From positions 2,125,501-2,189,500 of the forward strand of contig NC_080568.1 of NCBI RefSeq assembly GCF_030253575.1: 64,000 nt of DNA, written 5' to 3'. This DNA comes from Rhododendron vialii. Lineage: Eukaryota > Streptophyta > Magnoliopsida > Ericales > Ericaceae. The notes under the pieces were generated by a model. That model was not told the origin of the DNA. It did not search any database and saw nothing but the letters and a program-made list of their open reading frames with translations. Numbering within the stretch: the stretch's first letter is position 1; each line of letters opens with the position of its first letter. Shown in pieces: positions 1 through 64,000 of the stretch. Position numbers and translations under genes: made by a program.

Positions 1-34
1 ACTTAAAAAATAAGAAACTTAGCAGAACGGGGCC
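1..34. repeat. Right end of a Tourist-like MITE (family A)
   Basis: The first 34 bases match the right terminal part of the complete family A copy at 1091-1230, including the terminal GAACGGGGCC, and are followed by TAA, the usual target-site trinucleotide of this family. The rest of the element lies outside the window. Confidence 0.6.
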
Positions 35-37
35 TAA

Positions 38-1087
38 TTTGTTGTGCCGGCAAAGAAAAACTCTTCTCAATGTTTTCAGTTGATGTACTCTTCTGTACAT
101 GCATGCACGTTATTTCATTGTGAAGGCAGAAGCATAAGCCTGAGGTGGTAGGCCTCAAAGCATAGTGATCAAGGTTCTCCTATATTGCTCCATATTCTGT
201 ATCCCCATATTATAGTTACAGAGAGATTACCCAGCAAAATGTAAGGGTGTTTTGTGGTGGAGCTTTGGGCTCAACTAACTTGTGTAGGGTTGTTCGAGCC
301 AACACAACTTATAGCCGGCCTGTTTTATCCTGGAGGAGACAAGCCATATTGGAGGTCTGCTGCATCGGTGGTGGTTCAAGATTAACCTGCCGTAGAGGGC
401 CTGCATGCATCTCCTTATAGATAGCAAGATATCCGTGCCTCAATTCGATATTTTTGTAATCTATTTATTATGGATAATTGCGTAATATCCACAATGATGT
501 ACTTGATGTAAGTGGATATTTGTGCTCATTGAGATTTATTAATGAGAATGAATGAGGCTGCTGCGGAGTAGGCGAGTTTGGCTAAAAACCAAATTTGTCC
601 GAACCGCATGAAAATCCATGTGTTCCCTTTGTTTGTTCAATATTATTCTACAATCACAAACACTCACATAAATATTTACACAAATCCACTCACATTTACA
701 TCGGAGGCACACACACTATACCTTTAGTGTGTGTGGGCCCCACCAAAAAATATGAGTGTGCTTGTGTGTAAGTGTTTGTGATTGAATAATAATTGTTGTT
801 TGATTTATTTGCTCAACCCTATTCATTTTTGGCAAGAACCACCGTCCACCAACAGTATCAAATATTCAAAAAGATCAATTCGTGACAGCCAACTCTCTCG
901 ATCTCCATTTAGAGATATTTAAAAAAAAAAAAAAAATCATACTAAAGAACAGAAACACTTTGGTCTTAATCTTTGGGATAATTTGGGTGGGTTCAATTGG
1001 AACCATCTTTTAGCTAATATACAATTAACACTGGAAGAGATTTAGGTCGATGTTTTTCCTATGACCTTATGCCAAAATATAATGGGC
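38..1087. other. Gene-free stretch
   Basis: No open frame with recognisable protein similarity is visible. Around 240-440 the base composition and phrasing recall the LTR of a plant retroelement, but no matching partner, primer site or polypurine tract is in the window, so this is not called. An interrupted A-run lies near 920-935. Confidence 0.4.
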
Positions 1088-1090
1088 TAA

Positions 1091-1230
1091 GCCCCGTTCC
1101 GCTAAGATTTTTTTAAGTACTTATTTCCCGCTTTACAAGATAGGTCATTCTCTCATAACAAATCATCTTTAATTCAAAAAATAAGTACATATTTGAAATA
1201 AATACTTATTTTCCTTAGCAGAACGGGGCC
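1091..1230. repeat. Tourist-like MITE, family A, complete copy
   Basis: A 140-bp element with terminal inverted repeats of the form GCCCCGTTCYGCTAAG at both ends and an AT-rich interior containing AAGTACTTATTT. It is flanked by TAA on both sides (1088-1090 and 1231-1233), a 3-bp target duplication typical of PIF/Harbinger-type (Tourist) MITEs. Related copies lie at 1-34, 2641-2785, 8515-9407 (interrupted) and 34449-34520 (partial). Confidence 0.8.
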
Positions 1231-1239
1231 TAAGTGGCT

Positions 1240-1455
1240 AGTAGGGATCCAGGGGTGCTGTAGTGCACCCCTGTGTAGTGCACGTGTAGAACAGCTCATG
1301 ACCATCGATCTCATCAGTCAATGGTCCAGATTAAAAACAAATTTTTTCCGGTAAAAGATATTTATTACCGGTCAAAATTAAAAAAACACACCTCTTGAAA
1401 AGATCGACGGTCCGCGTGCCGCACTACACCGGGACGCACAACAGCACCTCCGAAT
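1240..1455. repeat. Foldback MITE with GGTGCTGTAGTGC ends
   Basis: The left end (GGGGTGCTGTAGTGCACCCC) and the reverse complement of the right end (GGAGGTGCTGTTGTGCGTCC) are clearly similar over about 35 bp, giving a roughly 200-bp foldback. AAGTGGCT occurs on both sides (1232-1239 and 1456-1463) and could be an 8-bp hAT-type target duplication. Family assignment is inference. Confidence 0.5.
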
Positions 1456-1469
1456 CAAGTGGCTCACCC

Positions 1470-2190
1470 CGAAGTGGGTCATGATTTAATTGGAGGGCTT
1501 GGAGCCAATCTTTTGCATTATTTCAATATATTTTTGTTAAAAAACAAAATGCGTGACACGCTTGAATAAAATTTAACTTCAAAAAGTGGGCTAGTAGAGT
1601 TTAAATATACACATGCGCGCACCTGAGTTGGTCATTGTTTATATATACAATTTATGAAGTGGGCTAGTTGAGTTTATGTATAATTACTCGTTTTTTATAA
1701 CTCAGGTGTTCGGGATAACTTACGCACACCTCGTCTAATCCCATGGGATTAATCCCTCCCCCTACTTTTGCGAATCCCAATTGAAGTCAGAGCAAAGCTT
1801 TGTATGATCCAGTCCGAAAGATGTTGATATATAGCATTTGAGAAGTTCTGAACCGAAAATCTTAAGAGAAAGCAAACTCTTTAGTTCCAGACCTTGACTA
1901 TTAGGCCAACCCTCGGAATTATGTGGACAGCCATAGTTAATAGAATAGTAGATTTGTACACGTTGTGATATACTTCTAAATAAAGGCCATAACTTTTGGG
2001 AAAACTTTTTTTTTCTTTTTCTTTTTTTTATTTTAAATATGACAAAATGATACAGTATCTAACAAAACTTTATTCCTGAGTTCCCGGTTATAAGAGTAGA
2101 TGTTAGTTGTCGTATTGGGGCAAGTGACATTTACGTCATGTGTCCATATGGTTGAAAACGAGTCTAATTAGTTGGATCGAATTTTGAAGC
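1470..2190. repeat. Diverged local duplication, copy 1
   Basis: Several blocks recur in the same order near 3050-3460, for example GATTTAATTGGAGGGCTTGG, CTTTTGCATTATTTC and GTGACATTTACGT. Spacing differs between copies, so it is an old duplication broken by indels. No coding content is visible. Confidence 0.55.
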
Positions 2191-2640
2191 ATGTTTTAGG
2201 TACCGTTCGGATTTCTCCGATAGACATCTTACCAACTTCTTTTGAAAATGGTATCATCTTACCAACTTCACCCTGCTAATTTTTCTCTACCGTATGATTG
2301 ACCTTGTTATATGTGCCAACCGATTCATACAGACCTGAAACGAGCAAAACCCTAGAATTAATAGCACGGCAATGATTGAGAAACCTGGGGTTAGGTTCGA
2401 ACCAAATGATCGAAAATATCAGAAAAGTTTTGTGCAGAATCGAGCTCTAAATCGATTCAAAATTTTGTAGGAGTTCTGTGCGAAATCGGATGCAAAATCG
2501 ATTGACCCAAAATATTTGGGTAGAACGCTATACATGAGGTTTAAAGAAACGCTGTAACTGCTAACTAGGTCCCATAGGGGGTGAAGCTGCACGGAGGGTA
2601 GTGAGGTTGGTTTCAAGTCTTAAGCATTGATGTTGTTCGA
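2190..2640. other. Gene-free stretch
   Basis: AT-rich DNA with no recognisable coding region or element ends. Confidence 0.4.
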
Positions 2641-2785
2641 CCTCGTTTCGCTAAGGTTCTTATTTTTTAAGCATCTATTTCCCGTTTTACGAAATTGGTC
2701 ATTCTCTCACAATACATCACATTTAATTCAAAAAATAAGTATTTTTGAAAAATAATAAGTATTTATTTTAGTTAGTAGAACACAA
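2641..2785. repeat. Tourist-like MITE, family A, degenerate copy
   Basis: The body matches the copy at 1091-1230 (CTAAGG near the left end, CATTCTCTCACAATA in the middle, ending TTAGTAGAAC), but both terminal GGCCCC motifs have decayed. Confidence 0.6.
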
Positions 2786-3049
2786 AAAAGAAAACCCATA
2801 AGAGGTGAAATAGATTAATTAATAGTGAAAAAATGTGGTCATACCTAAAGTTCTCCAACCCTAGTTCTATGTTGTGGTAGCCTGTGGGATAATTTGGGTG
2901 GAAGCTTGTTCGAGTTTGGTTCGAAATTAGATGAACGATATTTGAAAAAAAATGTGCACACAATTGGTTTGATTATGTAACAAACCGATCTTAGACGAGC
3001 TTGGAACGAGTGAACACTTGCTCGAAATAAGACACACAACGGGCTAAAC

Positions 3050-3460
3050 CCGACTCGGTTGGTGATTTAATTGCAGGGCTTGGAGCCTATATATCTTTTG
3101 CATTATTTCTCTCTTACAAATGAGAACGTGTGACAAGCTTCAAAAAAATAAACTTCATCAAGTGGTGGGATTGCTGCTAATAGTTTAGACTTGCACTATT
3201 AAATAGACCTGAGTTAGGTCATCGTTAATACTACTACTAGATTTTTACACGTGATGATATATACTATATAGATGTTGAACAAAGGCCAAAGCTTTTTGGA
3301 AACTTTTCTTCCCGATTCGATGGGATGATGCAACAAAGTTGAGTGCCGAGCTCCCGGATATCAAAAAGAATATAATGGGGACGAGTGACATTTACGTGGA
3401 GGGTAGGTAAAGTTGCAAACGAGCCGGGTTGAATCAAACGGAATCGGGCTTGGAAGTAGC
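3050..3460. repeat. Diverged local duplication, copy 2
   Basis: Second copy of the blocks described at 1470-2190, compressed by deletions. Shared blocks include GGGCTTGGAGCC, CTTTTGCATTATTTC and GTGACATTTACGT. Confidence 0.55.
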
Positions 3461-3973
3461 TTTTAAACCTGCTCAAGGTCAGCTTATTCAAAATTACATG
3501 AAATCGAGCTCGAATCAAGCTCAAATTATTAAGCTAGAGTTCTTTAATTAGAGTATACTGTATGAAAGTGCGCTCACACTTCCACTTTTTTTTCCCCGGT
3601 ATTGTATACATGAGATTAGGGGAAAGTTAGTAGGTTAGTTCATAAGGAAATTCAGAGGCTATGCATAGCCCTGAGCCCAAAACACTTACACTTTCACATT
3701 TTGATCAAGTGCAAATTGTAAATTTTTTTTTTCATCAAGTGCAAATTGTAGGAATACTTGAACAAACTTGGGTTGGTCGTCATGGATGGAAAGGGCCACC
3801 ACTGTCACCAACGGTGTTTGCTCTCATTGAGAGAGAGAGAAGGATTTTATTTTAAATTTTTTTGCTCTCACTGTCGCCAACGGTGTCCGCACCTTGACTA
3901 TTTCCTCCCTTGTTCGGTCAAAAGACAGGTCATCTACGCCTAGACTAAGGGATTCATAACAGACTTTCTCTCT
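3461..3973. other. Gene-free stretch with short direct repeats
   Basis: CATCAAGTGCAAATTGTA (or ATCAAGTGCAAATTGTA) occurs twice near 3703 and 3733, and CACTGTC(A/G)CCAACGGTGT occurs twice near 3800 and 3868. No gene is recognised. Confidence 0.4.
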
Positions 3974-4685
3974 TGCAGCCTGGCTCAAGAGGTTGCTGTC
4001 GGGAAAAATATGCGAAATTTCCCACAAGTAAATCACGAAGGAAACAATGTAACAGCAACGAACAAAAATCTGAAATGCAAAAATCACAAACCAAACGAGC
4101 ACAAGAAATTTTTACGTGGTTCCCTCAAAGTGTGAGGTACGTCCACGGGACCGGAGTCCAATTCCACTATCAACAAAAGTTCTTACAAATGGGTTTACAA
4201 GAGATACAAGATCTCACACACCCTAAGATGTATCCAACAAATACAAAAACCAAGAGGAGAAGACCTCACCAAATAGATGAACAAAACCCTCCAATAGCCG
4301 CTGAAATGGAGAGCCGGAAACAGAGCACAAACCAGCCCCAAATGTTGACGAAGTGGATGCTGAATATTGCATCATGAGAAATATAGAATGGCTGCCCCAA
4401 TTGGTTCTCTTGTCCACCGAAACACTCACACACAGTGCACTAAGTTTTTCTTTTTCCAGAGAAGCTACTAAGGTTTTCTGATGATGGTTTTCCCAAACAG
4501 ACGAAAACAAATAAGCTTCCGGGAGAAGCTTTTCTCATCCCAAAAAATCATGTGCCAAACATGTGCTCTAAATGTGTAGAATGTTTCACCAAAAATTAGT
4601 CCACACAAATATAACTCTTTTGGCCAAACACAATTATTATTGGGCTAACAAAATATTGGGCTTCCACTAAAGAGGGAACCTAACA
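3974..4685 (-). repeat. 3' LTR of the Copia element
   Basis: The LTR starts with TGTTAGGTTCCC at 4685 (minus strand), directly after a purine-rich tract, as expected for a 3' LTR. It contains the reverse complement of TTTTTACGTGGTTCCC, a phrase common in plant Copia LTRs. The far end is placed at GGCTGCA near 3974 because LTRs end in CA; without a second LTR this boundary is approximate. Confidence 0.65.
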
Positions 4686-4698
4686 TTCTCCTCCTTCT
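4686..4698 (-). other. Polypurine tract of the Copia element
   Basis: On the minus strand GAGAAGGAGGAGAA immediately precedes TGTTAGG of the LTR. This is the classic position of the primer for plus-strand DNA synthesis in LTR retrotransposons. Confidence 0.75.
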
Positions 4699-4702
4699 CG
4701 AC

Positions 4703-7018
4703 TTAAGTGGAAGGATCGACCAAACCCGACAAAGCTCGAAATTTATCATGTTTGTCCTTAGACAAAACCTTAGTCATCATATCCGAAGGATTATCATCCG
4801 TGTGAATTTTTTCAAGTTGCAACAACTTCATGTCAAGCGTATCCCGAATCCAATGATATCTAACATCAATGTGCTTTGATCGAGAATGGAAAGTGGAATT
4901 CTTGCTCAAATGCATTGCACTTTGACTATTTTGACTATCACAAAAGAGAACATACCTCGCTTGATTCAAACCCAACTCTTGCAAGAATTTCTTCAACCAC
5001 AACAACTCCTTGCAAGCTTCGGTAATTGCAATGAACTCCGCTTCCGTAGTCGATAGAGCGACACATTTTTGCAATCTTGATTGCCAATTGACAGCTCCCC
5101 CTGCAAAGGTCATCAAGTACCCCGAAGTGGACTTCCGAGAATCAACGTCACCCGCCATGTCGGCATCCGTGAATCCATCCAACACAGCTTTACCATTTCC
5201 GAAACACAAACAAACTCTAGAAGTACCCCGGAGATACCTGAGAATCCATTTCACAGCTGCCCAATGTTCTTTGCCCGGATTTGAAAGAAACCGACTAACA
5301 ACACCAACCGCATGAGCTAAATCCGGCCTAGTACAAACCATAGCATACATCAAAGAACCAACCGCTGAAGTATAAGGAAATTTTTCCATCTCCGCCTTAT
5401 CTTTTTCACTTGTAGGACATTGTTTCGAACTAAGCTTGAAATGATTCGCAAGCGGACAACTAACGGGCTTCGCTTTATCCATATTGAACCTCTCAAGAAT
5501 CTTTTCAACGTGACTTTCTTGAGACAACCAAATCAGCCCCTTCTTTCGATCACGAGTAATTTTCATACCCAAAATTCGCTGTGCCGGTCCCAAATTTTTC
5601 ATAGCGAAGGATTTACTCAATTCCAACTTCAACTCGTTGATCTTCGTAGAATCTTGTCCCATGATTAACATATCATCGACATAGAGCAAGAGAATAATAA
5701 AGTTCCCATTCAGAAACTTTTTCACAAACACGCAATGATCCGAAGTGGTTCTTGAATACCCATGCTCTATCATAAAGGACTCAAATTTCTTGTACCAATG
5801 CCTCGGTGCTTGTTTCAAGCCATACAAGCTCTTATTCAATTTGCAAACAAAGTTTTCCTTCCCTTTCACTTTGAAGCCTTCGGGTTGCTCCATATAAATC
5901 TCCTCCTCTAAATCACCGTGAAGGAATGCGGTTTTCACATCAAGTTGTTCAACCTCGAGATTCAAGCTTGCGGCCATACCAAGAACAACACGAATGGAAG
6001 ACATTTTCACAACGGGCGAAAAAATTTCATCAAAATCAATACCTTTTTTCTGCCCAAACCCTTTCACCACGAGGCGTGCCTTGTACCTTAAATTTTTCCC
6101 ATCATACTTCAATCGGTAAACCCATTTGTTTTTCAAAGCTTTCTTACCCTTAGGTAATTTCACCAAATCGTAAGTGCGGTTGTCAAGCAAGGACTTCATT
6201 TCCTCTTGCATAGCCTTAGCCCACTTATCTTTCTTGTCATGCTCCACGGCTTCTTGGTAGCTCTCAGGCTCCCCCTGTTCCGTTACCGTCACAAATTCAT
6301 CGGGAGAGTACTTTCTTGACGGTTGCTTATCTCTAACGGATCTTCTCAACTCCGGTTGCGGTGGTGGCTCTTGAATTGGTTGCTCCCCCTCATTTTCCAA
6401 CTCAACTTCATTCGGAACATCAACATTTTCACCAACTTCAAGAGGTGGCTGCACATCCTCCTCATTTTCGTCATGTACCGAAGGTGACGGAATTGGCTCC
6501 AAGTCAACGAGATCACTTGCAATTTCTTCCGGTTGATCATCCTTGTCAAAGTCTTTAATTGTTTGACCTTCAAGAAAGACAACATCTCTACTCCGAACGA
6601 TTTTCTTGTCAACCGGATCCCACAATCTATAACCAAATTCTTCATGCCCATAGCCAAGAAAAATGCATTGTCTTGCCTTGTCGGTCTTGCCTTGTCATCA
6701 AGCTTGGACCTTTCATTTTTCGGAATGTGAACAAATGCCTGGCAACCGAAGACCCTCAAGTGATCATAAGTGACATCCTTGCCCGACCAAAATTTTTCCG
6801 GAACATCGCCATTCAAAGGAATCGAAGGAGACAAATTAATCAAATCAACCGCCGTCCTCATTGCCTCCGCCCAAAAAGACCTTGGCAATTTCGCATGTGA
6901 AGGCATGCATCGCATCCTTTCCACCATAGTACAGTTCATCCTCTCGGCGACTCCATTTTGTTGAAGAGTTTTCTTGACGGTCTTTTGGTGTTTAATGCTT
7001 TGACTACGACAAAATTTA
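4703..7018 (-). pseudogene. Copia polyprotein remnant: integrase C-part, RT and RNase H, frameshifted
   Basis: The frame from about 7018 contains QQNGVAERMN, the conserved end of the Copia integrase core including its catalytic Glu, and continues to near 6697. A 14-bp tandem duplication (6669-6682 and 6683-6696) then shifts the frame. The next frame (to the stop at 4703) gives about 640 residues: WDPVDKKIVRSRDVVF, a linker, reverse transcriptase with YVDD (codons at 5683-5672), then RNase H with DADMAGD and STTEAEF. The RT-RNase H part has no internal stop, so the damage visible is truncation plus one frameshift. Family: Copia, Tnt1/Tork-like judging by the motifs. Confidence 0.9.
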
Positions 7019-7040
7019 GTGAGTATAAATATTTATGCCC

Positions 7041-7880
7041 CTTTTGTTTGGTCCAGTTTATTTCGGATTGAATTGTGGCAAACTGAATCGGACCGATTTT
7101 TTATTAATAATGTGGGGTCCAATTCAAGTATACAATAGCTCGGCGACATATGGATGGGCTCACTGATGTAGCCCAAATCGTGGATTGACAAAGTCCAGCC
7201 CACGATAGCTCGGCGACATATGGATGCCCATTGCCCCAGTGAAATTGCTCGAATTGCGTGGAACTTAGCCTACACGATATTTAGTTGTCATCATGGATCC
7301 GGGTTTCGATCTCTTCCGTCCCGAAAACTCATGTGCTTCTGTGTCGAGGGATTTTTCGATCGTTGGATTGTATTATAATTTTTTGGATGGTTAAAGAACC
7401 AGGAGCTTTTCCCTCCCTTGTATGGTTAAAGAATCAAGAACCCTTTGTGGAGTTTTTTTTTTTTCTCACCAAAATTTCGGTGAGATTTTGTGAGAAGAGA
7501 AAGTTGAAGATTTATCTAAATGAGACGGTAAGAAAACCTTTTTTTTTTTCCCTCATCGCTGTGAGAAAAATCACATCTTTTTCTTTTCATTTCTCACCCA
7601 AGTAGCCAAAGGAGCTGTAACGGTGTCATTCCCCCGTACAGTTAGCACGCTGGGTGAGAAACAAGACCCAATGAGAAGTGTCTGCTTCTGCCATGGACAT
7701 ATTTTTCCCAACCCGAAAAACACTCATGCATATATCTACAAATTTTAAAGGTTTTTGATCATTTGCGCGGAGGACTCAAAAGATTATTTTACAATTAATA
7801 AACGGTTTTTATCATTTGCGCAGAACTCAAAAGTGGGCATCACGACGCTGTCGTATACAATCTGTGCATATGGATCTCAA
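7041..7880. other. Gene-free stretch
   Basis: No coding similarity. GATAGCTCGGCGACATATGG (or AATAGCTCGG...) is present twice, near 7125 and 7204, a short direct duplication. T-rich runs are frequent. Confidence 0.4.
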
Positions 7881-7883
7881 TTA

Positions 7884-8097
7884 CTCCCTCCGTCCCATAA
7901 TATTTGTCTGGTCCGCGAACGAGGCCTACAAAATAATGCATTTTTTTTGAGAAAAAATTTAAATTTTTTTCATAAGTTAAAAGAACTCGTTGACATCTAG
8001 TAAATTGTTAAAAAAAATTTCAACTTTTCTTACAAAAATAGTATTATTTTTACGTTTCCGTTTTGCGGACCAGATAAATATTATGGGACGGAGGGAG
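7884..8097. repeat. Stowaway-like MITE
   Basis: A 214-bp element with terminal inverted repeats CTCCCTCCGTCCCATAATAT flanked by TA on both sides. The CTCCCTCCGTCC end and TA target are the signature of Stowaway (Tc1/Mariner-type) MITEs. A close relative with the same subterminal GTCCGC/GCGGAC motif lies at 28042-28277 and a decayed one near 57047. Confidence 0.85.
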
Positions 8098-8514
8098 TAA
8101 TAAATAACCACATACACAAATACACAAATTCCGTATTTGCGTGATCGTAGAAGAGTTGTATGGATCTGCACCCACCCAGGGCAGTTCTGTTCTGAGTAAT
8201 GGCTGCCACTTCAGCTACTCTCACCATTTCTCAATAAGAAAGTGAAGAAAAAAAAAATGAATTTTGGCCACAGAGTTGTCCAATTATTTTGTAACAAAAC
8301 CTTGGACATCTTATGATACTAACAAAAAGTATGATATAAAAGTGCTAGTGGATATTTAACTTTTGTAAGATAAGACAAACCTTGATGTCTTAAAACTTTT
8401 CCAAGGTAGGTTCCCAAGAATCCCCCAATGATTTTAAAACTTTTCTCATGTGATTACAAATTTCAACTCATTACTAATTTCCCGATAACTCGAATTGTTC
8501 AATCTGTAAACTTA
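8098..8514. other. Gene-free stretch
   Basis: AT-rich DNA; nothing recognised. Confidence 0.4.
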
Positions 8515-8546
8515 GGCCCTGTTTTGCTAAGATTTTTGGCTTTATT

Positions 8547-9081
8547 CAAAGCAGGCTTATAGCCAAGGCGAGGGAAGCGGGCGCTTCCAGCCCCCGAAAA
8601 AATTTAAAAATGAGGGCCCCCAAATTTTTAGGATTTATATATATATATATGGTCCAAAAAAAATTACACTAGCCTCCTTTACACAAAATAGACCCAATTG
8701 AAATTTAAGAGCCATAAAATAGGCCTAAATTGTGGACTATACCGGTTACAGTTGCATCGGGGGAAAGAAGCTTTTCAAAGTTGAAATTGATCAAAAATTA
8801 TCTTCGGTCAACCATGTCTCAAGAAAGATTAAATGGATTGGCTATGTTGTCTACCGAGAAGGAATTGGAGAAGAAGCTTGACTATGGAGACTTAATTAGT
8901 GCGTTTGCAGCAAAAGTGCGAGAAAAATAATTTTCAAATGATGGATTTTGAGGTATGATAAATCTTTTGTATTAGGTTTTTTTTTTTATGACTCTTTGTA
9001 GACCACTTTTATATGAAAAATATAGGGTGACCTCATTCAAGAGGTTCGCTTCCGGCCTCCAAAACTTATGAGCCGGCCCTG
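8547..9081 (+). mobile_element. Internally deleted hAT element
   Basis: A 535-bp element flanked by a perfect 8-bp target duplication GCTTTATT (8539-8546 and 9082-9089), the hallmark of hAT transposons. Ends are imperfect inverted repeats: CAAAGCAGGCTTATA on the left against CAGGGCCGGCTCATA from the right. It keeps a piece of transposase coding sequence, so it is a deletion derivative of an autonomous element and depends on a transposase made elsewhere. Confidence 0.8.
8730..8930 (+). pseudogene. hAT transposase C-terminal dimerisation domain fragment
   Basis: The 66 codons include TVASGERSFSKLKLIKNYLR and STMSQERLNGLAML, which match the conserved C-terminal dimerisation domain of plant hAT (TTF-type zinc finger) transposases. 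The natural C-terminus with its stop is retained. The N-terminal zinc finger and the catalytic RNase H-like region are absent. The codon at 8730 is TTG, an internal Leu codon and not a true start. Confidence 0.85.
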
Positions 9082-9408
9082 GCTTTATTTGGTTTTCTTC
9101 TTTAGGTATCTTAGTTTTGGTAGTAGGTGGAGAAAGAAATAGGGTAATGATTAGAGTGAGTGATAATGAGTAAAGAGAGAGAAATGAAAGTAATAATTGG
9201 AGAAATAAGGTAATGATTGAAGAGATTAATAGGGTAATGATTAGAAAACAAAAATAAAACAAAGTTAAAATGAAAAACGAACAAAGCCTATTTTTTAAGT
9301 ACTTATTTTTCGTTTTAAGAGGCAAGTCATTCTCTCACAATATATCATTTTTAATTCTAAAAAAAATAGTACTCCACATCTAAAATTTTCATTAACGGAA
9401 CAAGGCCT

Positions 9409-9452
9409 TAGTATATATTTTCTATCCACATAGTATATATTTTCTATCCACA
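9409..9452 (+). repeat. 22-bp tandem duplication
   Basis: TAGTATATATTTTCTATCCA plus two bases is present twice in direct succession right at the edge of the MITE. Confidence 0.7.
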
Positions 9453-10332
9453 TCTAAAATTAAATCGATCAAATATAAAAAACAAAAACAAATTTTATTT
9501 AAATAGGATAAAACAGTCAAAGTTTTTCATTTTTTTAACGTAGTGAATATAATTTATTTAAACATATATTAGTAATTTTTTGAATGAATAACAGCCATAT
9601 AAATTATAAATTTATCAATGAGATTGTAAAAAGTTTGTGACTACTATTTGAATTTCATCACATGTAGAACGACAAGAATAACACAAGATATCCCAAGAGG
9701 ATCATCCCTCAAACTCAGATCCTGTTAAGCTTCTTTCCAGTCTCGTCCAATTTTGTCCTTCTGTGCTTCATTCTCGGACCCATAACGTTGATCAAAACCA
9801 TTCACTTTTTAGTTTTCGTCGAAAACAATGAGTGCGTTGGAAATCGCTTCGATCGGATTAGTTTGATAGGATTTTTTTAATGCATTAAGTTTCGGACAAA
9901 TGTGATGAAGGGGTTGCAATCATGTGTTGTACACAATTTTTTTTTTACAACATTAATCATGTGTTATTTTTACAACATTAATGGATTTAAAAATTATGTT
10001 AAATAGTATCCGATCAATGTGATTTTTAATATAATCGACACGATCATTTTTGTGAGCCCGAAAAAAACCCACAAATGACTAAAATTGAACTGGACCGGAG
10101 GGAGGCATAATGAACAACTCTCGATCGTTGATTGATGAGATAAGATCCGAGCGCTAACGGCTCAAAAGTGAACAGCACAGCACAGTATTGTCTCCGCAGC
10201 ACCAACCCGAAGTTCTCATGAGAATCTCATCCCTCCCCCATCTCTCTCCTCTCTCCCTCTCTCTCTCCTGAAAGATCAACCCCAAAGACTGCCAGCCAGA
10301 AAGACTTTTCACAGGGCCCTATCCATCTTTCC

Positions 10333-10367
<35 letters not shown>

Positions 10368-10491
10368 CAACCCTCTCCTTGTCTCGTCCTCAAAGTTTTG
10401 TCAATTCTCACTAAAAACCTTTCTCCAAAAAAGCCCTTCACCTTTTGATTCCCTTTCTTCAAAACTTCTCCTTGTCTTTCATTTCCCCATC
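9453..10491 (+). other. Upstream region and 5' UTR of SCL23
   Basis: AT-rich to about 10,080, then increasingly pyrimidine-rich. A (CT)n microsatellite lies at 10334-10364, and CTCTCT tracts around 10,230-10,450 are typical of plant 5' leaders. The start of transcription cannot be placed; no convincing TATA box was identified. Confidence 0.4.
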
Positions 10492-12791
10492 ATGCTACAC
10501 AGCCTAATCCCTCAATCTCCCATCAACTCAAACCCTAACCCCAATTCCCCCACCTCCCCCATCCCAATGAAAGCCGCCGGCGAATCCTCCGGCGACCACG
10601 ACGGCGACGCCTCCAAACGCCATAAAAGTTTCTCCGGCGAGGTTTCAATTTCCGGCCAGAAAGCGGCGACCAAGGAATTGGCGATGAGCGAAGGCGAGAG
10701 CGAGTCGTTACGGCTGTTGGGGCTGTTGCTACAGTGCGCCGAGTGCGTGGCGATGGATAACCTTGACGATGCGGCCGGTTTTGTACCGGAGATATCGGAG
10801 CTGTCGTCGCCGTTTGGATCGTCGGCGGAGCGAGTGGCGGCGTACTTCGGCGATGCGTTACAGGCAAGGAAAATTCTACACCCTCAAGTTTCTAGTAATA
10901 TACTCTTGTAACCAGTAATTATGGTGTCTTAGATTTTCCACAATTGTTGTTCTTGTCGAGAGCAATTTTGTTCACCATCGCCTTGGAACATTCGGTGAGC
11001 TACATTGCAGGTCTTGATTTATCGAAACCGATCATTTTGTATAGCTAGGTTTGTTTGGAGATCAGCTCAGTTGAATAGCAACAAGTACTTGATCAAAAAA
11101 AATCTAATTCTTGGGTGTAGGTAGAAGAACTGGATAAGCAAAATTCGATTTTTCTGATAAGCTCTTACCGATATCCTATCCAATTGAGCTGAATTTTGGA
11201 TGGTGTAAACAAATTGATTCGTACAAAATGAGTGGCTTTAGTACTGAAATGGAACCTGCAACATATCTCACACCGAATGCGGGTAGAGTTACCCTCACCC
11301 AAGAGGTGAATTGCTCGATGCAGGATTTTCTGTGTCGAAAATCCATGTGACTCCGAAGAATTTTCCGGCCATTAGATTTAAAATATTAAAAAAAAACACA
11401 ATCCAAACGGCCGGAAAGACTCTCGGCACAAGGGTTTTCAGCGAAAGAGGAGATTGGACCCGGAATTGCTCTCGTTGTTGCCTCTTTCTTTCATGAGTAT
11501 TCCGTTAAAAGTATGACATGACTTCACTTATTTTCGTATCACACAATACTTCCAATTCTAACGTCCCAATGCAACGATCACTATAATGCTTTTGAACGAA
11601 GTCCCAATTTTTTTTGAAGTAAGAGTAACTTTTAATTTTTCTTCCTATGTATTTATATTGGCCACATTAACGTCTAATTCCTGACTTCGTCCCTAGTGAT
11701 TGTCAGCTCATATATGGCATTGACTTCAAATGCTTTTGGACAAAGTATCAAAATTTTCTTTTGGAAATTATTTTTCTTTTTCTTGGTTTGTATTTACGTT
11801 GGCCGCTCTAACGTCTAATTCCTGGCTTCGTTCCTGTTTACAGGCTCGGATAATCAGCTCGTGCCTCGGTGCCTACTCCCCAATCAACATCAAAACCCTA
11901 ACCCTGGCTCACAGTCACAAAATCTTCAATGCCCTCCAATCCTACAATTCAATTAGTCCGCTAATCAAGTTCTCTCACTTCACCGCCAACCAAGCCATCT
12001 TCCAAGCCCTCGATGGTGAGGATCACGTCCACATCATCGACCTCGACATAATGCAAGGCCTTCAATGGCCAGGACTGTTCCACATTCTAGCTTCCCGCCC
12101 TAAAAAAATCCGATCGATTCGAATCACCGGTGTTGGATCTTCGATTGAGCTTCTTGAGTCCACTGGACGTCGACTCGCCGAGTTCGCAAGTTCATTCGGT
12201 CTGCCCTTCGAGTTTCACCCGGTGGAAGGGAAGATAGGGAACATAACGGACCTGAGTCAACTCGGGGTGAGAGAGGGAGATACTATTGTGGTGCATTGGA
12301 TGCACCACTGTTTGTATGATATAACGGGGAGCGACTACGGGACGTTGAGATTGTTGACTTTACTAAGGCCCAAATTGATCACGACCGTTGAACAAGATCT
12401 GAGTCATAGCGGGAATTTTTTAGGGAGGTTTGTTGAGGCGTTGCATTACTACTCGGCCTTGTTTGATGCTTTAGGGGACGGATTGGGTGCGGACAGCGTA
12501 GAACGGCATCAGGTGGAGTATCAGTTGTTTGGGTGCGAGATTAGGAATATCGTCGCCGTCGGTGGGCCCAAGAGGACGGGTGAGGTGAAGGTGGAGAGGT
12601 GTGGGGATGAGTTGGGTCGGGTCGGGTTTCAACCCGTTTCGTTGGCAGGTAACCCGGCGACCCAGGCTAGTTTGTTGCTTGGGATGTTCCCTTGGAAAGG
12701 GTATACTTTGGTGGAAGAAAATGGGTGTTTGAAATTGGGATGGAAGGATTTGTCTTTGTTGACTGCTTCTGCTTGGCAGCCGTCCGATTAG
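10492..12791 (+). CDS. SCL23: GRAS-family transcription factor, SCARECROW-LIKE 23 type
   Basis: Two exons, 10492-10863 and 11844-12791, give 439 residues. Residues 1-67 are a low-complexity Pro/Asn/Ser-rich leader; the GRAS domain follows: [13 protein letters not shown] (leucine heptad I), [14 protein letters not shown] then VHIIDLD (VHIID at 186-190), the second leucine heptad, [19 protein letters not shown] (PFYRE region) and a final SAW motif ([13 protein letters not shown]). Similarity to Arabidopsis SCL23 is close through the C-terminus; SCL23 acts in the nucleus with SHORT-ROOT and SCARECROW in endodermis and bundle-sheath fate (family knowledge). ATG at 10492 is the first in-frame ATG; Met26 (10567) is an alternative start nearer the family's usual length (about 405). 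The intron uses a GC donor (CAG/GCAAGG) and an ordinary AG acceptor. Confidence 0.92.
11310..11420 (+). repeat. Dispersed repeat R1, copy in the SCL23 intron
   Basis: Contains TTTTCTGTGTCGAAAATCCA, then ATTTTCCGGCCATTAGATTT and AAACACAATCCAA. The same order of blocks occurs twice near 33,010-33,255. No terminal repeats could be defined; nature unknown. Confidence 0.6.
11586..11860 (+). repeat. 144-bp tandem duplication covering the SCL23 3' splice region
   Basis: Copy 1 starts at 11586 and copy 2 at 11730, both with ATGCTTTTG, and both contain ACGTCTAATTCCTG(A/G)CTTCGT. Copy 2 includes the real acceptor (TTTACAG/GCTCGG) and the first bases of exon 2; copy 1 has a decayed equivalent with CCTAG and TTGTCAGCTCAT. 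Confidence 0.75.
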
Positions 12792-14432
12792 ATTACTTTA
12801 TTGGATTGGGATGGGGACCGGTTTGGTGGTGGTGGTAGAGAATGGGTGGTTGAAGAGAAAGGCTTTTATTTATTATTTCATTATTTTTTGTTCATATGGT
12901 AAGCATATTATGTCATCTTGTGGAGGCAGTCTTTTTCACTTTGCTGTAATTCTTTAATGGAAGAAAAACTTGTAATTTTGCTCATGTTGATCGTTGAGAG
13001 AACTGTCATTTGTTATGGTGAAAAACCAAATAAGAAAGCTTGGCCCTTGGGTAAGCAATTGTATAGATTTTTTATGGTGAAGTTGGAGAGTAATTTTGGG
13101 TGAAGATATGCTCATTCCGTGTCTCACTTTTCAAATTGAAACCATTCAATTTTTCCGTATTCATTGTTTAGGAAACCATGATAAAATTCAACTCAATCAA
13201 GTACCGATAAGTGCTTTAAGCTTATCGGGCGGGCTGATGAAGCAGCGTTAAGCCTTTGTAATTTGCAAATTCGTTTCGGCACGCTGTTCTTGGCAATAGA
13301 GTTCTGACGAAATTAATAATGAAGAGATATACCTAATTTTACCAGATACTTGGATTGGATTAGGAATTTCACTTTCTTATGTTTTTTTGGCATATAAATA
13401 AATACTTCATGAATGTAATTGTATATCACGTACTAGTAAAATTGAACACGTACTCGAAACACGTTTAATTTGGATCATAAATATGAATATATGGCCGGCC
13501 ACCGTGCAAATAGAGTTCAATCTGATTTTTTTTTATCTTTCCAACAAACCTTCTAAACAAATAAAATTAAATTTAGCATTCTAAATAAAACACAACTACC
13601 TTCACATCTCATTTTCAATGTAAAAACTACACAAACCTCTCCCTGGGGTTTCCGGCTACTACAAACATCTCCCCTCAAGTATTCAAAATCTCCTCTCAAG
13701 TATTCAAAATCGAACTAATCTCGTTTTTTTGCTTCACATTCCTGTTTCATTTTCCATATTCCGTTAGTCATCCGTTACCAAGGCCCCCGATGTGCTAAAG
13801 TCAGCAAACTAGTTAAATTTTAAACTCAAATACCCTTTACATCAATGTAAAAAGATAAATCCGTCCTCTATCACTTCCTGAGTAATCATTGGGTGCTCGT
13901 GTAGCAATAATGCCACACAAATAGAAGTACTGTATTTTAGATGTGGTTGAATCAGGTTACATATCACTTCAAAACGAGGTTTCCAATCAAATATGTCTAT
14001 ATTGCAAAAAAAGTCACTGTCAAACCATTCTGACAGAGAAAATTACAAAATTCCGCTAGGAAAAAGTTTCTCTCCTTGCTAACCATAGCCTTCTGAGCCA
14101 AGGCTGATAATAGATAAAATACCATAAACTCAGACGGTAAAAAGTGAAGGCCTCTCAAGAAGAGAAGCTTCATTTGACCAACCATTTGAATTACCAAAAA
14201 ACCATAGCAAAAAATCAATCAAAACACTACATACAAGCTTGAATGATACATGAACCAACTGTCCTTTTGTTCTTTTTTCGCATACCGGTAAGGGCTAGAA
14301 ATCAAAAACCAATTCCCTGACCAACTTCAAACTCATAACTTAAAAATGCATACCCATTATACTTCCCAATCTGCACTTATTATAACTAAATAACCACCTA
14401 AACAATCCCAACCCAACCCTGAAAAACACACA
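12792..14432. other. SCL23 3' flank and intergenic DNA
   Basis: The first few hundred bases are the likely SCL23 3' UTR; the cleavage site cannot be fixed. No further coding region is recognised. The last part lies beyond the 3' end of the minus-strand PICC-like gene. Confidence 0.4.
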
Positions 14433-14437
14433 CCCCC

Positions 14438-14468
<31 letters not shown>

Positions 14469-14475
14469 AAAAAAA
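14433..14475. repeat. Homopolymer block, about 26 C then 17 A
   Basis: An uninterrupted C-run at 14433-14458 followed at once by an A-run to 14475. It lies about 40 bp past the stop codon of the minus-strand coiled-coil gene, so its 3' UTR would hold oligo-T then oligo-G. Lengths are prone to sequencing error. Confidence 0.85.
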
Positions 14476-14516
14476 GAGTATAAATAAAGGCAAAACCGAA
14501 ATCTAGAAAGCAATCA

Positions 14517-17500
14517 CTAATACCTTTTTCCAAGAATTATGCCAATAATAACAGACACCAGTGCCACGCCTAAAACGACCTTGAAAGTCGCGAGAGGAGA
14601 AACTGCAGCCTCAGTTGTTTGAGTGTGGACTCCCTCAGCAGTTGGTGTTTGTGCAGATGTTGCAGCTTCTAGCTTTTTCTTACTCTTTCGTTTCGATGGA
14701 GTAGAAAAAGTCGAGCCAATGTCTCTCGATTTCACCTCCATTCCATCATCCTGCGGACACAATATGTGCACCACCATTAGCTGATTAGAATTGATTTAAG
14801 AACTAATCTCAAACATGTGAACAAGTCAAAATCGTTGCACGTGCAAATTTACATCATTGATAGTTTTGGGGCACTTTACTAGATGATCACAGGTATTATT
14901 CTGTAATGCATGGAAAATCATTGAAATCTTTTCCCCAGTACATGTATATATGTGTATATACGTGTGCATGTGCATACAGAAGTGCACCCATGGTTACAGA
15001 ATTAAGGATAAAACATACCTTCTGTTGGGATTTAGTATCAGCTAGCTGCAATTTCTGCTCAAGCTCTTTCACTTGCTTTTCTAGAGCTGCAACCACTTCA
15101 TTCTTAGCTTCAACCTCTCCAAAGGAATGCTTCAGAGCCGCTTCTCGTTCCACTTCCTTTTGAGAATCTGCTTCTCTCTGTTACAATGGAAAACCCAAAT
15201 CCACAACATCTCTTAAATAATTACCCAAATATAATTTCTTTACAGCAAAGTAAAACTGTATCAAAAGGCATTAGTACTTTCACGAGGCATATACCTGAGA
15301 TTGTAGTTTCTGCCCTTCAACCGCAAGCTGCTCTGTCAAATCTTCTATCAACTTCTTTGAAGAGGAAAGCTGTTCCAGTGCTTCATCCTTCTCGGTAACA
15401 GTAGCAGAAAGTTTCGCTTCTAGTTCATTTAGTTTGGACTCATATGCCGCCAATTCCTGAGTAAGCTTCAAATTCGACTCACCAAACCCTTCTCTCTCTT
15501 TCTCAAACAGACCGGACTTGTTCTGCATCTCCTCAACAATGCCTTTCAAACCCTTCAATTTCACAAGGGTCTGTTCCAACTCAATCTTTTGACTCTCTAT
15601 GATACCAGTTGCTTCATGAACCTGTTCTTCATACTTCTTTATCTGGCTTTCGAGCGCACTTAGCTTTTCAGTCAAATCTGTCGCTTCCAAATCTCTATGA
15701 CTAAACTTCAGAATGGCTTCTTCTAACTCTCTTTCAGCCTCTGAAATCCGGGCTTCAGCTGCTATGTGAAGTTCAGATGCTTTAGAGTGCTTATCGGCTA
15801 ACTCAGCAATAGTATTCATGTGAGAAGCCAGTTGCTGATCAGTAGCTTCCTTTTCACCATAGGCGGCGTTCAATGACTCTTGAAGCTCACTAACCTTCGT
15901 TTTCAGCTGTGCATTTGTCTCGGCTAACAATTCACTTTCAGAGGAAAACTGTGCAGCCTTTTCTTCCACCTCTGAAATCTTGCTTTTGAGTTCTTCATTG
16001 AACTTCTCTGAAGAAGCAAATTTTTCAGCTGCTTCGGCTATCTGCTCTTCGTAAACCTTCACTTGATTTTCAAGAATCGCTAGTTTCTCGTAAAGTGACT
16101 TTGCCTCTGAATCCCTGGTGCTGTAGTTTGCAAATGCTTCTTGGAGTTTCAGCTCTGAGTCCCTACTTACAGACTCATGTAAAGTTTCAAGCTCTGAGTG
16201 TTTCAAAGTAGCTTCATTCAACACTTTGCCTTGGTGCTCTAGTTGCTCCTCAGCCGACTTCAGTTTTTCCATAACCTCACTTTCTCTCATCCCAGCAGCT
16301 TTAAGATCAGCCTCAATGCTTTCCAATTTTTGTTGAGTGAGATTCAATTCGTTACGCAAGACTTCAAGGAGTGTTTCGGTTTCAGAAAGCTTCTCACTTG
16401 AATTCCTGAACCCATCTTCTAAATTTTTCTTCTCTTCTGTCGTTACATTCACGATGTCAGTTAACTCCTTCTCCTTTTCATTGGCCGTTTGAAGTGCAAC
16501 CTCAAGGCTTGATGCTTTTGATTGGAATGCTTCGAGTTCCATTTCAAGTTCAGATATCTTATCCAACTTGTTCTTTGATTCAGCTTCTGTATCCCCACAT
16601 TTCTTTTCCAACACGCTTATTTGTTCCTCGAGCTCCTGGATTCTGTACTTCTCTGCTTCTAGCAACAGCTCCAACTCGCTAACCTTTTTGCCAGCATCAT
16701 CTGCTTTCGAATGAGACATCTGGATTAGATCTTCAAGTTCAAGGCTGCGTTGATGCGTTGTAGTAGCTCTTCCCTCATGTTCAGCACACTTCTCTTCAGC
16801 AATCTTTAAGGCAGACTCCATCTCAGTCACCTTGTCCTCGTATACTTGTATTTTGCCACTCATCTGTTTCTTTTCTTCCTCAACCTCTTCGATTTTCGCA
16901 CCGAGTTCCAAATTTTTCTCTGAAACTTTCCTCAGTTCTCTTTCAGCGTCATTGCTTTTCAGCTCTAGCAGGTTGATCAGTTGCTCCAGTTCAGCATTTT
17001 TCTGCTCGGCGGCTATAAAACGCGCCTCAAGCTCTCCCAGTTGTAATTTAGCTTCTTCAGCTGCTGCATTTGAAGCTTGTACTATATCTTCAAGCACAAC
17101 ATTCTTTTGTAGGGCAGTCGTTGCTGCATATCCGGATTCGTGGTGGAGCTCTTCAAGAGATTTTAGCTTCTGTTCCAGCTCAGCAATATTTGCCAAAGCT
17201 TGAGACAGAAGAGCATCAGCTTTACAAAAGTTATCATCCGATGACTGCAACTTTGCCTCGAGATCATCACATGCCTCCTTCATCTGAGCCGCATTACTGT
17301 TTAAATCTGCCACAGCAGCTTCTAGAGCTTCTTTTTCTTTCATTACTTTGGAAAGTTCTTCTTGTATTGTCGAAACACTTGAAACGTGTGCTTCCTTTGA
17401 TTGTACTTCCTCGTTTAACTTCGATTTGGCTTCTTCTAACTCGGTCTCCTTAACTTGAAGATTTTCTTTTGTAGACAATAACAAATTCTCTAGTGCAGAG

Positions 17501-19146
17501 AAATCTTCCTTCAACTGTGATTCCGATGCCTTTCTCAAATCAACTTCTTGAGTCAGTTCATCTAGAACGGCTTCCTTTGAAGCGAGCCTCTGCTCAATTT
17601 CCACCACTTGTGATTTGGAAACCTCCAACTCTCCTTGAACCGTGGAAAGCTCAGCCGCTGTACTTTTCAGTGCTTCTTCAACCTTCTGGTTTTCGGCAAT
17701 CTTCTTGTAAAGGTCCTTGACCTCTTCTTGTAAGCAAGCCATCTGATCCTCCACTTCTTTCGCACTCAACTTTGCCATTTCGAGCAACTTTTCAAACTCC
17801 AAGGCCTTTTTCGTCTCTAACTCAGCATGTGAGCCGCTCTCCTTGTGTAACTCCTCGAACTTACGTGCCTCACCCGTAGAAGATTGCAGCTCTTGCTGTA
17901 GCTCCTCCATCTTCTTTCTTGAGCTCTCAAGCTCAAGGTTGAGACTTTCAAATGATTCCTTCACGTCAGCCAGCTCCTTGTGCTTCGCATCTTGGGCTTC
18001 CAAAGCCTCTTGCAAGGCCTTAAGTTGTATACCGTATCTCTCCTCTGATTCAACAACCTGCTCTTCTAGTTTCTTGTGACTAAGCTCCAGTTCTTCGTAT
18101 TTCTTTCCGCTCTCCTCCAGCTTTGCCTTTGTAATGGATACTTCTTCCTTCAGCTGAGAATTTTCAGCTTCGGAATGTTTTAGGGATCCGGCTACTCTAT
18201 CCAATTCGAACTCCAGTTCTTTGACCTTTTCCTGTGTTTCCAGAAGTTCTCTGCTTGCAGTGGAATTGCTTGAGCTTCGTTCAATGACCGATGGCTTCTC
18301 CTTCTCAGCATAATGTGGTTCATCCTTTCCATCTAAGGGCTCCTTCTCTACTTTTATGAATTCACCTTCCAAGGCCGTTTCATCTTCTTCTTTCTTTCCT
18401 TCTATTGAGATTTGGCTCAAATCTTCTTTGATGATCTGCAAAAGGATTTTGATACGAACAGAACTTTGAGAACCATATACAGTTTTAAAACCGTGTAAAA
18501 CTAGTTCCTTTTGAAACGAGAGAATACCAAAGGGTTCAATAAAAAAGCTGATGATCTATTATATGGTGTTCTAAAGTTACATAGTAAAGATGTCATGACT
18601 ACGAGTACAAGACAACAAAAAAACTAGTCCACTTCCACTCCAAACACACGCACGCATCATAGAAAGAGGACATTGGATTTTTTTCCTGCCTATTAAACAC
18701 CAACTCCAGCAATTACTTCCCGCCTATATGGCCATGACTGATGCACATGCTCATGATAATTTCTACAAGCAACCTGCTGTTTCAGCCTCCGGCTGATCGC
18801 CAACTGGAAGTTCAGTGGAAAATGCAACAGTTATAATGCGCAACATGTATCACATTTCAAACGAATCCTCTTTGTTTCTTATACAGTTCAAACAAGTTTT
18901 CTTTAAAGTTACCCTTGTTAATTTTCTGGGAAGTATATGGAATGGACACTATTGAAACTTTTAAGTTTTAACAGTCATCACCGACAAATATTTTTCTTTC
19001 AATTGCTACAGGTTACATAATACAAAACAAAAAAATGGTAAAGCAACAGAGCTTACAGCTACCTTAGCGGAATCAGTATTGCTGTCCGCCTTGTCGAGTA
19101 CCTTCATCACTGGTACTTCCGAACTTACTTGCAACTCTTCTTCCAT
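14517..19146 (-). CDS. PICC: Long coiled-coil, C-terminally membrane-anchored protein, PICC type
   Basis: Four exons, all phase 0: 19057-19146, 15295-18435, 15019-15177 and 14517-14750, giving 1207 residues. Residues 1-30 (MEEELQVSSEVPV...) precede an acidic stretch (EGEFIKVEKEPLDGKDE); about residues 60-1130 are almost continuous Glu/Lys/Leu/Ser-rich heptads, an extended coiled coil. The last exon carries a basic patch (KRKSKKK, about 1150-1156) and one hydrophobic segment (FKVVLGVALVSVIIGIILG, 1186-1204) ending in KRY, the layout of a tail-anchored protein facing the cytosol. This matches Arabidopsis PAMP-INDUCED COILED COIL (AT2G32240, about 1330 aa), reported as an ER protein that restrains callose deposition. 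Similarity inside coiled coils is weak evidence; the N-terminus and the tail are the better support. Splice sites are CAG/GT or near, all GT-AG. Confidence 0.82.
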
Positions 19147-20260
19147 ATCTCAATGAACTGCACCTTACCAAAGTTTCTTTCTGGGGAAACACAAGAGGAT
19201 GATTAGATCACAAGCTGGAAGATTCAAAACGAAAGGGCCACACAATTTCAACATTTCAAGACCATAAACGGGACTTCTGCACAAAAGTCTACCAGGGAGA
19301 AGATTTCATCGTACTTCCTCATGTCAATTTAGCTATAGTCATATGGAGCAAGCTATGGTACACCTATGAAATGATGCAGGTTTTCAACACTGCTTTTTTC
19401 TCCGCACAACTCAAAACTAATTCTAAATTGGTACCAAATAGTAAGGCACTTGTACATCATTTTCACTTCTCTATTTTGTATGGAGGAAGCCTAATTGCCT
19501 TCATTGTATAATGAAATCGCAACTTGCATCAGTCGAGGTATTTTTGTGGATGGGTTAATCTCATGTCTGATTAGTTGGCTAGCGCAAGGCCATATCAAAC
19601 AAAAATATAAACAAGTCAAGTTAAAAGACCAAAACATTAGGGAGATTCAGCTGCAGGTCCAAAGCCCATGAATTTTGCAATATTAGGTGCATCCATATTA
19701 AACCTAAGGCGGGAAGTCCCTTCCATTATAAAATAACGAGAGACTCAAACAACCTGTACAACGCAATCTACGCACTCATCATTACTGATATACCCTCCCC
19801 GCTACATCAACCACCTCCACGAACTTTCCAGCATCATCTTGACCACTGGTGACCAGGTGTGGTAATGATGTAGCGGGAAGGGGGCGTGAATATAGTATTT
19901 GGAAAGGTGCGTTGAGAATTAAGGACAGTTTGTCCAAAAAAATACCTCCCCCAAGTTTAGAGGACTCTAAGACATTAGCACGTATAGAATAATGAACTAG
20001 TACAATATTACAAAATACAAACATACATTGCACATACCAATTGTCTCACAAGTCAAAAGTGCTACCCTTGGTGCCCTATGCGCTTTGACAAGATTACAGA
20101 AGATGAAATGGTGCTCTAAGGGAATTTCTCACAACTGGAGAGACAAGCGAAAATAGGATTTCTTGCTTTCTCAGAGGAAACAGATTCAATACTATTGTAA
20201 ATGGAGTTGTATTTCCCTTTCTCCTCTGATTGTAGTAACGAGAATAATACCATAACCTTG
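19147..20260 (-). other. Possible 5' UTR of the PICC-like gene with a leader intron
   Basis: On the minus strand TTTCCCCAG at 19189-19181 is a good acceptor just upstream of the ATG, and CAATTG/GTATGTGC at about 20038 is a possible donor after a moderately GC-rich stretch (20038-20260). This would make a 5' UTR exon and a leader intron of about 860 bp. Inferred from splice signals only. Confidence 0.3.
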
Positions 20261-23200
20261 TGGTGAATTATCCAATAGAGCTAATGAACGAACCAAGATA
20301 GTAGAATTAAACTTGTGTTCGGCTCATTAAATGTTGGAGATCAGTTCAAGCACGAACATTTTTTGAAGTTTGTTAAGTTTCAAACGTAGCTTGAACAGGT
20401 TAAGTTCATGTTCAGCTCGGTTGAAGCCAATTGATATTAATTCCCCTGACAAACATACTAAGGTTAACATATTCATAAATCTGTTCAATTTTGAGACCAA
20501 CCTTCAACATTTCACATGGGTTCCTTTTTCACCCCTAATCCTACTTGCATGGTTCAAAAGCGTTCTGGGTTGTAGTTCACTCAAATTAGCTGGATTGCAA
20601 CATAAATAGGAAAGATTACGAAAATACCCCTTTATTCCCATGATTTGTCAACTTCAATAAACCAAAACACAGTTTGCAACCTTAATCAAAGGCCTAAACT
20701 ATAATTACACCGTCCTAAATAAAGTACTAGTACTCATTTTTTTATGGACTAGTGAATGGAATATGGTGACAGGCTGTTTGTCTTTTGCAAAAAACAGTGC
20801 ATAGAAATGTCCACCCCACCCACTTAAACAGGTAAGCTTAGCTCGAAACGTTCATTTGAGAGGTGTAAAGATCCAAAGCTATACAAATCATGACCTCACG
20901 TACTTCGACGTGGGACCAACCCCATGCATCCTTGTAAGTCTATCACATGGTTTCAGACACTATTTAAGTCTGTCCTTTGGCAGACAGAAGAAATGCTACA
21001 CAACCGAAGTTTTCGGGAGTGATTTTTTCATTCTCCAAATTTTTAACCACATTCTAAAAGAGAAGTGCAAAAATCTAACTTTTGGAGGGCGAAAATCAAT
21101 TCCCTGAAGTTTTTACTGTTACTGAATTATACTGGTATTTTTGGACCTCCCAAGCATCCTAGAGTAAACAAAAAGTGAGCGACTCAAGTGAAGAATAATT
21201 TCCAAGTAATTGGTTTATCTCTGTAGGTTTGAACCCGTAAGATATCACCTCCCATTTTCCTAGAAACTAAGCACAAGAGAGAGAGAGAGTGCGACAGGCT
21301 AAAAATAGAGTTCCAACATAATTCCTGGATAGACTAAAAATTAAACGGAAAAAATTTACAATGCTTCTTCATCTCATGGGTAAATAATTTTCCCCTATCA
21401 AGAGGTATTTGATACAGGTAAGGTCCATTCAGCCTTTTAATTTACTCAGAAAAACTTACCATCTCTTTCATTCCCTTTTATTTCTTACTACTAAATTAAT
21501 GGCAGGTCCAAGACTGGCATATTTAGGCAGAGAATCTACATTGTTTAATTTGTTTGGCAGGTGCTTGACGTTCAGTGTCACCCAAATATAATAATAAATC
21601 ACTAAAATCGTGCAGGACCACAGCTAATGAAAAGCTGAGAGATGAGGTTGGAATACAGCAAAAGCATTAAAAAAAGAGAAAATGGTATAATAATAAAGAT
21701 AAAGATAATATATAAAATCGAAAGAAAAAGAGAGAGAGAGAAAGGAAGAATATTAATCATATAGTATCATTAGACAAGCCCACGGGGCTTCCTGTAATTG
21801 AGGGGTGGGTTATAATTCAAAGTTTAAAAACTGCGAAATGGTAGTAGAAATGTTATGCATGATGAGAGGCAAATGGAACAGTTCCTTCACAAAATCATGG
21901 CAAACGGGCCATCATCGAGACCCGGAATTTCATCATGAAATCAGGTGTCTTTAAATGTCTAGCCTACTCAAGAGGGGATGAGAAAGAGGTACCATTAAGC
22001 AATATACAAGTGGTACAAGCCCAAAGGACATCAACCTCCACACCAATTACTTGATTTTTTTTTTCTTTCTCGAAACTTATTTTTGACGAACTTCTCTAAA
22101 ATTATTTGCTGTGAAGGATTTTTATGTTCTCTGGGGAGGGGTAATCAATACTGTTGTGGATAAGTTATTGGACCCACAACTATGATGTGTCCAGGTGCCA
22201 AAAGCTAAGGTAGATTAAAGCCAATAGTGGTCCTAGATTGATACACTCTTATTTGTCTCGTCTTTGGGACATTGTTATTATCCCCAAGGTTAGTCTGCAT
22301 TCTCGAGAGGCAAGCAACTGATTCATGGTGTAAAAAGACTTGACTATGAGTGTGAGAACCCATCCCAAGTCCCACATCGATTGATCGGCAAAAGAGGAAA
22401 TGGCGTGGGACGTTATAATGAGCTTGGATTTCTCAGGTCGCTCATAGTTGAACTCTATTACAAATTTTAACTACCTGTTTCGGTGAAAACCCATACCGAA
22501 CCGAAAATCATGGTTTTAGTTATGGTTTAGAAACTGATGGTTTTGGTTTTTTATTTTTGTTTTGATTTTGCCAATAACCGTATTGAACTGCACCGTTGCC
22601 ATCTCTATAATGAATGGCATAATCGGAAAAAAATAAAAGCAAATAGAAGATGAAAAATAACAGTAGAGCCTCTTGGACAAATAGGTATATATATAGGTAG
22701 TTATGTAATTACATTCCGGTTTTGTCACCTAAAATTAAAATCGTAACCGAACTGGACGGTTTTTATAATTCAATAACCAAAACCACGGTTAAAATTTATG
22801 TTAAAAGAAGCACCATATGGTTTGGGTAACCAACAGTTTGAGCGGGATTGTCATCTCTAATCAAGCATTTCGCACTCTTGACGAGAATCAACCCTAGCTT
22901 CTCGTCAACCCTAGCCTTCCATGTGGGAGAGGTGAGGAATTCTTATTATGCTACAAGCCCATTGCGCCTTTATGGTAACCCACCCTGGCAACACATGTGA
23001 CCGATTGTGAACGCACCAGATGGATAGAAGTTATAACCATTAACTTGTGGGACCCTTAAAGATTTCTTTGTAGAGAAATCTATGTACACAGCCTGTTAAA
23101 GGATCCAACTCCACTAGGCTCTGCTGTGAACTTTTCTTTTTTGTGTTTGAATGTGTTACGATAATTGGAATAAATACATTTTCTAGAGTTTTAGCAAGGA

Positions 23201-23665
23201 TTCCAATCGAATATCCATTTTTTTTAAAGACAAATAGTTCGGAAATCATATTTCTTTAATGTGTACCCCTCATAGGCCCAAGCATGTGATGTAATTCGTT
23301 CATTTTGTTTGGCCTACAAATTGTCTTGATCAACCATTGAAAACAACCCGAACAAAATACATTTGTATTGAAAAAACTTATGGACTAGTATTAATTTGAG
23401 AGAAAACTTCTAGAAAAGATAAACGTTGGTGACAAACATTATAAAATTGCGCAAAGAGTTAAGCCAACGTTACAAAGAACTTCAAGACATTATAGCTATT
23501 CTTGGGTTGGACGAATTATCTGCAGAGGAACGTTTAACCGTATCAGGAGCACGAAAAAATTGAGCGTTTTTTATAACAACCTTTTGTTGTAGCAGAAGTA
23601 TTTACCGATTCTGGGGTGAAATATGTTGGTCTAGCAGATGCCTCAATAATGTTTTTTTTAGTCCC
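20261..23665. other. Gene-free stretch, about 3.4 kb
   Basis: No frame with family similarity was seen on either strand. Some GA-rich stretches (near 21,280 and 21,730) and T-runs. The segment 22,440-22,830 recurs to GGTTTTGGTTTT/AAAACC(G/A) phrases resembling decayed repeat DNA, but no ends can be defined. Confidence 0.4.
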
Positions 23666-23668
23666 TTA

Positions 23669-24048
23669 CGGCCTGTTTGGATGAAGGATTTGATTTTGGG
23701 TAGATATAGAAAGAATGTGGATTTGAGGGTGGATATAGAATTAGGGATAATATGTAAGAAGGGTGAGCCCACGTCATAAGAATGGTGGATTTGTAATCCA
23801 GTGTTTGGATGATTAGTTGAGAAAGGAGATTTGGAAGGTGGATATGAGAAAATAAGTTGTCAAATGACTTAATTGCCCCGATTTTTATTACTTTAATGGA
23901 CAAATTAGATCATTTTTTTTATAATTAGAGTAAATAAATTTTATCATTACTTGTGGGATAAACTAAATTCATTTTATCTTATAAATTTTTAAACCGTATT
24001 ATTTATTAGAAAAAATATTATTTTCAAAAAAAAAACCGCAATTGGAAA

Positions 24049-24093
<45 letters not shown>

Positions 24094-24319
24094 TACTGTA
24101 TATATATAAGGAGTACTGTACGGGTATATAAGTAAAGTTCGTCCTCTCTCCAGTCAAAAAAAAAAAAAAATACATCATCTTCTCCGTCTCATCCTCCGCA
24201 ACCCATGCCCCTACACCAACCCCATCCTCTGTAACCAAGGACCGGATTAAAGGAGGGGGCGGAGATGTAGTCCGGCCGCATTGCAAATCCAGGGCTAAAT
24301 CCGGCATCCAAACAGGTCG
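23669..24319. repeat. Tourist-like MITE with CGGCCTGTTTGGATG ends
   Basis: A 651-bp element starting CGGCCTGTTTGGATG and ending CATCCAAACAGGTCG, flanked by TTA on both sides (23666-23668 and 24320-24322), as in PIF/Harbinger-type MITEs. The interior contains an (AT)n microsatellite at 24052-24090. Confidence 0.8.
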
Positions 24320-24322
24320 TTA

Positions 24323-24556
24323 CTTCCTCCGTCCCAAAATAAGAGACCTTTTTAAAAAAACATGTCATTTTCAATTACTTATATTTTTCAATGTGAGTAT
24401 TAAAAAATATACAATATGAATCTTGTTTAATAAATTTTAATTAGTTTTATTAAACAACGTTTTCAAAATAACATAAAACTTCATAAATCGAAAGATATAA
24501 GTATTTTAAAATGACACGGAGTTCCAAAAAGGTCACTCATTTTGGAATTGATAGAG
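24323..24556. repeat. Stowaway-like MITE abutting the Tourist-like element
   Basis: Left end CTTCCTCCGTCCCAAAATAA and right end TTATTTTGG-like sequence in inverted form, with TA at each side (24321-24322 and 24557-24558). The left TA is the last two bases of the neighbouring element's TTA. Confidence 0.65.
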
Positions 24557-25060
24557 TATATTATTTTGAAATGTCCCAAAATGTTAGTCCAAAAGTCAAG
24601 GAATAAAGTATTTATATTTCCAAAACCGATCCTCATAAATGTTTAAAAATAAATTTAAAAGTGAGAATCGAAGGACAATAATGAAAATTGAACCCAACTT
24701 TTTGAGGAGACATGCATAATTGCACGTCCTTTTAAAAAGTTAAAAATTCCAAAAGGAACTACTAACAAAGTGGGAAAGAGAGAGTGAACAAACGGCGTCA
24801 ATATGACCAACCCCATCTAAAAGGTAAAAAACAAACGGCGTCAATAAAGAAAATGTCAAAGAATTGAACTTTAGAAAAAAAGGAAAGTGACTATTGACCA
24901 AAAATGAATTTAATTGAAAAAAAGAAAACTAATTTAAGCAAAAAGGGTGGGTTTGGTACCATGCCTTCCAGATTCGAGTCTTTTGACCATTCGCTTTTCT
25001 TTTCTTTTTTTCCACAGCCAAATAAAGCGGCGCCAGATATACAACAGCGTGGCGGTTAGA
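24557..25060. other. Gene-free stretch
   Basis: AT-rich. ACAAACGGCGTCAATA occurs twice (near 24,788 and 24,830), a short direct duplication. No coding region. Confidence 0.4.
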
Positions 25061-25061
25061 G

Positions 25062-25490
25062 CTGAGCAACGGACACGAAACACGATAACACAACACGAAC
25101 CGAACAAGAAATTAACGGGTTAGGGTTGGACATTTCTAACACGAAACACGAAAATGACACGACTCGAGAATACGAATTCTAAATGGGTCGGGTTCGGGTT
25201 GAACACGCGAGACACGAAATTGACACGACCAACACGGTTACTAATATGTGTCATCCATTAACACGAACATATATATATAATATATGGTATTTCTGTAATT
25301 CTATATAGAGTTGGGCAACGGACGATAACACGACACGAACCGGACACGAAGTTAACGGGTTAGGGTTGAGCATTTCTGACACGAAACACGAAAATGACAC
25401 AACTCGAGAAACACAAATTCTAAATGGTTCGGGTTCCGGTTGGGTGGTTTGTAACACGAACTCGATTGACACGACACGAACACAACCAGT
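25062..25490. repeat. Duplicated ACACGA-rich repeat
   Basis: Two direct copies (about 25,062-25,250 and 25,305-25,490) share GAACCG, GTTAACGGGTTAGGGTTG, CATTTCT and ACACGAAACACGAAAATGAC. Such ACACGA-rich non-coding repeats are scattered in many plant genomes; their nature is unclear. Confidence 0.6.
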
Positions 25491-25504
25491 TACCCAGGTC
25501 TAGT

Positions 25505-25756
25505 GGTGGTACCGTTGAACAGATGGAGTGCCACAACAGAAAATCTAAGGTTCCCGACGGAGGGATCCCGACCGAATTCCCGATGGCGCGTCTAGCCCAC
25601 TCCAGCCATCGGATGCCGTTAATTCTCTTGATGGCCCACTCGGGTTTTTTTATATAAAATTTTTGGACGGCTCAGATCAGCCTTCCGGTGGCCGGAGTGG
25701 GCCCGGCGCACCATCGGGAATTTAGTTGGGATCCCTCCGTCGAGAATTGTACCACC
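25505..25756. repeat. Foldback MITE with GGTGGTAC ends
   Basis: The left arm contains GGTGGTACC, CGACGGAGGGATCCC and AATTCCCGATGG; the right arm has the same blocks in inverted order (CCATCGGGAATT, GGGATCCCTCCGTCG, GTACCACC). The left arm has about 20 extra bases between the first two blocks. Nearly the whole element folds on itself. Confidence 0.75.
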
Positions 25757-26512
25757 TCTCATGTCACAAATACGCGCTTTATTTTTTCAATTATAAATTT
25801 GGAGATGAAATCCAAAAGAAATTCTTTTTGTTTTCCATTTAATTTTTGAACAAAGTCATGTGCGCCAATGACTGGATATGTAAGATGGACGCGTTTGCGA
25901 TAGATGCGTATACAGATATTTTATATTTTAGTTTCAGATTTTGCTGCAAATTTTCGATTTCGGATATTAGTAGAAATTGAAAAATAGAAATTGAAAAATA
26001 GGTTTTTTGCAGCTGCAAGATTATGAAATTTTTTTTTTTTTTTTTTTGAAAAATTGTGTTACAGAATCTCAAAAGCTACCCAAATCCATTGTTGAAATTT
26101 TGACGATTTTATTTATTTTTTAGCTTTTCAGAATCTGTAGAATCGAGAATCTGTTTTCTAGAACTTTTTTGTGAAATACTCCAACTGATTTTGAAAAGCT
26201 GAATTCTCAAAATCTGCAAAAACAATTTCTCGCAAACATGCACAATGTCCCGGTATGCTCAACCATAATTACGCCATCGTAATCTCAAACTTTCTATTTG
26301 CACACGTCTACACCACACATTACACCAAAAAAATCAAATTAATCGATTTTTTATATTTGCATGATCAATATAGATTTGTCTCATAATGAGTTTTTTGAAA
26401 CATATCGATCAACCATTTCCATATAATCAATGTTGTCGGAACAAGGACTAATGATATCCAACCAATTATAGTTCTTAAGAATAATACTCGGCATACTCTA
26501 CAAACTGAATAG
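25757..26512. other. Gene-free stretch
   Basis: AT-rich DNA with a T-run near 26,030-26,047 and a direct repeat of GAAATTGAAAAATAG near 25,975. No coding region. Confidence 0.4.
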
Positions 26513-26514
26513 TA

Positions 26515-26753
26515 CTCTCTCTGTCCCGATTTGTTTGTCCATTTTCACTATGTGGGACCTTTTATAAAATTGTCTATATGTTTCAATTTATAATGTTTTT
26601 TATATGCAATATAGCTATTGTTTGATAAATCTCAATTAGATTTAAAATATGATATTTTTGAAATTATGTAAAACATTATAAATTGTGAGATATAGACAAT
26701 TTTTTAAAAAGCACGTATGTCGAAATTGGACAAACAAACCGGAACGGAAGGAG
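26515..26753. repeat. Stowaway-like MITE, diverged
   Basis: Left end CTCTCTCTGTCCCGATTTGT and right end ACAAACCGGAACGGAAGGAG form imperfect inverted repeats, and GACAATTTT/AAAATTGTC blocks lie inside. The left flank is TA; the right boundary is blurred. Confidence 0.6.
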
Positions 26754-27699
26754 TGGTAGTTTATATCACGAATACGAAATTTCGCTTGAGCACACCAACC
26801 ACCCTACGCCCCAATAGTGCATTGGCGTACTACGAGGAACCTTGTCCTTAATTGTTTTCATCCAAAGTAAAAATAAGATGAAGAAAACAAAGCGATTCAG
26901 ATCAAAGGCTGATAAGGATAGAAGAATGGAAACTTGTTTGAAGAAAATTGACCGATTCGATTCAGAGGAAAAAAGGTTAATTAACTCAAAGATCAGAATC
27001 ACTCACTCGCTTACTCCAACGATCTTAGAATTTAGTTGCAACTTGAACGTAAACAATTCAAAACACCAAATCGATCACAGAAAGATAGATCAGCACAACA
27101 GCTAATATGCACGGAAAAAGTAAGTATAGTTATCGTGATTTTCACGATTCGCTGTTATTGTCATCATCAAATGAAACAAGCACAAGAGATCAAAATTGGA
27201 ACGGAAAAGCAGTTAGTTGATTCTGATCCCATACGTCATCGATCAGTTCGATTCTAATCGATGATTCTGATCCGATACGTCGTCGATCAGAATCGAATCA
27301 ATTGCGCGTGAATCAAAGCGACTATAAACCAAAAAGAGAAACAGCAACTCTCAAAACTTTACAACAGTTACGAAGATTATGATAATGATGAGCAGAATTG
27401 AAACAGCAACTCTCAAACAGTAATAGCAGAAAGGAGAATAGATTTGCTTACTTGCTTGCTTCCTTGGCTAAGAGATTGAGGATCGATTGCTTGTGCTTTT
27501 CGGAAATGCTTTTCTTCTCGTTTCGTTGTTGGTTTCTGTTTCCTCGAAATGAAAACCAGAGAGAGAAACAGAGGGCGATGATCAAGTGAGAGAGAGAGAG
27601 TAATAGAGAAAGTTATGTATATGTATACGCTTCTCTTTCTCTCTCTAGTTTTGTCTGTCCCAGAGTGCTGTGGGCCAGTGGCCGGGCCCTCTCATAGCA
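26754..27699. other. Gene-free stretch
   Basis: A GA/CT-rich part at 27,530-27,650 looks like a plant gene leader read on the minus strand, but no coding frame follows. CGATTCTGATC(C/G) phrases are repeated near 27,225 and 27,260. Nothing is called. Confidence 0.4.
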
Positions 27700-27965
27700 A
27701 TTTTTTTTTACAGAAAGTCTGCTTGCACAGCAAAGACTGTACAGCAGCCGTGATTTACATACCAATTTTGCGCTCGTAAATTTTGAAGCAAAGTTAGATG
27801 ATTCGTAAACACCATTTTCGATATCGGATTGAGATGATTTTTTACAGGGACCATAAACGAAGTATTTTGAACAAAATGAGCGGCTCCGATCATCTTTGCG
27901 AGACTCGAGACGAACGCAAAACTGATCTGTGCACGACTGCTGTGCAAGTAGCAGCGTTGTGTTTT
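27700..27965. repeat. Possible foldback element
   Basis: TGCTTGCACAGCAAAGACTG near the left and, in reverse complement, CTACTTGCACAGCAGTCGTG near the right are similar, suggesting inverted ends. The interior has CGATATCGGATTGAGATG, also found in related form at 31,515 and near 11,170. Boundaries are uncertain. Confidence 0.4.
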
Positions 27966-28041
27966 TTTATCCGACTCTCACAGCAAATTTGAACAGAAGT
28001 TCTAAAGTTTAGGCCGCTGTTTTTATTTATTTGTTTATTTA

Positions 28042-28277
28042 CTCCCTCCGTCCCATAATATTTGTCCAGTCCGCAATAATATTTGTCCAGTCCGCAAAAC
28101 GAGTACTATAAAATAATGTATTTCTTTCAAGAAAAAATTCAAATTTTTTTCATAAGTTAAAAGAACTCGTCAAGATCTAGTAAATTGTTGAATTTTTTTC
28201 CAACTTTTTTTACAAAAATTGTATTATTTTTACGTCTCTGTTTTGCGGACCGGACAAATATTATGGGACGGAGGGAG
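28042..28277. repeat. Stowaway-like MITE with internal 22-bp duplication
   Basis: A 236-bp element with CTCCCTCCGTCCCATAATAT at both ends in inverted orientation and TA flanks. It is the sister of the copy at 7884-8097 but repeats ATAATATTTGTCCAGTCCGC twice at its left end, the only structural difference. Confidence 0.85.
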
Positions 28278-29003
28278 TATTTATTACTAATGCAGAATGT
28301 ATTGGCAACTATTGTTCGACCCAGAGCAAGTACATCAAACAATGTAAAATGCATTTTTTCTCTATTTTTGAGAGAAAATTCACAAAAACTTGTTTGCATT
28401 AGGTTAGGTAAAAGAAGACGTAAAACCAATTTGTGAATAATTTTTAGTCATTTTTACCTAAGCACTATTCATACTTTTCTTTTTCTATTGTTTCTTTTCT
28501 CTCTCCTTTCTCCTTTCTCCTCTCTTTATTTTTAATATTGGAAAAAGGAAAAAATAATATTTTAATAGATGATAGGTAAAATGGATTGTATTGGTGTAGT
28601 TGTAAAAAAAATTGATAGCTAAAATAAAATTGAGAACTGTTCATAGGGTAGTTTATCTTTACACTGGTAAACTAGCTCTAAGGCGTTTCTGGTAAGGTAC
28701 AAGTTGTGCACAATTTCTAATAGCTATTTGTAGTCAAGTTGTTTCCTCTAAACTAAAAACTGTAGAAAATGTGTTGAATGTATGAGTTTAATATGAACAA
28801 CTTCACAAAAGCCAATAAATTGTAGTGCAAAAATTTTAGTGAAACTTATTTTCCTCTCAATCCTCGCCCTCACTTTTGATAACTTAGAATGATTTTAGAA
28901 GACGCGTTCGCACTTGCACTCCACATTTTGCTTGCACATTATGTGACTAATGGGGAAACACGGATAAAAGCCTTTTCAGGTATCATTCCGTATTTTTCTT
29001 TTA
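28278..29003. other. Gene-free stretch
   Basis: No coding similarity; pyrimidine-rich tract near 28,470-28,525. Confidence 0.4.
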
Positions 29004-29198
29004 GGCTCTATTTGGAACCCATGGAAATGAAAGAAAAATAAAAGAGAAGGAAAATGGGAGGAAAAAATTAGAGTACTATTTACTACACTTGAAATTCTTA
29101 TTTTCTTCATCCTTTCTCTTCCAACCAAACAATGGAAGGGAAATTTTTTTAATTTTCCTTTCTTTTCCTTTCCTTTCCATGGGTTCCAACACATAGCC
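29004..29198. repeat. Tourist-like MITE with GGCTCTATTTGGAACCCATG ends
   Basis: A 195-bp near-palindromic element: left GGCTCTATTTGGAACCCATG, right inverse GGCTATGTGTTGGAACCCAT, with TTA at both sides (29001-29003 and 29199-29201). The interior is AAAG-rich on one side and CTTTC-rich on the other, so it folds into a long hairpin. Confidence 0.8.
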
Positions 29199-31667
29199 TT
29201 AATCTTTGGATGTTATGAATCTATTTGGTTGAGGTAAAAAAGGGTAAAAAACCTTCTATTCTATGTTAACCATTTCTCATTTATCTCTTATACCTTCAAA
29301 ATTTATTGAATTTTTGGTGGGGGTGAAAATGATTCTCCTTGTATATAATTTCTTTTAAAAATCTTTTTATTGCGCAAATTTGTATGCAAATTCAAAATTC
29401 TGATCATAATGAAACTACAAGTTGCAAATGGATTGTCGTGTGCAGGTCATGTAGTATAGGTTCATTACGAATCCTATCTTTGATAGTTTATGCCGTTACG
29501 AGTTTTCTAATCTTTGTATTACTCTTCAGTATTTTTGTCATTCAAATCGATTTTTATTTTTTTATTTTTACAAGGAATTGACCTTGTTGTCAATTGGTAA
29601 GTTGAGACTTGGTGGTAACTATTTACCATTTGATCAAATTTTTTATTCTTTTAAAATGTTACTATTGTGCTAACTTGTACTTCTCATTTTCTTTTCTTTC
29701 AAGAAACAATGTAGTAAAAACTATGGAAGGTGAAACCGTGAAAGGCATCCATCCATTCATACCCAAAAAAGATGCACTTAACACAACATAGGATATTTTC
29801 CAAAGATAAGATTGGATTTTCGGATGAATTTCCTTAATCCGTTTCAATTACCAGAAGATTAATTTCCTGTAATCCTTTTTGTTCATTACGTAGATGAACA
29901 GATTATAACGTACGTGGACCGCATTAAAGAAATTTGAACGGGAGATATTGATCACTTTACTTTGGCTCAAAATTGATTTAAGAAAATGTTCCGGAATTAC
30001 TACTTTCTTGCATTTGTTGTTACGGATATTTATTCACAATGTAAATGTGATATATGTATTCTCATTTCCAATAAAAACCTCAAATTCTATTCTATTCACG
30101 CCTTTCATTTCACGAAGTAAACAATATAATAAAATCTCAACTCATATTAGATTAGCGTCATAATAAGTGGTCAGATTCTCATTTCCAATAAAATCTCAAC
30201 TCGATTATATTAAAGTCGTCCTTTTTATTGACAATAGACGTTGCTTCAAAAAGATAAAGAACAAGTATTGACACGGGCTTGGATCGATGGATATAACCAT
30301 AAGTTTTCTTTTTTGTTTCGTAAATTTTCATTTGCCATTTCAAACAAACTAGAGCTGATAAACAAGTTCTTCAAGCATAATTTGAAAACTTAACTAGTTT
30401 CAAAAATATGTTTACATTTAATTTGTTGATTAGATAGAGCTCAAACGAATTTTACGAGCTGATCAAATGCTAAACTTGTGTAGCTTGAGTTTTTTAAACA
30501 TCATAAGATGCACATGGTGAGTAATAGCTTATCCAAGTTAAGTTTGTTAAAGTAAAAATCTGATCTCGAACGAGTTTTAACGCGCAAATATAAACTCAAA
30601 AGCGAATAACTTGGTTCCTTTATCAGTCTTAAAAACAACACAACCAATGAAAAAAAAAGGAGAATCCTACAAAGATTTCGTAAAACATAAGTACTATTGA
30701 AGTTTGGAAAGCATTGGTAAAGGGCCATTTTAGTCATTGCACAATTGGAATGAGGAAGTCCCACTTTTTGGTCCGAGATGGGACGGCCCATTGGCGACCG
30801 ACCAAACCGCCCCTCTATACTTTACAACGACGATGGCTGCGTCTCAACGATAAAGACGGTTTACCTTTTCCTCATCCGTGCCAGCTTAACTCTTCTGTTG
30901 GGAAATACTAAAAATAGTCCTGGACTTGGGGATTCTGTAGTGCGGAGAGTACATTACAGGGTGTAGTGCAGTATTTCGGCGGTTGTCTTTACTACAGGGT
31001 GTAGTGCAACATATTGATCGTCTGTCTCGACAGATCTCAGATCGATAATAGCAGGAACTAAGATAAAATGTAGATCATTGTTTGTCAAACGGACGACTCT
31101 GATGCCGCATTAAAGAATTTCAATTTCAACAACCCCGGGAACGATATTATATGTTATATAAAGAGATAAAAATGTGGACGAAAATATGTAAAATTTGTAT
31201 AAAAGTTTGTCACATTCTAGCTGAGTTGCTGGCTCATTTGCAGCTGTAGTCACTCTCAAGAAAATATTCTTTGCACTCGACAGCCCATGGTTATATAATG
31301 GGTTCTGCTATGCACACAGATAGTAATACTATACAGATTTTGCACAGTTTTTTTTGGAGCCTATTTCGGATTTTACAAAAATTAGTTGAACTGCTCAAAA
31401 TTTTGAAGGATTATTGGAAAAAATCAGCTCAATCTAATTTCGTTAAATATTCTTATAGACTTCGTAGGGCAAACCAAATAGTTTCGTCCTATGAATTCTG
31501 GAAAAAACACTTACCGATATCCGATTGAGCTGTTTTTTTTCAATGAGGACAAAAAATGAACCCCACAAAAAATATGTACAACATCTGTGTTAAAAAGTCA
31601 ACCCGAAAGTGATGTATGGATTGTTTTGTCCAAATTCTGATAATCACGGTGATTGACAAATATTTAA
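29199..31667. other. Gene-free stretch, about 2.5 kb
   Basis: No coding region recognised. GGGTGTAGTGCA occurs twice near 30,958 and 30,999 and recalls the ends of the foldback MITE at 1240. TTACCGATATCCGATTGAGC near 31,512 matches a block in the SCL23 intron. No element ends can be drawn. Confidence 0.4.
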
Positions 31668-31770
31668 CCTCCGGTCGGATAAGTTACGACTCAAATCCGA
31701 ACATTTCAGGGCGGATGAGTTCTCTTAGGGTCACACTCAGCACTCAGGCGGTTCACCTCCGTTGGTCATC
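31668..31770 (+). repeat. 5'-truncated copy of the SINE at 33,558
   Basis: CTCAAATCC(G)AACATTTCA and the following TAGGGTCACA correspond to the 3' body of the SINE at 33558-33840 (CTCAAATCCGGACATTTCAA, ATGGTCACAAGG). The promoter part is missing. Confidence 0.5.
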
Positions 31771-32195
31771 TCAGCCCAGTGAGCCCATCATTTCATTGAG
31801 AAAAGAAAAAGATGCTCGAACTATATTTTCTAGAGAGAGAGAGAGAGTGGAGGAGGACAAGTTCAATTCTGAGACTAAAATCACGGCCGTCAGAAACGGA
31901 ATTGACCAGTAGTTGAACCGTCCCTTTGTTCTTGGCTTGGTTTGGTTTGGTTTGGAGGCGTTCAAATCTTCCGCTCAACGGTCAACAGACCGACGCCCCA
32001 ACGTGGAAGTCTAATTAATTAGCTCAATTCCGTTTCATATGGGGTTTGAAAATGCAAGCAATTAATTAGTGAAAACAGAATTTCATGACAAAATTTGTCA
32101 TAGTATTAGTTTTATTGTGCATCTTCGAGACATTTTTCTTCCCTATTCTTCGAAAGCTAGGACATTAGTGGGTCAAATTATTATTCGAACGCAAG

Positions 32196-32530
32196 TGGAG
32201 TGTTAGCTCAATGATAAGAATCATGTACTCTCATATATATAAAACTTTGGCTCCACCTTCGCTAACAACAACTAAAACTTCTAGAATTATGGTAATTTAT
32301 TTGATCGGCTAGACCTGGTGATTTATTTGGTATGTATATGTGAGATGACAATTATATGCATCTAGAATTAATCAATCTGAATCCTCGAATACCTAGATTT
32401 TGAGGCATAGTTGAGTGATTGAGTTGCTTCCTTAGAGCTCCTCCATCTACAAGATCAGGAGTTCAACTCCCACCCCTCCCGGCCCTTAGAATATAATAGA
32501 AGTATACAAGTTGTCTGGCCAAAAAAACCC
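32196..32530 (+). repeat. tRNA-like SINE remnants
   Basis: TGTTAGCTCAATGATAAGAA near 32,203 resembles a tRNA box A. A second set, TAGTTGAGTGATTGAGTTGC (about 32,410) with box B-like AGGAGTTCAACTCCC (about 32,456), is followed by a short tail ending in A-rich DNA near 32,520. This fits decayed tRNA-derived SINEs; no flanking duplications were found. Confidence 0.45.
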
Positions 32531-33003
32531 CCGAAAAACGCCTCGAACACTTGGGGAAGACCCGAGTCACATAATTCGCGAGCGAGAACGAGTCTCTGAA
32601 ACACATATCAAACCAAAGAATTTCGCAAGAGCGAGGATAGAAAGCACGAGCGCAATGTGAGATTGAGAGCGGGAGCGTCAGACATTATAGTATGAAGGAT
32701 TACGTGATTAAAGTTAAGACAAACAAAGAAAAACGCAAGACAAAAGAAAAAGATAAAGCATTGGGGAGGAAATGAGATTGCATTGGCCCAAACAGACAAG
32801 TATACTGATTAGTGGACCCAAGGGCCAACACTGTCAACTTTAGCCCAGCCCAAGCCCAAGCTTTTCCACTGGGACAGTGTCACCCTACAAATAAATGGTG
32901 CTGTGGTGGCCCAAGCTCGTAAATTGTGCTTTTGTGGTGGCCCAAGCTTATCCTTTGATTGTGTGACCAACACCAACCATCTTTTATACGAGGCAATCTT
33001 ACC

Positions 33004-33255
33004 AGAAGATCCTCTTCTGTGCCGAAAATCCATATATCTCTGTACTGAAGAGATTTTCCGGATGTTAGATTTAAAACATAAAAAAAATACACACATGCAA
33101 TCCAACAACCGAAAGAACACACAATCTAATCTTATCCGATACATAATCTTCTGTGCTGAAAACCCATGTACCTCAGTGCAGAAGGGGTTTTCTGGACGTT
33201 AGATTTAAAACATAAAAATTAAAAAAAACACACAGACACAATCCAACAATCGAAA
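33004..33255 (+). repeat. Dispersed repeat R1, two copies in tandem
   Basis: Two units about 140 bp apart share TTCTGTGC(C/T)GAAAA(T/C)CCA, TTTTC(C/T)GGA(T/C)GTTAGATTTA and ACACAATC(C/T)AA. A third copy is in the SCL23 intron (11310-11420). The pair ends about 160 bp before the small membrane-protein gene. Confidence 0.65.
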
Positions 33256-33416
33256 ACCCTTCAGCCTTGGCAAAGAGCCAAAAAAAAATTCGGGACAGAA
33301 AAGATTGTACCCCATATTATCCCTTGTGCGTTGTTCTATGAAATTGGATGAGAAGAGTTGAAAGTATCTGAAGAATTCGCTTCAGAATTTCCGCCTAACA
33401 AAAGAAGGTGAAAGAA

Positions 33417-33528
33417 ATGGACGCAATGCAACTAGCCGTTCCCGTACTGGGAATTGTAGCAGTTGCTGCTGTTACCTTCTATGCAGTCAGCTTCGCTGAG
33501 CTCAGAGAGGTAATAATACTCCTACTTG

Positions 33529-33561
<33 letters not shown>

Positions 33562-34255
33562 CCGGGGTGGTAGTTCAAGTGGCTAAGGCAGCAGGGGTTA
33601 AAACCCTCCCCTTCCCACCGGTCCTGAGTTTGAGTCGACCGGTTGGGATGTGAGGGCCTCATGTCTATTTGCATTTTGGTGGGGGGTTTTGGCGACGAGT
33701 CCCTCGACGTTGTGATGGACAAATGTTTTCTTTCCGACCGGATCAGTTATGGCTCAAATCCGGACATTTCAAGGTGGAGATAAGTTATTCTATGGTCACA
33801 AGGGGATCAACTACTCTGGTCGCCCCAGACCCCCACCCCAGCCCACTTTTTGGCCGGTCTAGCAAAACAAAATAGAAAATACTCTCTGCCTTCTCATTGA
33901 TGTACGAAAATGAATTACACAAATTCGGTTTCATCTTATGAGTGCGGGTCCCGCGTGCACCATGTGAGTTCTAAACACATCGGACGGTACTACTATTCGG
34001 TTTCAGGACACTAATGTGTCTGGCTCCGTGTTCGGATATCTATGTCGCATCGTTGGTATGAATTTATTTGTATTTGCGTATGTGCGTGTGGATATGTATG
34101 TGATGGTAGTGTGCATAAAAACTGTGCAGAAATCATTGCAAGATTTATTTGATTCGGAAGAAGATGAGAATGGAGGAGGAGGATACAAGCCATATGAGAG
34201 CTCAAGAGAGAGGCGTGCTAGAAGAAAGGCTGAAAAACAGTCCAAGGAGCCTTGA
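33417..34255 (+). CDS. Small single-span membrane protein, 72 aa
   Basis: Two exons, 33417-33509 and 34130-34255, joined in phase 0 with a GT-AG intron (GAGAG/GTAATA ... TGTGCAG/AAATCA), encode 72 residues. Residues 1-5 are followed by one hydrophobic helix (LAVPVLGIVAVAAVTFYAV, about 6-24), then SFAELREKSLQDLFDSEEDE and a Gly-rich hinge, then a very basic tail (SSRERRARRKAEKQSKEP). The pattern suggests a short membrane anchor with a charged tail. Proteins of this form occur in other plants as uncharacterised short transmembrane proteins (from memory); function is unknown. ATG at 33417 is chosen because the frame upstream lacks another ATG near it. The intron carries a (CT)n tract and a SINE. 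It converges with the acyltransferase gene. Confidence 0.75.
33529..33557 (+). repeat. (CT)n microsatellite
   Basis: Uninterrupted CT repeats just inside the intron of the small membrane-protein gene, directly before the SINE. Confidence 0.9.
33558..33870 (+). repeat. tRNA-derived SINE in an intron
   Basis: GGTAGTTCAAGTGGCTAAGG resembles RNA polymerase III box A of tRNA genes and CCTGAGTTTGAGTCGACC box B, about 50 bp apart. A body follows whose 3' part (CTCAAATCCGGACATTTCAA) recurs at 31,690. Composition and order fit a plant tRNA-derived SINE; target-site duplications were not recognised. Confidence 0.6.
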
Positions 34256-34448
34256 CCGTTCATTACAAGGCTTCTTTTGTTCCGCTCCTATGTAAGGCAC
34301 CCGAATTCGATTGTACCCATGTTCCGATGTACTTTCAAATTTACAGGATCGTGTTTTGAGATTTTCCCGTTTCAATTCCAGTGTATTTTTAATAAATTAC
34401 AGGATTACGTTCTGGGATTCTCCTGCTTATATTGTCAGTGTATTTTCA

Positions 34449-34520
34449 ATTCCGTTTTGCTAAGGTTTTTATTTTCTAAATACTTATTTCTCGCTTTACG
34501 AGACATGTCATCTCTGTCCA
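34449..34520 (+). repeat. Tourist-like MITE, family A, left-end fragment
   Basis: TTCCGTTTTGCTAAGGTTTT and CGCTTTACGAGACATGTCAT match the left half of the complete copy at 1091-1230; the right half is absent. Confidence 0.6.
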
Positions 34521-34584
34521 AATTCTTATGCAGAAGACCTGGCCCTATTCCATGTTTCTCTTAATTTTTCACATTTTTGTATGC

Positions 34585-34867
34585 GCGTGCCTGTGTGTGT
34601 AAGACGCGGAGAAAATAGTCATAATTCATAAATGAATAATGAAAGTTATTGGACGACTCAAAAACTATAAAGAAAAAGAAAAAGTACAAAAAAAAGTTCT
34701 TCAGAAATCGGAGCTATATATGAAGCTAGATTGGTGACGTGTGCGCACGCAAGCGTGTGGAAGGCGCGGAGGAGATGTTCATAAATGGACGACCCCAAAA
34801 CTATATAATGAAGAAAAAAAAAGGTACAAAAAAAATTTCGAAACTACATATGAAGCCCGGTGATGGC
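34585..34867 (+). repeat. Imperfect direct duplication, about 145-bp unit
   Basis: Two successive units share GTGTG, GACGCGGAG/GGCGCGGAG, TTCATAAATG, GGACGAC, AAAACTATA, AAAAGTACAAAAAAAA and ACATATGAAGC. Not recognised as a known element. Confidence 0.55.
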
Positions 34868-35151
34868 GAGTCAAAAGAATTCAGGCAGAATCCTTCAGCC
34901 AACATACTGGATGGAGTGTAAATTGTCGGGCGAATCTCATTTACAGAGGCGCACTATCACCGACGTGTTATTCAGAAAATTCTGTAAGAAGAAACCACCG
35001 GAACCTGGCAAATTCAGCAAGATTGTTGCTCTTTTATGGATTCAAGCTTCTGAGGGCGTTAAAGCAGAGCTCCCATCAGAGGTTTCCACACCAGAAACCC
35101 ACAAACATTTCTTCCAGCACGTGTTTTGGGTCATAAACGAGCAAAGCGCTT

Positions 35152-38100
35152 CTACTTCAAATCCCCTGGGACGAAAATGGGGAGCTGATTAGATGCCGAA
35201 TCCCTCTTGAATCTGGATTCCCGAGGCAAGTTAAGTCCGGCTCTATCTTGGCCGTGTCTCAGAGTTGAATTCCCATCCCTCGAAGGGGCACTCAGAAGTG
35301 GCCCCCCGAAGAAAATAGACTCGCCTGTGTAAAGCAGCTTCTCCGACTGCTCTAATGGAGGCACCGTTGCCAAAGAAGAGGAGGGTTGTTCTCGAGGCAA
35401 AACAGGCCTTATATCAGAGCTATGCGTTGCTATTTCAGAATTAAGAGGGTTTGACGACACTACTACTCCAGTCGGAAAGGCTGGTCTGTTTCGGGGTTCT
35501 AAAGCAGATACAGGAACCGACACATACCTTCCAGCCTCTTGGTCCCACACAACCGACGTCCTTTTAACCTCTCTCAGAAGATTACTAGTAGCTGGTGCTG
35601 GTGCTGGGAGGTTCGACCATGGATCATCGCTAGCGTTACTATCCCTTTGCATGATCCTTTCATCAAACGCAGAAGTAGAATGGGACACTGTAGGGTTGAT
35701 CCGAGGGAAACCGGCCCTTGAAGTCGGAGCACGATCTTGGACAAACCCAGGTTTCGAAGTGGAAGCAGTTAAAAGGTGGTTCAAATTCTGAGCCACCTGA
35801 GGGAGGGGGCTCAGCGTGACCGATTCGTGAACGTGACTTGGACTGCTGAAGCTACTCACACTCTGAGTGCCGGTTTCGTATTCATCTCGGCTACCTTGAC
35901 TTAAGCCAAAAGAGTTTCTCGGCTCAATCTTGGCCTCTTTAATTCCTCCCGTGTCGGTGCTCACACTGCTTCTGCCACTCTGGTTACAGCTGGAGCTCAA
36001 TTCGGGATCTGGCACATGGCGGTTATCGATGGGACGGAGTACGGAGGAAGATGCCCTGGCTTTGGCTGCAGCTCTAACGGCTTCGTGTGAGTCTAGCTTT
36101 GCGAGCTTCCAGGCACTTATGCGAACAGGGCGTTTAGGTATCTTGATTCCGGTTGCATCTGGATCCACTGTCGATGGGACCATACCGGGTTGCAATTGAG
36201 GTGCAACTTCTTCCTGATAAAACCAGACCAAAAACATGTTTTGTAAATCTCTCAATCAATCATGACTTCAAATTGTTATCGATTTTGCTTTACGTTAGTA
36301 CTTCTACATAAACAGCAAACACAGACGACTGTGCAAAGCATAGGTGGCTCTTTTAGCCCTGGCTCATATTTGCTCTCTAATATAGCATCAATCAAAATTG
36401 TACGGCCAGTGAAAGTATGACAGCGCATGTGTGTGTGTGTGGAGAGAGAGGCAGTAGCAGAAAACACGGCTAGAATTTCAGAACCAATGGGGGAAAATAT
36501 CATTTAACAAGAATAACACCAAGTTAGGAAGTTTGAGAATGTCTGGAAAATTTACATGTGATTGCTTCTGAGTATTATTCGTTTGCAAATTGGTAATTGC
36601 CTAATTGGCATCAGAAATTCTGAGTATTAACTGGAAAACTCGGGGAGCTTTAGTAATACATAGCAAATATAATGAGGAAAAATAACAGCAAATGAGAAGT
36701 GACATTTGTAGTTGTTAAGAGAGTGGGGCAAGCAATGTTGGGTGAGTTCGGTCCATCTCTAGGACCATTGTTAATCTATTCTGGTATCAAAAATCATGTT
36801 CAAGCCTTACCGTATGTATTTGTTGTTCCAAGACAGCCTCATTATATTACTGGCCCATTTTCCTACAACCTAAGCTTCCGGTACAAATTGTAGTCCAACC
36901 ATAGTGATACGAAAAAATTAGGGTGCAGCAAGATGATAAAAACTAGGATAATTACAAGTTGAACTGATGTAAAAGACTAATTGTTTGATAACCCAACAAA
37001 ACCGTTACTAGCGTGTTTAGCAGCAAGGTTTGACAAATCATGTATGAGGTTGAACTTATCAGATCTCAAGGGTTGACAGTAATATTGAGATACTCGAAGC
37101 CAATATTTTAAGAAATGGAATAGAGCACTCTTCTTGTTTTCTCTTTGATAATCTAACATTTGATCTGGTTATTAAGGTGGTTAGTCATACACATTTTCTC
37201 AACCTTCAGTTGCGGCTGCACATGAACACAACTCAAAGGTAAAACCTCTGTCCTCAGAGACATACCGGGTATCTATGTACCATATGGTTTCCCGTTTCAA
37301 AAAAATATAGATACCTAGGTATAAACTTTAAAGAACAACCACAAAAAGTTATACCTGATAATCGACAAAAACCCTAGGAGGGGTGCACCATGCCCCCTTG
37401 TACTGCAGGCCCAAAGAACTTCCACCACTAAAGCCAGTTGTAGCAGACCCCGAGGGAGAATACAACAAAGTTGGCTGTTCTTCATCCATGGATCCCCCTG
37501 CGGGTGCCTCGCTCATTGTTCTCATTGCAACAACGTATTCATATGTCGTAATACCCTGAGGCAAACAAATAAAGAATGAGAAAAGAAACAATCCGGATTC
37601 AAATAGCTACTCTATGTGCATGTTTTTCCCTTGCTAAATTTTTCTAATCATGTTTCATCTTTTGCCATGCTCCATTTGGTATAAGAAATCTAACATCAAA
37701 ACCAGTAAATCCAATCATAAAATAAGGAACTTCCAGTGTTCTTCCAAGTCCAATAGAACCAAACGGAGCATTGTGGAAAGGAAAGCATGCAAATACTCTG
37801 AACTGACCTTCCGAATGAGTATAACATGGAAGAAGAGAAGTTCACCCAACGGCACGCATGCCAGCAATGAAACTGCTGTGCAAACAGCCTGCATCAAATA
37901 GATTTCATCACAAGAATATATATTTAACGTTTTTTCATACACTAATTAGCCACGCTGATTCGAAGCATGCTTATATTGAGACATACCACAACAGTTGCAA
38001 ATGGAGCACGAGAGAAACCATTCCCCAGTCTATCCACTATTGCAGCCTCCATACTTCTCTTATTGACAAAGCATCGCACTAGTACAGCAATGCCAACTCC

Positions 38101-41100
38101 AGCTTCAGTAACAAGCTGAGAGAGACAGAGAGAAGATCACTATAACAGCTTAAAAGATTTATTTGAGAAAGTAAAGTCAGCTCCAAAACATACCCAAATA
38201 ACACTGGTGGCCATAAGAGAAATGAAAGTTATGTAGTTTTTCCTCCCTACACAGTTGTTCAGCCACTGCAATAAGAGAAACATGATGCAGTTAATTCCCC
38301 CGACATTATTTTGAACATTGTTGCCGCCAACCTTGGCAGATAGTGATATGAATGCTAAAAAAATAGAACATACGCGGCAATGGTGGTCAAATCCATCAAC
38401 ACATTTGTCGCAACTACGACAGTGTTTGCTGAATTTACGCACCTGCAGTACACACACAAAAAGAAGAAGCATCCAGAGTATGTCAAAAGGTTGATACAAG
38501 AAAAGTATATCAAAAAGGCCAAGGATCAGAAACATCTATATTCATAATTGTGATCAGCAACATCTTTGTACATCTTTCCAAGGACAGAACAGAATAATCT
38601 CTCAACCTCTCCCTCTCTCCATTTACTTCCACCAAAACCATGAATATGCAGCAAGAGACGGACACGGAGCGTAACACAGAAAAATCTTTTGGGTTCGACA
38701 TGAAAGATATCTTCTTCAATAAATACTTATCTGCAATTCACTAGGTTCAAAATTGCAGCATGAAATAAATGCATAAATCCACCCGGGGAGAAGAGGCAGT
38801 CAAGCAGACTAAAGTTGTACAATGATAGTGAGGATGGATCCACAAGAGAATGAGAGTGGTGAAGATGGTGCAGATTAGAAGCCATTTCTAAAACACTTGC
38901 AAGACTTGATAAGGTAGTTTAAGTTTTTTTTTTTTTGATCGGCGATAAGGTAGTTTAAGTTGGAAGGCATAATATAGCAATACAGCTCCGGAGACATCAT
39001 GCCTTCAAGTTTTTTGGGATTCAACTGTTGTTTCGATCCCATCTCCTAGGAAACAGAAGCATTCCAGCTGTATAACATCAGCAGATCAATTCGAGTAATA
39101 TTTTTTTTTCAAAAAAAAGTACCTCAGCCTCGCACAATGTGCAGTACAATGCCTCTTCACCTGTGCCTTGTTGATCAGCTAACCCATCTTCTTTGCGGCA
39201 ATCTTCATGTACAAACACTCCACAGCAAATTCCTCCAATACAATCACAAAATGTAGTCTTACTAGGGGTTTCGAACTGCATTTCTGTTCTTCTTTCTTCT
39301 ACTATAGAACCTTTCCTACTAGAGTTTACTCGTGACAAGGAACTTCTAGAAGCTGATGAAGGAGAAGAATGAATCGCAGTGCCGAGTTCGTCAAAATTTC
39401 CAGACTTGGTTGGTAATTCAAGCTTTGAATTACGTACATTCATTATCTCACCGCCAAATTTAAACATAATGCCAGGATCTGCAGGATTGATTGCTGTGGC
39501 CCGCACATAAAGAACGAAAACAAGTAGTGCCTGCAGTACCGTAAGAAAAAGAGCACCATCACATATAGTACTCGTTCCAAATGATTCTGATCCAGAATAT
39601 GGTTTTATCCACTGGTTAAGCATTAACTATTAGGAACAAAGTTACTTTTTACCACATTTTCAGTCCAACTTTCCTTGGTGAAAAATAAACAAATATAAAG
39701 CTCAGAATTAACCACAAAATTATCAATCCTCGTCACTGATTTGGAATTTCTGCAAGGAGCTCCATTTGGGAGGAAACTCAGGTTCTTATCAAGGTTGGCC
39801 TTGGCAATTACAGTTAGCCTCTTGTCTCCACATGGTGGGATAGAACTATGACGGTCAGGATATTATATACTATGTAATTTCTAGCCTAATGCTTTTTACA
39901 AGTTTGTTTTAATCTAGAGTTCTGTAATGTTGAATGAAGCTCTGAAATCCCAAAAGAGACATCACAGTGGCCTACAGTCTCATCTACTTCTAGTGAACTC
40001 GGTTTGAATTCAGTTAGTTTCTTCTCCTTGCCTCATTCAAAATTAAAGAGTACCAATAATCACAGAAACGACAATGTGTAACTCTGATGGCAGTAACTTT
40101 TCCCACTATTGCCATCATAATCGAAATAAAGCATACGATGGATGAAAATTGTATATTACAACGATTTCATGCAAACCTTATGCCACAAATTTACTACCCG
40201 TGTTCCCTTAGAAAAAAGTAGAGCATGGTCCAATCTAAATTTGAGCTTCTGCATAGGGCCTTGATTTTCTTCTAGTGCTCTGAACATTAGTAGGACTACT
40301 CCGAACCACTTCCCAATCCATTATAAGCTATGAAATGCAACTGAAAATAAATGCTGAAAGAAGAACCTACTATTCATGTCTACCTACCACTGGTGAGTAG
40401 AAGGCAACCAAAGCGTACTCCCAAATGCGGCCTCCGAGGAAAGGTGCAAAGAAAGCATAGAACGCAACCACCAACAAGCAATACACTGTTATTGCAACAA
40501 CCTATCAAAGGAAAAGAGAAAATATTAACCAACAATCATTTGCAAATATGAAGACGCAGATATTCATTAAACTGAAACCCAACAAGATGACCAACTCTAT
40601 GTAGCATGTACTAGGTTTGGCACATGCACGTGCCAGTAAACCTAGTAAAAGAAATGTGGTAGGGACTAGGAGAAAAAAGCAAGCAAAAAATCAGGACAAA
40701 ATAACAAAATAAGTTAAAATTGAAACTCCAACTACAGAGTTCTCACAAACAACCTCATGTTTTATAACAAGTTAAATTCATCTTTGTAGGGCATATATGG
40801 TGATTGGACTGATGATCAAGAGGCATTGGAGGAAAGGGAAAGATTAAATTAACGAAGCCCTTGAAGTGTATTGAAGAAGAGTGGAAGAGTGTTATTGCAC
40901 TTGTAAATGGAAAGAAGAAAATTGACCAGAAAGTTCACGATAGGGGTCAGTCCAGGACTGCCTAAGAACTTTAAACGAAATTCGACATAAACAGTGATCT
41001 AGCAGCTATGTTTAGTGCTCACAACCCGAAAACAAATTTCTAATACATTTCTAGATGATTAATTGTATTTTAAGCTAAGAAGAGTCCTCTTTCAAATAAA

Positions 41101-44100
41101 AACAATTTTACATGTTATTTTGTCTACAAACATGTAAAAAGTACCTTCAAGACATTGCAACCGAAAAAAAGCACGGGTAAGACGAGAAAATCTTCTTGGT
41201 GCAAGTCTTGTATCTAACTAGGGACGAGTGATCAAAATAGTTTCTAGTTATAAGGAGTTTTTTGGGAATCTTCAACTACCATAATAGGATGGATTAAGAA
41301 GGATATCAAAATTGATGCTTTAGTGGTGCTAAACCTTACCCAATAAAGACAATACCATGTACCCATGTAATCTCCTGGTGAAAGAAAGTCGTAAATCCGG
41401 TTGAGTTGCGTCATAACCATTGGTTATAGAGAGGCCAAGGTAATGAGTGGACAGGTTAGCTAAGCGAGAAATATCGACCCATCGTCTTAATACGAGAACC
41501 TTCCTATGGACTACATACGTTACTCGACACTGACTAGATTGGGACCATGCCCCCCATGGTTAGTTCTCCACTTCTCCTCATGGTTTTGTTATCGGTTTCT
41601 CCATTGTGCTCTACCCAAATCGCTTTTCCAGATAGCAAAAACTAAAAAATGATGAGTGCATAACCAAACAAGAGAACTAAATAAACAACACTTCATACAG
41701 TCCACGATGTTGTCTCATCAAAGGAAACACAATGGAACAACCTCATCTCCACAAAACACCTAAGAAAACAACCATGTTTACACCCGGAACTAGAGCAACA
41801 TGTAACACCGAAACAAAGCAAAATGCACTAGATAATAGGCATTCTAGTACGGCAGGAATACTAATCTTTACGTCAAACACTACATAGGAGCGATACTATC
41901 TGTGGGTATACGATACACCCCACATCCGGATGCGCCTCCTCCATAAGCTCTTCTGGCGACCCATTCTAGGAGGAACGAGGTCCCCTCCATGATCCAATTA
42001 TGCCCGCACATACTCATTTTGTGACATGAGTATATGCGCGCAAGGGGACATTAATGTGGGTATACGATATATCCCGCATCCGGATGCACCTTCTCCAAGA
42101 ACCCTGCCGGCGACCACCTCCGGGATGAGTAAGGCTTCCTCCACAATACTCATCTCCAGGAGGAGCAAGGCTTCCTCCACAATCATCACCTCCAAGAGAA
42201 GCAAGGCATCCTCCACAATATCCACAATACTCACCTCCAGGAGGAGCAAGGCTTCCTCCACGATCCTCACCTCCGGGAGGAGCAAGGCTTCCTCCATAAC
42301 ACTCACCTCCAGGAGGAGGAAGGCTTTCTCCATGGTACTCACCTCCGGCGGAGCAAAGCTTCCTCCACAAATTATACATTCCGCCCAAGAGGAGACTTCC
42401 TCCACAAACTATGTTTCCGGTGGAGCAGTACCTCCTCCATGAACCTTGCCTCCGTCAAAGCAAACTTCCTCCACAAACTCCGCCTCCGGAGGAATTGCTC
42501 CAGGAACTCTCCACCCATGGAGAAGTGAGGTCACCTTCGGGCACCTCACCTCCGACTTAACACTTTGAAGACTCCACAAATACTTAAAGGCGACTCTATA
42601 CACCGTCCCTAGGCCGGGAGCAGGACCTAGGTATCTCTCTCGGGACCTAAGGAGGAATGTTGTTTGGAGGCTAGAGCAAAGGGTTTGTCAAGGAGGACGA
42701 GCTTGCCTCCGGCGAGCTCTAACTTGACCGGTCCTAGAGAGAGAGGGGGCGTTGACCGCCATCTGACATCTCGGAAGAAGTATCATACCTACCGCCTCAC
42801 TTGGCAAATGATACGGGTCTCCATGTATCACCAAAATAGCCTCTATTGGTTCATTGATTACAAGCTCTAAGGCCTGACTTGGGACTAAAAAAGGAAAGCA
42901 TGTCAACCTCTACTCTGCCCACCAATGGGGAGGAGCCTCACACATGGCTTTCTCATCTCCAAGGCTCATATATAAGGAGAATCACGAACTAGCTATCCGC
43001 ACAATCCGCAATACTGACGCATCCAGGTCAACATTTTCTTGGCCAATCTCAAAGGAGTTCCACAACCTCTTTCACATGGTCCGTCGTTTGAGAAGTAGAA
43101 GCACTAGCGGTGGCCTCCGGCAATGCGTCAAAGCCATCTAACACGGCACTGAGCTCCAGAATCTCTTTGTCCATAAAAGCCACCTCAGATCGTAGGGCAA
43201 GGAACCAATTCTTGCGTCAAGCAACTTTTCCATTCGTTCCAACTTGGCCATTTTTAGCACTTTGAGTGGTTTATCAGTGAAATCTTCATCTGTATGATCT
43301 CATCATCAACGTTGTCGTTGGCGGGTTGCGGGGCTTGCATTTTGGGCTGCGAGGAGAAAAAGAGATGACACCAAGCTATATACATAGTGACAGAAAGAGA
43401 GTGACACGCACAAAGGGAGAGAGATGCGAGAGAGAGACATACCAGAGAGAGGGAGGGAAACGACATTTGGTGTCGACCTAGGGCTTGGAAGACAAGTGGA
43501 GTAATCGACTGGTGTAGTCTCCTAGTCGATAGCTACACCAGTTGATTACTCCACTTGTCTTCCAAGCCCTAGGTCGACACCAGGTGTCGTCTCCCTCCCT
43601 CTGGTATGTCTCTCTTTCTTTCGCATCTCTCACTCTTTGTGCGTGTCACTCTCTTTCTGTTGCTATGTTATGTATATATGCATGTATATGGCTCGGCGTC
43701 ATATCTCTTTCTCCCCGCAGCCCGAAATCTAAGCCCCGCAGCCCACCGGCGACGACGTTGATAATGAGATCATACAGATGGAGGAATATTTCATCGATAA
43801 ACCACTCAAAGTGCTAAAAAAAGCGAAGTTGGAACGAATGGAAAAGTTGCTTGACGCAAGAATTGGTTCCTTAGACATCGAACATGATGCCCTACGATCT
43901 GAGGTGGCTCTTATGGACAAGGAGATTCTAGAGCTCAGTGTCATGTTAGATGGTTTTGACGCATTGCCGGAGGTGGAACTCCTGGAGCTCAGTGTCGTGT
44001 TAGATGGTTTTGACGCATTGCCGGAGGCCACCGCTAATGCTTCTACTTCTCAAACGACGGAACATGTGAAAGAGGTTGTGGAACTCCTGGAGCTCAAGGC

Positions 44101-44799
44101 TGAGATTGGGCAAGAAAATGTTGACCTGGATGCGTCGGTATTGCGGATTGTGCAGATAGCTATCTCCAAGGCTCACGAACTTTAATCTATCAAGCAATCT
44201 GTACGATGAGCTATAACTCAACAGGAAAATCACAACACAAGACCTAAGGACACATCAGAAACAATTTCAAGGATTTAGAACTTAATAGAATAATCTTCAC
44301 AAACAATACAACCAAGTAGGTGGAAAAGAATTAAGACGTAAAACCTTACATTTTGTACCATAACTAAGCATTTCGAATTATACAGACCAAGAAATATGGT
44401 CAAACTTCAGAGATAAAACAAATTCGCAATAATAATCTATGGCCAAACACGTCAAAAAGCTGAAGGCAACCATCAACCATGCCATACAATTTTGAGCAGA
44501 ATTTTTAACACAGGAACGCCCATAACAAGTATTTCAATTCAAACAAATATCAAACAGTACCCTTTCTAAGATGACCCACATAGCAACGACTGAAATATAA
44601 AACAATAATCTTTTCCTCCATTTCTACCATTAACAACCATAACCCAATTCAGCAAACTACTAACTGAAGCAAACCCTGATCAGTAATTTCTAAACAACAG
44701 CCAAATGACAGTAAGATCTGTAAAAGTAGCAGATAGAAAAAGATTGAATCGAACCTGAAAGGTGTGAGCTGGCAACTGCCATCCGTGTTTCCTCACCAT
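35152..44799 (-). CDS. PAT19/PAT20: DHHC protein S-acyltransferase (palmitoyltransferase), PAT19/20 group
   Basis: Nine phase-0 coding exons: 44755-44799, 40388-40501, 39123-39530, 38374-38442, 38194-38265, 37987-38115, 37808-37888, 37355-37555 and 35152-36213, total 726 residues. All introns are GT-AG. It starts [15 protein letters not shown], as in plant PAT19-22. Membrane segments lie at about 16-38 and 45-64, followed by NPADPG (DPG at 71-73), the Cys-rich domain ([20 protein letters not shown]) with catalytic DHHC at 208-211, two more segments (about 223-250 and 275-303), and TTYE at 309-312, the family's TTxE motif. A Ser-rich, probably cytosolic tail follows to the end (FVPGDLK). The enzyme attaches palmitate to protein cysteines at membranes. 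The first intron is 4.25 kb and repeat-filled. The gene faces FAR1 head to head, as from memory in Arabidopsis (AT4G15080 and AT3G22180). Confidence 0.93.
38908..38961 (-). mobile_element. Extremely truncated retroposon with 18-bp target duplication
   Basis: GATAAGGTAGTTTAAGTT occurs at 38908-38925 and 38944-38961. Between the copies, read on the minus strand, are only GCCGATC and 11 A. A short end followed by poly(A) between perfect direct repeats is what target-primed retroposition of a severely 5'-truncated LINE or SINE leaves. It lies in the third intron of the acyltransferase. Confidence 0.7.
41890..42620 (-). repeat. Minisatellite and duplicated leader in the acyltransferase intron 1
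   Basis: Units of about 36 bp based on CTCCAGGAGGAGCAAGGCTT + CCTCCACAAT (variants CTCCGGGAGG, CTCCAAGAGA) repeat about six to eight times between 42,140 and 42,430. Before it, GTGGGTATACGATA(C/T)A(C/T)CCC with CATCCGGATGCRCC is present at 41,900 and again at 42,057. Long open frames here on both strands are by-products of the repeat. Confidence 0.7.
42965..44178. repeat. Large inverted repeat in the acyltransferase intron 1
   Basis: Left arm about 42965-43517, right arm about 43533-44178, separated by about 15 bp. The inner 50 bp of each arm are complementary with one mismatch (GTCGACCTAGGGCTTGGAAG against its inverse). Outward the arms stay clearly alike with indels; the right arm has an extra tandem block of about 57 bp (GATGGTTTTGACGCATTGCC occurs twice). 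The right arm has an open frame (43778-44185) rich in Leu, Glu and Asp, unlike any family I recognise. Confidence 0.9.
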
Positions 44800-45400
44800 A
44801 ACTGCCTAAATATCACAAAAAGATAAGTGGGAAAGCTCTATTCCCACCCAATTCAGGCCTAAAATAGACCCACCATATAAAACCAACCCTAACCCACTTA
44901 CTCAGAGGGAGAGAAAGAGAGTAACCAACCTGTAACCTCCTTCACTGAAAACCCAAAATGCAAAATGCAAAATGCAAAACTCAAAACATCCAAGAAAAAA
45001 CCAAAATTCAACACAAATGAGGCAGAATTTGTTTTGGTGAGAGGGAGAGAGAGAGAGAGAGAGAGAGGGACAAAAAAAAACACCTGAAACCTTTTCACTG
45101 AAGGAAAGAAACAAAATTTGTTTACAGAGTGACTGTAGAAATTAACGAAAAACAAAAAGAAAAACAATTTAAAAATTCCGATGAGTGTGAGGTCATGAGA
45201 AAGCAGGTCAAAGGGGAAAGGGACAAATAGAGATGGGAGACTCGGAGGAGTTTGAGAAAGAATGGACAAAGCTTGGAATAAAGAAAAGACGGCGAATAGG
45301 GTTGGAGAGAGAGGACGCGTGCGCCGAGCCAGTTTGAAGTGGTGCTAGTAGTACGTAGGTTTTACTAGACCAAGAGGTAGTAGCCAAGTAGTGAATAACA
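44800..45400 (-). other. Acyltransferase 5' leader and promoter-side DNA
   Basis: TGATATTTAG/GCAG just before the ATG is acceptor-like, so a leader intron is possible; ACAG/GTTGGT near 44,934 could be its donor. A (GA)n microsatellite is at 45045-45067 (CT-rich on the coding strand, as in many plant leaders). The transcription start is not placed. Confidence 0.35.
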
Positions 45401-46512
45401 TCAATATTGGACCTACTTGTATGTATATTCTCCTCAACTATTGTCTTTTCCCTTTAAATTCCTTCATTTATGGGTTTAACCCTTGTTTTATCTATAGATC
45501 TTAAATCATAAATAAACTTATTTATAACATTAAAAATAGTAGTACGATTCTTCATGCCCAGTTGAATATATTTATTCATTGTTTGCAATTCTACAGATTC
45601 GAATAGAAAAACATCATTAATCTTTGTAACTATTTTGGATTGTGTTGGTTGTTCTGTTATTGTAAAAATGTGTTTTTATGGTAGAAATGTGAAGTTTTTA
45701 CCGTGAAAGTGTAAGAATTCTTAGTGGGAGTGCACGGTCGTTGCTGATATATTTCTTGAAAGAAAGAAACTTGATAGAGATAGGCAAAAGCGGATTGAAT
45801 GGTTATTAAAATCAACGAACGTTGTGATTGATACGGGTAGTGTAAAAAAACGACAAAAAGTTTGGTCGGGTGTGAATGTCCAAGCCTTTTTTAATGTTAG
45901 ATCTATCTCTCAGTACCCCATATGACTTTATTATAATGTTCTCTTCTTTATATTTTTGAAGATTCGCTACTTTTTCTTATTTTTCTGACATTTACAAAAA
46001 TAAAATATCGAGATTTTAGCAGTTTTGTGTCTCCGTCAAGATAAACACCACATCGTTGACCTTATCGCAACTAGGTAATCCCGCTATTAAAAAAAATGAA
46101 CACATCTATCTTTCTTTGAGTAAATAAAGGTGCATTAAACGTAATGAAATTTTAGTTTTGGGCTTTTCAACACATTTACTTTTTATTGAAATGCCAAATG
46201 GTAGCTGCGAAGTTGCAACCAAAGAGGTTCAAAAAATCGAGGATGCCTCCCTACTTCAAGCGAAGGAGTTCGATAAACCCGTAACCAATTGTCTTTCGTG
46301 ATCTTTAATGTGAACACCAATGCTAGCTTGACTTGTATCAACCTTAAAGTCTCCATTCGTACCGAGTTTCATAAAGGCCCATACGGTCGGAGGGACCCAA
46401 ACAACTTGTCAACAAGCTACCTCTTGTTTTTCCAGTGTGATGTCTAGAGTTCGCACTTCTACTTATGGTACTACAAGCATAACCAGACAAACGATATATT
46501 AAAAAAAAGGGG
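45401..46512. other. Gene-free stretch between divergent genes
   Basis: AT-rich DNA with no recognisable coding region. Confidence 0.4.
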
Positions 46513-47736
46513 GGGTAAATTACATTTAACCCCCCTTAACTAACACCCATTAGCACTTTACCCCCTCTAACTATAAAACTGAACACTTAACCCCCTCTAA
46601 CTATGTAAATCTCAAATGCTTTAGACACTGTTAACGGAAAACATTAAATTCCCATTTTGCCCTATAAGAATAGGACGTCCAAGGATCAAATCAAACCCAA
46701 ACCACCTTCTACCACCATCACTACAAACCCAGAAGACCGCTAACATTCGACGCCGATGGACGCACGCAGCGACGACAAATTCAATTGGTCCATACCAATT
46801 AATTACAACTCCATATCAATATGTTCACTACCAATTAATTACCACTCGATGAGGCTTCTCCAATAGAGTCAAAATAAATTCAAATCCAAAAAAATCCAAA
46901 AAATAAGCTTTCAAGATCTCTCGAATGGTTCCAAACCCTTGTCGTCGTCGTATCGGAAAATACCTGTGTTTACGTAGACATCTTTTGCAGCACCTTACCC
47001 AAAGTTCCTTTCAAGAAAATACCTGTGTTTTTCGGAGAGACGGGATCCAACGTTGATTTTTTATTTCAGCACCTTATCCAGAGTTCCTCAAGACCCTGTG
47101 ACTGTTACATTCGTCTCATCAATCAGACGTCTCTTCTGCACTCCAACACACTCCTTACATGTAAATCGAAAACCAAAGAATCAATCGATCGAAGCGATGG
47201 AGTATTGGCAGAGGGTGAAAACCTTCGCCGAAGAAGACGTAATCCCTGACGTGTCCGTCAAGGATCGCTTACATCGTCTCCAAAACAGCCAAGCGATCGA
47301 AGGAGTTCGCGGCCGAGGCGTCGAAGAAAGCCCACAAGATCAAGTCCCTCGCCGATCAGATTTCGTCTTCCCTCTCTCCTCGACTCTCCCCCACCACCTC
47401 CGCAGTCGAAGCACTCGCCTTCGGAGCTCGAGAAGTTTTGCCTGTTGGTGTGTTCGTCCTCCATGAGAAAGAGACATGTATGTGTGACTGTGAGTGAGAG
47501 AGGGGGGGGGATGGGGTGATAGAGGTGGGGAAAGGGCAATAATGTCTTTACCCTTCAAATAAGTGAGCATGTGACTTACATGTGCTCATTTCCATCCAAA
47601 TTCTAACAGAAAGGTAACGAAAGTGAACTGGGAATGATTTTTCAATAGTTAGAAGGGGTTAAGTGTTCAATTTTATAGTTAAAGGGGGTTAAGTGTCTCC
47701 GGATGTTAGTTAAAGGGGATTAACTGTAATTTACCC
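46513..47736. mobile_element. Mutator-like (Pack-MULE-type) element with long terminal inverted repeats
   Basis: The first about 95 bp (GGGTAAATTACATTTAACCC, ... CTTAACCCCCTCTAACTA) and the reverse complement of the last about 95 bp (GGGTAAATTACAGTTAATCC, ...) are highly similar. Ends beginning GGGTAAATTACA and long inverted repeats fit Mutator-like elements, although the expected 9-bp target duplication is not clear (both flanks are A-rich). No transposase is present. The interior is GC-richer than its surroundings and looks like captured gene sequence. Confidence 0.75.
47194..47420 (+). pseudogene. Captured gene fragment inside the Pack-MULE-type element
   Basis: From ATG at 47197 the frame reads MEYWQRVKTFAEE; after a frame change, downstream codons read KTAKRSKEFAAEASKKAHK then IKSLADQISSSLS and TSAVEALAFGARE. 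Both pieces have normal plant coding composition and look like the N-terminal helical part of one Lys/Ala-rich host protein. I cannot name the donor gene. The frame change and lack of a continuation make a functional product unlikely. Confidence 0.55.
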
Positions 47737-48094
47737 AAAAAAATAAAACATCATTACCATACAAGTATTAGCCTCTCAGAATCATTGAACATGAACCTTA
47801 ATTGACCTTTGTTTTTGTTATCTTTTTATCCGTTAATTGACCTTGTTCATTTGGGGTCTCAAAATTTCTGGGCGCAATTTATAATAAATTTTCTATATCT
47901 ATCTCTTTCCACTCATTACTTTTAAAAATCTCCCTCAAAACTCCCAAACGAACATAGAAGCTCGGATGAAGGGCTAGACACGGGAAACAAAAGGGGTTAC
48001 TCTTTGTTTTCTAGATTGGGCAAAGAAAAGGATGCAAAATTAGAAGAAATGAATAGCAACGATATTGTCTCTGCTCCATAAGCTACAAAATCAA
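47737..48094. other. Gene-free stretch
   Basis: No coding region or element ends recognised. Confidence 0.4.
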
Positions 48095-48113
48095 TGTAAT
48101 AACCAATGCAACT

Positions 48114-48366
48114 TGAAGGGGTTGTCCAGGTGGTCTTGAATTGGAACATATAGGTTTGATCCATCATAAGATTTTAGATTCGATTCTCAATGCCAGCAAT
48201 TCTTAGGCTGCCTCACCCCATGCGTATGAAACGACCGTAAAAAGGACGGTAGAGATTAATCTGATGTGCGCAAACTGATCCGAGACACCATACACTACTA
48301 AAAAAAAGTTAGATTAGTTCGAAGTGCGCAAGTTGACCTAAAACACTATGCATTACTAAAAGCCAG
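48114..48366 (+). repeat. Full-length tRNA-derived SINE with 19-bp target duplication
   Basis: TGTAATAACCAATGCAACT stands at 48095-48113 and again at 48367-48385, a perfect 19-bp target-site duplication. The insert starts with GTTGTCCAGGTGGTCTTG (box A-like) and AGATTCGATTCTCA (box B-like). Its 3' module, from AGATTA(A/G)T(C/T) through GTGCGCAA to ACTACTAAAA, is present twice in tandem. Confidence 0.8.
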
Positions 48367-48385
48367 TGTAATAACCAATGCAACT

Positions 48386-49300
48386 ACCAAGCTTGGGCAT
48401 TGATTTCAATCCCTCTCCAATGGCATGTCTCAAGGTCAATTCCCTACATGACGTTTATGGAGCTTGGGATCTTTGTTGGAATGGCACTAGGTTTGTGTTC
48501 AATGAGGCCATTTGGCTCATCATCTAACTATTAGGTGGCTATAAAGCACAATTAGTGATTTACATGAGTGGCGATTTTCCTCATACCCAATAGCAACGGA
48601 TACAAAGAATGTTGGATTCTCTCTCTCTCGCTTTCCTCCGAGTAGGATTTTGCTTGAGGATCAATATATAAGTATCCCAATATTTTTTGAACAATCTTGG
48701 TCGTTCATCTTTTTTCGTTTGTTTTTATTAAAAATTTTACTTGTCCAGATGAATGATAAATCTAAATTTTTTTCCCACAAATCTGATAAATCTCCTTATT
48801 TAAAAAAACACCAACATGTTTTTTTGGGCACAAACTCAATAAATTTTTTACTAGTGAGCAAATTAACCAGTCCAATCGACTTGTTTGAAGAAACCAGAGA
48901 GTCGCTATGAGTATTTGAGTACATACAAGGGGATACGTATTTGCTATCCGTTTCGGGTTTCATAAAAATTGATCTAAACTGTTTATTTTATTCAATATAC
49001 GTTATTTAGGATCCATAGAAAGTACTATCAGCTTAATCGAATATCGGTGTGAAACGTCAAATTTTGATTAAAAATTAGCAGCTCGAATCATGTCTTTGAG
49101 ACAAAATATATGTCAAAAGACCTATGTAAGCGAGGTGTGTAACAAGTATGTACTCACCTACTCATTCTTTTCCTTTCCAAGAATCATCACCCTGCCAATT
49201 CCAAAACCCATTTCGCGTGCGTGTTGTACTTACACTGAACGGAAATTGGTGAAAGAATTAATTTCAAAAGAATTTCCCATTACATAGATTAGGAATTTAG
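48386..49300. other. Gene-free stretch upstream of FAR1
   Basis: No coding region recognised; T-rich. The promoter of FAR1 probably lies in the right-hand part. Confidence 0.4.
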
Positions 49301-49470
49301 GGCAATCTTCTTTCTCCCCATTTCTCTATCCTTTTCCAAATCTCTCCGCTGTTGATAAAGTAATTTTAGAAACTGTGTGGGTTTGAAGATAGTAGAACTT
49401 TTTGTTCCATTCATTTGTTTTCGATTCGAAGTTACCCTAAGCAATTGCGCTGATGCTATGGAAAGACAAG
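49300..49470 (+). other. Likely 5' UTR exon of FAR1 with upstream start codons
   Basis: GACAAG/GTCAGT at 49470/49471 is a good donor, and TGTTTTACAG at 50590 a good acceptor about 120 bp before the FAR1 ATG. Splicing them makes a leader that carries ATGs at 49452 and 49458. From 49458 the spliced frame is MERQGIFVANWGGRILI and stop at 50631. A (TG)n tract at 49491-49509 lies just after the donor. Inferred from splice signals. Confidence 0.45.
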
Positions 49471-50709
49471 GTCAGTTCTCCCTCTCCCTCTGTGTGTGTG
49501 TGTGTGTGTCATCACCGAGCTATGTAGCCGCCGCGACCGTGATCATCATTCAGGACGGCAAAAGATTGAATTTTGAGGAACTAAATCGGTGCAAATGAAA
49601 CGCATACAAAGTGGGTAACTTTATTTGGGTTTTCTTAACTGAACTCGCAATTTTAGGTCTAGTGATAAACCCTAGCTTTGTGGTGTACATTCAAGCTTAA
49701 CTGGTTCGCGGATTTCGAGTCCACAGCCCATTTCCTCTATTTGTGAGATAAGGGCGGGATAAAAAAAAGATATAATTTGTCCTCCTTTTCCCTTCATTTC
49801 TCACCAAATTACTGGACCCAAATGAGTTATTGGCAAGAAATTCTAATCCTTTTTCCCTATTCTTTTTCAAATCCCTCAATCCAAAGGGGTTGTTAGTGAT
49901 GATTTCATAGCGGATGAACAGTTTTTGATTTTCCCAAGCTCACCTTAGGCCTATGTTTTTGAGCTACTGCGGAAAAATAAATTGCCTTGAGTGTCAATTT
50001 TGAAGCTTTACAAGGTTTGAGCTCGTATCAAGGTTAGATGAATGTAGTTCTCTCTCACTCTCTCAAAGAATTTAGTTGGCAAAGATTATTTATTTCTTTT
50101 GAATAGGGTTAAGTGTTTAGTTATTTGTTTCCTTAATGGGCTTTCAGTTGGGCTTAGTATGATTGTGAGTTTGTGTCCCGTTTGATGTAATTCAGATACT
50201 TGTATTTTTGGCTTAGTATGATTGTGAGTTTGTGTACCGTTTGATGTAATTCAGATACTTGTAATCTTCTACCGCTTGTAATTAAAAAAAAAATGTATGA
50301 TACTTTTCCTTTTCCTTTTTTTTCACCACTTGATTCCTCGATCATTATCTTAGATTTATTTTGCTTTTAGTTTACCTTAAAGTGAAAGATGATTGGATAT
50401 GAGGTTTGTACTTATACATTTGCAATTTAGCTTGCTTGCATGTTGCACTGAATTTATGTTTAGTGCCCTAAGACTAATGTGAATTGTGACCAAATTTTGA
50501 ATGATCTTTCGTTGTTTGAATTGTGTTTCTAACCCCGTCTCTATCCTTGGGGGGAGTTTATAACCTTTATAATGTGCCTTTGTTTTACAGGGATTTTTGT
50601 GGCTAACTGGGGAGGACGTATTTTAATATAGGAATCTTTGACTACCATTTTCTGTAACAAATGTGGTTGGCCAATTGTAGAATTTGGAGTTGAGAATAGT
50701 GGCTGCTAA

Positions 50710-53700
50710 ATGAGTAGAGACATGGTTGATGTTGCAGAAGAAGCACAAAATAGAGATGGAGCTATTGTTGATAACCCGAAAGGGGATGGCATTGTTATTG
50801 ATGGGGATACAGATTTGGAGCCACGTAATGGTATTGAGTTCGAGTCACATGAGTCTGCATACTCATTTTATCAAGAATATGCCAAGTCTATGGGATTTAC
50901 AACATCAATAAAAAACAGCCGTCGCTCGAAGAAATCAAAAGAGTTTATAGATGCCAAATTTGCGTGTTCCAGGTATGGAGTTACACCAGAATCAGATGGT
51001 GGTAGCGGTAGACGGCCGGGTGTGAAAAAGACAGACTGCAAAGCCAGCATGCATGTGAAGAAACGTAAAGATGGAAAATGGTATATTCATGAATTCATAA
51101 AGGAGCATAATCACGAGCTTTTGCCAGCCTTAGCATACCATTTTCGGATTCATAGGAATGTAAAATTAGCTGAAAAGAATAATATTGACATTGTGCATGC
51201 TGTTAGTGAGCGGACAAGAAAGATGTATGTGGAGATGTCTAGACAATCTGCTGGGTATCAAAATCCACTTTTGTCTCTCTCTGATAACAAAAATCTTTGT
51301 AATCTTAAGGATGACGTAAATTCTCAATTTGATAAAGGGAGGTACTTGGCTCTAGAGGAGGGGGATGCGCAAGTTATGCTTGGCTATTTCATGCACGTCC
51401 AGAAGGAGAATCCCCATTTCTTCTATGCGATAGATTTAAATGAAGACCAACGGCTAAGAAATTTGTTCTGGGTTGATGCTAAAAGTAGGAGTGACTACAT
51501 CAGCTTCAATGATGTTGTTTTCTTTGACACTAGTTATATTAAAAGCAACGACAAGATGCCATTTGCTCCTTTTGTTGGGGTGAACAATCACTATCAGTCC
51601 ATGTTACTGGGGTGTGCATTGATCGCAGATGAGACTAAATCAACATTTTCTTGGGTAATGAAGACATGGCTTCGAGCCATGGGTGGACAAGGTCCCAAGG
51701 TAATAATAACCGATCAAGATAAGGCCTTAAAGGGAGCTGTTGAAGAAATTTTCCCAAATGCACGTCATTGCTTCTCTCTTTGGCATGTCTTGGAAAAGAT
51801 CCCTGAAGCTCTTTCTCATGTAATCAGACGGCATGAGAATTTTGTTAGAAAGTTCAACAAGTGCATTTTTAAGTCGTGGACTGATGAACAGTTTGACATG
51901 AAATGGTGGAAGATGGTAAGTAGATTTGAACTTCAGGAAGATAGTTGGATTCATTCCTTGTATGAGGATCGGAAAAAATGGGTGCCTATCTTCATGAGGG
52001 AGACATTTTTAGCTGGAATGTCAAGAACTCAGCGTGCTGAAAGTGTTAACTCTTTCTTTGACAAATACATTCACAAAAAAATTAGTCTGAAAGAGTTTGT
52101 AAAGCAATACGGGACGATTCTCCAGAATAGGTACGAAGAGGAAGCCATAGCTGATTTTGATACATGCCATAAACAACCTGCATTAAAATCTCCTTCACCC
52201 TGGGAGAAACAAATGTCAACAGAATACACGCATGCAATATTCAAGAAATTCCAAGTTGAGGTTTTGGGTGTAGTTGGTTGCCATCCTAGGAAAGAGAGTG
52301 AAGATGGAACAAGCGTTACATTCACAGTTGATGACTGTGAAAAGGATGAAAATTTTATGGTGACATGGAATGAGGCAAAATCAGATGTTTTTTGTTCATG
52401 TCTTCTGTTCGAATACAGAGGTTTTCTTTGCAGACATGCAATGATTGTTCTCCAAATTTGTGGTCTTTCAAGCATACCATCTCACTATATTCTGAAGAGG
52501 TGGACTAAAGATGCAAAGACCAGGCAATCAATGGTTGAAGGAACAGAACGTGTACAAACTAGAGTGCAACGGTACAACGATTTATGCAAGCGAGCCATTG
52601 AACTGGGTGAGGAAGGGTCATTATCTGAAGAGGGTTACAATATTGCATTTCGTGCAGTAGTTGAAGCTCTAAAGAACTGTGTGAATGTTAATAATGTTAA
52701 AAGTGCTGCAGAATCTAGCAGTACTGCACTCTGTCTCCGTGACATTGAAGAAGAGAATCAACGAAGCCTTGCTGTTAAAACGAGTAAGAAAAGGACTCCA
52801 ACAAAGAAAAGAAAGGTTAGTTTGTGTTGGATCCTTGGTCTTCACGTATTCTGCTTATGGTTCAGTGTGATTGAGGGAGAGAATTGCTAAAGAAGACCTG
52901 TTTACATTTCAGGTACAAGCGGAGCCCGGAGGTATACTTGTTGAGCCACAGGACAGCTTGCAGCACATGGTTTGTTCTATTGCCTATTTCGTGACAAGAT
53001 TATTCGTTTAATCAATATGGTTTGGATGACAATAAGGCTTAACATACTCTATCCCTGGGCGCAAACTGCGCACATTGTGAATCCTAACGGACCTACTAAC
53101 TTGGTGAATCCAATAATACTGGTTACCTATATTAGACTTGTCGCTTGAAAAACATATAGTTAATATCTTGGTAGCAGGGATTGTGGGAAATAGACTTGCG
53201 GTTGACACAGGAGTGCGGGTTTGAGCTCCAAAGTGAGATTCGTGATTGGAGCTCGACTCCGGCTAGTGCGATACTTAAATTGCTGTGTTGTTTCTAAAAT
53301 ATAGGAGTATATGTTTTAATTTTTATGATTGCACGAGGACCCAAATATGTAGGGTTTTGAATTCATACTTCTAATCCCTCTAACTTCTCTCCCTCCACTC
53401 TTATCCGTGAAATACCAATATCGCCAATTCTCAATTTATTTGGAGTCTCTTCTGCTTTTCTTACACTCTCCATCGAAAGAGAGAGCAAATTTGAAGATTG
53501 TACACCCATCTATTTCCATTGAATTCCAAACTTGAATTCTCATTAGTCAGTAATCAGTTTATCCCTCTCGGGTAACGTAACTCGATTGTGTTACTTACTT
53601 TAATACTTTAATGTTTTTCAAACGTGACAAATGGTAGTGTTCACGTGTTATTGATAGGTGCATATATTTGAAAGCCGAGTAAACCTTGTTTTTTCTTCCC

Positions 53701-54889
53701 ATAATGTCTGTATGAATGAGTCATTATTCGTACTTTTCTTCTGTTTTCCTATATTTTCCTTTAGTATTATGTGGTTGAAATGGAAAGATACATCATACAT
53801 ATGTTCAATTGACTTTAAATAGTCACTGAAATTTGGGAAAAATAGTAACTATATCATAAGGATGATATTTACATCTCTCTTTGATTAAGTGGGAAAGTTA
53901 GCATACAATATCAAGAGAATCCTCTAATTCATTTGTTTTACCAATATCTTGGCACAATTTTGCTTCACTTAAGTTTTGTTTAGCTACAGAGTATTATTCA
54001 TGCATAAATAGTCTAGTACTCGTATTATCCTACTGGAAAAAACTACTACAGGGCGTGGTAGGCCACACATAAATTCCATGCAATTTAGTTATTTTTTGTT
54101 TTTGCACTTTCTTCAAACTGGAAAAGAGTTTTGCTTGCATTAATTTATGTTAATTTGGATTATCTTGCTTGTAGGAGAACCTAAGCTCAGATGGACTAAG
54201 CCTTAACGGCTATTATGGTGCTCAGCAGAATATGCAAGGACTGGTACAATCTTAATCTCTATAATCATGAACAGCTGTGTTATTATCAAGGTGTCAGATT
54301 TATATTTCATGAATGCAAATCGTCATAATTTGTTTCTCATGCTGATTGTAGCTACAATTGAACTTAATGGAACCACCGCATGATGCTTATTATGTCAGTC
54401 CAGAGAGCATGCCAGGCCTGGTTTGTCTTGATGAACTCTTGACGATCTAAAAATATTCAAACGGGAACTTTATGTATTTCTGTAATTCTTAAAATGGTTT
54501 TGTAGGGACAAATGGCATCCAGCCATGGTGGTTTTTTTGGGACTCAGCAAAGCATGCATGGACTGGTATACCATCTTACTTCCTTCATAGCTGAATTTAA
54601 TTCCTAATAAAATCGGTTTAAAAAGTTGATACCCTGGTGTCATTTTGTGAGGCTTCTTGAATTTTTACTCATTTTTTTCATTCGTGCAGGGGCATTTGGA
54701 TTTCAGGCCACAAACCAGTTTCAGTTACAACTTGCAGGTGAGTATTGGAGATGTGACATTTTCATGCTAGTTATGGAGTTATGGTTCTACTTGCTATGGA
54801 CTTACTGGTTTAGGTTTTCACCCTATTGTCAGGATGACCCCAATTTGAGATCAAGTCATTTGCATGGCAATTCCTCAAGACATGCATAA
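50710..54889 (+). CDS. FAR1: FAR1 transcription factor (domesticated MULE transposase)
   Basis: Seven phase-0 coding exons: 50710-52815, 52913-52969, 54175-54243, 54352-54420, 54506-54565, 54690-54737 and 54833-54889, total 821 residues (Arabidopsis FAR1 827). Domains: N-terminal WRKY-GCM1-type zinc finger (about 45-140, C86, C110, H133, H135); MULE transposase core (about 225-450) keeping D273, D335 and E444 at the usual DDE places; SWIM finger C562-x-C564 ... C574-x-H576; nuclear-localisation-like KKRTPTKKRK before the first junction; then a Tyr/Gln repeat tail. YHFRIHRNVKLAEKNNID (about 143-160) is typical of FAR1 and absent from FHY3, which separates the two. FAR1 with FHY3 activates FHY1/FHL in phytochrome A signalling (family knowledge). 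ATG 50710 is first in frame after the leader; an in-frame Met5 follows. If intron 1 were retained, a 24-residue alternative end would result. Confidence 0.95.
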
Positions 54890-55300
54890 AAAGATCCAAT
54901 CGTGATGGTGGAAGTAGTAGCACTCCACCTATATAATTTTTTTTGGTAAACAGTAGCACTCCCTATATAATGAAGCTTCAAGCTGGCTTATATTGCACCT
55001 GGGCATCGTGTGGTAATCCGAGACGTTGATCCACGAAAATGGTTCACCGATTCACCTGATGTTTACTTTGTAACATGAATGATCGGTACTTTTTTTACAC
55101 TGTACTGTTATTGTAATCCTCAAAGTGGGAAGAAAAAAAAAGGGAATGCTGGCCCTTCCTCATCATTGAGTAACTTTGTGGGATGACAATTTGGCTGCAG
55201 GAGTAGTAGACGACGCGAAGTTGCTGACAAGAATTTTAGTTACTTACGCAGGTGCTGAAACTGATTTGAAGAGTGTATAGTCTTTCTCCATGAATCAGAA
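54890..55300 (+). other. FAR1 3' flank
   Basis: Probable 3' UTR; the cleavage site is not determined. No other content recognised. Confidence 0.35.
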
Positions 55301-55766
55301 GTGGTAGATTACAAGTTATGAAAATTTGTTTCGCATAATCCATGTTTTTGTGGTTTCGCATATCTTAGGAAATACTTTTTTACCAATTTCATATGCATCC
55401 TTCCATAAAATGAATACACATTAGTTTGCAATTGGATTTGGGGACCATGCTGTGCGCCAGCACCGTATTGTGCACGGTCCGGGCTGTCAGGTTGTGTATC
55501 GGACGGCTCGAATCTCATATCGACAATGATGATGTTTCCTGATGCACTTCATATTGTGAAAGAGACATATTTCCATTTCGTACAAGTCGGGTACTTTTGA
55601 TTATCTCCTTGCGAAGTTTATGGCACGATTTCTTTCTTGTTAACCATGCCCTACTATTTCGTACAAGTTCGGGCGTTTTTGGATTGCAGTAAAGCCCCAC
55701 CAGTTGCTTAGGCCAATGGGTTTCTTCGCTAGTTCGTACTTTGCATGCTCATGTGTGCGTGGATTT

Positions 55767-56700
55767 TATTTTTATTTTTGGACAAAAGGCATAAGTTTTA
55801 TTAATCCAGGCAAGAAACGTCTAACCATAGAAAAGTACGGAGCCTCACGAGGACAGAATGGAGGTCCACATGTTGGACACACCACTGGAGAGGGCTTTTC
55901 TTGCATGAACATGTGCTGTCCGGTTACAATCACGTTTAATGAACTTAAACTCGCTCCAATAAAAGAAGTGTTTGAGCACTAAGCAATCTTGCACAAGAAC
56001 CACTATATCAGACGGCTGGTTCTTTCTTTCGGTTAGCACAATTCCTAAATCCTAATAATTGACTCCTCATCCGATTCAATTAGCGCGCACATTTGGATGA
56101 TTCAGAACAATTCCCAGATTCATTACCTCGGGGATCGCTAAGGCCTCTGCAACTCTAGGTGAGCAAATGCCTGCATGAATCTTCAAAAGAATTCCGAACA
56201 CAGCACCATTATCCCCTCTAGCTAATTAACCCACTGTGTTAAGACTCCTTAGACAAGGTGGCATCGACATTAATTTTGATCGCACCTGCTTCTGGACGAA
56301 ACCATTTGCCAGTTACAACATTCAACACAATTATGGAGTCAGGATCAGAAACCTTTTAATTCCCTTGGATCCAAGAATTCATGAAAGTCTGCCAGTGCGC
56401 GCTTTTCCATTAACAGCTTCCATTAGCCATTTCGTTCCGCTGAAGACAATATCGTTCCACATTCACCATATCCACCAACAGGTAGGTAAGGCCCAGCCCC
56501 ATAGACGAAGAAGGAAGATGAAGCATAGGCTGATTCGGCCCTGAATACACATCCAGCAGTCCGACACGCATGTATCTGCACTCCTGTAACTCTACCGGTC
56601 TCAAGCGAAACGGCGAGTGAAGCCAAATTTTCGTTGCAGGCTTGAAAAAATATTTCGTGGGCGAGGGACTTAACTGAAAAAAAGGATGGAGGTGGCAAAT
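55767..56700 (-). mobile_element. LINE remnant: C-terminal RNase H-like domain and 3' end
   Basis: On the minus strand, scattered frames contain RPEAGAIKINVDATLSKES, then GDNGAVFGILLKIHAG, and near the end CLVLKHFFYWSEFKFIKRD followed by CNRTAHVHARKAL, the order seen in the RNase H-like domain at the end of plant LINE ORF2 proteins. The 3' side ends in TTAATAAAACTTATGCC-like sequence and an interrupted A-rich tail (AAAAATAAAAATAAAA) near 55,770. Several stops and frame changes show it is dead. Confidence 0.7.
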
Positions 56701-57046
56701 TCGTTTGGGAGAAGATGTTCAAGTTCTGCACTCGAAAAATCAAGTCGAAAGCGGAAGAATCGATCTGTCATCTTTTATTTAGCTTAGAGATGTGTAAACT
56801 GAAGTTATCGGAGCATCGATCTCCAATGCAATCCTTCAAAACCCATTTTTGACGTCAATTCCTCTGTGTTGGAGAAAAATATAGTGCTTCAAGCCCATCC
56901 TCCATTTGAGAGGATTGTACTTTCATTTTCATCATCGGTATTTAGAGAATGAAAAAGTTCATACTCCATATTTGAAGAAATCGAGACAAAAAAAAAGAGA
57001 TGTTTTTGGAGGATATGTTGTAGCAAATTCATCCTAAAAAGTACAC
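56701..57046. other. Gene-free stretch
   Basis: No coding region recognised. Confidence 0.4.
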
Positions 57047-57258
57047 TATCTCCGTCTTAAAATAAACTCTCTGCAAAACGAAGACTTAAAAAATAATACT
57101 ATTTTTACAAGAAAAAATTTTAATTTTTTTCTTAAATTAAAAGAACTAATGAATATCTAGTAAATTGCTGAATAAAGTTTGAATTTTTCTTGAATTTTTT
57201 TTATCATTTTTTAGTTCTTGTTTTGCGGACCAGACATTTATTTGGAGATAAAGGGGTA
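57047..57258. repeat. Decayed Stowaway-like MITE
   Basis: The interior (GCAAAACG...GTTTTGCGGACCAGAC) matches the copies at 7884 and 28042, including AAAAGAACT(A/C) and ATCTAGTAAATTG; the CTCCCTCCGTCC ends have eroded. Confidence 0.7.
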
Positions 57259-57519
57259 ACTTTTTGGTTGAAACACTTTTTTTGGAGTTACAGTCTTTAC
57301 AGATAAGACGAATAAAAAAAAACTAATACTAATTTTTTCAATTTTTTTTTGTATATTTTCTTCAGAAAAAGGTTTTTGCATATCATATTTTCCCTTTTAT
57401 AAACTTCACTAATAATTTATTTAAAAACTAACAAATCTAACAAAAATTTAGAGAAAATGACTTTTTGGATTAATTTGAGCCAAACTACCCAATGTTCGTA
57501 GGGTGAAATGTCATACTTG

Positions 57520-57643
57520 TCCGTTTGGAAGTTCGACCAATAAAAACTCACTTCTCCGCCTCTCCGTTCTCCCGTTCCCGCCGTCGGTCCTTTGCCGCGC
57601 TTTAAACTTCCGGTGCTTTTCCACCGCCGTCCAACTCCATTAA

Positions 57644-57644
<1 letters not shown>
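57520..57644 (+). other. Candidate 5' UTR exon of FRS2
   Basis: A GC-richer block (CCGCCGTCGGTCC, CCACCGCCGTCC) ends at a possible donor (ATTAAA/GTATGT) and a (CT)n tract at 57652-57686. TTTTAACATTCAG at 59829 is an acceptor shortly before the FRS2 ATG. A leader intron of about 2.2 kb would connect them. Inference only. Confidence 0.35.
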
Positions 57645-57690
<46 letters not shown>

Positions 57691-57944
57691 CTTAGCATGA
57701 CTAATCAGTCCAATTACGAGGAACAAGTTAAGTTCGACCCAATTTGCAATTGAAAAAGAAAACGCAACTGAATTCCCATTTTCTTCTGGGTTTCTGATTT
57801 TTTCCATCCCCAATCAAAATGCGTAGGTTTGGTTTTTCCATTTCGTACAGTTGTTTGTTCTTACGTCCAAATTGGAGATACTGGAAAAAAGAAAAAAAGG
57901 ATTATTTTTAATAAACAAAATGAAAGGGGAGGTATGGTACTGTC

Positions 57945-58152
57945 ACCCCGCCGGGGTGTATTACCCGTCACATCACACCACTATTTGTAGGCGACTCCAC
58001 CACACCTTTGTCCGGTGGTAAGGTCCTACCACGTGTGGGTGGTCTTAGAAGTATGTTTAGCCCCAGATAAGGGGCTATGGAGACTCAAACCTGTATCTGG
58101 GCCTCGTCCAACCAAGTCCGAGTTTTCACCACTAAACTAACCCCTCATTGGT
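57945..58152 (-). repeat. tRNA-derived SINE in the putative FRS2 leader intron
   Basis: On the minus strand GGTTAGTTTAGTGGTGAAAA (box A-like) and ACAGGTTTGAGTCTCC (box B-like) are spaced about 35 bp apart, followed by a body with an internal hairpin (AGCCCCTTATCTGGGGCT). Flanking duplications not identified. Confidence 0.55.
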
Positions 58153-59828
58153 GGGAAAAATGGTTTTTGTCCATTTATATACGCAGCCAATCGTACAAGG
58201 TGAGGTTGGGAATTGAAGCCCTTCTGAATCAAGTATTTTGTTGATGTAGCAGATTCATAAAGTTCTTTAGTTGTGTATTTATGTGGCATTGAGTGCTGCA
58301 CTTCTTTTTTTCTTTTCACTTTGAACTTTTGCCTCTGATTTAGCTAGTCTTCATAGTACAAAAAAAAAAATCATGAGCAGGTTTTTTTTTTAGGTCTGAT
58401 TAAAGTCTCAGGGTCATTGATATCACAATCTCAACAATGTGTGCTGTGAGAACAAGTTTCACCTTTGTTTCTAGTCAATTATTTGCACTATTGACTTGAG
58501 TACTGTTGCCTTAATCCAGAACCCCTATGTAATGGCTCATGGCATGTAGTTGCCCGGAGGGATCTCCCACTTTGTTAGTACCCAATGGCGAAACCTTAAG
58601 TAGCAATATGTAATTGATGTAGGACGATCTCTTCATAAATTCGCTTGCACGTAATGACCACCAACATGAGCATGAGCTGGAGCATGAGTTTGAAAGCATC
58701 TTTCTAAAACATTCTAATTACTAAAATTTGCAAGAGCAAGGTTTGAGAGAGGAAGCGGAGGGTCTTATTGGAGGATTATGCGACCTAGCCCAACTCATCT
58801 TAATTGCAGCAGCAAAAGTGGGATTAGGAATTGGTTCTATTTATTTTTGTTGCCGAAGTGTTCTTATCCTAGAGTGTCTCAAGGGGTTTGTATGGGGTAA
58901 CAAAAAGTAGGGCTTTTGTGAAGGAAAAAACTCCAAAAGATATGGCTGAAATAGAGGCTGTTTAAATTCTATTCTTGTAAAGAATGGAGAGTGATTTTTG
59001 AATGGTGGCCTAGGGCTGGTAAAGTTTAGTTTATTGTTGGTAAAACAAAGGTGATTCATATTTTTCTTGATATTTGAAATACGCATTGCACCTAGATTTC
59101 CATAGGGATCAGTGAGCACACTTGCAATTAGAATTGCCTAACACGTTCAAAAGAGTTTGAAAAGCTTCACGGATACTCTAAACGTCTAGAGTCTGTTAAA
59201 CTAGAAACATTCCATGGATTAGAGAATACCTTTTTCCAAATAGCAATTTGAGTTCTTACACCTACTGTTAGAGTATCATACTTGAAGCCAATAGACTTGA
59301 ATACCTTCGCAAGTTCTATAACATATAAGCTGGATTGAAAACATTTCATGGCTTTATATTGATTTAAGAAAACTCCTTTTGGCGATAGGAATTTGACGGC
59401 TTATTGGGGGGCTCAGATTTTTTACCACTAAAACCTATCTGCAACAATGTCAAACTGATGAATATCAATCCAGTCACCCTCTTGACCCATAGGAATTAAG
59501 ATAATCATGCGTGACTTTTATGGCCCATATCCAGAATTTTACGAACTTCTTTAACAGATAACAAATGCAAATTGTATTGTAAAGCGACTACTGACTTGAC
59601 TATGCATGGTTCGTCTCCAAATCATGTGAATCTTGAAATAATGGTGCTTCTTTAGATTTTCTTTTGCTTAGCATTGATATCCTCAATATTTCCTGACCAT
59701 ATGATTCGAAATAAGTTTTAAGAAAGATTTTCTTATACCTAATCTGGAGCTTAAGTTTGTAGTGTTTCTGAAAAGAGTGTAGATATTTGGGCGTTAACAT
59801 ATTTATTATCCATTCGTTTTAACATTCA
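58153..59828. other. Gene-free stretch, likely FRS2 leader intron
   Basis: No coding region recognised on either strand. If the 5' UTR exon near 57,600 is right, this is intron. Confidence 0.35.
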
Positions 59829-59842
59829 GGTATCTTGGTTAA

Positions 59843-59883
59843 ATGGAGCTTCCATGAAAAAATATCTCCACTATGGAGATTGA
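59843..59883 (+). promoter_or_regulatory. Two short upstream ORFs at the FRS2 start
   Basis: ATG at 59843 opens a 4-codon ORF (MELP, stop 59855-59857). Its stop overlaps a second ATG at 59854, which opens a 9-codon ORF (MKKYLHYGD) ending at 59883, past the main ATG at 59873. A scanning ribosome using the second one would bypass the main start. Confidence 0.6.
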
Positions 59884-62800
59884 TCTTGAGCTGCCTTCTG
59901 TCCAGGAGGACAAATTAGATACTGTGTCAGATGCAAATATTGGTCATGCTACAGATGTACTTCTTGTTGGAGAAGAGGAGGTAAATTCTCCAACAACTAG
60001 AAATGGTGCCAAGGGACTGGGACTAAACGCAGGTAAAAACATCAGTAGAAGTGGGGAGGGAGTGGATGAGGATGCTCTTGGAGTGGACACTTCTGGCAAG
60101 GAGAGCAAGAGTTATGAGCCCCAAAGGGGTTTGGAGTTTGAATCAAAAGAGGAAGCATATTCCTTTTACAGGGAATATGCTAGGTCTGTGGGATTTGGCA
60201 TTACAATAAAAGCAAGTCGCCGGTCCAAAAAGTCAGGCAAATTCATTGATGTAAAAATAGCTTGTTCTAGGTTTGGCAGTAAACCGGATTCATGTACAGC
60301 TGTTAACTCACGATCATGTCCTAAGACAGACTGTAAGGCAAGTATGCATATGAAAAGAAGGCAGGATGGAAAATGGTTTATATTTGGTTTTGTAAAGGAG
60401 CATAACCATGAAATTTGTCCCTCTGACTTCTATTATGCTCTCAGTGGAAGGGGCAAGCAGCCTGGTATTGTTGCTTGTCAAAAGAAAGGACTGCAGTTGG
60501 CTTTAGATGAGGTAGATGTACAAGTTATGTTTGAATTTTTTATGCTTATGCAAGATGAGAATCCTAATTTTTTCTATGCAATAGATTTGGACCATGAAAA
60601 ACGTATGAGAAACGTGTTTTGGGTTGATGCCAAAAGCAGACATGATTACAGCAAATTTTGTGACGTAGTCTTCTTTGATAGCTATTATATTAGGAGTAAA
60701 TATAGAGTCCCCTTTCTGCCTGTCATTGGGGTGAATCATCACTTTCAGTTAATGTTGCTTGGATGTGCATTGGTTGGGGAGGAAACAATGTCAACTTTTG
60801 TGTGGTTGATGCGGACGTGGCTTAGAGCTGTGGGTGGTCAGACTCCTAAAGTTCTTGTTACTGACGAAGGCAAGTCACTGGAAGAAGCTATCACAGAGGT
60901 GTTTCCCAATACACGGCATTGTTTTTGTTTATGGAATGTGCTGAGAAAAGTTCCTGAAAATCTAGGCCACGTAGTGAACAGGCCAGAAGTTTTCTGTAGG
61001 AAATTTAACAAATGCATTTATCGATCTTGGACACAAGAAGAGTTTGAAAAGAAATGGTGGAAAATGATGGATAAATTTGAGCTCAGGGAAGATGAATGGC
61101 TTCAATCACTTTATGCAAAACGTACAAAGTGGGTTCCTGCTTATATGAGTGGTACATTTTTGGCTGGATTGTGTACAGGTGAACGTTCTGAATGCTCATC
61201 ATCCTTGTTTGACAAGTACTTGCAGAGGGAGACTTCATGTAAGGACTTTATGGATCGATACAAACTATTTTTGCATGACAGGTCTGAAGAAGAAGCCAAA
61301 GCTGATTGCGAAACACATCACAAATCACCCACATTAAGATCTCTCTGTCCTTTTGAGAAGCAGATGTCTACTGTTTATACACGTTCCATATTCAAGAAAT
61401 TTCAGGTTGAGGTTTTGGGAACAGATGCTTGTAGGGTGCAAAAAACATATGAAAATGAGGCAGTTGTAACATATCAAGTCGATGATTTTGAAGAGCAGCA
61501 GAGTTTCATTGTGGCATGGAATGAAGCAAACTTACACGTATCTTGTTTGTGTCGTTCATTTGAGTACAGAGGTTTTCTTTGTAGACATGCTTTAATCGTT
61601 CTACAAATGTCTGGTGTTTCTAACATACCTTCTCGCTGTATACTACGACGATGGACAAACGATGCAAATATCAGGCCATCCAGTAGTGAAACATCAAGTA
61701 GGTTTAGTTATAGGGTCCAACGTTTTAATGATCTTTGTAAACGAGCAATTAAATTGGGTGAAGAGGGGTCTTTGTCTCAGGAAAGGTACAATATTGTCAT
61801 TGATGCTCTACAAGAAGCCATGGAACATTGCGTGGGTGTGAACGCTTCTGTTAGGAGTGTTTTAGAGCCTAACATGTCGGCTTCTCAAGGTTTCATCAGC
61901 ACTGGGGAAGAGAATCAAAGCGATAGTTTGGCCAAAGCATCTAAGAAGAAGAAAATACATAAGAAGCGAAAGGTAAGCGGAGGCTCAATATTTAGGTATG
62001 CCTTTGCTATAACCATGTCTGATGTTCTGTGAAGGGATGGAATGCTCAAATTTGATCAAGTCTATATACTGTAGGTACAAAGTGAGACTGAAGTAATAGC
62101 TAGTCTGGTGCAAGACTGCAACTTGCAGATGGTTTGTCACATCTTAACGCCGTTGACTCAAATTATCTGCAATAACGTGTTCCAATGGATTTTGATATAA
62201 TCCATATATGACCTCCATTTATTTCGGCATGCTTGTGTGTAGGGGATGCTGGACTCCGGAGCACACATTGTTGACAACACTTGTGTTCCTCAACAGCATG
62301 CGCCAGGGATGGTATGACTGTATCAGTCTAACTCTCTCTTTTTTCCGAATGACAAAATAAATTGTATTAATCAACATCCTAACACTGACCTCAACATATT
62401 GCAAATTGAATATTTTATGTATTTCATTGAGGGGTGAGTCGGTGGCCACTGGTTTGGCGTTCGTTAACTCAACCTACTAATCTCTAGGTTGTGGGTTCCA
62501 CTATTGACAACCACTTTGTGCATTTAATTGCATAGCATAGCTTTTTACCCAATCCACTCCTCCCAGATACCCATTATTAAGTAGTAACTGGGTTTAGGAA
62601 GTAGGGATGCTCAACAGAGTAGGTTGAGATTGGTACCTCATCGTTCACCCTTCACTGTAACTTATGATTCTGTAAGTTTCTTTGTGGATCTCTAAATTTC
62701 GTATTGATATTTGTCACAGGGACAAATACACTCTTCATCTTTGATTCACAATGGCTATTATAGCAACCAACAGGGAACGCAGGGGATGGTATGGCAAATA

Positions 62801-63287
62801 ATAATGTTGATCCATTGGTGATTTTGCAAAATTATTGAATATTTCTAATACCGTATTTGATTCTGACTCTTGGGTGTAATTTTTTTCCCTTCTTTCAAGG
62901 GACAATCAAATTCTATTGCAACGCGTATTGGTCACTATGGCCCTCAACAAAGCCTGCAAGGACAGGTGTGCGAATTACATTCATTGGATTTGTACTCGAG
63001 CCCTCTGTTTTCAGTCGGTAATTCAGTACCTACCTTGAATTGGGTTTTTGCAGTTGCAAGGACCACTTGGTTTTAGAGCACCCACTATCCACGGGTATTT
63101 CAACATTCAAGACAGCTTGCATGATGTGGTACGTGTTTGAGTAGTCGCTTGGATCATGTCAATTGAACTTCATGCATATTCTTCATAACTGTGTTTCGTA
63201 TTCTTATTTTAGGAGCAGTCTGTGGGTTCCAGACAGTTCCACGATGTTAGGTCCAAACGTTTGTATGATAAACATCTCCCGCGGTAG
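59873..63287 (+). CDS. FRS2: FAR1-related sequence 2-type protein (domesticated MULE transposase)
   Basis: Seven phase-0 coding exons: 59873-61972, 62075-62131, 62243-62311, 62720-62788, 62900-62965, 63054-63128 and 63213-63287, total 836 residues (Arabidopsis FRS2 about 807). Acidic N-terminus to about 80; zinc finger about 90-182 (C131, C154, H177, H179); MULE core about 220-450 with D269, D331 and E440; SWIM finger C558-x-C560 ... C570-x-H572; basic KKKKIHKKRK at 691-700 before the first junction; repeat tail. EYARSVGFGITIKASRRSKK, SRSCPKTDCKASMHMKR and HNHEICPSDFYYALSG match FRS2 rather than FAR1 or FHY3. Expected to be a nuclear DNA-binding regulator; the role of FRS2 is less well known than that of FAR1. 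It lies about 5 kb downstream of FAR1 in the same direction with equal exon order, so the pair is an old tandem duplication. Intron 3 holds a SINE. Confidence 0.93.
62430..62640 (+). repeat. Possible SINE in FRS2 intron 3
   Basis: GAGTCGGTGGCCACTGGTTTGG (box A-like) and TAGGTTGTGGGTTCCACTAT (box B-like) stand about 55 bp apart in the direction of the gene. No clear target duplication; call is tentative. Confidence 0.4.
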
Positions 63288-63426
63288 CTGCATCGATGGG
63301 TTGTCTGCTTTTCTTTTTATGTCAAAGTGAGGAAAGATGGGAGTAGCATCCAACAACCTGTTTAAGTTACTGTAATAACCTTATTATGGCTTAGTAGAGT
63401 TATATCTATCCATGAAGTAACCCTCT

Positions 63427-63470
<44 letters not shown>

Positions 63471-64000
63471 TTTTTATGTTGAGTTTTTTTTGTCCATATG
63501 CTTGACAGCAGAAGTTCGACGAAGGATTCATGTTGGCTTATAGGGCTTGTTTTGGTTGCTAACCGAAATCACATTAGATTCTCTGTAGGCTGCATTGAAC
63601 CTTTTTTTTATTATGGTTTTGGTAACAGTTAGGAAGCTGTGCAAAAAGTAAAAAACAAGAGCCTGCAGGGAAGATCAAAGGGAAAAGAAATCAAAAGAAA
63701 TACATGAGTTGCGTTCGTCACGAACGTCTGCATGCATGTATTTCCATCAATATTATATTCAGTATGAACCCCACATATATCTTTTACTCACTGAATGGGG
63801 TAAAAGAAGATAAAAGATTGTAAGTTCTTATCGGGTTCATTAGTTTTGGATCAAGATTTTCTTCGAAATATTCTGAATCTATGCATTTGAATCCAACCTT
63901 GCCCATTATCGTCTCATTGCTTCTTTACCAACGTTTCTGCAGCTCTAATTCTGTCATCAGGACTAATTTATACATCTTTTACGCTCATCGAATAGTACAA
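63288..64000 (+). other. FRS2 3' flank
   Basis: Likely 3' UTR followed by intergenic DNA. A (TC)n microsatellite of about 36 bp lies at 63431-63466. No further gene is recognised up to the window edge. Confidence 0.4.

Follow-up and report, generated by a model that had tools for sequence, protein, structure and literature searches.

The first intron of a DHHC S-acyltransferase gene of Rhododendron vialii carries a large inverted repeat, made of two copies of an apparent gene fragment that stand head to head and are both damaged. The locus adds a further example to a known class, that of decayed inverted duplications of gene fragments within introns. It is undescribed among the literature matches listed, which is no claim of its being unpublished. 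The repeat is probably a neutral insertion of an inverted duplication into intron 1, the RNA of which, if transcribed, would feed Dicer-like enzymes and would have no maintained target.

The inverted repeat and its host intron

The main elements of the locus are given below, with positions counted in the window (the whole stretch of 64,000 nucleotides that was analyzed).

40502..44754, minus strand: intron 1 of the DHHC S-acyltransferase gene, 4253 nt, host of the hairpin (GT donor, AG acceptor and in-frame exons)
42991..43517, minus strand: left arm, 527 nt, a copy of the gene fragment that has its 5' end at the spacer and runs leftward (alignment to the right arm, 487/527)
43518..43532, no strand: spacer or hairpin loop, 15 nt (repeat search)
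43533..44161, plus strand: right arm, 629 nt, a copy of the gene fragment that runs rightward (repeat search, BLAST and arm alignment)

The sequence-only reading of this DNA had claimed a large inverted repeat with a single mismatch in its inner 50 bp and a loop of about 15 nt, and each of these claims was confirmed. The repeat search placed the inner arms at 43382-43517 and 43533-43668 with 15 nt between them, and the inner stretch 43533-43582 is mismatched only at 43543. When 41501-45500 was compared to the window by BLAST, 43114-44162 paired with 43973-42990 of the same locus on the opposite strand (1097 columns, 78.1% identity with gaps counted, E reported as 0.0). In a gap-aware alignment of 42990-43524 to 43525-44162, 487 of the 527 ungapped columns are identical (92.4%); the spacer accounts for three of these columns. 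Between the arms there are 40 substitutions (32 transitions and 8 transversions) and 9 gaps, two of which lie inside the spacer. The longest perfect match between the arms measures 46 bp, while perfectly matched 21-mers start at 82 alignment positions and perfectly matched 24-mers at 56. Outside the locus, no 18-mer of the hairpin repeat recurs in the whole window, and BLAST found no second copy of the unit there.

The suggestion that the repeat could fold into a long hairpin was likewise borne out by structure prediction. For the host (minus) strand of 42990-44162, the predicted fold has an energy of -913.2 kcal/mol with 1032 of the 1173 bases paired, against a mean of -339.5 kcal/mol (sd 8.0, minimum -356.8) for 20 dinucleotide shuffles of the same strand. 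The predicted fold of the plus strand reaches -948.7 kcal/mol. The inverted repeat is real and chance is excluded by far.

The hairpin had also been assigned to intron 1 of an acyltransferase gene, with which both predicted splice sites and the DHHC reading frame agree. Exon 1 (44755-44799) comprises 15 codons and is followed by the GT donor. Exon 2 (40388-40501) is preceded by the acceptor TTTGATAG, a pyrimidine-rich AG, so that the predicted intron falls between codons 15 and 16. These two exons join in frame with 39123-39530, the DHHC exon comes next, and the five joined exon pieces match the DHHC palmitoyltransferase family (PF01529, E=6.4e-20). As in a sirtron, the hairpin is located within an intron, here one predicted from the sequence. 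Since intron 1 is bounded by both splice sites, the hairpin would be part of the pre-mRNA and would be co-transcribed if the acyltransferase gene is expressed.

Several other features were recorded in the window. Open frames on the plus strand at 10222-10908 and 11724-12788 match the start and the remainder of a GRAS domain, respectively, and may be parts of a single gene that an intron or an insertion interrupts. A copia-type reverse transcriptase frame of 663 codons occupies 4706-6694 on the minus strand (RVT_2, E=9.2e-81). The plus-strand frames 50710-52887 and 59858-62029 are of the FAR1 type, with FAR1, MULE and SWIM domains; they are 69% alike over 1.3 kb of DNA and are, as read from their domains, a diverged same-strand pair of transposase-derived genes. 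A family of short MITE-like repeats is represented at 7860-8121, 28076-28279 and 57070-57242 (75-86% alike, two of them palindromic; BLAST and direct comparison).

The apparent gene fragment and its decay

The arms share a common internal organization, of which the following parts could be located.

43347..43442, minus strand: left-arm stretch of 96 nt that is probably an intron of the copied gene, GTATGT...CTCGCAG (splice-like ends in the sequence)
43604..43720, plus strand: right-arm stretch of 117 nt that is probably an intron of the copied gene, GTATGT...CCCGCAG (splice-like ends in the sequence)
43338..43340, minus strand: ATG, probable start codon of the copied gene, retained by the left arm only (arm alignment; left-arm ORF)
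43778..44185, plus strand: right-arm open frame, 135 codons long, entering the flanking repeat (ORF list; no Pfam family)
43928..43981, plus strand: in-frame stretch of 54 nt, in the right arm only (BLAST and arm alignment)

Outward from the spacer, each arm consists of a stretch ending in CTG, followed by GTATGT..., a pyrimidine-rich GCAG and a reading frame. Each arm looks like the 5' portion of a gene, with an untranslated exon, an intron-like stretch of about 100 nt and the start of the coding region; the part before the intron-like stretch is probably untranslated. Because the intron-like stretch with its splice-like ends is present in both arms, a retrocopy of a spliced mRNA is disfavored as the source, and the fragment was probably copied as genomic DNA. 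Since each arm seems to comprise the complete 5' part of a gene, intron included, a parent gene should exist or have existed.

The damage takes a different form in each arm. The left arm reads ATG CAA where the right arm has ATC TAA (43727-43732), and in comparison with the right arm three gaps, of 4, 16 and 11 nt, shift the left frame. In the right arm the frame stays open for 150 codons after ATC TAA (stop-to-stop version, 43733-44182), and its one indel is a multiple of 3. Of the 54 extra nucleotides in this arm, the first 46 nearly copy 43982-44027. The 18-bp sequence TGGAACTCCTGGAGCTCA occurs twice in the right arm (43974-43991 and 44079-44096), with one copy at the junction of the 54 extra nucleotides, as if by a template jump. 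It had been proposed that both arms carry a coding-like fragment with the same peptide of 20 residues. A coding-like fragment is indeed present in both, but only the right arm carries the complete peptide; the left-arm version runs for 15 residues before the 16-nt gap shifts the frame.

The right-arm frame had no Pfam match, either as the 135-aa form (E 10) or as the 150-aa form (E 0.001), and neither did the left-arm frame or the frame in the array of the left flank. Two short PDB chains matched residues 25-66 of the right-arm frame (Sc-apCC-2-KLHL20-3 and -4, E 0.027 and 0.056); these matches are weak and were taken as chance. Among viral contigs, 28 stretches fit a pattern, of which none was confirmed, and a further search gave 0, as is expected of plant sequence.

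The raw divergence of 7.6% (K2P 0.081) indicates that the arms have long been separated. With substitution rates of 6.5e-9 and 1.5e-9, the K2P distance corresponds to a rough span of about 6 to 27 My. Local gene conversion was considered and set aside: the longest run of 46 bp is ordinary for 40 differences in 527 columns (simulated P for a run of at least 46 = 0.68).

Whether the frame has been under selection was judged from the pattern of changes, the polarity of gaps and substitutions being deduced with no outgroup. The 16 arm differences within 43778-44162 are distributed 2/6/8 over codon positions 1/2/3 (p=0.17), and addition of the 8 differences at 43729-43763 gives 7/7/10 of 24. Over 112 gap-free codons, dN/dS amounts to 0.53 (7.5 synonymous and 13.5 other changes). 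The 150 open codons of the right-arm frame and its sole indel, a multiple of 3, were counted against a neutral relic. At most, the right-arm copy would be under weak or past coding constraint. The damage in each arm, together with the lack of a significant codon-position bias, speaks for a relic over a maintained device.

The transitions between the arms are unevenly distributed over cytosine contexts, with 17 at 87 CG/CHG sites and 15 at 184 CHH sites (Fisher p=0.009, in a small, post hoc test in which the site context follows the left arm if a C or G stands there and the right arm in all other cases). For comparison, four further pairs of repeats or genes in the window give 5/26 vs 12/41, 44/144 vs 106/438, 1/5 vs 5/29 and 5/32 vs 4/27. 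Against these pairs, the CG/CHG rate of the hairpin is ordinary and it is the lower CHH rate that stands out. The prevalence of transitions (32 of 40 substitutions) and their excess at CG/CHG over CHH sites fit past cytosine methylation of the arms, to which they lend weak support; nothing in the pattern is specific to siRNAs.

Ends of the probable insertion and competing explanations

The following elements flank the arms.

42955..42990, plus strand: flanking direct repeat, left copy of 36 bp, adjoining the left arm and containing TATATAAG at 42969-42976 (8-mer scan and TATA scan)
44162..44181, plus strand: flanking direct repeat, right copy of 20 bp, without the 16 bp that hold the TATA box (8-mer scan)
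41880..42954, no strand: G+C-rich, repeat-like stretch left of the hairpin, its left limit approximate and its LTR-like character judged by eye only (composition; array)

The outer arm ends are symmetrical to the base (AGCTATC / GATAGCT). The two copies of the direct repeat are identical save for 16 bp between two TCA triplets, which are absent on the right. A direct repeat adjoining both outer ends gives the unit the appearance of an insertion, accompanied by a target duplication whose right copy was perhaps later shortened by a deletion. Since the right-arm open frame continues through the 20-bp repeat to its stop, it is also possible that the repeat was originally sequence of the copied gene, itself duplicated to the left side.

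Such an arrangement calls to mind a DNA transposon of the foldback or Mutator-like type, with long terminal inverted repeats into which a piece of a gene was taken up, in the manner of a Pack-MULE. The exactly symmetrical arm ends with a direct repeat adjoining both, the presence of terminal inverted repeats as such and the intron that the captured piece seems to retain all agree with this origin, yet it is considered unlikely. Target-site duplications are 8-11 bp long for Mutator-like elements and 2-8 bp for other DNA transposons, and a duplication of 20-36 bp is too long for either. In addition, the window holds no second copy, and the ends of the unit are not known to resemble those of any transposon. 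For the neutral insertion, repair of a staggered break offers a different route, as this has been proposed to create duplications in plants (Vaughn and Bennetzen 2014, cited in PMC8355091). Combined with template switching, which would yield the mirror copy, such repair would fit the origin of the unit; more generally, the insertion may have arisen by template switching or foldback. That the inverted repeat merely reflects a read folded back on itself during assembly has practically no probability. Long-read assemblies do contain palindromic chimeras, but these have near-identical arms; the 40 substitutions in 527 columns and the 9 gaps found here therefore rule out an assembly mirror.

It is quite improbable that the hairpin is transcribed from a promoter of its own rather than with the host gene. 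Such a promoter could be sought in TATATAAG, which lies on the plus strand 14 bp before the left arm, points inward, would place the transcription start close to the base of the hairpin, and is one of only 2 matches to TATAWAWR on the plus strand of 40501-44800. A TATA match is weak evidence, though. The flank on the left has a repeat-like character and might supply a retroelement promoter; its G+C content is 0.45-0.59 when taken in steps of 150 bases, compared with 0.30-0.41 at 44251-45000. Within it, a CTCC-rich tandem array of about 7 copies of 36 bp is found at 42115-42370, and a 61-bp piece (41901-41961) is repeated at 42055-42115 (BLAST). The array is possibly the terminal repeat of a retroelement. 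A search for primer sites gave no LTR identity for the flank: three primer-site-like patterns matched with 3 to 5 mismatches, and the best initiator-Met primer sites in 41001-45000 have 4 mismatches on the plus and 3 on the minus strand.

A further alternative concerns function. The hairpin could be an active trans-silencer, with siRNAs that repress a surviving parent gene, as OGI does with MeGI or the Populus ARR17 repeats with ARR17. Working precedents are reported in persimmon and Populus (PMC7048303, PMC9636151), the arms look like a gene fragment including the 5' UTR and the first coding exon, and perfect 21-mers begin at as many as 82 positions. Against this stand the damage in both arms and the lack of a parent gene in the window, where no 18-mer matches outside the locus. 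The sequence-only reading, in which such RNAs could target a parent gene, is plausible in its first half, the intronic hairpin built from coding-like fragments. Repression of a parent gene in trans may occur, but that the hairpin acts as such a silencer today is doubtful, more so than a transposon origin. Still less is to be said for a natural intron-hairpin RNAi cassette, in which expression of the palmitoyltransferase would automatically yield siRNAs against a second gene and couple the two; the probability of this coupling is slight.

Expected small RNAs and relation to known systems

For the neutral insertion in intron 1, the expected course can be outlined. Plant Dicer-like enzymes cut long stems. 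Upon transcription of the host gene, the intron RNA would fold into an interrupted duplex of about 500-520 bp, which these enzymes could cut into RNAs of 21-24 nt. The main effect would be methylation of the hairpin repeat itself. If the host gene is expressed, the insertion should give rise to small RNA to some extent and become methylated. In plants, gene copies in inverted orientation have been reported to yield siRNAs and methylation (PMC13213937 for Arabidopsis and PMC9636151 for Populus), the inverted-repeat DNA of hairpin transgenes is described as invariably methylated (PMC9263138), and introns that yield siRNAs have been reported as well (Chen et al. 2011, RNA 17:1012, cited in PMC5545994 and PMC4597857). 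Should the locus give rise to small RNAs, it would represent a natural counterpart of the intron-hairpin constructs used for gene silencing in plants, and a test case for when an inverted duplication turns into a regulator and when it simply decays. In its present state it documents decay, with two damaged arms that are still expected to pair.

With respect to known systems, the proposed origin of plant miRNA genes has an inverted copy of a transposable element or pseudogene piece as its first stage (PMC3237417), which the present repeat resembles. It differs from miRNA genes in its arms of more than 500 nt, and Rfam gave no match at the gathering score in the whole window, hence no curated miRNA family. 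The sirtrons of Chen et al. 2011 (via PMC5545994 and PMC4597857) are likewise intronic hairpins and candidate substrates of DCL2/3/4. A precursor of this type needs no RNA-dependent RNA polymerase, which would hold here too. Unlike the sirtrons, the present hairpin looks like an inserted copy of a gene fragment, and its small RNAs are a prediction.

Other relatives are found among the inverted repeats of gene copies. OGI of persimmon is such a repeat and is termed a pseudogene in the abstract of its description (PMC7048303); in contrast to the intronic hairpin, OGI is Y-linked and is reported there to repress MeGI via small RNA. The partial ARR17 repeats of Populus (PMC9636151) are inverted partial gene copies as well, two of which form a hairpin, but for these 24-nt siRNAs and methylation of the target are reported, both of which are hypothetical for the present locus. 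In Arabidopsis Cvi, VIM4-VIM2 (head to head) and PAI1-PAI4 (tail to tail) are also inverted copies with RNA capable of forming a stem-loop (PMC13213937). In contrast to the fragment in the acyltransferase intron, those are neighboring genes of one family at their own locus, for which siRNA data are reported in the same source.
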